Source: Tricholomella constricta
Lineage: Eukaryota > Basidiomycota > Agaricomycetes > Agaricales > Lyophyllaceae
Assembly: GCA_013368375.1 (NCBI GenBank)
Contig: JAACJP010000041.1
Span: 310,001 to 374,000, forward strand
Length of the DNA: 64,000 bases
Reading direction: 5' to 3'
Positions 1-64,000 of the stretch are shown one piece after another. Each line of letters begins with the position of its first letter. Positions within the stretch are counted from its first letter, which is position 1. The notes below the pieces were generated by a model that made no database searches, had not been told where the DNA came from, and saw only the letters and a list, made by a program, of their open reading frames with translations. Made by a program: the position numbers and the translations under genes.

Positions 1-161
1 ACATATTTTTTAGTCGCAATATATGCACGTGCGGCAGCGTCTGACTATGACGACTTGGAGTCGGTACACAAGAATCCTGGATGGGGGTCGAAGCATCTTA
101 TCCCACTGCTGAAGAAGGTTGGCTGATGTTTTATCATGTCAATTTTACACTCTCACTCACT

Positions 162-1544
162 TTAGCACGTAAGGCGGAGACATTCTAGACTGGCGGAGAA
201 CCCTGCGACACACGGCACTTTTGGACCAATCAAAGCCTCGTTTGCCGACGAAGAGATAAACGTAGGATCACAGTTCCTCGCAGTCGCCTCACAATACGAC
301 AAGGAACGTGGATACATTCCATTGGGATATTCTGGGTGACCAAGCTTGAACTCTCCGCGGTAGACGTCCATGCGACGAGCTATCTCGCGAGTCTTTTATA
401 AGCCCATCGTAAAACGCCCATATCGGCTGGGCTGAACCGATTTGGTTGAGAAACAAGGAGTGGGAGGGGTGGCCACAACTCATTCAGGTAACCCGGCTCA
501 AACTCCAACTTTCCGTGCGCGTCGGTACCAGAGGTCATATGGCCACGTCCAGTGGTCACAGGATATGCTTTTGGCGGAGTCAGTCATATATCCTAAGACA
601 GAACGTCGTGAGGCGCACCGTATAGTATGGCATTGAGAAATATTTGCGACGCGGAGCAGCTGGATTTATTCCAGCATATCTGTGGTGTACTGTTGAACAA
701 CGATCTCTCAGGAGGAAGCCAGACTTACGCAGCAAGAGTTCCAAACCACACGACCGGCTTATCACGAACAATTGCAAAATAAGTTTTCCACCTTTCCTCG
801 AACTCTGGTCCAATTTTCTTGCGGCCTTCAGCGGTCGGCCTCATTTTGATACCAGCATCAAGTCCATTGGACGCCGGCCCGTCAGGAACAGGAGAGTTCA
901 CATCGCTAGAACGACTGACTTGTGAAACATCAGCCCTTTGCCATCCTTGAGCCAGCGAGTAGCAAAAGCTCAAGAAATCGATGGCCATAGAGTCATCGAG
1001 TGAATGGAAAGTAGGTCGTTTCGGGCTACTCACGTTCGAATTCAGACTCTTTTCCGCGGAAGATGGTATCGGGCGTGCCAGCATCTTCGCTGGCAAAGTA
1101 GGGGGTAAATATGATGTTGCGACCTCTAGATCGTAAGTTATCAGCTCGCATTGCAATGAACATTTGAACATGAATTAACGCATATAATGTTCTCCAACGC
1201 CAGGAAGATCCACACTTTGAGGGATATCGTTCGCCTTGGGTATAATTGTTGCGCCGATCCCAGACCTTCGAAGGCGATCAGCCACGAGCTTCCATGGTGA
1301 GGCGAAGATCAAGACTGCACCTTTCCAGAATAGCAGGTGACCCAAATGCACCCGCAGAAATGACGACGAGGCGTGAAGCATACGATACAGAAGGCTCCTG
1401 AACTTCCTTTTTGTAACGAAGATCGCGGACGTGTTCGATGCCTACGGCACAATTTTTACTGGATGATAGTGAATCTGTAGTGAACTGAATATAGTCATGA
1501 ACGGCAACCTCGAATGTAACTTTGACGACGCGACGCCTCTCCAA
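162..1544 (-). pseudogene. Decayed alcohol-oxidase-type GMC oxidoreductase
   Basis: Short minus-strand stretches in different frames match successive parts of the fungal alcohol (methanol) oxidase branch of the FAD-dependent GMC family. Near 1290-1350 there is a segment reading VVISAGAFGSPAILER, the GMC signature 2 region. At about 1180-1215 DLPGVGEHYM resembles the family's DLPGVGENYQDH. At about 735-870 a GIKMRPTAEG...GPEFEERW block is typical of this subfamily, and at about 330-370 MDVYRGEFKLGHP matches the C-terminal region. The order along the minus strand is correct, but frames change repeatedly and stops intervene. I could not find the N-terminal FAD-binding GxGxxG half upstream (1550-2330). 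Introns could explain some frame changes, but the missing half and the DLPGVGE frame problems favour a pseudogene. The active enzyme would oxidise short alcohols and produce hydrogen peroxide. Confidence 0.7.
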
Positions 1545-2406
1545 TATCGTCAGGTTCTTGTTTCCCGACTGTTTGTAGATATAGTTATAAGGAACATCTG
1601 AACGTCTACCATTAGTTATATCAACATATCTGTGACGGTCATTGTCAGCCCTGATCGCTCAACGCGAGTGCAAATTTATCGAACCGCGGTCCATGGGAAG
1701 TCTCCGCATCAGAATCAAGTTTATGACCTGGACAGACTCCTTACTCGCGCCATAGGCATTACAGGTCAAGAAACTGTTTGCGTCTTCGGCAGTAAGGCAG
1801 CTAGAATGGATTCGCGAAACCTGCGGACATATCGTCTCCCGACATCCAATACTCGACCGAAGACGACAAAGCGATTGACGAGTATCATCGCAAAATAGTC
1901 TGTGCTCATCTTTCACAGCCCGATACATATGATCTCCTTATAGTAGTCGAAACCTCGTGGCACTCGGTAAGAATTTCTATCATGCTTCCAACAGTTCGTA
2001 ACTGACCGCCTTTCAGCTCGGTACATGTGCGATGAAACCACGAGAGCAAGGTGGAGTAGTGGATGCCATGCTCAACGTCTATGGCGTCGAACAAGTTGCT
2101 GGTACGTCTAAAGCACGTTTCTTTACTTTGAATTCCAGATTGCAGCATAGCACCGTCTAATGTTGGTGCAAACACCCATAATACTGCATTAGCCATTGGG
2201 GAGAATACAACAGCCCTGATCATCGTAGAGGACCTTGGTATAAAGCCTGCTTCTGACGAATGACGCCACTTTCTGTGAAGCTGTATGCACTTGCTTTCGT
2301 TGCATCTGTAGAATAAGTACAGCACGACGTGCTTTTTTACGATCTGCCAGACGGGCGTAAATAAGTACTCTATGTGACTCTGACGACCCCTTCCTCCGGT
2401 TGCCTA

Positions 2407-2628
2407 TGTCGGAAATTTCTGGCCCGGCTTAAAATCCAGCTCGATTATAATTCTCACGGTCAGGTTATGACCTGGATCACAACTGCAATCACGACCGGCA
2501 TGGCAATCACCGAGTGTTGATTATATTTGGTCATAACCACGATCATGACCCCGGTCATAACCCGGGCCGTGATTAGGTGGATTGCGTCAGTTATATTAGG
2601 TTATTTGGCGGCTCGGAAATTTCCGACA
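2407..2628. repeat. MITE-like element, copy 1 (222 bp)
   Basis: The segment starts TGTCGGAAATTTC and ends with the reverse complement, GAAATTTCCGACA, so it has terminal inverted repeats of at least 13 bp. It is flanked by TA on both sides (2405-2406 and 2629-2630). A second copy lies at 56889-57117 with the same ends and a nearly identical interior. There is no coding capacity. The interior has the repeated words GGTTATGACC and GGTCATAACC, giving internal symmetry. It is a non-autonomous DNA transposon. The 2-bp duplication suggests mobilisation by a Tc1/mariner-type transposase, which is inference. Confidence 0.85.
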
Positions 2629-3030
2629 TATACACCTCACAAACAACGACCCTTCGGAGGATAGTCACGTTCGGCTGCTGCGACACGCTGCAGCCTCGCG
2701 CTCTCATATTCAATGCAAATAACAGTTTCCTTCCGAAGTTCACGCGAGGTCTTGGAGAAATTGACTGATGGAAGCTCATCAGTTAACGTTAACGTTGCAA
2801 ACGACGCTTTGCGTCGACCGGGCCTTGGACGCATCATGAAGCCGTTGGAGACCCCTGTCAACTTGGCTTCACGTGTGGCCTTCTGAACCCTTGCCATGTG
2901 AACAAGTCTCCGAATATTTTCAGCGATGAACATCCGACGAGGACAGCTTGGACTCAAATATAACATGGCATGGCCATGGGTGAACCTTGAACTGTAAGGC
3001 CGACCACACCTCCACAACTTCACGTCCAAC

Positions 3031-4943
<1,913 letters not shown>

Positions 4944-5131
4944 TAGCGAGAATATTGTATGCGAGTGCACTGTGAGTGCGGTTGAGTGTAAGTGGAGGAG
5001 GAGTATCTATATTTTAATTGTGCCAACCTTGTTGAATTCGCAAAAATAAAATGTAACGATTATAATGCTGTGTATTTCCCACGTTAGTTCAATCACGCTG
5101 ACCACTTCAGCTGGAAAAACCCAACACCACC

Positions 5132-5449
5132 ATGGCGTCGATCCTACCTATTTTACTCGTGCTCGTGGTCGTCGCGGTTTTGATGACTTGTGCCTCCCTC
5201 TTTATCCCCAAGGGCCCACAGCAAATGTCGGTTCTCCTGACAAGTTGTGTGATCTTGGGTTAAACTGACGTTGCCCTAGGGTGATTCGGACGAGCCTTTT
5301 GATAGGGCTCGTTGCGTGCTACCTCCTCTGGATGGTTACATATCTTGCGCAACTGCACCCCCTCATTGGTAGGCCTTTGTGCGTTATCAGACTTCCGTCA
5401 CTCATGATACGCGGCAGCTCCAATGCGTAGTACGAAGGTTGAGGCATGA
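5132..5449 (+). CDS. VMA9: V-type ATPase subunit e (Vma9-like)
   Basis: Three exons (5132-5226, 5280-5368, 5418-5449) give 71 aa. The protein begins MASILPILLVLVVVAVLM, the first membrane helix, followed by the conserved KGPQQ loop. A second helix carries YLLWMVTYLAQLHPLI, the signature of the small hydrophobic V0-sector subunit e. The length is right for the family (about 70-80 aa). This subunit belongs to the membrane V0 part of the vacuolar proton pump and is needed for its assembly. The first intron has a weak donor (GTCGGT). The start follows a good context (caccATGG). The second intron is supported because the third exon restores the HPLIAP motif seen in fungal homologues. It lies about 240 bases downstream of the xylanase on the same strand. 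Confidence 0.9.
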
Positions 5450-5607
5450 TAGATGCGGGGGCCACTCTTTCAGAGCGTTATTTATACCTGGCACGTTCTT
5501 TGCAGCATCACCAGAATTGCGCTCATGTGTTTCTGTAGCTTGTACCATTAGATAAATGAAATGCCCACATAGGCTACTCATGTTCGCATGCCAAAACTAA
5601 CGCAGTT

Positions 5608-7337
5608 TTAAGTAGTTTTGTCACTCTCGTCGCCATCCCACCCCGCAGTCGAAATGTCCCCAGTGTTCGGTATGTCCGGAAGGTAGCCTTGAGTCCAACC
5701 ACCTGCGCCCCACCCAGCATTCCCTGTTGCCTCGATGTCCTTCTCGTCCATTGTACCCCACCCATCACGAGACCAACCAATCGTACCACGCTCCTCCATA
5801 TCATCTTCGCCCTCCGAATCGTTCCAGGACACGTCACCCTCCATGTCTGTAGACCCGGCCCAATCTTCTTCGCTGCTCTCTGGCTCCTCGCCGGGAATCC
5901 AATCTACTGGGATATGGTCTATGCTTGTCTCCCCCTCTGTAGGCCACATATTTTTAGGCTCCGTAATGCCGCCCACCAGCTCTACCACCCAATTGCCTCT
6001 CTTTCCCTTCTCCTCGCCATCCCGCTTCAGCACTAAGAATTCACAGATCTCCACCGCTCTTACCAGGACTTCAATCCACCCACCGCACAATACAGCGATT
6101 TCTCGCTCAAACCAAAGGTCCTCGATTCTCATGAACCCCTCCCTAAATTCTTCCATTTTCGCCTTCACACCTAACCCGATCTCCTCTAATGGTTTCGGCT
6201 TCTCCGAACTTGGGTGTGCGAAGTGTTTGTGGTTCGCCAATAGCTTGTGTGGCTCTGTGTTTAATCTCAGAGCTCGCAACGCAGCCCGCCCCTTCTCTTC
6301 CCTGTTTTTTAAGTCACGTCGCCTGAAAATGGCGACCGAGGTCGCACCGCCCAGTTCTGCATCTCTTCCCCATTCGTCGACCTCGACGGCACGGCCCACA
6401 GTAGAAACCTGCACGTCATAACCCCATTCGAGAGCTGCAGTGTCACACCAGTCTCTGAATTCGTCCGCCATCCACTCGAACTTGTGATCGCTATGCCTGA
6501 ACACTCGATCAGTACGTTTTGTCGGGTCAGGATATCCACGTCGCGCCGTGGGCGGCGCTCTGGGTGCAGTAAAGCGCGCGCTGAAAGTGTAGGAAGGGGT
6601 GGTGACGAGGAAGAGACGTGGATGATAGACCCCCAGAAGCACAGGTGCAAAGGCAGGAAAGATATCCGGAGGCAAATGTTCGATCCTAGAAATCAATGAT
6701 CAATGCTTCTCCTACTGAAGACCTAAGAGGCTCCTACACTTCAGTGCTAACAATGCATTCCACATCGACAAATTCTTCGTTGATTACTTCTAGCCCTCCT
6801 TTCCAAATTTTGGCCTCCAAGTCTTCCCACCTTAGACCGACGTTGGTGAAGCACGACGCGTAGACTTTGCATCCCTCGTAAAGATTTACTTCCGCTTGTG
6901 GCGGGGCTGTACCTTGAAGCGTGAACTCTAAACTACTAGCGCAGATGTCAAGCCCCATGATGTGTGTCGGATGTATGTTGGGTATCTCGTCGTTGTATGT
7001 GGGTGAAGCAGGTGTCGGATCTGAGGAATTTGGATTTTCCTTGATTGGAGGCAAGACATGAGGAGGAGGGGGGGCGAGCCAAGGAACGGGTTGGCAGAGG
7101 ACAGAGAGGAGTTGACCTTCTCCACAACCAACGTCCAGTAACTGCGTAGGGTAACATTAGACAATTTCATCTTCAAATGAACGCTGCATGCACCTTCGTT
7201 ACGTTTTCTGTTCTCAGAACGTCGAGAATCCATATACGACGCTGGAGAAACAGCGGAGGGTAGAAGGTAACCTTGAGCTCTTCCGTGTGCTTATCCTGGA
7301 CGGATTCAAGCGCTGTGAGCTTTGAGAGACTGCCCAT
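5608..7337 (-). CDS. hen1: HEN1-type small RNA 2'-O-methyltransferase with GW-rich tail
   Basis: Three minus-strand exons, 7337-7194, 7141-6738 and 6685-5608, give 541 aa. The domain starts with FYPPLFLQRR (about residues 25-34), followed by the SAM-binding loop DVGCGEG (51-57) just after intron 1. Joining exons 2 and 3 yields STEVIEHL, supplying E182, E185 and H186. FRHSDHKFEW then supplies H250. These correspond to the metal-binding Glu-x-x-Glu-His...His set of HEN1. LVTTPSYTF is the usual TPN-like segment. HEN1 adds a 2'-O-methyl group to the 3' end of small RNAs. The last ~105 residues are acidic, probably disordered and rich in GW dipeptides. Start: the first ATG in frame is at 7337; an upstream exon cannot be excluded. 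Orientation is convergent with the V-ATPase gene. Confidence 0.88.
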
Positions 7338-7777
7338 TCCTGACGATAGGATAAACTTGAGCAAGAGGAAGCTTGTTCAAGTGCATGGCTACCTCGAGGC
7401 GTTCTCGTACAGGTTCTCGATCGGATCTTAACAAGAGTCATTACATAATATTTATTGGAAGAATTATTACAGCACTTTGCATAATTGTTGGCACTCCTCT
7501 GCGTGAGCTGCTTCAGAGGTGGGCAGGGGCAGAGGAAGCAGGGTCCGAGAGTCGGTGGGCACGGACGAGGGATAGCGGGTACCGGAGGTCCGCCGAAACG
7601 ATCCCCCAAATATATTGACTGATGAGGAGCGAGAATGGCTGTGGCTACGAAACGTAGACGACGAAGAAAGAGAGAACAAACGAAAAAAAGGGCTAAGCGG
7701 CGGGCGGGCGAGCGATAAGACGAGTTAATGTAGGATGTGAGCTAAAGTAATATACTGATTAGAAATAGAAAAAGGAA

Positions 7778-7946
7778 CGGCGAAGCCGAGGGAGGCGTAC
7801 GATTAAAAGGTTTGACGAAGTCAAACTAAGAATCGACGAGTATGAGTGCAGGGCACGAGGTGGCGAAGCCAGGAGGAAGCTTACCGGGGGACCAGTGATA
7901 GGCAAAAAGTAAACAGAGGAAACAGCAACGGGCCTGTTATCACTGG
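7778..7946. other. Cluster of short perfect hairpins
   Basis: Three perfect inverted repeats share a central GAA: CGGC-GAA-GCCG at 7778-7788, GTTTGAC-GAA-GTCAAAC at 7810-7826 and TGGC-GAA-GCCA at 7861-7871. They are followed by a longer inverted repeat, CCAGTGATA (7892-7900) with TATCACTGG (7938-7946), extendable with mismatches to CCGGG...CCCGG. No ORF explains the symmetry. It lies about 440-610 bases upstream of the HEN1 start. Confidence 0.5.
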
Positions 7947-7949
7947 AGA

Positions 7950-9219
7950 CCCGGAAAGAAAGTGAGCTGGAGCGCAGCTAACCATCAGCAAGTTTGGGAA
8001 AATGCCGTGAGACCTTGTAAAATATCACAATGATGTAGTGATTGACGGATCAATATGTAGCTTTCGCAATGGATCATATAACAAGTATATTGCCTAACAA
8101 CATTGCAAGGGGCCACCTCGCATTGCAATGGGTTTACAATTGGTCGATGGACCACTTTCCGTGTGTCCAAAAAACAAAAAACGACCAAGTCCTTTCAAAC
8201 TCCGCCTCAATGTCCATCAAGCCACCATTTCCGTTGCGACGTCGCTCGTTGCTTCCTACTCTCCACGAGTCCCCACTTCCTTCCCTCATTTTTTGCGGAG
8301 GATATATCTCCTTCCTGGTGCTTGTGGTATCTCATGTTGAGATCACCCGTTCTGTGGGCAACTCTGTTGGCACAAGCACCATGTCATCGTTGTGATGCCG
8401 CCCTGATATTATGTACGACTTGCTCCCCCCCCCCCACTTACATATTTTTTTTAGGCAACAAGTATCAATCTTCAAGACAGCTCTCATGGTAGTCTCCAAA
8501 ACAATTAGGTCTGTCATTTTTTCATGTTTTGTCATTCCTTAGTTGAAGAAAAAATCGAGCTTGTCTGGCCGTCACAGGTGACGATGGGGTCACGACTCAC
8601 GATATTGCCAGGTGAGCCTTTTCTCGATCTCTTCTAATTATGGGGCTCATCCTTTGTTATAGGTCCGACCTGTCTCCACAACCTCATCCCAACATAGATA
8701 CCGTGTCTGGGTACAGGGGGGGCATGTCGCCGTAGTCTAAAATTACCATGTGCTATGTAGATGTATTTTCTGAAATATCATACATTTTTTTCCCTCTTTG
8801 TATTTGTGAGGGCGCAAAATCTGATTGAATCCTATCCCTTGTGTAGCTAGCTATATAGATTATAAGGCATATATAAGGCCTTGTCAACCACGGAAGTAAT
8901 TGTGAATTCCACAATCGCGGTGGGAATTGGCAATATCTGTAATCTCATACGACTAGGTGACCCCTTATGGCCATGTGGCATATATAGACCACTATATGGA
9001 CATATATGGCGCGGTCAAGGCACCGCAGCAATTTCCCAAATTTGCTGATGACAGAAAGACACGAAGTGCATACCTGGGCTGGGATGTCGAAGACTGAAGA
9101 AAAGAGAGGCGGAGCCTCCCAGCCCAGGATATATCTGCGCAGGCCCGATCACCCTGAAAAACTTCCTCGCGCGACGCATCTGCTAAATGATAGCGCGGCG
9201 CGGAGGTTCAGAGAGGAGC
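7950..9219. other. Stretch without recognised gene
   Basis: No conserved protein was recognised. The region contains a C homopolymer of about 12 bases near 8427 and AT-rich sequence around 8760-8900. A small plus-strand reading frame at 9006-9219 is cut by the 5' end of element 1; with the element and one GGAGC copy removed it ends a few codons later at 26848. I cannot assign a function. Confidence 0.4.
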
Positions 9220-9411
9220 TGTAACGGGAGTTACCGAATATGGTAGCGATCGTTGTTTGTCTTTATTCATTTCTAAAGGTGCTGGCCATATATAGCCAGC
9301 ACCTCTGTATTATATAATTCTTAGACTTATTTACACTACCACTACACACAATCCAAGACGCGGTCGTGTTTAGCTCAGTGTGAATCACTAAGTCTACAAC
9401 CCAACCTTACA
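9220..9411 (+). repeat. 5' LTR of element 1
   Basis: A 192-bp direct repeat, TGTAAC...TTACA. It contains the palindromic GCTGGCCATATATAGCCAGC near 9282-9301 and a TATA-like stretch at about 9311-9318, plausible promoter parts. I could not identify a standard tRNA primer site directly after it. Confidence 0.95.
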
Positions 9412-9468
9412 GTTTTTTAAACACCTTTGCTTCAAGGGAACACCCCTAAAAATCTCAATTCAACAAAA

Positions 9469-12287
9469 ATGTCTAACAAGAAGAAGACTTCGAAGCCGAA
9501 GCCTTCTGACCGAACCCGGTCGGGATCCGCGGCGCCGGACAACCCGCAATCGCGAGACAAGAACCCACCGGGAAGTGGAGTCGCCGGAAGCGGTGATAGA
9601 GAGGAACCCACGCGTGATGTGGCAAACTCTCAACGATGGAGACCATCATCGAGAGGACGAGCGCAGTAGCGCTCGACCTCAGAGCGCGATTCTGACGAGG
9701 CCCGTCGTCAGTCGAGAGGAGGGCTCGCAGAGGGGAATTGGTCAAATAGACCAGAAACCCAAAGAGGAACTCATATCGGGTACCTTACTGGAACACCAGG
9801 GAGTATTCCCGGCGCCCTTTGACAATATATCGAGGGGATCAGTAAAAACGCGGGGTGCCGGACACGGCCACCCAGCAATATTTGGCACCAGTGAACTTAC
9901 TGATGTGCCCGATTCACGGTCGTCAAAAATAATGTCGACCACAGCTCGACGAAATCGCCGAGCTGAAGAAACCAGCGAAACGAGAAAGCAGCGGGACGCT
10001 GCCCACGTTGTCAGTGGTGGATGACCGGGAACTATTGGTCGAAAGCATCGTATTAAGTATACGGATACTAAGCAGGGATGGCATAATGCCTCCCCGAGAT
10101 GTACTAGTTAATCTAGTAAACGACACATTTTTCAAATGCGTCGAGACAATGGGGGGACAATCGGCCCTCCGAAACGACCAGGAGATAGTAGTAGAATCAA
10201 TTGTTCTACAACTATGATCGGGAAGCCGGAAGGGAGTAACTCCCTCCCGAGCAAAGCTCAGCTCTCTCGTGGAAGAGGGGTTGAGGAAGTATGATGAGGT
10301 GTTCGAGCAGGTCGAATCACCGCTCGTACAACAGGAACGGGAAGAACAGGACCGCCGGGTAGGAACCCAGCGGGACGCAGCATTACCATCGATAGATACG
10401 ATGGAAGCCGTAAACCAAAGTTTGCGGCAGCCTCGCCAGCAAGACGAGACAAGCTCGCAGGCGCGTGTTAGACATGCTGCCTACGAGCGGGCAATGAACC
10501 CACCCCAGGCGGGACCTGCAGCGACTTCGTATAGTCGGACTTGGGAATTATCGGGGGAAGGCCCAACATCATATAAACAAGGACCCTCATGCGATGGCGA
10601 AACTGCTACGCATTGCGCAGAACCGCACAGTGGGCAGGCTACCGAGGCAGTGAGAGGTAGCTGTTAGGACCTGTGTAGCACGCCGGTTACAGAGTTATTC
10701 TGGAACCACCGAAGCGGACAGGCCTGACGTTCGTCAAGGAAGACGGCCTACGAAGGAGTGTTCGGAGGTCGTGAGCGTTGACGAAGGTGTTCACCGGGGC
10801 TGATTCGAACGAACGAGCTCAAGTGATACGAGTGTGAAGCCGAATAGATTGAGAGAGAGAGAGAGAAACGAGAACGAGAATGAGAACTAGTCTTAACAAT
10901 AGGTAATATCGAGGTGAGGTCTCTAAGGGAAGTGGTGCCATCTTAAGTACGGTGATTCGTGGGAATATGTAGGGTTTAGGGGCGGTCGTGACAGTAGCAG
11001 ACGCAACAGTGTTGCGACCACGAGACCGCAGCCAGATCCACAAATGGATGCGGTGTATCCAGAAGGATACAGAGTAGAGGAGGCCACCTCAGAATTTGAG
11101 GAGGACTCGGAAAGCGAGTACGAAGGAGGGCACAATAAGGCGCTGCTTGCACCAGCAAAGACGGAATATGCAACCAGGGGACGAGGCACGACAACACCAC
11201 AACCTACTCATGCCAGTCACCCAACGGGCGGCTGGGATGCACGGAGTAACTCTCCAAATAACCGACAGTACTACGGAGGAATACGACTGCCTAGTCGTAC
11301 TCCAGGGGTACACTACGAAGGAGGACAGCAGCCGCTGGTCACTACTCCACGGCCAGCGAGGTCCTTTAGGGCGAGCGGATTGTAGCGCCAAGGGGAGTGT
11401 CTCCTGAAAGTGCATGGGCGATACCATGCAACGATTGATGAGAAGTTGGATAGAGCGCGGTAGCTATGCAACAGGGAGCGAGACCTGGGACACTGCGAGT
11501 GCCCATGCCTGAGGAATACAACGGGGCGCCAAGTATGGAAGAATTCGATACATGGTTATACAGTTTACTTCGCTGGATGGAAATTACCCAGCTTGGGGGA
11601 CATGACCGTGAGCGAGAACGAATATCGTACACGGGGATGTATCTCAAAGGCGCCGCAGCCGTATGGTTCACGGACAACGTCGACGGTATTCACTGGAGAC
11701 GTCAAAACTGGACGTTTCAGGACATCGTCACTGGACTATATGACCGGTTTATTCATGAAGCGTCATTACAGGATGCTTACGTAGGGTTCGAACGCGCTGT
11801 GTATAGCGCCGATGGAGGAATAAATGAATTCTTCCATCAACTAAAGAGATATGCAGAATGAATGGCAATGCCACCCGATCTGTATACATTTAAACGATGG
11901 TTTATGACCGGCGTCCCAAGATACCTGCGCAAGGAGATCTTGAACAGGGGATTCATGGCGGAAACGTCGCGAATGCGAGAAATACTCGAAGCTGGACTCA
12001 AAATTGAGCAGGCAAACAGAGTACTTTGCGGATACAATGATTACGAGACGACAGCTCGAAAATCACTGGAAAAGAAGGAGACCGCTATAGCGCGGGCTCC
12101 TACGAGAACGTATGAGAGTGGAAACTGACCACTCTACAAGTTGGCAGGTCCGGGAGGACAACGGTCGGAACCGAAATCGGACGGTAGGAAACCGCCGGTG
12201 ACGACCGTGAAGGGTGTCAAGGGAGGGGCGAAACCCTCGGGAGAGAAGCGGCTAGCCTGCTTTGACTGTGGCAGCTTGGAGCACTTG
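9469..12287 (+). pseudogene. Gag of element 1, 5' part (interrupted)
   Basis: The likely start is ATG at 9469 (MSNKKKTSKPKPSDRT), a basic N-terminus. The N-terminal region to about 11460 is broken over three frames. From 11466 a recognisable Ty3-type gag core runs in one frame: a TWLYSLLRWM segment, GAAAVWFTDN and FEERAVY-like segments, and YTFKRWFMTGVPRYLRKEI. Stops at 11859-11861 and 12126-12128 are both TGA, easily derived from CGA. The frame continues into the first half of a CCHC zinc knuckle (CFDCGSLEH) and is cut there by element 2. The missing half of the knuckle lies at 18908 onward. Gag would form the cytoplasmic particle that packages element RNA. Confidence 0.85.
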
Positions 12288-12377
12288 TGTAATGACAGCG
12301 CGTTACAATACGTCTATATTGAGACGCGACCTGTTTGGCATTACCTTCTGGTAATGCACGACCATCTTTGTTATGCA
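12288..12377 (+). repeat. 5' LTR remnant of element 2
   Basis: The first 90 bases of the LTR match 18674-18763 with at least two transitions (TGTAATGACAG versus TGTAACGACGG). The match stops abruptly where pol sequence begins, marking the deletion junction. Confidence 0.9.
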
Positions 12378-15300
12378 CAACTGGAAGTACCAGATGAGAC
12401 GGAAGAACGGATACAAGCCCTCCGCGATAGGTATGAGAAACCAACCGCGGAAGGGAAGCGACGAAAGGATGGGAATATAAAAATCAAGAGTAAACTCACT
12501 ACTGAAGATTATCCCCGCCTACGTCAGCAATGGCATGATGAATTCCAAGATATGGTGAACGGAACTCCTAACACGTTACCACCATGGAGGGAAGTTAACC
12601 ATGGGATTCATTTAATCGATGAGAATGCACGGTATCACTATCACTTACCGCGGTGCCCAAATTCGCTGAGAGAAGAATTCCACGCGAAGATAAACCGCTA
12701 TGTGGATGCTAAGTGGTGGGAGCCACGGTCCGTCAGCCAAGCAGCCCCACTACTGTGCATACCGAAGAAAGATGGTTCGCTACGAACTGCACTCGACGCA
12801 CGTCAACGAAACGATAACACCGTGAAAGACGTGACACCACTACCCGATCAAGAAATTATTCGGGAAGATGTGGCGCGGGCGAAGATTAGATCAAAAATTG
12901 ATCTAACCGACGCCTATGAGCAAGTGCGTATACGACCAGAGGATGTACATAAAACAGCCTTTGCGACTATCGCCGGCACCTATGTCAGCAATATAATGCA
13001 GATAGGTGACTGCAACGCACCTGCCACATTCCAGAGACTCATGACGTCAACCTTTCGAGACTTGATTGGTAGATTCATGCATGTCTACCTGGATGATATC
13101 TTTATCTTTTCAGAATCGATAGAAGAGCATGAGAGACACCTACGAATAGTATTCGAGAGACTCAGAGCTGCTTCTTTGTATCTGAAATGGAAGAAATGCG
13201 AATTATACGCTGAACGCGTTGATTGCCTTGGACACATTATCGACGATCGCGGTATACACCCTGATGTCGATAAACTAAGCCACATACGCGAATGGCGAAC
13301 ACCGCGATCATATAATGATATTCAGCGGTTCGTCGGACTAGTAAATTACTTGGGTAACTTCCTACCTGATATTACTGCGTATACGGGACCCCTCATGTCC
13401 ATGACGCAAAACGGGTTGCCGTTTCATTGGAGACCGATCCATGATTGGTGTTTTCAAATGATAAAACAAATATGTTGTAGGACACCAGTCATACAGCCTA
13501 TAGACGTTAAGAATAAAGACCCTATATGGCTTATATGCGATGCCTCGAAGACCGGCGTCGGAGCCATGTACGGCCAAGGACCCACTTGGCAGACATGTCG
13601 GCCCGCTGGGTTCATGTCGAAGAAGTTCACGAGCGCTCAGCAAAATTATGCTGTACACGAGCTCGAAACTCTTGCGATTCTAGAAGCCCTATTAAAATGG
13701 GAAGATAAATTGGTTGGTTACAATATCCATGTAATCACAGACCATAAAGCGCTAGAGTTCTTCAAAACTCAAGTAAATTTGTCACCGCGTCAACGACGCT
13801 GGAACGATTATATGTCTCGGTTCACCTTTGACATTACATATGTAAAAGGAGAACTGAACAAAGTAGCTGATTGCTTATCCCGCTACTTTGAAGGAGACGC
13901 ACCTAATGAGGTGCAGAGCGTCAACAACTATGTACGCGCTGACGCGCGAATAGATCCAGACGGAGAGGATCTCCCACCTTCACGACTGCAAGAAGTGGCT
14001 GAACGAGTTATTGAAATTCGAGCCATGCAGGACGTGGAAGTGAGGCGTAGTCGCCGCCTCCAGGAACGGCGTGAGGATTGAGAAATCGAAGCCGCCATCC
14101 TGGAAGAGTTTCAGCAACCTACCGTACAGTCTGGATCCTCGACCGGTCAACAACCGGATGGGGCTACTTCAGAACGCGAACAAACGTTGGGCGAGGCATT
14201 GTTTCAACAGCCCGCACCGGCGCTGCGTCCAGACCCACACGCACGGAATGGCGATGCTTCATTCCTGGAAGTAGTACGGAAAGGTTACAAAACCGATAAA
14301 TTGTTCACGGTAATAATGGACAAGCCCGGTGAATTCACGCATTTTACACACCGAGATGCGTTAATTTGGACAACAAATCCAGCCGGCGTAGAAGTTCTAT
14401 GTGTTCCTCGTGATCGTAAATTGATCACTCAACTCATAGAACAAGCACATACGTCCGTTGGACATTTTGGAGCCCAGCGTACCACGGAATACCTCCGACG
14501 CTGGTACTGGTGGCCCACCATTACCGCAGAAGTTCGCAAGTTCTGTCAAACTTGTGAGTCATGTCAGTGAGCCAAGGGTTTGAATCAAAAACCTGCCGGC
14601 AAAATACATTCGCTACCAGTGCCCATTAAACCATGGGACTCCATTGGAACGGACTTTATAGGCCCGTTCCCTGAATCAAAAGGCTATAATTACCTGTGGT
14701 TATTATGTGCCGCATGACGAGCATGGTGCATTTAATTCCAGTACATATGCGCATGACCGCGTCGGAATTGTCCTGGATATACATGCGCGAGATTGTTCAT
14801 CTGCATGGTCTTCCTAGTTCCATCGTGAGCGATAGGGACTCGAAGTTCACCTCCAAATGGTGGCGAGAACTTCACAAGATCCTTGGATCGAAACTGCTCA
14901 TGTCCACATCGTTTCATCCTCAAACGGATGGACAGACTGAGCGTGCAAACCGCAGTATCGGACAAATATTCCGTACTGTGGTGCGCCACAACCAGAAAGA
15001 CTGGGTCGATCGCGTAGATATGACCGAGTTCACACTTAATGCGAGTATATCGGAGACAACCAAATACGCGCCATTCGAACTCAACAGCGGATACATGCCC
15101 TCCATGATCAAGGAAATTCGCAGTGATAATGTGATTCCTCGGGGTATTCGCCAGTTCACAGAACAAGCCCTTTCGAATCTCGCGGAAGCCCACGATGCTA
15201 TTATCGAGGCCCGCGTATTCCAAGCGCTGAATGCGAATAAATGCCGGAGTGATGATCCTAAGATTAGCACTGGTGATTAAGTTTACCTATCTACGAAGAA

Positions 15301-15730
15301 CTTAAATCTTCCAAAGGGTAGAGCATGCAAGTTGTGCCCCAAGTTCGTGGGGCCTTATCGTGTCTTGAAGGCAGAGCCAGAAACGTCAAATTATACGTTG
15401 GAACTGCCTTCCGCGCTTCAGCAGCGCCGCTTACACGCGAAGTTTCATGTGTCCGTGCTGAGACCGTATTACGCTACGGAGGACGCACTGTTCCCGAATC
15501 GAGCGCACCCAGAGCCTTACAACTTTGGTGCACCAGATGACCACGAGTGGTTCGTCGAGGAGATTCTGGGACATAGGTGGTCCGAGGGCGCCATTGAATT
15601 TCAAGTTCGATGGTCCCTGGGGGACACTACGTGGGAGCCGCGTGAGCACTGCGAATCCCTGGCAGCTCTCGATAGATACCTTGAGCTCCAGGGGGTGAAG
15701 CGTATATCGCAGCTCGCAAAGCTGCGCTGA
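12378..15730 (+). pseudogene. Pol of element 2 (RT, RNase H, integrase, chromodomain)
   Basis: The reverse transcriptase has LCIPKKDGSLRTALDAR, MQIGDCNAPATFQ and the catalytic YLDD in MHVYLDDIFIF. The RNase H part has LICDASKTGVGAMYGQ and TDHKALEFF. The integrase has an HHCC finger (HTSVGHFGAQRT...CQTCESC) and the core with SDRDSKFTS and HPQTDGQTERANRS. It ends in a chromodomain (EWFVEEILGHRW...GDTTWEPREH). Lesions: TGA at 14079-14081, TGA at 14568-14570, a one-base deletion near 14700, and TAA at 15278-15280. All the stops can be explained by C-to-T change (CGA or CAA). The chromodomain would target insertion to particular chromatin. Because of the 5' deletion the frame is open upstream through the LTR remnant into element 1 gag. 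Confidence 0.93.
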
Positions 15731-15870
15731 GGTGTGGCATGCAATGTGCGCCACACAGCCACAGCGTGGCTGGACTCGATCACTTCGATGAGTGGAGCTC
15801 CGATCGGGGGAGCGAAAAATTTTCTCTCTGCCCCCTTGTGCACTTCCACTATCACTAGAAATCGCACCTA

Positions 15871-18519
15871 ATGTCGTCTGGACAAGAATCACTGAGTTTT
15901 CGAGGAAACTCAAGAGGGGGAGGAACGCGTGGACGCCGCGGTCGCAATAACCGCAGCGCTACGAGTAATTCACCTCGCGTACAACATGCGCAACAAACTA
16001 CGCAACCGCAAAACCAAGCACAGTCTCCACTGTCATTTGGATCGATAGCATACCAGCCAACAATGGTACCGAGCTATCAGCCGTTCGAAGGACAGAATCC
16101 TTCCACCACAGGCGAGACGCCTGCTCCTGGACCCGCCGTTGAGCGCCTACACGCTCCAATGGATGTCGATGGACATGGAGCAGGGCAACTCGAGCCTGGA
16201 CAGCTGCCTGATGCTAAGAACAGAAGCGTCGAGATGGGACGCCCCTCACAACAGCGTGGTGGTAACAAACCACACCGCCCAAAGGGGGGTGAACGAGCCG
16301 TCGAAGAGAAGGAAGGAAATCCCTCGAACTCTCACGGAAATACTCGAGGTACGCATGCTGCACCACGCAACGCACCACATGCTAATATGGGAACGAACCC
16401 AGATGGTATATTCAACCGCCTCGAGACCGTCGGAGTAGCACCCGACTTTGTAGTCGACTTTATCCATGATGGAATGGCAAGGGTCGTGATAGGACAACTA
16501 CTCGACACCATTGACCGCCTTCAACGAGAAGTTGACCAGCAAACTATGGCTAAACGCCACATCACCGAGGAGCTGCAACGCGCGCTACATAAGCGCCCCG
16601 CATCGCCGAACGCGATGCCTTATACCGACAAGCGTAGTCGGACGCAGGGTCCTCAGACCGCACCCACATCGGTGCAGTCCACGGCGCCAGCGCAAGAAAT
16701 AGGATCTGCGCCCACAAGCGCCGCCAAAGTACCTCTAGTGATCCCCACTATTGAGGTACCCTTTCCTCTTGGCGTACCTCCGCACATTGATGCTGGACGT
16801 ATTGTACTTACGATACGTCAGGCCTTTGCGGTGCCCGAGCAGATGCCCGTCGACGATGTACGATTGGTCGACGCTAGCTCGCCTGCCGATGAACCGATGC
16901 AAGAGACTGTAGAGCCCTCTACCATCGGTACGCTGAAGGAGGAACCAGCAAGCGAAACCGCCGACGAGCGTAGCTTACGAATGAAGCACAACGCCTCAGT
17001 CCGCCGCGACCGCCTTGCTGCAGACCAAGAAGCCAACGAACGCTTGAAGTATAACTTCGAGACATTCGTCGGACGCATTCCAGATACTATTGGCGTACTA
17101 CACATCAATGGTACTCCCGAACGCCACAACGCGTTTGGTGGACTACTTCACCGACGCCTGTACTGGTCACCGTACAGTAATACGGTGTTTGCCTCTCAGA
17201 GCGCTAGTCGCGCTCTAGAATACGAACGTGAACACAAAACCGCATTCAATGCGACAGGTTCACCTTTGTACAAGTGTGCACCTCGCGGGTTCCCTATGTC
17301 CCCTCGAGACATCCGCAATCTGGTTCAGTTCCATGACGATAACTTCAACATGGATACCGACCGTGTGGAAGCCCACTACCTACTCTGGGACTTCTATCGT
17401 ATCGCTTCACGATACGCCGAACCCCACAGAGACCGGACTATGAAGTTTATCCTTCAACGAGAATACTTCGATCCGGCTCACAAACCATCGATACGCGATG
17501 ACGCTGCGTGGACACGACCTGTGTTACCACCGCCCGCTGGAGTATTGTCCACTTCAGCGCGCAACCCTCGAACCCGAGGTGCAGGTTTACCCATACCATT
17601 GGTATCGCAAGCCCTGGACTTCAACGTGTGGGGACAATATATTGTACACCACGGAAGGCCAGGCCTAGACAACGTATACAGCGGTCTAGTGATCGACTAC
17701 AACTTCTCGATCCACTTCCGCACTGTGGTCGGGTACGCCCTTGGTCGCGCCATAAGCCCTACCCGAGCCGCATCTCGTGTCGCATTCATGCGCCTATACG
17801 CCATGATCATTGCTCGACCGAACCTCTATCGAGAAGCGGTGGACTCATGGAATGCCATTCACCCATTGGATCGCATCCCCGACCACTTACCTTCTACGGC
17901 AAGCCTTGGTCGCTTAGCTCTTCCTGAGGAGCATGCCGCCAACTTAACCGAAACGGACGTAATCCGTACTCTTCTTGCCAATCGACTACCCGTCGCTTGG
18001 ATTGATCACGCCTATCCCTACGGCCTCCACTACTTGGATGCGCATTATACGGGAACCACAATTGATCGTACACTATACGACAATGTGGACGACGACCGAC
18101 TTGTTCGGCTATGTCGTTACGGGATACCCCCGGCCATCCCTCAATGGGATGGATGGCGACAGCCGACTCGCGATGATATCGCTAGACTCCACGTACTACT
18201 CGACTGCGAGAAAGAGTGAGGACTGGACACTGCGCACGCTCGCGGCCTACACCCCATAGGATACGACATCACGTCGATGAAGTTCATCACTGGACGTGAC
18301 CGCGAAGCTACTGTACTCTACGATGGTGATCTGGTGTTTAACGATACCACTGACCCATCTGCGCCACCGCCCACCTTGGAAGGTCCGCCGCCTCCAACTA
18401 TCGAGTCCACTACGTCGCCAGCGCCCTCTGCTCCACCTAATTCATCTGCACCACTGGTCCTTCTACCAGAGGCTAACGCTTCTGACGACCATGCGATGGA
18501 TGTCGTAGACAAGGCTTAA
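15871..18519 (+). pseudogene. ORF3 of element 2: extra gene between pol and 3' LTR
   Basis: An ATG at 15871 opens a frame of 782 codons to a TGA at 18217-18219. The same frame then stays open for 100 more codons to 18519, so the ancestral protein was probably 882 aa with one CGA-to-TGA change. The N-terminus is rich in Gly, Arg, Gln and Pro. About residues 205-240 form a coiled coil, followed by a basic KRSR patch. The C-terminal half is a globular-looking domain with no family I recognise, including GFPMSPRDIRNLV, HHGRPGLDNVYSGLV and NLTETDVIRTLLANRLPVAW. There is no signal peptide or membrane segment, so it is not a typical env. It appears homologous to the gene at 24245-26533 in element 1. 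A pyrimidine-rich tract ending in CACTAG precedes it. Confidence 0.8.
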
Positions 18520-18659
18520 CGACAACGTCGAGTGTACGCCACAGTCATGGTAGCCATCGAAATACATACGCGATCCCTAATTAAGTGGGAGTTGTATACT
18601 CACGCTTTGTAATTATAATAATAACCATGCACATCCATCTGCTGAGATCATACATTGAT

Positions 18660-18673
18660 CTCAAAGGGGGGTG
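18660..18673 (+). promoter_or_regulatory. Polypurine tract of element 2
   Basis: The purine-rich run AAAGGGGGG lies directly before the TG start of the 3' LTR, the position of plus-strand DNA priming. Confidence 0.7.
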
Positions 18674-18907
18674 TGTAACGACGGCGCGTTACAATACGTC
18701 TATATTGAGACGCGACCTGTTTGGCATTACCTTCTGGTAATGCACGACCATCTTTGTTATGCGTATATAAATGTCCTGTACAGTTTATGCTTAGATAATC
18801 CTTTGCACCTTCACCCTGTACACGTACTTAGCAGAATCCCACAGATTGGTCTAGCTTAACGTGTCTGGTGTCTCGCAAGGATCCCCCAACCCCGTACAAC
18901 CGTTACA
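18674..18907 (+). repeat. 3' LTR of element 2
   Basis: A 234-bp LTR, TGTAACGACG...CCGTTACA, directly followed by the target duplication ACTTG. Confidence 0.92.
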
Positions 18908-20294
18908 ACTTGGCGAGAAGCCGCAAGTGCCCCAAGAACAAGAACAGCACTGCGCGACTTAACGCGGTGCAGGAGATCGTGGACGATACGTCGGACACGG
19001 AAGTGTAAGGGGATGCACCGTGCACCCACTCCTATTATCGCTTAGTCTCTTGTTCTCTGTCATCAGCCTCCATGGCCCCCACCTTAGACATACTTGCTGA
19101 CCGCCATACTGTTCTTACGCCCCTTTTGTAGCCATTACTCCCACACCGACACCACTACTTAGATTCCTATCAGTCAGCTGGACAATTGTTACTCATCAGT
19201 AGTCAGCGCCTTTACATAGCACCTTAGTCACTGGCTCGGCGATGTAGTATATAAGCCTGGGTTGGAGATAGAATATCTCCAACCTGAACAATAACAGTAT
19301 CTTCGGGTTTATACATTGATCAACTCTTAGCTTGCTCTCTCGTCGCCCTCCTCACGTTTCGCACTGTTGATTGCTCACTTGATCACATTCAGGACCCTCT
19401 TGGCTCGCGCCGGCTTGCAGCTCCTCGCTCGCCTTCGCCTCTCCGGACATCCTCTAACAGGAAGATGCTGAACGCAGCCATGACGCACAATGCGGTGGCG
19501 AACGACCAGCAGATACAGTCGCCATAGAACCAGAAGAGAGCAAGACGCCTCTACTGGGGGAGCAATATGAGTCCGAAGGGGAGGACTATGCTCTGGAACA
19601 GTACGAGGAATACGGTTCAGAAGACAACAGAGACACAGTCGAACGACTGTGTTCTGGGAGGACTCTCGAGGAGGACTCTGGAGACGAGGGACTGCCACTG
19701 CTAGTGGAAGTTAGCGACAGCGAGTCGGAAGACGAGGGGGAGACCGCCCAGATGTTCGCGGCTGATATAGAGCCGGGGATGGGGACGGGAACACGACCAA
19801 TAGTGATTAAGAAGTCTACATGGCTACTTAAACGGCCAATGCGCAAGGCACAGGAGCAACAATGCTTTACGGCATTGGTCGAGATTAACGGGCTGAAGGC
19901 TTTCACCCTATTCGACTCAGGATGTACAGCGGAGGCTGTATCTCCAGAATTCGTCAAAGTGGCGAAGATTAAGGTGCACCAACTGGAAGAAGTCGTCCCA
20001 TTGCAGTTGGGTACGAAAGGTAGTCGGTCAGTGGTCAACTACGGAACGTCCGTACCGATGAAGTATGAGGCGGTCGATGTACAGGTATACTTCGACATTG
20101 TAAATTTGGATAAATACGACGCCATTATTGGCGTCGCATTAATGAGGCAGCTGGAAATCGAATTAGAGTTTGGGCACAACTGCGTCCGGATAGGCAGGAT
20201 TCCGGCACCAACATTCACAGTCGAAGAGGAAACGCGAGAAATGGCGCGACGAAGCGCGTTGAGGCGCAGCGATGTGGGGTATAGCCAAGAATGA
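18908..20294 (+). pseudogene. Gag 3' part and aspartic protease of element 1 (split by solo LTR)
   Basis: After the ACTTG duplication the zinc knuckle of element 1 resumes: read from the CAC codon before element 2, the sequence gives H-L-A-R-S-R-K-C, completing a CCHC motif. The frame is cut again at 19003 by a solo LTR and resumes at 19465 in the same frame. It leads through an acidic linker to a retroviral-type aspartic protease with TLFDSGCTAEAVSPEF and the later YDAIIGVALMRQLEI. A TGA at 20292-20294 ends the open part; the frame reads on for about 40 codons after it. The protease would cleave the Gag-Pol precursor. Only one catalytic motif (DSG) is expected per chain, because these enzymes work as dimers. 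Confidence 0.88.
19004..19459 (+). mobile_element. Solo LTR of a third LTR family, copy A (456 bp)
   Basis: It begins TGTAAGGGGATGCACCG and ends CATCCTCTAACA, and is flanked by GGAAG (18999-19003 and 19460-19464). A second 456-bp solo copy is at 59991-60446. No internal domain is present, so it arose by LTR-LTR recombination. It contains the inverted repeat GTTGGAGATA...TATCTCCAAC and a TATATAAG box near 19248. It sits inside element 1 gag, about 100 bases after element 2. Confidence 0.93.
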
Positions 20295-20413
20295 CTACCA
20301 CGGGAGGGTAGAGTGCGCGTAGTCGACGATGTCGACGAGCAACCGAGATATCGGGGACTAGCAGCGAGCGAGCCCCTGATAATGGGTAACAACGGAGGAA
20401 CGGGGGGAGTAGC

Positions 20414-23400
20414 ATGGGATCAAGGATGACCCCAGGAGGCCGACTAGCAGAGGACACGCGGGCGACGGAAGGGCACTGGAGTGTAAGCATGGAGGAGGAG
20501 GAGGAGGACGCAGACGCGCCCACCCTGGGAACTGGGCTACCACGGTCGTTCCCCGTCATCATGGAAGATGATGACGTCTTGACGATAGACGACATCGAAA
20601 GAATGGCGGAAGAGGTACCCGACATTCTTAAAAGTGGGAGGAGCCGATATCATACATTAAAGGACCTGCGCGAACTCGAGGAGATCGTGCAGGAATTTAT
20701 AAGAACGAGGTACCCGGAAAGGGTACCACGGGAAGCAATACGGGCAGTGTTTCCGGTAATACCGGAGATCGACGACCCGTTCACTGACGCACACGTCAGT
20801 GAGTCGCTGCGCGCAATTACGGAGAGACATCAAAGGAGGGTGGCACAGATGGGCACCCTCACGGAGGAGGATATCCTGAGACTACGGGAGGCATGGAGGG
20901 CGTCATGCAAGGATATCATGAATGGAGTACCGGAGGAGCTACCACCGGTGCAGGGGGTTAATCATCATATTAACCTCATTGATGATAACAAGCAGTATCA
21001 TTACCATCTACCACGGTGTCCGGACTCGCTCCGGACACAGTTAATGGAGAAAATTGCGCGTTACACGCGCGCAAGATGGTAGGAATCGGTGCAGACGTCA
21101 CAGGCGGCACCAATGTTATGTATACCGAAAAAAGACGGCTGACTGCGTACAGCAGCGACGGTCGGAAGAGAAATGCGAACACAATTAAGGACGTGACGCC
21201 GTTCCCCGACCAAGACCAGATCCGACTGGATGTGGCCAGAGCGAAAATTCGATCTAAGATCGACTTTTCTGATGCATATGAACAAGTACGAGTTCATCCG
21301 CCAGACGTGCATAAGAGCGCGTTTGCAACAGTATTTGGCACATTCGTGAGCCATACGATGCAGATTGGGGACTGTAACGCGCCAGCCACGTTTCAGCGAG
21401 TGATGACAATGATATTCCGGGATTTCATCGGGATATTTTTACATGTCTATTTAGACGATCTGTTCGTATATAGCGCGACAGTGGACGAACATGAGAAGCA
21501 TCTCAAGCTCGTCTTTGATAAAATAAGGGAGAACAAGTTCTACCTGTAGGAAGAAAAGTGTGAACTTTATTCCGATAGAGTCGATTGCCTCAGGCATATT
21601 ATCGACGATAAGGGATTGCACGCAACAGCGGACAAGATGGCGCGTATTCGAGAATGGCAAAGACCGCAAAATTATGGCGATATCCAGAGATTTCTGGGTC
21701 TCGTACAGTATCTGGCGCACTTTCTGCCAGATATATCGTCATATACGACACCGCTGTCAGCGATGACGCAGAATGGACAGGTGTTCGCCTGGAGGCCCAG
21801 GCGTGCTTTCAAGCGATCAAAGACGCAGCTGTCAGACACCCGTGTTAGTTCCATTGGACCACGACAAGGATGAACCCATATGGGTTATTTGCGACGCGTC
21901 GGTATCCGGCGTGGGCGCAATGTACGGGCAGGGGCCGGCATGGCAGACATGTCGGCCAGCGGGATTTATGTCCCGCAAGTTTACGGATGCCCAGAGGCAT
22001 TATCGTGTCTTCGAACAAGAGACGATAGCGATACTAGAAGCTCTCCTGAAATGGGAAGATAAGCTGCTGGGGTACCGCATCCATGTGGTTACTGATCACA
22101 AAGCACTGGAGTTCTTCCAGATGCAGAGGCGACTCTCCAGTCATCAGACGAGATGGATGGAATATCTATCACGATTTGATTTTGACATACGATATGTCAA
22201 AGGGTCGCTAAACAAAGTAGCAGATGCATTGTCCAGATATCACGAGAGTGACGTCTGGGATAATAAATTTTTAATGAATGGCTACGTGAATGCAGACGTT
22301 TGACTCGACCCAAGGCACGATGATTTGCCGTGGGACAGGGTGAGGGAGATTGTGGATAAAGTCGTGGAGCGACAGATCCAGCAGAAAGCGAATATGTGGG
22401 AGCACAGCAGGATGGCAGTGCTCCGGGATATGATACAAGAACGGGATGTGAGAGCGGCAGAACTAGCGGCCGCCACGGAACATGGCCGGATGGGGGCGTC
22501 GACTGCGAAAAGCGCAGACGACCCGACCATATTTCAATCCCGGGAATGCGGAGCGGACCCAAGATCGACAGTCGAGAACGGGGAAGGGAACGAGGCATTT
22601 ATTGCCTCGGTGAAAGCGGGATACGAAGTGGACCCACTGCTCAAGAAAGTAGTGAGCGCGCCAGCCCAACACCCGCAGTTTAGGGTAGCGAACGGGCTGG
22701 TGTGGAGTAAGAATAGAGGTGGAGAGGAGGTGCTATGCATCCCCTCCACAAAGAACGGAAATCAATCATTGCACGGGCAGATCATTGACCGCGCGCATCA
22801 GGTGGTGGGCCATTTTGGCCCACAACGCACCGCCGACTATGTTCGGCGATGGTACTGGTGGCCACGACTTCAGCGGGAAGTCGAGGCCTTTTGCGCATCA
22901 TGCCAGATATGTATGATGACGAAAGGGGAGTACCGAGCACCCGCGGGGTTGGTACATTCCCTACCAATACCCACACAGCCATGGGAGTCGATCGGCATGG
23001 ACTTCGTTGGTCCATTCCCGGAAGTGGACGGGTATAACTACCTATGGGTAGTGGTATGTCGGATGACATCCCAGGTGCATCTGGTGCCGCTAAACACCAG
23101 GACGACAGCGTCAGAACTGTCGTGGATATACATGAGGGAGGTGGTGCGACTGCACGGCCTCCCAAGCTCGATTGTCTGCGATCGTGACCCTAAGTTCACA
23201 TCCAAATGGTGGAAGGAACTGCATCGGTTAATGGGATCGACACTGCTGATGTCGACAGTGTTCCATCCGCAGACGGACGGAGCAACGGAAAGAGCGAACC
23301 GATCGATCACACAGATCATTCGGGCATGTATCCGACCAGACCAAAAGGACTGGGTAGTGGCGCTACCGATGGTAGAGTTTGCCAAAAAGTCTAGCATCAG

Positions 23401-24196
23401 CGCGGCAACAGGGCTTGCTCCGTTTGAAGCAAACCATGGATTTTTACCAACGGTAATGACAAAAATAGACTCGGGGACGAAAGTGCCCTCGGGAGTGAAG
23501 GAGTTCGCAGCTAATGCGCTGCAGAATATGGCGGCGGCACACGATGCAATAATCGCAGCGCGCACATTTCAAAGGCACCACGCGAACGCGTGGAGGCGCG
23601 CTGACCCGGTGATAGGGAAAGACGACTTGGTCTATCTATCGACAGACCACGTGTCCATGCCGTTAGGCAGGGCAGGTAAACTGCTGCCAAAGTATGTGGG
23701 CCCGTACAGGGTCCTTGAGGCGTTCCCGGAAACGTCCAACTATGTGTTGGAGTTGCCGGAAGCTCTTAGGAAACGCAGGATACACCTGCGATTCCACATA
23801 TCAAGACTTCGCCTGCATCAGGTGAATGATGACGCACTGTTCCCTAACAGAGCGACGCCAGAGGCTTACGATTTTGGGGCCCCTGATGAAACTGAATACT
23901 ATGTCGACGAGATCGTCGGACATCAGTGGAAAGGGAAGGAGGTGTCCTTCCTCGTCAAATGGACAATGGGCGACTCTACATGGGAGCCGCTCAAGACATG
24001 CGAGGAGCTTGAGGCGCTTGACAGCTACCCCGAACTCATTGGGGTAAAGGACTGGACAGCCCTTCCCCGGCGGGCGACGGTGACGACGCACGCAAAGACA
24101 GGGGCGCGGCGCACCGTGACAAAGTGCGTGGCAGACGGGCAGAAGTCACGGGATGGGAAGAAAAAACCGGCGAACGCTGGGAGTCACAAACCGTGA
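20414..24196 (+). pseudogene. Pol of element 1 (RT, RNase H, integrase, chromodomain)
   Basis: The RT carries MLCIPKKDG, KIDFSDAYEQVR, MQIGDCNAPATFQR and the catalytic YLDD in LHVYLDDLFVY. RNase H has VICDASVSGVGAMYGQ and VTDHKALEFFQ. The integrase has HQVVGHFGPQRT...CASCQIC, CDRDPKFTSKWW and HPQTDGATERANRS. A chromodomain (YYVDEIVGHQW...GDSTWEPLK) ends the protein. Lesions: TAG at 21080-21082 and TAG at 21547-21549 (both TGG-to-TAG), TGA at 21133-21135, a one-base loss near 21155, further frame changes around 21800-21860, and TGA at 22301-22303. The stretch 22325-24196, covering integrase and chromodomain, is open. It resembles element 2 pol throughout, but is clearly a different family. Confidence 0.93.
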
Positions 24197-24244
24197 GGTG
24201 TGATGGTTGAAGTTTTTCTTTTCTCTTCAGCACCGTCAACATCG

Positions 24245-26533
24245 ATGGAGCGCGGACCACCAGATGACACGCCGGACAAGCCGGACCACCCAATGGGTGG
24301 TGCTGACGACATTAACAGCGCGCGGGGTGGAAGGGAGTTCCGCCCCAGAGAGAGTAGGCGAATGGGGGAGCGCGACCGAAATCGGTCGCGGTCCCAGATG
24401 AGGGGACGAGAACGGTCCCGAGAGAGGAGCAGCGGTGGCAGATATCTGTCGCCGCAACGTGAAGGAGGAGGCGGCCGTGCACGAGAACGTTCATGGTCTG
24501 CGGAACAGGCAGCAAGCACAAGCGAGCTGCGGTGGACCTATAATGAGCAGGTCAACCTGATCAGCCACCCGAGGGGGTGTGCGACGTGTACAGGGTACGC
24601 GGCGCATATGCTGATGGACTCGATTACCGAGGCGGAGGGTCTGCATAAGGCCCACCGCAAACAGAAGGAATATCTTAAGAGCGCTGATCTAGCGGCTCTT
24701 AAGCTTGAGAGAGACGACCTGCGGAAAAGGTTGCAGTCCCTCGACATCGATTATCGGCGCTTGTGCGGCAACTACGATGAGCTCCGCGAGCAGTTCTATG
24801 CTCGCGAGAACGAGTGCAAGGAGTTGCACAAGCAGTTGGAGGCTCGCGACAAGGTAAAGGAGGGCTGGAAGCGAAAACGCTCCTGCAACGACGACAGTGG
24901 AACCACCGTGTCGTATGGGGCAGGGCCGACATCGTCAAGACTGTCCCCAGCGAGTCAGCTGCCAGCAAGGATGCCGGCAGAGGAAGGCGATACAGACGCC
25001 AGTCAAGGCGACTATATGGACCTGGACGTGGGGACGTACCCGACCCCCGTTGAGGCGTACAGAGTGTCAGTGCCCGTCGGGGCGCAGACTACGATGCCGG
25101 CCATTCGCAGGCCGGCGCCGTTGGGGTCTACGGACCACATCAGGCTACCCGGCGGGGCTCATCTGAGCGCCGTCGATCACACGCTCTGATTCGGGAAGCG
25201 GGCGCAACGCGCTGCCGAGAACGAGCGAATGGGATTGCCTCCCCCGAGGATGGGGATGCCCGCAGGTGGCACGGGGATGCCCGCGTCATCGGGAGAGCTG
25301 GAGGCTTGGATAGCCACAGCCAATATCCCAGGCAACGAGTTTGCATTGCAGCGAATGAAAGCATTCGTTGCAGTCTGCCAGCAGATTGCAGACGCCAACC
25401 GCACGGAGGTGATGCGGTCGGCAATGACACAATGGCAACTCCCTACATGGGCGAAGGCAAAGCAGGCTGCCGTGACGGCGAAGTACGCCGTGGGCAAGGG
25501 GCAAAAACCTGTGAAGGTTCCGAACCCGAACTATAGTGACCCAGCCGAGACCTGGGCAGCTTGGTTGTACCGGAATCGGGCAACCATTATCAACAATGGC
25601 CGACCCCAGTATCCGGGGACGGTAGTAGGACAGGGGGGAGTGTCCTTGACACATATTCGCGGCATGAATATAATCATGCCACGCGCGCCGAGGCGTGTCG
25701 CAGATCTTGCGGCGATGAGGAATCGAACTTGATTCCTCCAGATGGCCTGCGAGTTGATGGGTACAGTTAATCTGTACCGCAACACACTGCAATTGCTCGG
25801 AATGAGCGTTGCAGAAGTCGAAACAGTCGAGAGGTTTGCACAACCGCTCGACAATGTGACGATGGAAGACATCGCCGCATTTTTTGCGCAACAAGGAGTG
25901 AGCGTCGAACGCTTCGTCGACGCTCAGCCGTTCAGGATGGAGTGGCTCCGGGACTACCAGGGCGGCCACACCGAGGACCCCGAGGCCAGTGCCATGTTTT
26001 CACGGATGGCCAACTACGCCTTGACCCAGCATGACTGGACTCAAGAAACTTTGCCGGGGGAAGCGATGTGGTGGTATCCACCATCACGATGAACTAATGT
26101 GCCAGTAGCTGGCGTGAGTAGAGTATCGACGATGTCGATGTCCAGTATAGCAGGGTCGTCAGCCAGTGGGTCGGTGACCGCGTCAAGAACACCGTTGACG
26201 GTGGCACACCAGTTGACGGCAGGAGTCCGGGCGGCCCTGAACTATGGGTCGTCCGAGGCCGGACCCTCGGGGTCAAGCACGGGGCTGTCGGGAAATGCGA
26301 CGACCTCAGGGGCAGCAACAGCGGCGGTATCGGCGCCCACACCAGGCTTCGAGGCTGGGGTGGGCAGCACAAGTGGAGGGTCCCCCGCAAGCGCGGGGGG
26401 GCTCGGTGACCAGACGCAGGGGGCTGGCGAAGAGGCGCCAGACGACCCGAGGATGGCGAGGTGGAGGGCGCGGCGTGAGGGGCGGGACAACAGTACCGCC
26501 CATGAAAAAAAAAAAAAAAGCTTAGACATATAA
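24245..26533 (+). pseudogene. ORF3 of element 1: extra gene between pol and 3' LTR
   Basis: A single frame of about 762 codons begins at ATG 24245 and is interrupted only by three TGA codons (25187-25189, 25730-25732, 26090-26092), each explainable as CGA-to-TGA. The N-terminus is Arg/Ser-rich. Next come a CATC motif, a coiled coil (about residues 145-205) and a basic WKRKRS patch. The C-terminal half lacks a known domain but shares spaced residues with element 2 ORF3: W...GRP...G.V, PRAPRRVADL and NVTMEDIAAFFAQQGVSV. A Ser/Gly/Ala-rich tail follows. The upstream tract TTTTTCTTTTCTCTTCAG looks like a 3' splice site 18 bases before the ATG. Function unknown. Confidence 0.78.
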
Positions 26534-26630
26534 AATTATGTGTCTATAACCATCGAAAACACGATGGTGGACTTACACAAGTCTACTATCCAAACAACGG
26601 AATTGGGAATAGATCGAGCCCCCGGCTCGA

Positions 26631-26645
26631 TCTAGAGGGGGAGAG
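26631..26645 (+). promoter_or_regulatory. Polypurine tract of element 1
   Basis: AGAGGGGGAGAG directly precedes the 3' LTR and would prime plus-strand DNA synthesis. Confidence 0.75.
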
Positions 26646-26837
26646 TGTAACGGGAGTTACCAAATATGGTAGCGATCATTGTTTGTCTTTATTTATTTCT
26701 AAAGGTGCTGGCCATATATAGCCAGCACCTCTGTATTATATAATTCTTAGACTTATTTACACTACCACTACACACAATCCAAGACGCGGTCGTGTTTAGC
26801 TCAGTGTGAATCACTAAGTCTACAACCCAACCTTACA
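26646..26837 (+). repeat. 3' LTR of element 1
   Basis: 192 bp, matching 9220-9411 apart from three G-to-A or C-to-T differences. It is followed by the GGAGC target duplication. Confidence 0.95.
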
Positions 26838-26995
26838 GGAGCGGGACTGAATGGAAATGGGGGTTCGAACTCAGCGCGCGTGATCCAAGTGATCCGCCCT
26901 GAGGACGAGACACTGAGACACGTGGGAGGGGTCTGGAAGCGGGCGCAGAGGCCTGCGAAATTACTCCTTACCCCTGGAACCCGTAGTTACAACGA

Positions 26996-27730
26996 TCCCA
27001 AAAAAAATGAAAGCAATCGAAATTTTGAAATCCGGACCCTAGATTAGGAGCATGCGCGTATATGCCGACTCGACGTTCCACAATGTTCACTGTTCTCCCC
27101 CATCTGTAATGCCATGACATACAATCATTTGGAATGTGAGTAGCTACCTGAATTTCTGAGCAAAAGATACTATCTGTAGGCAACATTCTTGACTACACAG
27201 CAACATGCAAAGTGTAGATGGTTCAGTGAATACAATCTTCACCAATAGTTTGGACTTGCGTTTGAGGGCCATTTTGAACGTGTAATGTAGTCCTTATTCA
27301 TACAGAAAGGTAATGGGTTCAGAGCAAGGTTGGAGCAAGGCATAGAATAGACTTGACATTGATGAATTATGACAGCCTCCTCCACTGGCTCCTCTTCCTC
27401 CTTCTCCTCCTCCTCTTCCTCTGCCTGATGCTGCATCATTTTCTTGTCCTTCTTATCATCTTCCTGTTCTTCCTTGTCCCCTTCTGAACCCAAAAAGAGC
27501 ATGTTGACCTTCTCAAGGTTCACGGAATTGTAGATAGACAGGACCTTACTTCCAGTCTGCAGAAATTTCACAGGTGCGATTAGGGTCGGTTGCCATTGAT
27601 TAGGACCCTTCATGGCAGTAAAATGTGGCGAGGGGAATGTGCGGGAGGGCACGAGAGTCCTCTTGGCATGTTCAAACGCTACGTTAGGGTCAGGATTTCA
27701 AAATTTTCATTGCTTTCATTTTTTTTGGGA
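26996..27730. mobile_element. DNA element with ~45-bp inverted ends
   Basis: The arms at 26996-27041 and 27686-27730 are inverted copies: TCCCAAAAAAAATGAAAGCA...GGACCCT against AGGGTCAGG...TGCTTTCATTTTTTTTGGGA. The true outer ends are unclear. The interior holds a minus-strand frame (27652-27239) that encodes a Glu/Lys-rich low-complexity stretch; it gives no sign of a transposase. Probably a non-autonomous terminal-inverted-repeat element. Confidence 0.6.
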
Positions 27731-27739
27731 AGTGCCAAC

Positions 27740-28600
27740 AATTATGCAAAGTGCTGTAATGACTGACTACGTTATAAGCAATAAAACTTAGCTATGGTGC
27801 AGTTCACCTAGCCACAGCAAAACACTCCTTGATCCGTTACCACCACCACGAGCTACTTTCCCATGCTTACTGGCTGGAGGCAGATTGTCCGCAGACATGC
27901 AGGCACTGAGCATAAATACATTCTCTTTCCACAGACCCAAAAATCCCCCATCTGCAAGCCACACTGAATGTGCATGCCAAATCCAAATCCCACAGAGAAG
28001 CATGGGCAAACACAAGGGACATGTTGCGACCACCAACCCCCACCCGCAAACTCACCCGCCCAAGGGTGTTGACCCTAGGGGCTACTCTCATCGCTTATGT
28101 TACCAATCACATGTGACTTAGCATACACTTCCCTCCGTCCTCGCGTCCTCATCCTCAGTCATCATTCTTTCTTTCCTGACTGAGGATGTAAGTGTATGCT
28201 CATTTACTTATTCCCTTTACTAAGATATGCCTCGTTCATACTCGACCATCTACGTGTGGTGTGACAGTCTGTGATGATTATCACCTGACCCATTATGTAA
28301 TCTACCTTATCGGAAATTTTGATCTCTGTAAAGACCTCTGAACATTGCTCATTTCTCAAATTTACAGTCTTTCGGATTTCTGTTTGTATTGTGATAGTCT
28401 AACATCTGCGACATTGTTTGATATCTGTGCAATCCCTGATTTTATTGCACTCCTTGAGGTATTTACATCAATGAATCAGTCTTCTTTTCCCATCAGGCCT
28501 TTTTCTCATGTCTACGACGCTCTACGCAATCTCTGCCTCATCCAACATTGCCATGATATCCTCCAGAAGCTTTCTGTGGCCTCTGTACTTCTTGCTTGCC
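27740..28600. other. Stretch without recognised gene; contains a long hairpin
   Basis: No conserved coding sequence was recognised. At 28120-28200 there is a two-part inverted repeat: AGCATACACTT (28120-28130) pairs with AAGTGTATGCT (28190-28200), and CATCCTCAGTCA (28150-28161) pairs with TGACTGAGGATG (28177-28188). A 19-base bulge lies on the left arm. It could be the remnant of a tiny inverted-repeat element. Confidence 0.45.
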
Positions 28601-28619
28601 CATGCAGCCTGTCTCCCAT

Positions 28620-29450
28620 TCAATCCCCTTCTGTATCCATCCATGAACCTCGGAAAGCATGTTGCAAATCTACGAGAAACTTTGTGAGTATTGTTAGTCT
28701 ACTGATTCTTTTTACAAGTGCTAACCTTCGCATTGCCACTAAAGGAATCGATTCCAGAGCCTCGAGCATGTTTCGCTCGAGATCTGCTTCTTTGGAAGAT
28801 GCTGAGAACATCCAGTAAGTGCGCTTTGCATATTCCCAGCACTGTTCGATAAAATTGAGTTCATGGTGAAACTTCGGGAGAAATATAACCTTGAAGCTCC
28901 GGGACTTGCAGGCAACCTCTAGCAATGAAGGAACCTCAACGAAATTGCACTGGTTGAACAGTACTCGCTGACAGCAACAGTTCTTGACTGTAGGATCACA
29001 TTTGAACTTCGGGCACTCAGCCCTCAGCCCCTTGCATCCCTGACAGTTCGTAAATGATTGCCATCTCTTTGAATAGTCCTGCATTCTCATGGCCTTCTGG
29101 GTAGTAGAAGTTCTGCAGATCACCATTTGCGAATCGACCGTAACCCATTCGAACCTGGGTTTTCACAACCTTTCCATGGTGATCGTACACTGGTTTCCCA
29201 TCGTCACCAAGTAGCGGCACATGTACGCCCCAGTTGGTGGTCCCCTTTGGCATGTGACGAGCAGACAGAGCATCATCTGCTTGTTTAAGGTGTGTTGATG
29301 CATTGTCAAAGGCGAAAACATGTTTCTCATTCCGATGTTCCTTTTCGAGAACATCCATTGCTTTAGTGGTCTGCTTGAGAATGACATTGTTGGTGAAGTA
29401 GCCCTCCTGATTTTTTCCAGCTTTGAACAGGACTCAAGCACCATTTGATA
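28620..29450 (-). pseudogene. Decayed DDE transposase (IS630/Tc1-like, basidiomycete type)
   Basis: Minus-strand fragments in successive frames match a transposase common in agaricomycete genomes. They include VFAFDNASTHLKQADDALSA with the second catalytic Asp, TNWGVHVPLLG, VRMGYGRFANGDLQNFYYPEGH, CDPTVKNCCCQRVL, and FHHELNFIEQCWEYAKR, which carries the catalytic Glu and the typical NFIEQCW motif. Frame changes occur near 29395, 29035 and 28700, and an in-frame stop lies near 29425, so it is dead. The N-terminal DNA-binding part should lie upstream (29450-30000), but I could not recognise it. The family assignment beyond DDE endonuclease is tentative. Confidence 0.8.
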
Positions 29451-30830
29451 TCACTTCATTCGGGAACACATTAGCTCTGGCGATTTCTGTATGGATTTCG
29501 ACGCAAGAAATGACTGCCAATATTATGACTAAACCTCTGGTCCTGGAGATTTTTTCTCGTCATCGGAAAAATCTTGGCCTTGTTACTATCTGATTTATTT
29601 CCTTTCTCATTCCTCTTTGTTGTCCATTTTACAGTCCTTTCGTTTCTGAAGGGGGTGTGTTGTGGACACGCGCAACCCCTGCGAAAATTGTGTGACCGAA
29701 AAAGTGGACCTTCCTGATTTGGAATTTCGTCCGGTGACGGCTTAATGTCTCTTGATCTTACATCTAAATAGCAGTCGACAGTCATTGTAGGACAGTTCTG
29801 CTGCAATTATGCATGAGAAGTACCAGGATATGTAGTGTAAGTAGTTGCCCTCTGAATAGCATTTCCCTTCTGAGCAACCGAGTGAGACTTTTGTCATGGG
29901 CATATGCAAAAGGTGTTTTCAGAGCAGTAAAGGGGGTGTTACCGCGGTGTAAGGTGCGTATTTGCTGTAGATTACCCATAGACTGTGCCCGCTGGTAGAG
30001 AGACCGTTTTCCCATAGGTATAGACCCAGAAAATAGGTTTTTCAGGGCGGTCGGCGCGTTGACGCGACTCGTTCACTCCTTCTACTTGGATTAGTCAGCG
30101 CATTGATGGTGGTTTTGGGCCTGTTCTTGCATCGTCGAGTAGTTAAGCTCGTACACACATCGGACACACATTCTGACACATGTGAGCACAAGATGTATAT
30201 ACCCTCAAAAAAATCTTCGGGACAGATTTTTGTCATAGGACTTAGATCAATTTATATGACCTCTTTTATACACAAAATATCGCACTTATTTAGATCAAGG
30301 GAGTAACAAGGAAATCGAAATTGCTATTACAATGTCACTGATGACTTTTCGCCAGCCAAACATGCTGCCAAAATGCTTGTGGAAGGCTGCAGGTTTTGGG
30401 CCGCAAATCCCTGCGTGTGTCGGAGTTTTAAAGTGGCAGGGGTTGCGTGTGTCCATGTGTTGGACATATTGTCTACTCCACGACTGTACCATGTGACTGC
30501 CACGTGACTCGTCCACTTCATCGCGTCCTCGTCCATAACAGTGTAAGCGCGCTCCGCCGCAGGGCCCACTACGAGGATGTCTTGTACCACACACGTTAGA
30601 TTATATCAAGTTCAATCACAGAAACTGCCTGTCCTGTGCGATTTTCCATCGTTGAATTCAAGAAAGATTCACGGCTACATTACAAATCGTCCATCCGGTC
30701 GTTGTCGTCTGCAGCGACATAAAATCCATTGCGACGACTGTATCGCAGCGAGGCGGTGCTGTGTACCTCGTCACGGCCAAATTCCTTCCATATGTCATTT
30801 ATACCTAGCCTCCGCCGCATTGTGTTCTTT
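29451..30830. other. Degenerate stretch, no gene recognised
   Basis: Only short frames are present. The part next to 29450 is probably the lost N-terminus of the transposase. Around 30300-30590 minus-strand frames of about 90-100 codons occur without recognisable motifs; they lie downstream of the Helitron fragment and may belong to it. Confidence 0.35.
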
Positions 30831-30839
30831 GCATCCTCC

Positions 30840-31849
30840 GTCAACCATGTGCTTTCCCCTTCCAGTAATCTTCAAGTACCCACATGGCCATCACGGCAAA
30901 ACCTGGGATTTTATTCCATACTTGTGGACCTTTTCCCAATGTCCATTCTTGAAGTGCGAATCCCATGAAATCACCTTTCCCCGCGAACGGACCGACACCA
31001 TTAGGAAATATGGTAGGGCATGCCTCTGCGAAATTCAGAGTTCCTTCGGCATTGAGTAGTGGCACAACTAGAAGAAGTTGAAAATCAGTTGGTGTCCATT
31101 TATGTTTTTATGTTTGTACCTGAACTCTGAATTCCAAGAGGAATTTCTCTTTCAACTGTCATTCATCAGTCCAAACTGGATGTATTGAATGCATTGATAA
31201 AATTACCGTTCAGATCCGTCACGTAGGATTCAAAATTGGGAAGTGGACCCCCACTGGGAAGGTTGTTCAACCTCTTCCAATTGATGGAAATGTTCTCGTA
31301 GGGTTTACTGTGTCCCATCAGCCATGCCAATGCGGCATGTAACTTGTCACGGCGAATGCATAGTTTGTCAGTCAGGATGAATCCACAGGTCATGTCAGTC
31401 AACACAGTTATGATTTGTCGAAGTTCTTCAAGTGAAAGCGGTAATTCAGTAGCTGTAAACTGCCCGTGGAACTGCAGCGGTAACAGTTGAGGTGAAATGA
31501 TGACGTCCTCTCCTTTAAGATGGATATTTAGACCGACATGGAATGTCAGTGTAATGAGAGCAATTTCGACGCAGGTCAACTCCTGCATGATGGTGGGCAT
31601 TTTGCCAACTTCGAAATCGTAATTGTGGGCGAGAATCGAGTAATCTTGTGCTCTTTCAGCGCAAGTGTAGCATATTATGCACTGTCTTCGAAGAGTGGCA
31701 TCGTAGCAGAAGAATGTTTCATTAGGTGGACCATCTTCGTACTTGTCGATGTCGTTGATGAGATACAACCGATTAACGTTGAACCATGTCGCATTTCTGA
31801 TCTTGTCAACAGGCTCTATGCAAGCAGCGCAATACGGTGTGAAGTGCAT
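30840..31849 (-). pseudogene. Helitron protein N-terminal fragment (DUF6570-like)
   Basis: The minus-strand frame 31849-31166 (227 codons) resembles the domain that precedes the Helitron helicase-like region in fungal Helitrons. It has an initial Cys-rich part (YCAACIEP, CIICYTCAERAQ), IMQELTCVEIALITLTFHV, and a later IRRDKLHAALAWLMGHSKPYE block. A second frame, 31065-30840, continues with FAEACPTIFPNGVGPFAGKG, matching the 'E.fPtLFP.G' segment at the start of the Helitron Rep region. The two parts are out of frame and the Rep catalytic motifs and helicase are absent here. Helitrons move by rolling-circle replication. Confidence is moderate because the similarity is judged by eye. Confidence 0.6.
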
Positions 31850-32296
31850 GTCGGTGATGTTCTCAGAATGCCATACATCTCTCGGTTTATATATGTCTTG
31901 ATACCCCCTAATGTGCTCTACGTTCCAGTCAAACCCCTCTTTCCCCTATTGTAACAAAGTTATTACTGCAGTACGGTCTGCTATATGCAATTTTTTACGT
32001 CGTCTTAACATGTAATATAAACATTTTCCAAATTTAAATGATACAGAATCAGTTGTTAGGAAATTGTAAGTTAACACAGAAAATAAGTATACGTGTCCGA
32101 GCACCTGGAATGAAGTGTCCAAAGAGATAAAGAAAGTTAGCTAAGACTGTCCGAAATGAAGTATCCATCAACCAAGAAACATTGATCGCTCTTAAATGAG
32201 TAGCAGAAAAAGTGTCTGTGAATTTGAAGTGAACTGTCCAGATAGAAAAGGAGATGGTGACGTTTAAAAACAGAAGTATAGGAGAAAAAGGTGTTA
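31850..32296. other. AT-rich stretch, nothing recognised
   Basis: AT-rich sequence between the Helitron fragment and the 3' end of the split gene. I see no gene, repeat or RNA that I can support. Confidence 0.35.
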
Positions 32297-32957
32297 CTAT
32301 TTTTTACTTTGGCGGGATGACTTCGCTGAACGTTGATCAACAGCTTTTGCCTTTCCTTCGCGGTTTGAAGAAGTCAGGGCATCATCGTCCATGTTTTCAT
32401 TGTTGTTGTCATAACTGTCGAGTTCGATGAAGTCATCAGATTGATTGGCGAGGGGAGCAACTTTCATGGCGCTGTCAGCGTAGGACGAATTCTCAGCGTT
32501 GGACTTCCATTTTTGAATCGGGTTGGCCTTTAGTCGTTTTGTTCCGAAGTTATCGAATGCTTTGTCGCTGGTTTTGGTCGGGGCAATTTTGACAGAGTTG
32601 ATAGGAAACTCGTTTTCATTGGCGTGATGTTCAATGGGCATAGGGCTCGTGGTGAGTGCACGCATGGTGTGGACGTTGGTCTGGTAGATCTGAAGAGGGG
32701 AGTTAGATACAATTACGTGACACATGCGATATACATACATGACGAGAGTCCCCGCGTGAATCTTGTATGACAAAACAATGAAAGGTGACTCTCATGATCA
32801 CGAGAGTTCCGGCACGGAAAACATCGCTCATGTCCCATGGTTTGACAAGCTCCCCATTAATATCCCGTACATCGAGTTGAGCAAGACGGGATCGCTCGTG
32901 TTTAAAGACGGGACCCCTGTAGTCAGGAAGACGGGAACATGGATAAGTACTGTTCAA
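32297..32957 (-). pseudogene. 3' half of an unknown multi-exon gene split by element 4
   Basis: Two or three minus-strand coding blocks. One starts after a possible acceptor at about 32920 with GPVFKHERSRLAQLD and continues to VKPWDMSDVFRAGTLVIMRVTFHCFV. After an intron near 32765-32700, a second block runs from IYQTNVHTMRALTT to a basic, Ser-rich end (SAKSSRQSKK) with a stop at 32297. The tail is Asp/Asn-rich and probably disordered. The 5' half lies at 45778-46573 on the other side of element 4, in the correct order and strand. I do not recognise the protein; similar 'RAGTLV...F.I' segments occur in repeated hypothetical proteins of agaricomycetes, so it may itself be transposon-borne. Confidence 0.5.
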
Positions 32958-33020
32958 GGTTGCTGCTAGGTGAACACATTAAGTATATCATTATACATAT
33001 TACAATTTATGACGAACCGT

Positions 33021-34066
33021 TGATGAGCACCGTCCAGCGCTGTACACTGAACCAACCCATTCTACGGATATCTACCGTTGCGCCACGACGAACACGGTCC
33101 CAAATGCGACCAAAGCGCTAAACCGACCGACTGACAATACGACCGACCGACCGACAATACGACCAAACGACCGACGCACCGACCAAGAGACAAAGTAACT
33201 TGGAACGCCAGTTCTCCTCTCTGGGCGCGCGGAGCACGGAACGCCGTATAACCTGTCAACGACCGCGCACGTTGGTATGCCAAGGTCTCAACCTGGCAAC
33301 AACCAAACCCGATTTGAAATGATCCTAGGAAACGCCGTTGCCCAGCAGTCACAGGAAGGATCCGGCCGTACCACGGAGCTCCGCACCCAAGAGCCACTAC
33401 CGATCGCAAAGCCACCACCGATCATACATCCGACCCGATGCCGCGAGCCGATCAAAAGCCCCTCTGCCGAGCCAAAGAGCGCCACACTCTCTAAAAAAAG
33501 CGTCGCGCGGTACCAAGCTTGGCGGCGCTTCTCCCAATAAACCAGTAAAACACCTGCCTCGCCGGCTCGCGCGAGGCGAGTCGGTCGTATTGTATAAAAA
33601 CATACCCATGTATTACCTACTTCCCCCAGTGAAGTACAGCCCGTATTTTCCCTCACACTCAGAGTGAATAGCTCGAAACCGTCGTCTCTGTCGTCTCTGC
33701 ACCGTCCTCATCGTATAAACCGTCGCCACTGTCGTAAATCTCGTAACTGCCGTCTCTGCCGCCTCGTACTCGTCGCCCGAACCCGTGAGTTCTCCGTATT
33801 AACCTCGTTCGTCTCGTTGTCGCACGACCGACACCTAAAGTCGCGTCGCCGACCCGTTCCACTCGGGAAACGTCGTGTTCCATCGCCCCCGTCGCGTTGT
33901 TGTCGGTTCGACTAACTACGAGTCGGATCGTCTCTTACCTTCGTCAAACAACCCTTACAAGCCCTGCACACTCGCGTGTTTGGGAACTTTTAACACTTCT
34001 CGCCCCCCATAGTTGTTAGTTGTTTTGTTGTTGTGCACAGCACCTACAGGCCTTCTAGCTCTATCA
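33021..34066 (+). repeat. 5' LTR of element 4
   Basis: 1046-bp direct repeat. It contains a short tandem repeat of CGACCGACYGACAATA units at about 33122-33172 and a TATA box at 33593-33599. The last bases, CTCTATCA, mirror the first, TGAT. Confidence 0.96.
33593..33599 (+). promoter_or_regulatory. TATA box in element 4 LTR
   Basis: TATAAAA after a GC-rich stretch, with no ATG-rich coding in the following 400 bases; the likely core promoter for genomic RNA. The same site recurs at 45304-45310 in the 3' LTR. Confidence 0.55.
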
Positions 34067-34069
34067 TTC

Positions 34070-34087
34070 TGGAGCCCACCGCGAGGG
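34070..34087 (+). promoter_or_regulatory. Primer-binding site of element 4
   Basis: TGGAGCCCACCGCGAGGG starts three bases after the 5' LTR with the diagnostic TGG (complement of the tRNA CCA end). Its complement, ending ...GTGGGCTCCA, would be the 3' end of the primer tRNA. The tRNA identity was not determined. Confidence 0.75.
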
Positions 34088-34206
34088 TTTTAAAAGCCAC
34101 CGCCGAACACGCAACCTCATTCCTCTTGTTCATAAAAACCTACGACTCGTCGACCATTCCACCCGCAACCCGACAAGAAGCTAAAACCCGAACCCTCCGT
34201 GCCGAA

Positions 34207-36855
34207 ATGCGCGCTGCTCTCGGACAAGCCGACACCGACTCAGAGTCGCTCTCCCCGTTCTTCCGCTCAGTAACCCCACACCGCGCGATCCATAACAACC
34301 TCAGCCCGCTCTTCTATAGCCCTTCGTCGACACTACCGTCGCCTACCCCGACCGATCAAACACCGATCCCCGAACCAACCGCGCAACCCGACCTAGCTTT
34401 CGACCCCTTTGCGTCGGAACCTCCTACCACCGATCAAGGAGTTGAATTTAGACTCCCCTATCTATCGCCCGCGACCCCAGAAATCTCAGATTCTTCTTCA
34501 CCGTCGTATTCCCCCTCCCCGTCCCCTATCCCGAAACCAATACCATCTAGCATGGCACAACCACCAATCATTATAAAGCCGATGCCCGCACGAGGACAAA
34601 GCTCGGCGCCGACGTTCGTGCCCGAACGCGCGCGTGAACTGCGCCGATATTTCTCGGACTTAAATCATCTCTTCATCGAGTGTAACGTCGTAGATGAACA
34701 AGAGAAGAAAACGCACACTACGCGATACACCGACATCGATACCGCGGATCTGTGGGAGCAACTTGACGAGTTCGCAGTCGGTACCACATATGATGATTGG
34801 CGAAAAGCAATAATGGCGCTTTACCCAGGCGCAAGCGAAGAAAGAAAGTATTCAATGGCCGACCTCGACTACCTGATCAGAGAACGACACCGACTCGGGA
34901 TCCAGTCGAATAGTGACCTCGGGGAATATTACCGACAGTTCCTTTCTGTTACCCAGTTCCTTGTCAGCAAAAACCGACTTTCGATAAACGAACACGACCG
35001 CCAATTCCGTCGCGCGTTCCAGTCCGATCTATGGTCAAAGATCCATCGCAGGCTCGAGATCCTAAACCCGAACCACCATCCCGACGACCCCTACGCCACG
35101 GAAACCGTTCGCGCTGCGGCCGAACATATCCTCCACGGAACAAACGCCGGCCAACGACAGGAAGCGCCATCGGGCGCGCCCACACAAATTACGATCGCGC
35201 CAAGCGGGTCGTTAACGGGCGCGACCAAGTCGCCTAGCACGGGACAGCCCCTCAAGTTGGAGGAGCTCTACGAAAGAATCAACCTGTTGGAACAACATAT
35301 CCAACGCTTAGGACAAGACAAAGGAGGCGACGGCGGCCGACCGAATCAGTCACCTAATGACAACTGCCACTTCTGCGGTGGTGAAGGACACTATATTCCT
35401 AACTGTCCCATACATCAAACATACGCGACCAAAGGACGCTGCCGACGAACCGACGACAACAAGATAGGCCTAGCAAGCGGCGCGCGCATACCGGCGGGAA
35501 CTCCAGGTCGATACATAAAAGACAAGTTAGACGAGTGGCACAGACGCAACCCCGGCCAAATGGCGACAGGACAGCTATCAGCGAATGCGAACCCGACCGA
35601 AAGCATGATGTTGGAAATACTACAGTTTAACGACGTCACCGACCATGACCTGAAAATCGAGGATCGCATGATCGTGTTGGAACGAGAACTCAACACCCTG
35701 CGCGCAAGGAAAGAGGTGTTCGACGGCGTAGAACTTATTAGCCGCGCACCGCAAAAACGACCCGTCACGGTCGAAACCGTTCCAGACGCCGACCAACCAA
35801 GGATCGCACCAGTCAACAAGTCAGCGCCCGCGTCGCAGCCCGCCTCGGACGCGACGAAAGGCCAAGCCAAGGCTCCCCCGCCACCGTCCAACATACCTCT
35901 GATCCCCAGTACCAAGACCGACGCCACAGGCAATGCCCGCAACCAGACTCCAGTACACCCTTTCTCTAACATTCCTGAGAACCGATACATCCCCCCTACC
36001 ACGCGAAACTTAGCCGCCACGGAGAAGGCGAAAACCGACAGTGCGTACCGCACACAAGCGCCCATTACAGATCCAACCAAATCAACGACTCTATTCGAAC
36101 GCGCACTCGACGCCACCATACCGGTCACAGTTCGGGAACTCTGCGGGGTAGCGCCAGAGGTTCGCGGAAAGTTTAGGGAAGCTAATACACCGAAGCGTAT
36201 CGTCGCCGGCAACCTCACAACAGTATACCAAGAAGTCCCCACGTCGGCGTTCATTGAGGAACTCGACGCACTACCTTGCGAATCCAACAACGACAACGCG
36301 ACGCCACCGCCCGGAGCGCTAGTCACCGGCGACATCTACGACACGTATTACCAGACACTACTACCTGGCGAGCATCCGGACCGACTGATCGTCGCAATGG
36401 AATCGCATGCACTCAGATCGATCATGATAATGGTCGACGCGAGAGAACAGATAGAAAGCATTGTCGACAGCGGGTGTCAGATCATAGCCATGTCGGAAGA
36501 AGTTTGCCATGGACTAGGGGTCAAATACGACCCAACTATAGTGCTGCAGATGCAATCAGCAAACGGAACAACCGACCCGTCGCTCGGTCTAGCACGAAAC
36601 GTACCTTGTACGATAGGAGAGGTCACGCTCTACCTCCAGATGCACGTCATTCGCAATCCTGCATACGATATACTCCTCGGCCGCCCGTTCGACGTACTTA
36701 CTTGCTCTAACGTGAAAACGAGATCCGCCGACGATACGATCATAACCATCACCGACCCGAACACCCGAGAGGTCATCGCGATACCGACCTTCGCGCGCGG
36801 ACAACGTCGCCGCCCCAAGACCGACGTAAATTTTCGTATACTCTCGAGGAAATAA
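34207..36855 (+). CDS. gag-pro: Gag-protease polyprotein of element 4
   Basis: The frame is open from within the LTR, but the first ATG in it is at 34207 (MRAALGQADTD), giving 882 aa. The N-terminus is Pro/Ser-rich. A Gag core lies around residues 150-330 (LRRYFSDLNHLFIEC, YDDWRKAIMALYPGA). A CCHC zinc knuckle, CHFCGGEGHYIPNCP, lies near 35370-35410. A long linker is followed by the aspartic protease with SIVDSGCQIIAMSEEV near 36460-36505 and YDILLGRPFDVL near 36665-36700. It forms the particle and cleaves the polyprotein. The frame ends with TAA at 36853-36855, inside the loop of the frameshift stem, so Gag-Pol is made by -1 slippage. No lesions. Confidence 0.93.
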   Translation: MRAALGQADTDSESLSPFFRSVTPHRAIHNNLSPLFYSPSSTLPSPTPTDQTPIPEPTAQPDLAFDPFASEPPTTDQGVEFRLPYLSPATPEISDSSSPSYSPSPSPIPKPIPSSMAQPPIIIKPMPARGQSSAPTFVPERARELRRYFSDLNHLFIECNVVDEQEKKTHTTRYTDIDTADLWEQLDEFAVGTTYDDWRKAIMALYPGASEERKYSMADLDYLIRERHRLGIQSNSDLGEYYRQFLSVTQFLVSKNRLSINEHDRQFRRAFQSDLWSKIHRRLEILNPNHHPDDPYATETVRAAAEHILHGTNAGQRQEAPSGAPTQITIAPSGSLTGATKSPSTGQPLKLEELYERINLLEQHIQRLGQDKGGDGGRPNQSPNDNCHFCGGEGHYIPNCPIHQTYATKGRCRRTDDNKIGLASGARIPAGTPGRYIKDKLDEWHRRNPGQMATGQLSANANPTESMMLEILQFNDVTDHDLKIEDRMIVLERELNTLRARKEVFDGVELISRAPQKRPVTVETVPDADQPRIAPVNKSAPASQPASDATKGQAKAPPPPSNIPLIPSTKTDATGNARNQTPVHPFSNIPENRYIPPTTRNLAATEKAKTDSAYRTQAPITDPTKSTTLFERALDATIPVTVRELCGVAPEVRGKFREANTPKRIVAGNLTTVYQEVPTSAFIEELDALPCESNNDNATPPPGALVTGDIYDTYYQTLLPGEHPDRLIVAMESHALRSIMIMVDAREQIESIVDSGCQIIAMSEEVCHGLGVKYDPTIVLQMQSANGTTDPSLGLARNVPCTIGEVTLYLQMHVIRNPAYDILLGRPFDVLTCSNVKTRSADDTIITITDPNTREVIAIPTFARGQRRRPKTDVNFRILSRK

Positions 36856-36890
36856 GTCGAGATCACGGCGATCTTGCACTCCTCCTCGAG
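36828..36890 (+). promoter_or_regulatory. -1 ribosomal frameshift signal (slippery heptamer plus stem-loop)
   Basis: The heptamer A AAT TTT (36828-36834) is in the correct phase of the gag-pro frame (codons GTA AAT TTT), fitting the X XXY YYZ rule. Eight bases later comes CTCGAGGA (36843-36850), perfectly complementary to TCCTCGAG (36883-36890). The gag stop lies in the 32-base loop, which itself contains a GATC...GATC pair. The -1 frame is open from here to 40598. Confidence 0.85.
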
Positions 36891-39800
36891 TACGACCCAC
36901 TAAGCTATACCCCGACTGTCCTTTCTTTCTGCGAACTACCAACCGAATTTAATAGCAACGCCACCTACGACGCGCAACTAGCCTCACTCTACGTCGCGGC
37001 ATCCGAACTAACCACACCAGCAATCGCCGACCAATCCGTTAATACCAGCTCTACCCCTCTTGAACGAACGACCCTCTGCACTATTTTACCGAACAACGAG
37101 CGCCATAGTGAACGCCACACCCAATCCCTGACCAACGCCGCCACCGACGCCTTCGTTGTGAAAATCAAAGGCGTACAAACCAAAAAGAAGTACAAACCAG
37201 TAGCGCAAAAAGTGCGATCGATCATAGCGAGCTGTCCCGACCACTTCCGAATCGAACGCAAAATATTAGGCGATCCTCTCGCCAACATGCCGACCTTGGT
37301 TCCTAACCCGCCACCTTTTCAACCCACAGGCCGCTACACCCTAGAACGAAAGAAAGACCTAGACCGCGAACACCCGGACTTCCTAACACCCGCCGAACGC
37401 GCCATTATGCACGACCTCATGTGTAAACAGAACCTCGCGTTCGCATGGGACGATTCCGAGCGCGGTAGTTTTCGGCCGGATTTCTTTCCCCCCATCGACA
37501 TACCGGTTGTGGCGCACACGCCTTGGATCGAGCGCAATATCCCCATACCACCTGGCATCTACGAAGAAGTTTGCGACATTATCAAAACTAAGCTCGCCGC
37601 TGGCGTTTACGAACCGTCCAACTCCAGCTACCGGTCACGTTGGTTTTGCACTCTGAAAAAGAATGGCAAGTTCCGCCTCGTCCACAGCCTCGAACCGCTC
37701 AACCGAGTAACCATCCGACACTCGGGTGTCACTCCAATACCAGACCATGTAGCTGAACAATTCGCTGGTCGAATTTGTGGCGCAATGTTAGACCTGTTTG
37801 TCGGCTACGACGAACGGCTAATCGCACCATCGTCGCGCGACCTTACCACTTTCCAGACACCTTTCGGCGCGTTACGCCTAGTCACCTTACCCATGGGCTG
37901 GACCAACTCCGTCCCAATCTTCCACGACGACGTCACTCACATCCTACAACCGGAGATCCCGGACTATACACTGCCTTATATCGATGACGCGGCTATAAAG
38001 GGACCAGCAACTTGGTACCCCGACCCGGACACAGGACTGCCGAAAACACACCCCGACAATGCCAACGTACGATTCGCGATCTGGGAATTCTTCAACGATG
38101 TCAATCGAATCCTTCAGCGCATGAAGTACTGCGGAGGCACCTTCTCTGGCAAGAAGCTGGTTTTATGCGCCCCGGAATTTAAAGTCCTCGGACACGTCTG
38201 CACGCCCGACGGCCGCATACCCGACGTGGACCGGCTCACTTTGCTGCGTAATTGGAAGTCGTGCGCCACCCTATCGGAATTGCGCGCGTTCTTAGGAACG
38301 GTCGGCGTGCTCAGGATATTCGTCAAGAACTTTGCTCATCGTGCACACCACCTCGTAAAACTGACTCGCAAGGATGCCGTCTTCGAGTTCGGACCCGACC
38401 AAATCGCGGCACAGCGCGACATAGTCGAAGCGATCGCAGAAGCTAAACCCCTCGTACCCATCGACTACACCTCGGACGACCCAGTTATCCTGGCCGTCGA
38501 CACTTCACACATCGCAGTCGGATTCTACCTCTGTCAAGCCGACCCCGTCGATCGGAAACGACGCAGATACAATCGGTTCGGTTCCATCACACTGAATGAT
38601 CGCGAATCACGATTCTCCCAACCCAAACTCGAATTTTATGGTCTATTCCGGGCGCTTGGCGCGCTACGACTGTACGTTATAGGCGTCCGCAACCTAGTCG
38701 TCGAAGTCGACGCGCGCTACATTAAAGGCATGCTCTCCAACCCCGACATCCAACCGTCAGCTTCCATAAACCGGTGGATCGTATCTGTTCTCATGTTCCA
38801 CTTCGAGCTGGTCCACGTTAAAGGCACGTTCCACGGACCCGACGGTTTATCCCGTCGCCCGCGACAACCCGGCGACCCGGCCGACAACTACAGCGCAGAA
38901 GAAGCCGACTTCGAGGATTGGGTCGACCGGATGCAAGGACTCATGCACATTATTCAACCGCTGCCACGACCGCCGTCGCCGTTGCATGTGGGCCAGATCT
39001 TCGCTATGGCTCAGATCTCAAGTAAGGAGGAGATGGTGGCAGTATACACTGACGCGGTACCACCAGACTCAACGACTCACGAACTCGCAGCCGACCCCCC
39101 ACGACAACCCAGAATCCGTACCGACGACGATACAGGAATAACCGACCCAAATGCGAATTCGACCGACTGGTCATACGACGACGTGCCCAGAACCGACGTC
39201 GCTAAAGCCCAAGACCAACGCATAGACGCTGTTAGACAATGGTTGACCAACCTAGAACGACCAGAAGGCATGTCCGATGATCAATACGCCACTTTCATTC
39301 GATACGCCACCGGATTCTTCCTAGACGGAACACGACTCTGGAGAAGAGACAGCCAAGGCGCACATAAACTAGTCGCCCGCCCCAGCGCGCGATTAGAGAT
39401 TCTACGATCGGTCCATGACAACCTCGGACACAAACGCTTCTACGCGACACGCGCAACCTTGCTTGAACGCTTCTGGTGGCCTAATGTTCAGGCCGACGTC
39501 GTGTGGTTCGTAAAGACATGTCACATATGCCAGATCCAGCAAACAACCAAGGTCCTGATCCCCCCGGTCGTTGCGACACCTGCGCCACTATTCGCGAAAA
39601 TGTACATCGACACTATGCACCTACCGGCGTCGAACGGTTTTAAATACATCGTACAAGGGCGCTGCTCCTTGATTCACTTTCCTGAATGGCGCGCGCTCCG
39701 AAAGGAAAACAGTCGCACCCTCGGCGATTGGATGTATGAAGACATCATCTGCCGGTGGGGCGGACTGCGCGAAATCGTAACCGACAACGGTCCAGCTTTC

Positions 39801-40598
39801 ATCAAAGCCGCCGAACACCTCACAAAGAAATACCACATACACAATATTCGAATCTCGGGCTATAACTCTAGAGCCAACGGGCTCGTCGAGCGATCCCATT
39901 TCGACGTACGACAATCCCTTTTCAAAGCCGCCGACGGAAACGAAAGCAAATGGTCACAATCCGCGTATTCAGTCTTCTGGGCTGAACGCGTCACGATCCG
40001 CAAGCGAATGGGATGCTCTCCCTATTACGCCGCGACAGGAACCCAACCCCTTCTCCCACTCGACATCGTCGAAGCCACGTACCTACAACCACCGCCCGAC
40101 TCTATCCTGTCCTCCACCGACCTCTTGACACGACGCGCGATCGCCCTGCAGAAACGAGCGACCGACCTAGAACGACTGCATTCAGACGTATACGCAGCGC
40201 GACGACAAGCGGCGATTCGCTTCGAACTTAAACACGCCAAAACTTTGCGCGACTACAATTTTAAACGCGGAGACCTCATCCTCATGCGCAACACGAAAAT
40301 CGAGAAGTCGCTCAACCGCAAAATGAGGTCTAGATACCTAGGACCACTCGTCGTGATCTCACGCAACCGCGGAGGCGCCTACATCCTCTGCGAACTGGAT
40401 GGCACCGTCTTACACCGGCCTGTAGCAGCATTCCGACTCACCCCCTACTTCGCACGAACCAATATCCTCCTACCCGATAGCGCTCTGGACATAGACACCA
40501 GGCGACTCAGAGAACTAGAGGCAACAATGATCACTGACGACGAAGACCGACCCGAAGTCGTAGGCGACGACTCCGATTCGGAAGAAGAGCAAAACTAA
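36834..40598 (+). CDS. pol: Pol of element 4 (RT, RNase H, integrase), expressed by -1 frameshift
   Basis: After slippage at 36834 the frame is open for 1254 codons without a stop. The first ATG-independent stretch (36834-37157) has no start codon of its own, supporting frameshift expression. RT: FRLVHSLEPLNRV, GAMLDLFVGYDERLI with the first catalytic Asp, LVTLPMGWTNSVPIF, and PYIDDAAIKGP with the YIDD pair. RNase H: ILAVDTSHIAVGFYL and VVEVDARYIKGML. Integrase: an HHCC finger (HDNLGHKRFY...CHICQIQQ), the core DDE set (YIDTMHLP, VTDNGPAFI, ANGLVERSHFD) and a C-terminal GPY/F-like segment (RYLGPLVVISRNRGG). There is no chromodomain; the end is acidic. Enzymes for cDNA synthesis and insertion; all catalytic residues are present. 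Confidence 0.94.
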   Translation, partial: SYTLEEISRDHGDLALLLEYDPLSYTPTVLSFCELPTEFNSNATYDAQLASLYVAASELTTPAIADQSVNTSSTPLERTTLCTILPNNERHSERHTQSLTNAATDAFVVKIKGVQTKKKYKPVAQKVRSIIASCPDHFRIERKILGDPLANMPTLVPNPPPFQPTGRYTLERKKDLDREHPDFLTPAERAIMHDLMCKQNLAFAWDDSERGSFRPDFFPPIDIPVVAHTPWIERNIPIPPGIYEEVCDIIKTKLAAGVYEPSNSSYRSRWFCTLKKNGKFRLVHSLEPLNRVTIRHSGVTPIPDHVAEQFAGRICGAMLDLFVGYDERLIAPSSRDLTTFQTPFGALRLVTLPMGWTNSVPIFHDDVTHILQPEIPDYTLPYIDDAAIKGPATWYPDPDTGLPKTHPDNANVRFAIWEFFNDVNRILQRMKYCGGTFSGKKLVLCAPEFKVLGHVCTPDGRIPDVDRLTLLRNWKSCATLSELRAFLGTVGVLRIFVKNFAHRAHHLVKLTRKDAVFEFGPDQIAAQRDIVEAIAEAKPLVPIDYTSDDPVILAVDTSHIAVGFYLCQADPVDRKRRRYNRFGSITLNDRESRFSQPKLEFYGLFRALGALRLYVIGVRNLVVEVDARYIKGMLSNPDIQPSASINRWIVSVLMFHFELVHVKGTFHGPDGLSRRPRQPGDPADNYSAEEADFEDWVDRMQGLMHIIQPLPRPPSPLHVGQIFAMAQISSKEEMVAVYTDAVPPDSTTHELAADPPRQPRIRTDDDTGITDPNANSTDWSYDDVPRTDVAKAQDQRIDAVRQWLTNLERPEGMSDDQYATFIRYATGFFLDGTRLWRRDSQGAHKLVARPSARLEILRSVHDNLGHKRFYATRATLLERFWWPNVQADVVWFVKTCHICQIQQTTKVLIPPVVATPAPLFAKMYIDTMHLPASNGFKYIVQGRCSLIHFPEWRALRKENSRTLGDWMYEDIICRWGGLREIVTDNGPAFIKAAEHLTKKYHIHNIRISGYNSRANGLVERSHFDVRQSLFKAADGNESKWSQSAYSVFWAERVTIRKRMGCSPYYAATGTQPLLPLDIVEATYLQPPPDSILSSTDLLTRRAIALQKRATDLERLHSDVYAARRQAAIRFELKHAKTLRDYNFKRGDLILMRNTKIEKSLNRKMRSRYLGPLVVISRNRGGAYILCELDGTVLHRPVAAFRLTPYFARTNILLPDSALDIDTRRLRELEATMITDDEDRPEVVGDDSDSEEEQN
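39017..39033 (+). promoter_or_regulatory. Possible central polypurine tract in element 4 pol
   Basis: CTCAAGTAAGGAGGAGA lies between the RNase H and integrase coding parts. It repeats, apart from the first base, the sequence TTCAAGTAAGGAGGAGA that abuts the 3' LTR (44715-44731). A second internal copy is at 43052-43068. Confidence 0.45.
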
Positions 40599-40993
40599 TC
40601 GCCATCCTGCGAAACCGTATACCCTTTCTTTTAATCAGCACCTTTCTCACCGACACACCCCGTTCGACCGACCGAATATACGGACGGCCTATGCAAACCC
40701 TCTTTTTTTTCTTTTTCAGTTCCGACCTATTACTGACCATCCGTCGGGTGCCCGATTCCTTAGGGTCAGAATTCACAACACTCCACTCAATCTCTTTCTC
40801 AGGCTCTGCCGCGACTTAGCACAACAAAACGGGCGCAAAGCCGAACACTGGTATTAGATTATATGGCGGTCCCACTTAGGAACCGCCCAGACGCAGACCA
40901 CATCAAAAAAGAAAATATATAAACAAAGGTCGGGCGCGCGACCAAGATACCAAGCGCGCTCCGACCAACCGACACCCCCCCCACGACGCTCGT

Positions 40994-42880
40994 TCACCCC
41001 ACCACTACATCCCCGCCCTCGCCCTCGTCGCCTTGTTCCCCGTCTACGTCGCCCTCGCCCTCACCCTCAGCATCCTCATCGTCGGTGCTAACGGCACTCC
41101 CCTCACTAGACTCGGACCCGGCCGCCATCTCATCCACCACCTCCGAGCGCCGCTCTCTCAGCATCCTCAACACGTCCACCGTACCTTCAACTTGCAAGTA
41201 GATTTGTTGCAGCGACCACTGTGTTATCTCTTGTTGGGACTGCAGGACCTGCGCTTCCTGCACCAGGGTCCGGAGGAAGGCGTTGCGAGAAAAGAGGGCG
41301 CGGTCCACATCGGCGAGGCTGAAGTTGTCGATCATCGAAGTCGACGCCATGTAGCCCAAGCCCTCGAGGTCCTCGTTCCGAAGCAAGGCTTCGGCTTGAG
41401 GAAGCGATCCCTGAAGCAAGAAGCTCGTGCCCATTCCAGCAGAGCCGGCAGACTGGAACATCGCGAGGCGGTGTGCGACCGCAGCCAGTTCGCGCTCGCG
41501 CTCCCGGGGATCCGCCATGAACGGTGGGGGAGAGCGGTGCACCGGGTACATGGGCGCAACGTGGGGCTTTTCCTCCTCCACATCCTCAACGACCGCGCGC
41601 GAGATGTGTTGGCGCCGCGATCGCGAACCCGATGCCTTCGGAACGACGAGGGGGACGCCGTCGCGCGTCGTCTCGCACTTTTTGGCATGTATCTTGCAGA
41701 GCGCGCAAGGACTGACGCCGGGCTTCTGCAGACAATCGACGCCTGCGTCCACGCACCGATCGCACTAGTGGAAGAGTCAGCGCTGACAGACGCCAAGACC
41801 CGACCGATGACCTACCGCCACATCGCGCACCAAGTGGTGAGGACACTCCTTCTTGAAGTCCTCGAGGCGCCCGAGCCACTTGTCGGTCGTGCGCCGCTTC
41901 CTTTTGCCCTTCCCTAACTCCTCCTCGGGGACCTCCACGACCGACCCTTCCCCTTCATCTACGACGTCGCGCTTGCGCTTACGACTCGAAGTCGTCGCCT
42001 CGTCGGACCCAGTGGCGGCAGGCGTCGCACCTACCAAACTAGTTAGGGGCAGACCACTCACAGCGCTAAAGATAGGCCCTGATCGGAAGGCGGACTCACG
42101 CGTACGAAGCGATCACGAAGTGGACGGCGCAGCCTGTTCAAAAAAAAAAAAAAAATGTGTTAGCAACCGGGGGAGGACAAAATCGCGTGAGATACGCACG
42201 TCGGCTACAGCGCCTTTGCCAGCACGCGACCCGCCGCCAACCGACATACGAGGCACAAAAATAGGAGGCCGCGAGGATTTGCCTTTCCCCTGGGGCGATG
42301 GCGCCACGAGAACGCCGGACGATGCCCCCACGACCGGCGGCGGGATTGCGCCCACGCTACCGTGCCCCTGCCCCGCCTCCGCCACCAATTCCGTGTCACG
42401 CACTTCGATGCCGCCAACATCCGACCGGGGACCCTGCTCGACCGGCGATTCCCCCCCAAGCCCGCCAGATACGACCGGTGGCGCATTTCCGGCGCCTCGA
42501 GATGTTCCTGATTGAAGACGTCGTTCGCGGCGTCGACGGGTATACTCGTCCTGAAGACGGACAAGCCCAAGTCGGTCATCTGCATACCAGAAGTCGGAAA
42601 ACGGACGCACCTCGGGCTCCAGATCCGCGAATTTCTCCGACCACTCCCCGTCGTCCTTGATGCGCGCCCATATTTGGGACAACGCCTCCTGCTCCTCACG
42701 CCATTCCAAACGCCCGGGGCCCGCCTCTTGTTTCTGAAGCGCGGTCAAGCCGTCCCGAATATCCTCGAGCGCCTCGAAGTGCTCGGCGCGGGTGGCGTCG
42801 TCGGGGAGTTGACACCATCGAATGTAATCGGTGGTCAGATATCGGAGGACGCGCTTGAAGTCCGACACGACGGTGGTCAT
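40994..42880 (-). CDS. Antisense accessory gene 2 of element 4 (Zn2Cys6-like, coiled coil)
   Basis: Minus-strand spliced gene. Exon 1 is 42880-42611 (90 codons, ATG confirmed), then a 60-base intron. Exon 2 begins at 42550 (DEYTRRRRERR), is Gly/Pro-rich and runs to about 42205. Splicing between 42205 and 42030 is unresolved: there is a strong T-tract acceptor at 42137, and alternatives near 42066 and 42031. A further exon carries two basic nuclear-import-like patches (RKRKRD, KGKRKRR) and KWLGRLEDFKKE. A 51-base intron precedes the last exon (41764-40994, 256 codons). That exon starts with six cysteines spaced C-x2-C-x6-C-x8-C-x2-C-x6-C, compatible with a fungal Zn(II)2Cys6 cluster. It continues to RNEDLEGLGYM, a coiled coil and a very acidic tail. 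It looks like a nuclear regulator; the target is unknown. Paralogue: 43274-44573. Confidence 0.78.
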
Positions 42881-43273
42881 GTTGGTTGAACAAGAAACGA
42901 GAGGGAACCGAACAGGCAGCCGTCACTTAAAAACAAGAACCAGGACGCGCCACCAAATTTAGTTGCACCGCCACCAACATCTCACGCCACACACGCGCCA
43001 GTTCTAGAATTTTCTCGACTGGACTCCGGCCCGACTGGGGACAGTCGGCATTTCAAGTAAGGAGGAGACACGACCTGTGGGTTGAGCGGAAGCCGACGCC
43101 AATAAACCGACACCGCCGATGAGCAATGCGAACTAACATGCGCCGCTCGAAACGAAAAGTCCAGATTATAAAGAACGACCCAATTTTAGGGCCCGCACGA
43201 CAAAACGGGTATAGACGGAATACGCGACCGACAACGAGCGCAACCCGAACACAAACACACGACAAACCCGGAG

Positions 43274-44573
43274 TCAAGGCGACGAACCCTCGCCACCACC
43301 GTCGCGTACGCCACCATCGATACCGCTTCCACTGCCGCTGCCCCCACTTCTCGAGTTGTCCATCATAGACGCACCAACTAGCTCTGCACGACGGGCCTGA
43401 AGCAAGTCAAAGGCCGACGACGTGGACACGACCTGCTCGTAAAGCTGACGGACCGACGAACGCATAATCTCTTGGCGCGATTCAAGGACTTGAATTTCCT
43501 GGACCAAAGTACGCAAGAAAACGGTGCGCGCCGATAGCGCCCGATCTATATCCGCAAGACCGAACCGCGAAATCACCGACAACGGCTGGATGAAGCCCAG
43601 ACCGCGCAAATCTTCGTTACGGAGGAAGTCCTCAGGGCGAAACACCGGCCCTTGATAGAGGAGACCCGCGCCCCGGTCCGCCGAACCCGCAGAACGAGTC
43701 ACGACAAGGCGCTGAGCAGTTCTCGCCAGGTCGGGCGAACGGACCTCGACGAACAACGGAGGTGGCGCGCACGCGTCGCAAGAGCGTCCCTCTGCTAAGC
43801 AGGGCACAAACTGGTGCGGAGCCGGCGGAAACGACCCCACCTCGCTCGTCTCACATTGCTTCGACTGAATCTCGCAAACCGCACAAGCGTCAATCCCGTT
43901 GCGCTGAACACAGTCCAAAGCGTAGCCCACACAACGGTCACACTAGCCAACAAATGAGAGGAAGAACAAGATCGCACGAGAACCGATGACTTACCGCTTC
44001 GCTACGAGTGTAATGCTCCGGGTACTCCTCTTTAAACTCCTCAAGACGCTCCAGCCACAAATCGTGTCGCCTCCGCTGCGCCGCCAATACCGACTCCCCG
44101 GAGATCTCGACTACAGACTCTTCTTCGTCCCCGTCCCCAACCAAGGAGGCGCACGTACGATCCCGAACGACAGGCTCTGCCTCTTCTCCAGCAGAGGCGA
44201 CGCGAGCAGGCTCCCGAACGACCGCCCGTCGGCGAGGGTAGTCAGACTACCAACTAGCGCGTTAACCCTCGGGAACGATCAAGCCAATGAAGAGCGAACT
44301 TACACTCGGCTGTAGACCCGCGAACCGTCTGGACCATTCAGGGTCAGACGCGACCGTAGACCATACGTCGAGCAAAGCATATTCTTCGTCGCGCCACGCC
44401 CAGCGCCAGGGTTCAGCTGCTGGCGACCTAAGCACTTCGACGCCGTTTAACAAATATTGCAGCACGCGAGTACGCTCGTAACGAGGCGAGTCGTCCGACA
44501 GCGACTGCCATTCCTCCCAGTCTCGTCCCAAATTGCGGAGAATACGATGAAGATCGACAGGAGGTCCCGACAT
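43274..44573 (-). CDS. Antisense accessory gene 1 of element 4 (Zn2Cys6-like, coiled coil)
   Basis: Three minus-strand exons, 44573-44304, 44246-43995 and 43942-43274, joined in phase 0, give 396 aa. Exon 1 (90 codons) starts MSGPPVDLHRILRNL and is the same length as exon 1 of the paralogue. Exon 2 carries SDYPRRRAVV and HDLWLERLEEFKEEYPEH. Exon 3 begins directly with CDRC and the spacing C-x2-C-x6-C-x8-C-x2-C-x6-C, identical to the paralogue, then RNEDLRGLGFI, LADIDRAL, FLRTLVQEIQVL and a Gly/Ser-rich tail. The usual basic residues between the second and third Cys of Gal4-type clusters are missing, so DNA binding is unproven. The ATG lies only 159 bases from the 3' LTR, so the LTR is the obvious antisense promoter. 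No lesions. Confidence 0.82.
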
Positions 44574-44693
44574 AACGATGGGAAAACAAACAAGAACCAG
44601 GAAATATATATGTCGCCAACGCGTCGGCACCGCCACTCGCTCCTATGTCCGCCCCTTTTTCCAAGGAGAACACCCCCTGACCAATGCGCGGGA

Positions 44694-44731
44694 CCGACTG
44701 AGGACAGTCGGTATTTCAAGTAAGGAGGAGA
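44694..44731 (+). promoter_or_regulatory. Stem-loop and polypurine tract before the 3' LTR of element 4
   Basis: CCGACTG (44694-44700) pairs with CAGTCGG (44705-44711) around a 4-base loop. It is followed by TTCAAGTAAGGAGGAGA, whose AAGGAGGAGA abuts the LTR and is the plus-strand primer. The same unit recurs at 43031-43068. Confidence 0.8.
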
Positions 44732-45777
44732 TGATGAGCACCGTCCAGCGCTGTACACTGAACCAACCCATTCTACGGATATCTACCGTTGCGCCACGAC
44801 GAACACGGTCCCAAATGCGACCAAAGCGCTAAACCGACCGACTGACAATACGACCGACCGACCGACAATACGACCAAACGACCGACGCACCGACCAAGAG
44901 ACAAAGTAACTTGGAACGCCAGTTCTCCTCTCTGGGCGCGCGGAGCACGGAACGCCGTATAACCTGTCAACGACCGCGCACGTTGGTATGCCAAGGTCTC
45001 AACCTGGCGACAACCAAACCCGATTTGAAATGATCCTAGGAAACGCCGTTGCCCAGCAGTCACAGGAAGGATCCGGCCGTACCACGGAGCTCCGCACCCA
45101 AGAGCCACTACCGATCGCAAAGCCACCACCGATCATACATCCGACCCGATGCCGCGAGCCGATCAAAAGCCCCTCTGCCGAGCCAAAGAGCGCCACACTC
45201 TCTAAAAAAAGCGTCGCGCGGTACCAAGCTTGGCGGCGCTTCTCCCAATAAACCAGTAAAACACCTGCCTCGCCGGCTCGCGCGAGGCGAGTCGGTCGTA
45301 TTGTATAAAAACATACCCATGTATTACCTACTTCCCCCAGTGAAGTACAGCCCGTATTTTCCCTCACACTCAGAGTGAATAGCTCGAAACCGTCGTCTCT
45401 GTCGTCTCTGCACCGTCCTCATCGTATAAACCGTCGCCACTGTCGTAAATCTCGTAACTGCCGTCTCTGCCGCCTCGTACTCGTCGCCCGAACCCGTGAG
45501 TTCTCCGTATTAACCTCGTTCGTCTCGTTGTCGCACGACCGACACCTAAAGTCGCGTCGCCGACCCGTTCCACTCGGGAAACGTCGTGTTCCATCGCCCC
45601 CGTCGCGTTGTTGTCGGTTCGACTAACTACGAGTCGGATCGTCTCTTACCTTCGTCAAACAACCCTTACAAGCCCTGCACACTCGCGTGTTTGGGAACTT
45701 TTAACACTTCTCGCCCCCCATAGTTGTTAGTTGTTTTGTTGTTGTGCACAGCACCTACAGGCCTTCTAGCTCTATCA
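44732..45777 (+). repeat. 3' LTR of element 4
   Basis: 1046 bp, matching 33021-34066 with one difference found (45009 G versus 33298 A). It is followed by CCGT. Confidence 0.96.
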
Positions 45778-46573
45778 CCGTTGGTGTCAGCATCTGATTC
45801 CTGCGTCTTTTCAGGATTGGGCACTCTTGGCAAGTCCGAGTTCAATGCGCGTTTGCCTACACGTCGCTTGGACACTGCATTTAGTGTAGGTTTAGGGGCC
45901 TATAGCAAGCTTCAGAGCAAATAAAAGGAACATATGGTCAACGTACAACATATTTGGGTGCAAGAGTGACGACTATGACATTTGGCGCATCGGTCATGTT
46001 GCCCCTCTGTTCCACAATACATTCCTTTAGGTTGAACCTCTGAGCTTCAATGAGTAATACAAAACTCTCTCTATCACAGATACCCACATATCCAAATTCT
46101 TTTTCGTCGGCCTGTACAACAGCGTTGAAGGTTCCAACCTGGTTGATATATAAGGTTTCAACCAGTTTAGTCGCATTGGTAGGACAGCCAATATGGATGA
46201 CGTCCTTGACGTGGACGTCGTCCGTGATGGTTCTGGTCTGCTTATTTGTTCCGTCACTGTACACAATTAAGTGAAATTTATCACTCACTTGTTTGCCAGA
46301 ACGTCCAGTGTAGAATGAGCCTCTGGCAGACATTCTAGTTCCTTGTTGTTCAGTGCCAATTTCACCAAATAGAACTCCAACAAATTCATTTCTTGTCTGG
46401 TTGACGTAGTTGAAATTTTTTGACCAGTCTTCAATGCGGCGAAAGAATGTCTTGTTATAGTCTGCAGAAGCGATGGCACGATCTCCAAGAGAGAGAATTT
46501 CAGAAGACAGTTCATCATAGACACCTTCATCAGCAAGATTGCGGAAGTGTTCTGTGTCGAAGTTCGCATTCAT
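45778..46573 (-). pseudogene. 5' half of the unknown gene split by element 4
   Basis: The ATG at 46573 (MNANFDTEHFRNLADEG) opens an exon of about 209 codons to a GTACGT donor at 45946. The exon contains FNYVNQTRNEFVGVLFGEIG, SDKFHLIVYSDGTNKQ and a hydrophobic NVIVVTLAPKYV end. A second exon (about 45867-45778; the exact acceptor is uncertain) has GKRALNSDLPRVPNPEK and runs into the LTR of element 4. The remaining exons are at 32957-32297. I do not recognise a family. With the element removed the sequence next to the target site can be read as an intron, so splicing might remove some of the insertion. A 12.8-kb insertion more likely kills the gene. Confidence 0.5.
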
Positions 46574-46599
46574 GATGAGGTGAAAGGAGTAAACAGCAA

Positions 46600-48140
46600 T
46601 GACACAGTATACACCCTGCCGACTACGTGCCTTTATACAATAAATTGATTTGAAACAAGGGATAAGAAAGCCGCAAACATGAAACATCTAAGTTAATGAT
46701 GTGTGAAATAGGAGATATTGAAATAGGGGATATAGAACATGCTCACCGGGAACATAAATACATGAACGGAGCGAAAAGTGAGCACGGGAGTTATGGATGC
46801 AAACAGAAAGTGCGTATATGTGAAAATTTGAAAGAAGGAAGAGGAGGGGAGATTGGGTTGAACTCGCTAAATACAGGAATTTTCACACACTCTCTCAGCA
46901 GCATGTTCGCCGAACGATCCCTCTTCTCCATGTGATCACTGGTGTCATTCAGGCTGAGCGCCTTCAGCGGGGGCAGCGTAATCGAGGGCGAGCCTGAGGG
47001 GTGCAGTGTGTCACAATAGAAAGTGCGGCGTGGGGAGAGGTTAATGAGATACACCTTGACAATGGCAGGTGGTCTGCCAAGTGTGATGCAGTGGAGAGCA
47101 CGAGTGGGGTGGACAGGTGGTTTGCCCAGTGCGACGCAGCGGAGAGCATGGAGTGGGGGCGGACAGGTTATTGGGGGTCATTGAAAACGCTGCATGGATG
47201 AAGGATGTGTGGTGGTGTTGGGCATTGACAATGGCAGGTGGTTGGCGAAGTGCAACAGCGTGGACGTGCCTGAGTGCAGGTGCGACATTGTGTGCTTGTG
47301 CACAAAGTGCGACCGCGCTATCGGATACGAGATGGTGAGGGGTGTAGTGCCTCGCATTGGGCAGCGCGGAGTGGGGGCGGAAATGTTAATGGGGGTTATT
47401 TTGCATGTTGCACGGACAGAGTGTATGCGATGGGGATAGTGTGGTGGTGCGTTACAGTGCTCGGTGGGCGCTGAATGGAGATTGTTGTGATTGAAGCTTG
47501 TCAACCGGGGACATTAATGTCATGTGCGGAGGGGGAAGGATAATTGGAGACGGTGCAAGGGAAATATTGGCAGAGTGGATGTTGCGCGCTCGTTAAACCG
47601 ACACGCTTCCTGAACCTCCCCCACGAACACATGTTCTTGTGCTCGTCTACCTTTCAGGCACCACATGACCACTGCATTCACGTTCGCATTATGCCCCATG
47701 AACGTATTCTCGTCCTTCTTGCCATTGAGCCCATACATAACTACCCAACACGTCATGGGTCGAAAGACGGATACAGATATGGCTGGGGATGGGAGGTTTG
47801 CCTTTATCTTAAGCGTCATGGCGGGATTGGGCGTTTCCTGGCTAGAGCCAGCCGTCTTTTTGTCAGATATTGGCTTGGCAGATTTCAAGTGTGGGCCGGA
47901 GCGTTTTCCGGGTGCATTTATCACACGTGCAATTATTTTTGCAGCAGGGAGACGATAAGTTTTATGCCCTTGCCGATGTACCTGCTCAGTAAAATAAAGG
48001 GCGAATCACAGCCTGTCAGATAAATGCGGCGGCTGGAGAAGAAAGTAAAAAGGGAATCGTACCTTGTAGTGATGCAACACACACAGGGCTGCTGCTCACA
48101 CGCGCAGATGAGCTTTTAGATACAGCTTCGGCTCATACAC
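46600..48140. other. Stretch without assigned gene; degenerate G-rich repeats at 46990-47510
   Basis: Between about 46990 and 47510 the sequence is G-rich with recurring words: TTGACAATGGCAGGTGGT occurs near 47056 and again near 47225. This looks like decayed tandem repeats. A minus-strand frame at 47924-47520 (start KIIARVINAPGKRSG upstream) has no recognised domain; it may belong to the adjacent Helitron. Confidence 0.35.
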
Positions 48141-48242
48141 TGATGGCAATACACATATTCGCTGCCCTGCAACCGTCCGCGGGGCTCCAACTGGGGCGGC
48201 GTGAACTCCTCGCTTTTGATGTTGCTCTCGTTCTCACCCTCT

Positions 48243-48974
48243 TTATCCGAGGTGTCCGACAGCATTTTGACAACATTGAACAAGGTCTCTGAGATGTTTT
48301 CTTCGCATAATAGGACATTGACCTTTTGTAAATCTTATAGAACACGGATGACAACAAAGTGGTTCACCAATATTGTCAGGATCTAAATCCTCAGGTAGGG
48401 AAGTGGAAATTAAGTCTTCAAGAAAAGATATCAGTCGTGACTTGAAATCAGGATCCGCAAGGGCCTTTTGCTTCAATTCGTCTGGATGTAGTGCACCTTC
48501 CAGCCATATCAACATGTGGCAATGCAAAGTGCCTCGTCCTTGTGCTTCCACACATCCATAATATGCTTTAACACATCCGAAGATTCCTCCATCATCAGTT
48601 GAACCGTCTTTACCATATCCCAACAAACATTTGATAAATGCTTTCATATATAAATTGAAGAATTTTGCCGCTGCAACGGGATTACGTGCAACAATAAGAG
48701 ACTGCTCATAAAAGCTCAGACTTTCTTGTGGAATTAAGTTGTCAATGTCAATCTCTCCACCAGCAAGTAAGCGCACGATGGGATTGTACACGTCTGCAAA
48801 ATTTAGCGTCACAAAAAAACTTGGAGCACCTTTTGAGATGGTGGTGGATCTAATTTCATTTCGCATATTGACACGAGCTGCTGCAGAACCAGGAACATTG
48901 GAATTAATAACCCGAACATTTTCCATCAGACTATGGACTGAGATTCTCATCCGCTGACCGGGATGAAGGTACAT
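48243..48974 (-). pseudogene. Helitron Rep (helicase-like N-terminal) fragment
   Basis: A 243-codon minus-strand frame matches the replication-initiator part of fungal Helitron proteins. SFFVTLNFADVYNPIVRLL is the first conserved block. FGCVKAYYGCVEAQGRGTL followed by HCHMLIWLEG supplies the His-x-His (HUH) metal-binding motif used in rolling-circle nicking. A cysteine-bearing end (GEPLCCHPC) follows. The first codons are not an obvious start, and the downstream nicking-Tyr and SF1 helicase regions were not found, so this is a fragment. The order relative to the 31-kb fragment shows the two are not parts of one copy. Similarity judged by eye, but the HUH block is very characteristic. Confidence 0.85.
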
Positions 48975-48979
48975 TGGCA

Positions 48980-50840
48980 GTGTCGTACGAAGAACAGGTC
49001 AGGATTCAGATATCCAGTTTCCGTCCCAACATCGAGTATCGTGTCCAAGGGACCTGGAGGGTGATCGCCAATACATGGACAATTACCAACGGTGCCGAAG
49101 ACATGGAGAATGACAGGATGGAGTTTTTTGAACTTGCGCAAAGTGGACAAGTTTGGGTTCACGATGAACAGGAGGGGGATTCAGATGAATCGGAGAATAC
49201 AGGAGATTCGAAGGATTCGGAAGTTCGGAGGATTTGGAGGATTCAACGCAGCAATATGGCGTAACATGGAAAAATTTACAGTGTGCCAGGACTATGCACT
49301 ATACGCTTTTTGTAATGTGTACGGCGAAGTCTCAGATTGTCTGGTTGTCGTCCGTTTACGGACTTAAGTCCACGGACCGGTCATGTGAAAATCACGTGGA
49401 TGGACCGGTCGACTCGCATTAGTGGAAATTTGCGGTGAGGTATGACAGGACCCACTACTAAAGTAGCGGGAATATACCTTAGTTGTCTACTATCACATTC
49501 TGATGAGCGGACATATTCCTCACTCTATATATATTGTATACCTATACTTACCACATACTAGTTCACTATACACATCCTAGGTAATACACAGTTGTCTACC
49601 ATCACATTCTAATTTCTGACACTGAGCTTCGCTATACGCGTCCTAGGTCAAACACTCCCATAAGTCATAGTTGCCTCTGCAAGGACTTCATCTCACTCAT
49701 ATTCAACAGAGTCCTGGCAGATGTATTCTCTGCCATGTTCACTATCATGGTAAGTCATAGTTCTCTCTTGAGGAGCTTATTCTCACTTGAACTTAACAGT
49801 GTGGTGCTTTTTCTTCGTCAAAAAGCTCGGCAGATCTTGTTGTCAATCAATGCAGAAGGTAGCACTTCTTAAGTTATTCTATTTCCTCTGTTATGTTACC
49901 TATCTATGTACTACAACTTTGTATTTATTCTTGCAAGTACACCTGAGAGGGCAGAGAAGGGGAACAAATGAGTAGTACCAGGGTAGCGACCATTTCAGGT
50001 GGCACCGTGCTAAACTTGGGTTGGACTGGGTCCAGGCGCCGGATGGTCTCCACGCCATCAATCCTGGGTTGATCTTGCTTGTGGCAAGCTTGTGTTGCCC
50101 GTGGTCCAGACTGTGATCAACTCAGGCAACATTAAACCCAGGATCACCGCAATCTATCTCCCAGCTGTGTACCTATCTTATATGTGGTCACGTGTTGATC
50201 CGTACGATGAAGAAGGGGGCGGGGAGCCTTGGGGGAGCCGCCAGTAAGCGGCCGAGTGCAGCTACACTGAGTTGATGAAGACTTCGGAATTGTCAACCAA
50301 GGCTTATAGGCAAACTGTAGCCCAAATCAATGGCATCCACGCTGGACCCAGGTCAGGCTTGGAAGAAAGATGTTCCAGGTGACAGTGATAATCATTGATA
50401 CGTGGTGGAATGAGGCTTCAGTTGTATGATTAAGAATGACAGCATTACACGTAGACGTTCAATAACTTTAATTACTCAGAGGCAAGACAGAGAGAGAGTG
50501 GGAGTAGAACGCAATGTACAACGGTAGCAAAGAAAAAGGAATAACAACGGACCAGGTATCGTGTATTAATACAGTGTCACAGGAGCGAGTGCGCATCTAA
50601 ACAAGTCGCCATGAGACGATCAAGTGCGGATGTCGGGCATGACGTTTGCCGTCTTCTGCCGAGGGGAGACAATGGGAACAAAGTCCACCGTCGGGGTAGG
50701 GGAACATTGAGGTTACAAAGCACCACTGGCGGGGAATAATATATGAAACAAGGGGAATCAGCCAGGGAGGAGAGGCGTCTGGGATAGCAGGTTGAAAACT
50801 TCCGAGGTATGAGGTATGGGAGGAGTATGAGGGATATAAA
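48980..50840. other. Intergenic stretch upstream of the host island
   Basis: No gene recognised. 48975-49260 may include decayed upstream Helitron sequence. 49450-49800 is AT-rich with repeated words such as TTGTCTACYATCACATTCT (near 49479 and 49593). Around 50060-50160 the inverted pair ATCCTGGGTT/AACCCAGGAT occurs. The part next to 50845 is probably the 3' region of the G-alpha gene. Confidence 0.35.
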
Positions 50841-50844
50841 TCAT

Positions 50845-52907
50845 TCAGACGAGCGCAGCGGATTGGAGATATCCTCTGAAGATAGCATCACGGACTTGAT
50901 GAACAAGGTCAGTCAGGTTACAGGTGATTGTTGACGTTGAGGAGACGAACCGTTTCCGATGATGCGTTGGGTAGCTTTTGTATCCTGGGAAATTGTCAGT
51001 ATTGTTCGGATGACTGAACCAATAAAACTGACCACAACACTTGTAAAGTGGGTGTACAACACCCGACGATTTTCGTTGTTGCGCCGATGTACCTGCAGGA
51101 AATGGGCGCGGAAATATTGAACGACCGTTTCATAGTCATTCGAGCGTTCTCCGAATGAAGTGATACTGTGGAAAGATCTAGGAAGATGACTCGCGCGACA
51201 ACGATCGAGACTCACTATTTCCGGACTCTCAGTCCCGTATCCAATTTAGCTTTCAGAAGGTCCGTCTTATCTACAAGGCGAAGCGGTTGTCGACTATCAG
51301 GGTATTGATCGGCCGGAGAAAGGCTTACTGAGGAAGAGAACAAGGTGGACGCTCTTTAGCAGCGCATTGGAGCAAATCTGTGTGAACAGTTGCAGAGAAT
51401 CGTCTATCCGATTTGTCCTAGGATCTTCCTCCAAATACTGCAAAAAGTAGGATTAAATCAGCACAAAGAACACCAAAGGTAGAAACCAATGTTATGTAGT
51501 CGCGTGTGGAATCTCAAGCGGAGCATAACACCAGGAATGGCAAAAGGATCTCTGACCTGATCAAAAGCACTGACGGGTGCAACGAAGATGATCGCGTTAG
51601 CATCATCGAAATAGGGAACCCAGGAATGACGCTGTCCACGAGCGCCGCCTACGTCGAACAAATGCCATGAAACGGATTTGCCATGGATGTTCACGTCAAA
51701 GACATGCTCAGCCACACCCATAGTTTGTATACGCGCATGCAGAATGTCGTCTTTCCAGAAAGAGAAAAAAAGAAAGTGAGTATATGCGAGCAACGCCGGC
51801 GTAAGAGAAGCTTGCTACCTGTGGTCGGCGTGTAGTCCGGGGCAGCAACTCGTGAAATATGCCTCAAGAAGCTAACACCACGCCGTCAGTTGTATGTCAT
51901 TGAGCATGGACAAAAACTCACAATTCAGACCACTCATCCAACTTTAACTTCCTTCTCACAATCAAGCCTTCCACTGTAGGATGGCTCCAAAGTTCTTTGA
52001 TGTCGTCCTTCGCGGCAGTCAGCATGCGGCCGACGTCCTGAACGAGGATATCTTGGCCAGAGTCGTGAGTTATCCCGCGGCTCTTTTTGAGCTCGGCATC
52101 GTAATTTGGCTTGATTCTTCCAAGCGCATTCTCGATCGTACGGGCCTGCCAACCGCTGCGGACATAAACGCCGCCCTTGCCAGAGCCAGAAACGGTTATC
52201 CCGCCACTAAGGCGATCGGCGAGTGGGGTATCCGTTGCCATGAGTGGAGTCAATCTACGTCTCAAGTTGCCTATCTGTACAGCGCCAGGCTCCCTGGAAG
52301 CGTTGACAGGATGACTTGAGCCGACACTGCTGCTCGGGCGTGCAGGAGAGCCTGAGAGACCAGAGCCCGCAGACGACGAGTTTATGAGTGACGTAGAGGG
52401 AGAGGGTTGCTGTGCGATGCCATTGACACGAGATTTGTTTAGCGAGACCGAGGCCGATTCTTCTAACGAGTCCTCGTCGAGAGAATCGTCCCATGCTTCG
52501 AGAATGGCTAGGATGTGCTTCAAGGAGTGAACGACGTTGAAGTATATCACTGTTTTCCAGGATGTACGCTCCTGGTCAATCGAATTGGGCTTGTACATCA
52601 ATTGAAATTGTTTCTGAAGGGTAGATTTGCCACTCTCTGCTTGTCCGAGGAGCAGTAACTGGATGGGACATCAATATATGCGCCGAAATTGTTGCATTTG
52701 AGGATAGGAACTGACTTTGACGTCGCCCTTGTTCCGTTTCATCCGCTCCCGCTCTTGCCTAAGGTCCTCGTCAATTTGCTCCGAGACTCGCCTGGCCTCC
52801 GCCTCCGCTACCAGACGTGCATGGCGTTCGGCCTCTGTTTCCGAGGGAGAGGGCTTGAGCGCGGCAGAAATGGGGTCGTCCTGGCTGTAGAGCGATGGCG
52901 TGCGCAT
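50845..52907 (-). CDS. Divergent heterotrimeric G-protein alpha subunit
   Basis: Multi-exon minus-strand gene from ATG 52907 to TGA 50847-50845. The N-terminus is charged and helical (RHARLVAEAEARRV). After intron 1 comes the P-loop GQAESGKS, followed by LQKQFQLMY. A Ser/Pro-rich insertion of about 90 residues lies in the helical domain. Switch I is RIQTMGV and switch II is LFDVGGARGQRHSWVPYFDDA. NKTD (restored across an intron near 51262-51330) is the base-recognition motif. The C-terminal part is THFTSVVDTKATQRIIGNV and the end is GYLQSAALV. It would bind GTP and couple membrane receptors to signalling. Oddities: the catalytic Gln of DVGGQ is Ala here, and the usual TCAT motif is TSVV. It is divergent with the cyclophilin gene, with 125 bases between starts. 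Confidence 0.9.
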
Positions 52908-53032
52908 TGCTCAGCGATTGTCGTGGTGGGAGCGGAGATGGAGAATCAAAATATCAGTCAGGGCTGCCAAGCACCAGGGCAATATGGATAAGGGCCTAAT
53001 CACGGTAGTCACATCAAGTGTCACAATCAGAA

Positions 53033-53816
53033 TGGTACTTGTCCTCCTCCATCATCCTCGAGCGCACATATTGACTGCTTTCTAGTCTGTAACGCTCCAT
53101 ACTACTCATGGCGAATTAAAGGCATATCTTTTCTTACTATTATACTGGGCAGACGCTCATCAGTGCCCCAGTTGGAAATTTTTTGCGAGGCCGTGCCAAA
53201 AGCCGCAGAGGTGATATTTTTCCGTGCTCAGCCAACTCGCATTCACAACAAACCTTGATCCAGAACTTTCTTGCATTATGTGCTTCCAATTACTATGATG
53301 AATCTATCTTCCACCGCAACATCAAAGGCTTCATGATTCAGACTGGCGATCCAACTGGCCAAGGCAAAGGGGGCCAAAGCATCTGGGGGAAACCTTTCCC
53401 GGACGAGATACGGTCGACTTTGAAAGTAAGCATGGCACCATCATGTTACTCTGGATTTTATTTGTTTCCTTGACCTGATGTGCTTCTACTAAACAGTTCA
53501 ATGCGCGAGGTGTGGTTGCAATGGCAAACTCTGGCCCAGATACAAATAGATCGCAGTTCTTCGTAACCTATGCAAAACAACCTCATCTCGACGGAAAATA
53601 TACAATAATAGGGAAAGTGATCGACGGTGCAGATTCGACCCTCGACGCTATGGAACGCGTGCCAGTGACACCTAAGAATCGGCCTTTAACAGATATCAAA
53701 CTGACACATGTATGTTTCTTGATCTAGGAGGAGACTGACTGCTTATCTTTTTGCACTCGCAGATCACGATCCATGCGAATCCAATCGCCGATGTTGAGCT
53801 TGTCTCGCGACGATGA
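53033..53816 (+). CDS. Peptidyl-prolyl cis-trans isomerase, PPIL3-type cyclophilin
   Basis: Proposed exons 53033-53035, 53086-53121, 53172-53210, 53264-53425, 53497-53709 and 53763-53816 give 168 aa. The first coding exon is the ATG alone. The second intron uses a GC donor. The protein reads [49 protein letters not shown] with the catalytic Arg of [21 protein letters not shown] and [15 protein letters not shown], ending [12 protein letters not shown], which is characteristic of PPIL3. The human family member is about 161 aa, so the length fits. It catalyses proline isomerisation and is found with spliceosomal complexes in other eukaryotes. The frame is intact. Confidence 0.92.
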
Positions 53817-54109
53817 TTTGGAAGTAGCGATAATCTTTAATCTTGATAGTGGTCCTCAGACACCGACGGCTCATCGAAGTTGCGCACTATGTTGCCCCTG
53901 CCGGTCAGCATTCAACACCGCGGCACACTTGACAATGATCTCTCCCATCCTAGCACCGCAACCAGAGTCTATAAAGACGTCAACCACTGTATACTGAATC
54001 TTGCCACCTCCTGTCCACCTTGACCGATACAATGCGGCTTGCAACCAACATGTTCCGGTTGGTGTACTAGTAGTATACATTGTCGGGTTTGGTTGTCGTG
54101 GCACGTGTA

Positions 54110-55409
54110 CTACCGTTTGATAAACCCGACCAGTTCCTTCTGCAACTCTTTTTGCCTCCGGCCCTTTTCAAGATCTTCAATACTGCGCAAGTCGTATACG
54201 ATGTCACGAGTTTTCCCGAAATAAACCTGTGCAGCAGTTGCGTTAAGTCAGTGTTCGGTCAGATGACGAGCAGTCAATGTCAAGCAGCAGGACATGCGGT
54301 TGTGAAAGGCATGCGATGGAGCGGGTGCCTGGCTGGAGCGATGTAGTACTTGAAACAATCCGGGGAAACTCACCTCTTGCAGCAAGTTCCGCATCTTGAT
54401 CTCCATCTCTTCGATCATCTTTCCAGTGTTGGTTATATGAGATGAACTATCTTGCAGTGGCCAATCTTGTTCAGTCTACAGGAATGATGTAGGTCAAGTG
54501 CATGATATATAGTTCTCGATCTTACGGCAGCCATGTTGAGAACTTACCTGGCGTGTCATACTTCCACTCAAACTCACTTCCCCCTTGCTTTTCCACCCCT
54601 CTGAGCCTTTGGGATCCCTGGTATCCTCTTGTTTCTTCTCCGCTCCAGAAGTTGCAGCCTCAGATCCCCTCCGAGTGACAAGTTGAAGCATGACAGTCGA
54701 TGTCAGCTTATAATGGGCTTGTCGCCCCCGTTCAGCGGTTTCAAATACATGAATAGAGTCCCACGATCCGGATGGTTCATATTGTGTAACTGGAGTCATG
54801 GCTGCGGTTTGAAAGAGGGATAGACGCACGGCAATTTCAGTAAACCCACATCCAGAAAGACAGGGACGCACTCTTCTTCAGCAAGACGACACCAGCAAAG
54901 CCACCATCCTCCAAGTCCCAAAGATATACAGAGGATACGCCTCCTTCGTAGTACCTGTTCGGGATGGCGATCAAGATACGCTCTAGTTGTCCAGCGTCCA
55001 GAAATGCCATACATTTCTCGGTAGGTATCAAACGCCTCGTTGGCCGCGATTTCAAGTTTCCTAAGTTTGGGTGTAGGGACCGTTCCATCATCTAGGGGAG
55101 GGTCATATTCATTTGACCAAGGCGACCTGTCATTGAATCAGATCTCCCAACCGCAGGCTTTTCTGCTCAACATGGCATGATTGGCATCCATGCGTACCTG
55201 TAGCTTTCCCCGTCGCGGTTGTAGTCACACGCGAGATACTCTCTGCCCGTCGCCCGATCCGTCTTCAGCTGTAGAGGCTGATCAACGCTGCCCAGTAGAT
55301 CATCGGCGTAATCTGGGCAAATCCCAATAAGGGCTGCTACGTTCTCTTCGGTCCGTGTTGGCGGCAGCCGCCGCATTAAATCGAGCATGGAATCCACTAC
55401 ATCGGCCAT
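54110..55409 (-). CDS. CAP2: F-actin-capping protein subunit beta
   Basis: Minus-strand gene from ATG 55409 ([17 protein letters not shown]) to TAG at 54112-54110. Successive exons give [10 protein letters not shown] joined to [14 protein letters not shown], then [40 protein letters not shown]...[38 protein letters not shown] and finally [16 protein letters not shown]...[11 protein letters not shown]. These blocks cover the whole CapZ-beta family in order. With the alpha subunit it caps barbed ends of actin filaments. There is an acidic/basic insertion (about 30 residues, [12 protein letters not shown]) before the SLTRQ-like motif. Introns are short and GT-AG. No lesions seen. Confidence 0.92.
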
Positions 55410-55495
55410 GGTTGCTGCGCCTCTGTAGCTTTCGTGGGGAGAGGTTTGGAACTTCCAAGCAGTGCAGGTTGTTTGTGTCAACTTGACCTCGAAGG

Positions 55496-56607
55496 TTAAA
55501 GCCAACGGGATTTGTGAAACGTCACGTGATGCGTCGCAAGGTGAATTCCGTCCACTCGCGTGCAACCTTTCTTCCAATCTTCCTCTAGTACCCATATATC
55601 CTGGGCATCAATCTGTTGCTTCGGAGGTGGCCAGCTCAGTCCGTGTCGGTCAGCTGGCACATGAGGGGGTTCAGGAAGCAGGAACGGGAGGGCGGGGGGC
55701 CCTGGAGTGGCTGGCCGGTAAGAAGGCACGCCATGCCAATCCGGGAAGCTCTTCGGATTGAGCACTGGAGGAGTTTCATTGTCATCGGCTAAATCGTCAA
55801 ACTGTGGCCGCCTCGTGCCTTGCAATGAGTCTTCTTCTGACCACTCACAATCTGAGAAGATTCCCCCATCTGTCACGGGCCAGAAGGCTGCAATGGCTTC
55901 TGCCCGGGTCAAGCAAATAGAAGGGGGACAGCTGTCTTGCGCCATTTCTGATCCTCCACTGGTTGCCTTTGCAACATGTTTCTCCTTCAGTGCACTGATG
56001 AAATGAAGCCAGTGGAATCCAGCGGCGAGCCGAAGATCTTGCAAGTGCCGGGTTCGGAAGGGTGATTGACCACCCAAGACTTGAAGGTGCATGTCAAGGG
56101 ACATATTTGTTGTCGGAGGTGGGGCAGCCAGGACGGACAACCTGCCAGCAAGCGGAGCCTGAGTCCGATGCAAGAGTAATGCCCTTGAGATGCTCTCACT
56201 GTCTAGCAGCAGACTGTCGGAAAAGGTCGTCCACCAATCACAGAGGTAACGGTCAACCTGGCGGGACAGATGACTGGGAAGCAATCTGATGTCCAGGATA
56301 TTACGAATTTCAGGGGACAAGAGCCGCTTTTCTGTCTATTGCGGACAGTAAAAAAGGTCCTTCGTGAGGACTTTGATGAGGGGGAGAATCTTGCAGGCAT
56401 GCGTGAATACCGCAGCGGCACCAATGGTCTCGGATCATGACAAAACTTACCAATTTGGCCGAGATATTTTTCACAGCAAGTGTTTTTTGCTCTGCAGTCA
56501 GATCAGGGTTACTGATCAGGCTTGCAAATGCACAACGGAGGCGGGATTCCATGTAATAGATGATCTCCTGTGCAAACCTGGCATCCCTCAGAGTGGTCAC
56601 CCAGCTG
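55496..56607 (-). CDS. Uncharacterised protein, 5' end unclear
   Basis: Two coding blocks on the minus strand. The upstream block (about 56607-56451) begins after a possible splice acceptor (GACTTGCAG) and reads TTLRDARFAQEIIYYMESRL...LTAEQKTLAVKNISAKL, then a GTAAGT donor. The second block (from about 56338 or 56331 to 55496) starts EKRLLSPEIRNILDIRLLPSHL and includes GFHWLHFISALKEKH and a Pro-rich region, ending SRWL. The 5' exon or exons should lie above 56607, where repeats begin, and I could not find a convincing ATG. No domain recognised. The start of the actin-capping gene is about 90 bases downstream. Confidence 0.6.
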
Positions 56608-56888
56608 CAAGTCAAAAGGTGTTGTCAGGTACAGTCTGGCCATGAGTGCTATTTTCAAAGGATCAGTGCAAGATCAGATAGTGAAAGTAACAGCTTTTGT
56701 GACCAGGTCACGTGGCAAATTTGTATGGCCAAACCTGGCTGCGGGTTCAAAGGAAACCGGAATCATTGTCGACACTAATCTGGCTTCGACGTGCCACAAT
56801 GTATGGTGCACACATTATTATAGTGGGCACGGTTTGTCCTGCTGCTGTGGTGTCCGTCCAGTACTCAATCCGGGTTTTGGACCTAGTT

Positions 56889-57117
56889 TGTTGGAAATTT
56901 CTGGCCCGGCTTGAAATCCAGCTCGATTATAATTATGTAATAATCTCATGGTCAGGTTATGACCTGGATCACAACTGCAATCATGGCCGGCATGGCAATC
57001 ACCGAGTGTTGATTATATTTGGTCATAACCACGATCATGACAGTCATAACCCGGGCCGTGATTAGGTGGATTGCGTCGGTTATATTAGGTTATTTGCCGG
57101 CTCAGAAATTTCCGACA
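56889..57117. repeat. MITE-like element, copy 2 (229 bp)
   Basis: Starts TGTTGGAAATTTC and ends GAAATTTCCGACA. The interior matches 2407-2628 closely, with a short insertion (TATGTAATAATC) and small deletions. It sits inside the satellite. Comparison with uninterrupted satellite units (for example GGACCTAGTTTCTGTGC at about 59345) shows that TT was duplicated on insertion. Confidence 0.88.
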
Positions 57118-59990
57118 TTTCCGTGCACGTTCGGCCATAGTTTTCATGCACATCCTGCCAGACTTTCCGTGCCCTATCCGGATCCGGATTGTTGCTGTAC
57201 TACCCGTGCACTATCCCATCCGGATATTGGCCAGAATTTCCATGCACCCGCTGCTCTACTTTCTGTGCAGTACTCAATCCGGGTTTCGGGCATGATTTCA
57301 GAACTGCTCTTGCAACAGTTTCTGTGCAGTTACCTGGCACTATCCAATCTGGATTGTTGCTGTACTATCCGTGCACTATCCGATCCGGATATCGGCTGGA
57401 GTTTCCATGCACCCGCTGTTCTACTTTCCGTGCAGTACTCAATCCGCATTTTGGGCATGATTTCGGAACTGTTCGTGCAACAGTTTCCGTGCAGTTACCT
57501 GGCACTATCCAATCCAGATTGTTGCTGTACTATCCGTGCACTATCCGATCCAGATATCGGCTGGAGTTTCCATGCACCCGCTGCTTTACGTTCTGTGCAG
57601 TACTCAATCCGGGTTTTGAGTGTGATTTCGGAACTGCTCGTGCAACAGTTTCAGTGCAGTTCCACTGCACTATCTAATCCAGATTGTTGCTGTACTATCC
57701 GTGCACTATCCAATCCGAATATCGGCCGGGATTTTTGTGCCCCCGCTGCTGTGATGTCCGTCCAGTATTCACACGGGTTTTGGACCTAGTTTGCACAGAA
57801 ATTCCAGCTGATATACGGATCACATAGTGCACAGATAGTACAGCAACAATCCAAATTGGATAGTGCAGCAGAACTGCACAGAAACTGTTGCACGAGCAGT
57901 TCCAAAATCACACCCAAAACCCAGATTGAGTACTGCACAGAACGTAAAGCAGCGGGTGCATGGAAACTCCGGCCGATATCTGGATCTGGCTCGGATTGTG
58001 CACAGAATCTCTTTCACACAGTGCACAAAAACATACAGCAGGGGGGTTTTTGCTGCCCTTCTCATACTCACTTTACTTTCCAATGTGGGTTTCCATCTCA
58101 GTGTTAGGACTCAATTGAGAATGACGAGAGAAGTAAGCAGATTTTGGACTTAGAATCAATCAAGTAGCAAAACACTGAGTTGATTCGACGAATAAACTAA
58201 ATACATATGAGGGTTTTTATAGTATTTTAGTATAGGAGAAATAAAAGGAGAAATAAGATAAGTCTGTCATGTGAAATGGAATTCTAGTGGGTCCGTGAAA
58301 GAAGTGGATAATGTGTATGTTTCTAGAGGAATGTGATAGTGAATAGGAATAGAAATATAGGAGAATATAGGAGAGAATATAGGAGTAATTTGGGACTTAG
58401 CAGAGTAATATGTGGGTTTTCGTTACACTCAGGCCCTAGATGTTTGGTGTTTCTGCACACAATTGTGATGCACAATTGGTGACAGTGAATTGTGCACACT
58501 GGCTAAGCCTGCCGATCAGTAGGTAAACTGCGCAAACATTATCTGATCACTTCTGCTCCAATGTCTCTCAATCCCTGCGAAGTTAGCACAGCTTCTGCAC
58601 ATTATTTTCTATTCTAATTGAGAGAAACAATGTTCTGAAGTAGAAAGTGGATGGAAACTGGATGGAAAGCACAGCACAAACCCGCGGGACAAAAGTATTG
58701 AAAGCTGCAGCATTAAATGCATGGAAGTTCCCAAGAACCATAGCAAATAGAATGCAGAAGTCGCATGGAAGTAACAGTACAAACATGCAATGGGTCAACA
58801 AAAGCAGGACAGGCATGCACAGACAATGCACAGAAGCTAAGGCTTACAGTGGAAAGTGAATAGAAGCCATGGACAGTAATGTTGACTGTTATTTCTGAGC
58901 ACCTACTGTTGGATGTCTTGGTAGGGTTGTTGATGTACCATCTATATACTATCCAATCCGGACATCAGCTGGAGTTTCTGTGCACCTGCTGCTGTAGTTG
59001 CTGTGCAGTACACAATCTGAGTTCTGGGCACGATTTTTGTATACCTTGTCCATGCAGTTCTACTGCACGATTCAATCCGGATTTTTGCTGCACTATCCGC
59101 ACACTATCTGGTCTGGATATTGGCCAGAATTTCTATGCACCCGCTGCTGTGGTTTCCATCCAGTACTCAATCCGGGTTTTGGGTGTGATTTTGGAAGTGC
59201 TCGTGCAACACTTTCCGTGCAGTTCCACTGCACTATCCAATCCGGATTGTTGCTGTACTATCCGTGCACTGTCCGATCCGGATATCAGCCAGAATTTCCG
59301 TGCACCTGTTGCTGTGATGTCCACCCGGTACTCAATCCGGGTTTTGGACCTAGTTTCTGTGCGCGTTCAGCCGTAGTTTCCATGCACATCCTGCCAGAGT
59401 TTCTGTGCCCTATCAGGATCCAGATTGTTGCTGTACTACCGTGCACTGTCCCATACAGATATTTGCCAGCATTTCTGTGCACCCGCCGCTGTGGTTTCCA
59501 TGCAGTACTCGATCTCGAGTTCGGACAGGATTTGGGCACCCCTCATGCAACTGTTTCCGTGTTTTACTGCACTATCCGGATCTGGATTGTTGCCATACTA
59601 TCCGTGCACTATCCCATCCGTATATTGGCCAGAATTTCCGTGCACCCGCTGCTTTACTTTCCGTGCAGTACTCAATCCAGGTTTTGGGCGAGATTTCAGA
59701 ACTGCTCATGCTATTCCCGTGCAGTTCCCCTGCACTAACCGGATCTGGATTGTTGCTGTACTACCAGTACACAATCTGATCCGGATATCGGCTGGAATTT
59801 CCATGTACCCACTGCTCTAGCTTCCGTGCAGTACTCAATCCAGGTTTTGAATGCGGTTTCCGTATGTGTTCAGCTGTAGTTCCTGTGCACATCCTACCAG
59901 AGTTTTCATGCCTTATCCGGATCTGGATTGTTGCTATACCACCCATGCACTATCCCATCCGGATTTTGGCCAGAATTTCCGTGCACTCGC

Positions 59991-60446
59991 TGTAAGGGGA
60001 TGCACCGTGCGCCCACTCCTATCTGTTGCTTAGTCTCTTGCTTCCTGTCATCGGCCCCCATGGCCCCCGTCTTAGACATGCTTGCTGACCGCTCCACTGT
60101 TCTTACGCCCCTTTCGTAGTTATTATCCCACACCGACACCACTACTTAGATCCCTATCAGTCAGCTGGACAATTGTTTACTCATCAGTAGTCAGCGCTCT
60201 TACATACCGCCTTAGTCACTGGCTCGGCGATGTAGTATATAGCCCAGGGTTGGAGATAGGATATCTCCAACCTGAACAATAACAGTATCTTCGGGTTTAC
60301 ACATTGATCGACTCTCAGGCTTACTCTCTCGTCGCTCTCATCACGCTCCGCGCTCTTATTGCTGACTTGATCGTATTTCGGACCTTCTAGGCTCGCGGCG
60401 GCTTGCGCTCCTTGCTCATCTCTGCCCATCCGGACGTCCCCTTACA
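59991..60446 (+). mobile_element. Solo LTR of the third LTR family, copy B (456 bp)
   Basis: TGTAAGGGGATGCACCG...ACGTCCCCTTACA with a matching 10-bp inverted end (TGTAAGGGGA/TCCCCTTACA), flanked by CTCGC (59986-59990 and 60447-60451). It is the same length as the copy at 19004-19459 and clearly related, with scattered substitutions. It is inserted in the satellite array. Confidence 0.94.
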
Positions 60447-61090
60447 CTCGCTGCTTTACTTTCCATGCAGTACTCAATCCGGTTTTCGGGCGAGATTTCA
60501 GAACTGCTCGTGCCATTCCCGTGCAGTTCCCGTGCACTATCTGGATCCGGACTGTTGCTGTATTACCAGTACTCAATCCGATCCGGATATCGGCTGGAAT
60601 TTTCATGCACCCACTGCTCTAGCTTCCGCGCAGTACTCAATCCGGGTTTTGATGCAGTTTCTGTATGCGTTCAGCTGTAGTTCCTGTGCACATCCTACCA
60701 GAGTTTTCATGCCTTATCCGGATCTGGATTGTTGCTATACGACCCGTGCACTATCCCATCCGGATGTTGGCCAGAATTTCCGTGCACCTGCTGCTGTAGT
60801 TTCCATGCAGTACTCAATCCGAGTTTCGGACCTAGTTTCTGTTCACATTTGCCGTAGCTTCCGTGCACATCTTGCCAGAGTTTCCATGCACTATCCGACC
60901 CGGAATCCGGCCATGAATCCCGTACAATATATCTGGACAGTTTGGCTACAGGCCCCATGGCTCTCTGTGGGTGTAGAGAGCCCGCTGCTGCAGTAAACCA
61001 CAATACAGTGTATTGAGTCCGCTACTTCGTTAACAACCACACACTGTACAGAGGTCCACTACAGCACAGAGGACCCGCTCAATGCGTCAA

Positions 61091-62217
61091 CTACAGTACA
61101 CTGTACAGGCCCGCTAGAGCGTCGGTCACATTATATTGTAGTGCCCTGCCCTGGAGGTGGAGCGTGAACTGTGCAGCAAGTGGAGGAAGCAGAATAGTTA
61201 GGAGTTCCGGTGACCAGCTTTGATATGTCCTGTGGCACTCGAGATGGCCACAAGTATAACGATACCCAATGATATAGACATTATATTCTGTGTCAATGGT
61301 GCGGTGAGGGCCACGAGGCCACCCCAATAGGCGAAGATAAACCATACGACCATCCTTATTTCGATGGTCTACTTTCTTGCATGCAGGGCAGGAAATTTTT
61401 GCGAAGATGTGGGGGAGCCACACAAAGTAATGGGGCTTGCAAAAGAGAGAGGGTGAAAGCTGGAGAATGTGTGATGCGGCAAAAAATGGTGCTTTATCCT
61501 GAATCAGAAACTGGCCCACGTCATAGTAGAATGGTCGACAACATGGATTCACACTAATCTCCTTTTGTAGGTGGAGACATATGTCCTTATAGCTACTATT
61601 AAGCCATGTAAGGAGTGATGGCCTAAGCTTCGTTGACCTCAATTTCTCAGTCTGTGGCACATGCAGGCCTGGAATAGGAAGAGGGCCTGGTCCTGAATTG
61701 TCAGATGGTGCTGAGGCAAGCCCAAACTTGTCATCATCCAGAAGAGGCTGGAACTCCTCAGAATAGTCGTCACCACAACTGAACTCATTAGCGATGTCAT
61801 TGAGCCCATCGTTGAACATGTCAAGGTTCTCGACTTTGTCATCAAGATCTGCCGCACCAAGTCCTTCAACTATCTCGAAGGTGTTGTGGGGGTCGGTGGC
61901 ATCGTCCCGGGGTGTGATGACAGATGTACCTTGCTGTGAAGTCATTGTCGGTGCTGGTAGTCTGGGTGTACCTTGAATAGAAGTCACTATGTTCAAAAAT
62001 ACTGGTCAAGAGCAGGTGTTGTCAAATGTAAATATAATGTACCTTGCTGTGATGATGCACTGACAGCTCTGTCAAGTGCGAGGGCACTGATCACACTGAA
62101 TTCATTTCTACCTTGAGCCCCCTTGAGGAACAAAGTCCTTTCTGCTGAATCCTCCACAAAGTCCTCGGGAACAAGAAAAGCAGGCTCGTCACTTGGTGGA
62201 AGAGGCATGATGCCCAA
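61091..62217 (-). pseudogene. Transposon-associated Cys-rich protein (DUF6729-like), probably truncated
   Basis: A main minus-strand frame, 61996-61091 (301 codons), is preceded by a probable exon at about 62217-62045 (MGIMPLPPSDEPAF, AERTLFLKGAQ). The N-terminal part is acidic. The C-terminal part has ISCPACKKVDHRNKDGRMVY, LLGWPRGPHRTID, YIIGYRYTCGHLECHRTYQSW and PPLAAQFTLHLQGR. This CxxC...GWP.xPR...YxC...C...W arrangement resembles domains of large transposon-encoded proteins in agaricomycetes. No catalytic region follows, because the frame ends at repeat-like sequence near 61090. The family name is a tentative match by eye. Confidence 0.45.
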
Positions 62218-62299
62218 TAGCCCTGCTTCAGCTGAAATTCAGGCCAATTCTCAACAATAAATCTCATGTACAAGTGTCAAGCACTTACCATTGCTTGAA

Positions 62300-62930
62300 T
62301 TCTTGCCATTTACCATATTGGCAGTTTTGGGATCCTTGGGTTCATCGTGCAATAGCTCCGGGTTATGTAGTGCTGTAAAGACTGTTCTGTATCATCCTAG
62401 ATATTGGGAGGGAGCGGCAACATATCTGAGTTGGCTTCTGCACTGCAAAAATTAATGCCATCTTTGCAAGGCAGAAGAGCTGCAGCCTCCAGTAAATTAT
62501 CAGACTCCTTGGCTAATGGGTTGAAGTGTGTCCTCATAACAGTAAAGACAGCTCATAAGTATAACTGTATTTTACTGGGATTGGGCAAGAACAGAATTGG
62601 ATTGCTTAGTCCCACTACATCAATCAGAACGCTTGGTGGTGTCTTATCTAAAGTATTTCAAGCACTGGCCACTGTCAGGGGAACTCCTGTTCGTGCTCTC
62701 CGACGCTCACATATTGTTCTCCGACTCTTGCGATCGCCCCTGACCGACCAATCGCGACCCCGACCCGACACTCTGACCCAAGCGTCGGTGTACATACTTA
62801 CTCACTTCCTGTCGTTTCCCCTCACTCCCTGCACACGCTCGACGCCAACCCCGACCACCTGACATCCCGACGTCGGCTGTCCCGCCTCGTGCCCGTACCC
62901 TGAGCCATGAGGATCGGACAGCGTCGGGAA
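62300..62930. other. Stretch without recognised gene
   Basis: A plus-strand frame at 62404-62862 has no recognised motif. The second half is C/G-rich and leads directly to the inverted LTR. Nothing else supported. Confidence 0.3.
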
Positions 62931-62933
62931 CGT

Positions 62934-64000
62934 TGATAGAGCTAGAAGGCCTGTAGGTGCTGTGCACAACAACAAAACCACTAACAACTAAATTTGGGCG
63001 AGAAGTGTTAAAAGTTCCCAAACACACGAGTGTGCTGGGCTGGTAAGAGTAGGTATGGTTGGACCCGCTACTAGGAGAGAACCGACTGGTCTACGACAGT
63101 CGCGACGATATGCGACCGGTTGCGACGTATATCAGTCGCAAGTGCGACCGGGGTGTCGGGTGCGCGACACGAGATGAACGAGACTGACGAGGAGAACTTA
63201 CGAGTTCTTTGTGACGATGATTTGGCTGAACGATGGTTAACGAATACGATTTCTGGCAATGTTTGCGATGGCGTGCGACGGTGTGCGACGAGTTTTACGA
63301 TCGGAACGACTCCGAGATGACGATGGACGGGTTTGTTTGAGCTATTGACTCTGAGTTTGAAGGATAATATGGGGTGTATTTCACTGGGGTTTTTAACTAC
63401 TACATAGTGCGTCTTTTATATCTATCCGATAGGGTTACCGTTCCTAGGAGCGACCAGGCAGGTGTTTGTTGGTATATTGGCGAGTCGCCGCCAAGCTTGG
63501 TACCGCGCAACTCGTTTTTGAGGAGGCGGTATGGTGTGGCGCACTATTGATCAGAGGGGGTCACCGGATCGGATACGGACGTGTTTATTGATCGGATGTG
63601 AGTGTCGGGTCAGTTATATCGGACTTATGATTGAGGGGTCCGTGGGCGCGGAGTTCTGTGATGCGGCCGGATCAGTGCCGTGGCTGGGCGATCGGAGGAG
63701 AGGAGTGTTTTTGTAGCGTATTTCGAATTCGGGGGTGGTTTCGGCCGTGCATAGGGGCCTAGGGTACGAACGTGCGTGGTTGCTGGCTGATTCTTCGGTT
63801 ATCCCGAAGCCCGCGTGCCAAGGAAAGGGCCGTCCAACGGTTGTGGCGCATCTCTGATCGGTACTTTGGTCGCATTCGTCGCTTCCATTTCGGTACGCCT
63901 TCCTAGTGGTCGGAACGTCGGTCGGAGTGTTGGTCGGCGCTCAGCCTTGGGTGGTACACATCAACGTGTCCATACACGTGCTGCACACCATTCGTTATTA
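62934..64000 (-). repeat. Reverse-oriented LTR related to element 4, diverged
   Basis: TGATAGAGCTAGAAGGCCTG at 62934 is the reverse complement of the element 4 LTR end. Further matches follow in order: AAGTGTTAAAAGTTCCCAAACACACG, GCCGCCAAGCTTGGTACCGCGC (near 63487) and CTTTGGTCGCATT (near 63865). Many substitutions and indels separate them. The outer end is at or beyond the window end. No primer-binding site adjoins the inner boundary, so this is a solo or 3' LTR. Confidence 0.8.

Follow-up and report, generated by a model that had tools for sequence, protein, structure and literature searches.

A fungal LTR retrotransposon from Tricholomella constricta raised the question of whether the open frames between its pol gene and 3′ LTR, on the strand opposite gag-pol, are genes and, if so, what their products do. 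The element lies in a stretch of 64,000 nucleotides (contig JAACJP010000041.1, positions 310,001 to 374,000; hereafter the window), and its parts are collected in Table 1. With one difference in 1046 bases between the LTRs, which end in TG...CA and are flanked by a 4-bp repeat, CCGT, the initial annotation as a young Ty3/Gypsy element was borne out. RNase H precedes integrase in pol and an aspartic protease is present, which is the Ty3/Gypsy arrangement; the Pfam domain of reverse transcriptase (RT) was unmatched within the window, and PF00078 was listed for some relatives. Two tandem paralogous multi-exon genes, here gene 1 and gene 2, run antisense to gag-pol, and their position and orientation are those of the additional antisense ORFs termed aORF-3R.

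Table 1. Features of the element and its antisense genes, in window coordinates.
Feature	Position	Strand	Remarks
5′ LTR, 1046 bp	33021..34066	+	1045/1046 identical to 3′ LTR; CCGT flanks
gag/protease open frame	33994..36855	+	aspartyl protease matches, zinc knuckle weak
pol open frame	36711..40598	+	RNase H, integrase H2C2; RT region 37401-38600
gene 2 last exon	40994..41764	-	six-cysteine cluster, basic linker, coiled coil (predicted), acidic tail, stop
gene 2 intron 3	41765..41815	-	GTAGGTCATCGG...CTAG
gene 2 exon 3	41816..42133	-	basic stretches RKRKRD and KGKRKRR; dN/dS 0.30 in frame
in-frame stop in gene 2 exon 3	42113..42115	-	window copy
gene 2 intron 2	42134..42199	-	without counterpart in gene 1
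gene 2 exon 2	42200..42550	-	variable
gene 2 intron 1	42551..42610	-	
gene 2 exon 1	42611..42880	-	90 codons
internal palindrome CCGACTG-N4-CAGTCGG	43031..43048		upstream of gene 2
internal copy of polypurine tract	43059..43068	+	AAGGAGGAGA
gene 1 last exon	43274..43942	-	six-cysteine cluster, coiled coil (predicted), stop
gene 1 intron 2	43943..43994	-	52 nt
gene 1 exon 2	43995..44246	-	
gene 1 intron 1	44247..44303	-	57 nt
gene 1 exon 1	44304..44573	-	90 codons
TATA-like stretch	44605..44610	-	32-37 nt 5′ of gene 1 ATG; in 13/13 representatives
palindrome CCGACTG-N4-CAGTCGG	44694..44711		upstream of gene 1
polypurine tract	44722..44731	+	AAGGAGGAGA; adjoining 3′ LTR
3′ LTR	44732..45777	+	1045/1046 identical to 5′ LTR

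Both genes proved to be built as first described. Each begins with a 90-codon exon directly followed by an intron, they have a second junction in common (donor GTAAGTCATCGG or GTAGGTCATCGG, acceptor CTAG), and their last exons start with six cysteines spaced C-x2-C-x6-C-x8-C-x2-C-x6-C, followed by RNEDL.GLG and a long helix; gene 2 has one intron more. Across 38 last exons, five of the cysteines were invariant and the sixth nearly so. In both proteins, hydrophobicity has its strongest period at 3.5, and the predicted structure, modelled without metal (mean pLDDT 61, 63–65 at the cysteines, pTM 0.33), places a helix at 129–198. Both period and model point to a coiled-coil region after the cluster that would serve dimerization. 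Among 29 last exons of gene 2, at least three adjacent K/R residues occurred in 24, and the last 40 residues carried a net charge of −11 to −19 in 27, the tails of the other 2 not being acidic. As 13 of the 34 products of open gene 1 copies also contain three adjacent K/R residues, and given the two non-acidic gene 2 tails, the contrast between the two products is one of degree.

In 34 of 41 copies, gene 1 was open and both of its junctions were GT-AG. Because an exon length divisible by three is part of this definition, the unselected count is the appropriate one for that point: all three exons had such lengths in 35/41 copies, while intron lengths ignored threes. The pooled in-frame dN/dS was 0.31 (0.33, 0.33 and 0.29 by exon), and twelve control frames of gene 1 gave 0.91–1.50; three antisense frames were at 0.35–0.40, as expected from the wobble positions that they have in common with gene 1. 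With control frames near 1, both chance open frames and coding on the sense strand were rejected. Pairs with dS below 0.05 (gene 1) or 0.03 (gene 2 exons) were excluded, as were those above 1.5 (first and last exons of gene 2) or 2 (exon 3), and broken copies were left out of all estimates. Frames that decay while gag-pol stays open would speak against genes of use to the element. This was not observed for gene 1: among 30 loci with a matchable RT, 19 had a 1295-aa pol frame, and gene 1 was open in 18 of these; it was, however, also open in 10 of 11 copies with a shorter pol, and openness alone therefore says little in young copies.

For gene 2 such decay was partly observed. Its last exon was broken or absent in 6 of the same 19 copies, and exon 3 of the window copy contains an in-frame stop, which contradicts the initial statement that both genes are undamaged. 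Exon structure and selection on exon 3 were followed in 12 of the 39 copies with a located gene 2 last exon; exon 3 was open in 10 of these 12 and interrupted in the window copy and one other (L048). In 34 of 39 copies with a located first exon, this exon was an ATG frame of 89–91 codons, open up to GT. The dN/dS values were 0.16–0.22 for the last exon (pooled; 120 pairs of 26 sequences kept after the dS limits), 0.27 for the first (pooled; median 0.19) and 0.30 for exon 3, for which controls gave 1.04–1.36. The comparison between copies that had been proposed as a check thus revealed purifying selection on both gene 1 and gene 2 (pooled 0.16–0.30). Such amino-acid selection, together with the conserved junctions, requires protein function, and it is hardly probable at all that the antisense RNA itself is the effector, forming dsRNA with gag-pol transcripts while the proteins matter little. 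Regulation of plant retroelements by antisense RNA is discussed in passages of PMC7264820; here, the coding parts of the two genes lie clear of gag-pol, although antisense transcripts might extend that far.

A cassette match was found near 68 of 80 close RT matches and near 0 of 14 distant ones, that is, in most copies of the family, where it is conserved (dN/dS below 1). This count condenses 109 RT matches to 94 rows, refers to listed cassette places and would miss strongly diverged cassettes; 39 of 178 cassette matches were without a listed RT, the RT search having scored 104 of 794 candidates. Judged from sequence, the data support protein-coding antisense genes with conserved splice sites that are maintained by purifying selection and linked to a single pol lineage. 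That the pair represents captured host genes travelling as passengers is very improbable: a multi-exon structure is typical of host genes, but selection is maintained in numerous copies, the cassette accompanies a single pol lineage, and no element-free host copy was identified among the listed matches. Neither the spliced gene 1 product nor the 38 last exons retrieved anything from the protein database at E ≤ 0.001 among ∼8000 scored candidates each, a weak negative because low-complexity words may have crowded the candidate lists and the exons may have been predicted separately; for the RT region, the same database yielded 1372 relatives, up to 79% identical among those listed. Scans of viral contigs and of bacterial and archaeal genome contigs yielded no relatives.

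The claim that no fungal counterpart has been described is wrong. Zhao et al. 2011 reportedly described Boty-like Ty3/Gypsy elements of Botrytis with an antisense gene, brtn. In the portions of the sources used here, brtn is the antisense gene of these elements (PMC7264820, PMC8365987, PMC4227169, PMC5987419), and Boty is listed among elements in which an extra antisense gene follows pol and precedes the 3′ LTR (PMC7264820). The window element, also a fungal LTR element, resembles Boty in carrying extra antisense coding sequence; as far as the partial descriptions go, it differs in that its antisense genes are two paralogues in tandem, with several introns and a cysteine cluster, and in its palindrome. 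According to excerpts of PMC7264820, LTR retrotransposons with antisense genes occur in several plant families and Botrytis, the function of these genes not being known, and gene23 of maize Grande lies antisense in the interval between pol and the 3′ LTR, encodes a nuclear protein and has a promoter in its own upstream region. Its position is thus that of the window genes, but Grande is a plant element whose nuclear product is, in these excerpts, reported, whereas a nuclear location of the fungal proteins is what we infer. Similarly, in plant Retand elements, antisense ORFs with a TRP28 domain, predicted to bind DNA, occur in nearly all clusters of the lineage (PMC11963269, in part). TRP28 (PF04195) is not among the Pfam matches of the window genes. 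HBZ of HTLV-1 is a spliced antisense nuclear coiled-coil regulator of the bZIP type that is transcribed from the 3′ LTR. The window cassette would resemble it as a predicted spliced antisense coiled-coil regulator of a retroelement; in contrast to HBZ, its cluster is built on cysteines and its promoter is more probably internal. The 3′ LTR, initially proposed as the source of expression, indeed appears a poorer candidate than the upstream region of the genes themselves, where the palindrome and, at gene 1, the TATA-like stretch are found. The latter was absent in two copies (L024 and L028), of which L028 was left out of the 13 representatives. The family constitutes a compact testable case, with two paralogous proteins, dozens of copies in which gene 1 is open, and clear selection; removal of the introns would directly report antisense transcription.

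As to what the products do, there is about an even chance that they are a pair of nuclear coiled-coil, cysteine-cluster regulators acting on the element that carries them. Of the element's "own pair of nuclear regulators" proposed initially, the antisense coding genes and their selection stood; nuclear regulation draws on the architecture, and in vivo splicing, nuclear localization, DNA binding and regulation are what we infer. The element would carry its own accessory gene pair, spliced and antisense, the proteins of which, as homo- or heterodimers, would act on element DNA inside the nucleus, with the palindrome upstream of the genes as the first candidate binding site, and would set the level of their own, possibly also of sense, transcription. 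The gene 2 product, with basic stretches and acidic tail, would be the activator-like partner, and the gene 1 product, without acidic tail, a partner or brake. The antisense orientation would explain why the introns survive: the genomic RNA would be without their splice signals, and the spliced antisense mRNA would not be a template for reverse transcription, so that introns persist.

Gal4-type Zn(II)2Cys6 factors have the order cluster, linker, coiled coil and acidic region, and basic residues between their second and third cysteine contact DNA. The cassette proteins share this order and the canonical cysteine spacing of the family (PF00172); unlike Gal4-type factors, they have an extra N-terminal exon domain, no basic residues between second and third cysteine, and weak Pfam scores. 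The stretch in question reads CVGYALDC or CVDAGVDC (VGYALD, VDAGVD or ADAAVD between the cysteines), with a single R in one version (VRASQT, L035). None of the 38 last exons matched the PF00172 profile at E ≤ 1. Short fragments did so weakly, 13 of 16 at E ≤ 10 with a best E of 0.0052, and the gene 1 fragment of the window reached 13.1 bits, the curated cut-off being 21 bits. In a PF00172 search of the element's own genome, none of 22 places listed at E ≤ 0.001 was a listed cassette place. The clusters resemble Zn2Cys6 in their cysteine spacing, but with a profile score below cut-off and the basic residues missing, membership is unproven.

The palindrome is a new observation: 109 exact copies are present in the 44-Mb genome, compared with 0 of the control. 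When 50 listed copies of the 109 were set against the listed places of exon 1, 49 sat 121–417 nt upstream of an antisense exon 1, and 47 of those at 121–154 nt. The distance from the first exons is nearly fixed; if the proteins bind the palindrome, self-regulation by an antisense gene would become open to direct test. Allowing up to 2 mismatches, the palindrome was present upstream of gene 1 in 39/41 loci (missing in L009 and L028) and of gene 2 in 40/41 (missing in L046). Ten sites carried 1–2 mismatches, nine of them at gene 2 and one at gene 1, and none of the ten had a compensating change in the opposite arm. Distant families (contigs C7 and C18, and the beginning of C2) have an exact palindrome ahead of gene 1; none is listed before gene 2, where they may lack it.

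Palindrome and polypurine tract form a block, palindrome-ATTTCAAGTA-AGGAGGAGA, that occurs twice as a unit, once at the LTR and once internally. As part of one block with the tract that is kept internally, the palindrome may serve replication: the tract would be a second internal plus-strand primer with an adjoining hairpin, and the proteins would aid another step, such as nuclear import or integration, rather than transcription. The internal purine tract has indeed been kept despite the silent divergence of the gene 2 last exon (median dS between copies 1.68). However, the tight spacing between palindrome and start codon is needless for replication, and the lack of compensating changes also argues against a replication signal, which we consider rather unlikely. 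CCGAC, the palindrome core, occurs at 12.4/kb in the LTR and at 9.5/kb in gag-pol; because it is also enriched in the latter, its density does not single out the LTR as a target and was rejected as evidence for LTR targeting.

At 0.31, dN/dS of gene 1 is about five times that of the pol end (0.06, computed without 4 copies that have stops there and without others whose matches were short), and deeply diverged versions of gene 2 sit on closer pol genes. Both findings fit a conflict with the host, in which the proteins would counter silencing (RNAi, heterochromatin or repeat defence) rather than control transcription of the element. This is unlikely, as no pooled dN/dS value comes near 1, the palindrome is left unexplained, and the cassette proteins gave no match above threshold in Pfam or among PDB sequences to a suppressor or anything else (PDB-sequence searches: no E below 0.03). 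In 20 copies with all three parts open, the nearest relatives of pol, gene 1 and gene 2 often differed; one copy akin to that of the window in all three parts (L009) was left out. This apparent mosaic history suggests, at the level of sequence, that such retroelements shuffle accessory genes.

A bolder extension of the proposed regulator pair, which we regard as quite doubtful, is that the pair recognizes itself and reads its own palindromic operator, the gene 2 versions behaving like incompatibility groups. Elements with similar gag-pol would then swap strongly diverged regulators by recombination, each thereby escaping the copy-number control exerted by the others; if this is true, the family would be to eukaryotic retroelements what immunity modules are to plasmids or phages. 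The cysteine half-clusters would possibly stand in the reverse order of the Gal4 type. Matches to Pfam, to Pho7 and between profiles pair the first half-cluster here with the second half of canonical clusters. Half-fragments alone did not match Pfam (0/8), whereas both Gal4 halves did. Swapping the halves outscored the natural order for 3 of 4 yeast clusters and scored lower for Lac9; out of 200 shuffles, 7 to 57 reached the swapped scores and 6 to 121 the natural ones.

The Ty3/Gypsy element in the window carries paired antisense genes that are under selection, keep their splice junctions across copies, are preceded by a palindrome, and belong to one pol lineage. Its LTRs (1046 bp) differ by one base, its gag/protease and pol frames lie on the + strand, and the purine tract AAGGAGGAGA adjoins the 3′ LTR. 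The region between the end of pol (40598) and the 3′ LTR holds two tandem paralogous genes on the − strand (gene 1 and gene 2; together, the cassette), which have a 90-codon first exon in common and whose last exons both open with C-x2-C-x6-C-x8-C-x2-C-x6-C. The initial annotation had described this layout of exons and cysteine cluster, which holds; its statement that both genes are undamaged is contradicted by an in-frame stop at 42113-42115 in gene 2 of the window copy. The exon concerned, exon 3, was stop-free in 10 of the 12 copies compared. For the middle exons of gene 2 the model is good for the window-like group only, and intron 2 is seemingly absent from one copy (L039). The 145-base overlap of the gag/protease and pol frames, which are in different frames, suggests that pol would be made through frameshifting. 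Two named relatives of pol, from Mycena chlorophos and Meripilus lineatus, suggest that the host is a fungus.

Coordinates of the element, its antisense genes and neighboring features
Feature	Positions	Strand	Remark
Ty3/Gypsy element	33021-45777		
gag/protease and pol frames	33994-40598	+	
Gene 1, exons	44573-44304, 44246-43995, 43942-43274	−	predicted product 396 residues; both introns phase 0
Gene 2, exons	42880-42611, 42550-42200, 42133-41816, 41764-40994	−	window copy
Purine tract, internal copy	43059-43068		1663 bp inside the 3′ copy
Purine tract, 3′ copy	44722-44731		
Open frame with stretch GTLHCHMLIWLEG	48243-48998	−	stretch resembles a Helitron helicase region

Gene 1 and gene 2 are genuine genes. 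Forty further copies of the element were drawn from the genome (44.09 Mb in 118 contigs), and with the window copy included, 34 of 41 have an uninterrupted gene 1 reading frame and GT-AG ends on both of its introns; in 35 of 41, all three exons were divisible by three in length. The introns of the open copies measured 56, 57, 60 or 61 nt and 51, 52, 53 or 57 nt, respectively. The pooled in-frame dN/dS of gene 1 was 0.31 (470 pairs; 0.33, 0.33, and 0.29 for the single exons), compared with 0.91-1.50 in control frames, except for the antisense frame with common wobble positions (0.35-0.40). For gene 2, the ratio was 0.18 in the last exon, 0.19 (median) or 0.27 (pooled) in the first, and 0.30 in exon 3 (controls, 1.04-1.36). 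As the last 200 codons of pol yielded 0.06, dN/dS of gene 1 is about five times that of pol.

The cassette accompanies one pol lineage. Matches to it were found on the opposite strand, at most 13 kb downstream, for 68 of 80 reverse transcriptase matches with at least 60% identity, and by the same criterion for none of 14 more distant ones (42-47%); the 12 close matches lacking it may be truncated or diverged. Antisense frames broken beside an open pol, which the initial annotation had named as refuting its proposal, were rare for gene 1: of 19 copies whose pol frame measures 1295 aa, 18 have gene 1 open, as do 10 of the 11 whose pol frame is shorter. They were not rare for gene 2, whose last exon was open in 13 of those 19 and 9 of those 11. 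Some copies in which gene 2 is broken form closely related pairs located on separate contigs (L043 and L044), so its action may be in trans, or an individual copy may be able to do without it.

Each predicted protein starts with a 90-residue domain containing invariant tryptophans; after a middle part come the cysteine cluster, a conserved RN.DL.GLG motif, and a predicted helix of about 70 residues (mean pLDDT 61, pTM 0.33), with a hydrophobic period of 3.5 residues in both proteins. Stretches of three adjacent K/R were seen in 24 of the 29 last exons of gene 2, but open gene 1 products have them too (13 of 34). The final 40 residues of gene 2 carry a charge of −11 to −19 in 27 of 29 cases, the gene 1 tails one of −4 to +3. 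The cluster had been taken for Zn2Cys6-like, and its spacing is indeed that of such domains; the PF00172 score does not bear this out, as none of 38 last exons matched at E ≤ 1 (best value for short fragments of them, 0.0052). Several weak alignments pair the cluster halves of 43829-43942 and 41651-41764 in an order swapped relative to canonical Zn2Cys6, yet direct scoring gave no clear preference for either order. The cassette proteins belong among the antisense ORFs and are not a proven Zn2Cys6 family member. Antisense genes in LTR elements are already known: PMC7264820 describes gene23 of Grande as nuclear, with its own promoter, and the functions of such genes as not known; in PMC11963269, Retand clusters with antisense ORFs bearing TRP28, predicted DNA binders, amount to 97%; brtn is mentioned in PMC8365987, PMC4227169, and PMC5987419. 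The word antisense is absent from the main text of two fungal surveys, of LTR elements (PMC3248453) and of transposable elements (PMC4905642). Among the papers listed by literature searches, which left most subscription journals uncovered, none described an element of a basidiomycete with antisense genes that are paired, spliced, and equipped with a cysteine cluster; this form is a variation whose novelty is not proven.

Upstream of both genes, a 41-bp block consisting of palindrome, spacer, and purine tract is repeated at 93%. The genome has 109 exact copies of the palindrome, CCGACTG-N4-CAGTCGG, and none of its backward control. In 49 of 50 places listed of these 109, an antisense first exon begins 121-417 nt downstream, in 47 of the 49 at 121-154 nt. 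With up to two mismatches allowed, the palindrome precedes gene 1 in 39 of 41 loci and gene 2 in 40 of 41; the L009 copy (contig C61) has none upstream of gene 1. One might envisage a self-recognizing pair reading its own palindromic operator, with the versions of gene 2 as incompatibility groups. In distant families (contigs C7 and C18, and the start of C2), the palindrome is found, among the places listed, before gene 1 but not before gene 2, which makes this improbable reading slightly less likely still. The motif CCGAC/GTCGG is enriched about twofold in gag-pol and threefold in the LTR over shuffled sequence (33021-44573), with 12.4 per kb in the LTR, 9.5 in gag-pol, and 2.2 in the flanks. 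A TATA-like stretch upstream of gene 1, which in the window copy sits 32-37 nt ahead of the start codon, was present in 13 of 13 representatives and missing in L024 and L028. It argues, without proof, that the genes' own promoter region drives antisense expression rather than the 3′ LTR, from which expression had been proposed. The internal purine tract, which has the same spacer and palindrome, is possibly a second plus-strand start site, and as the internal block retains this tract, the shared block may also serve in reverse transcription. In the cell, the antisense transcripts would be spliced, and the two products would form nuclear dimers acting on the element, gene 2 being activator-like and gene 1 its partner or brake, with the palindrome as putative operator. 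The antisense orientation would let introns persist because the genomic RNA is without their splice signals.

The elements appear to be mosaics: the closest relatives of pol, gene 1, and gene 2 within one element are often different copies, which suggests that elements have recombined with each other. In a set of 20 copies in which all three parts are open, the copy closest to the window element was L047 for pol, L042 for gene 1, and L045 for gene 2; in some groups (for example, L019, L020, L022, and L034), all three parts agreed. Median silent divergence was 0.34 for pol and 0.25 for gene 1, versus 1.68 for the gene 2 last exon (183 of 190 pairs); gene 2 therefore exists as old, deeply split versions carried on younger backbones. 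Gene 1 still comes before gene 2 in more remote members (for example, on C7), whose pol is about 94% identical, although matches to the last exons reach only 31-55% identity there. L009 is near the window element in all three parts; a frameshift in its gene 1 kept it out of the 20-copy set. On C61, at about 139-152 kb, L009 and L036 lie with their gene 1 ends face to face.
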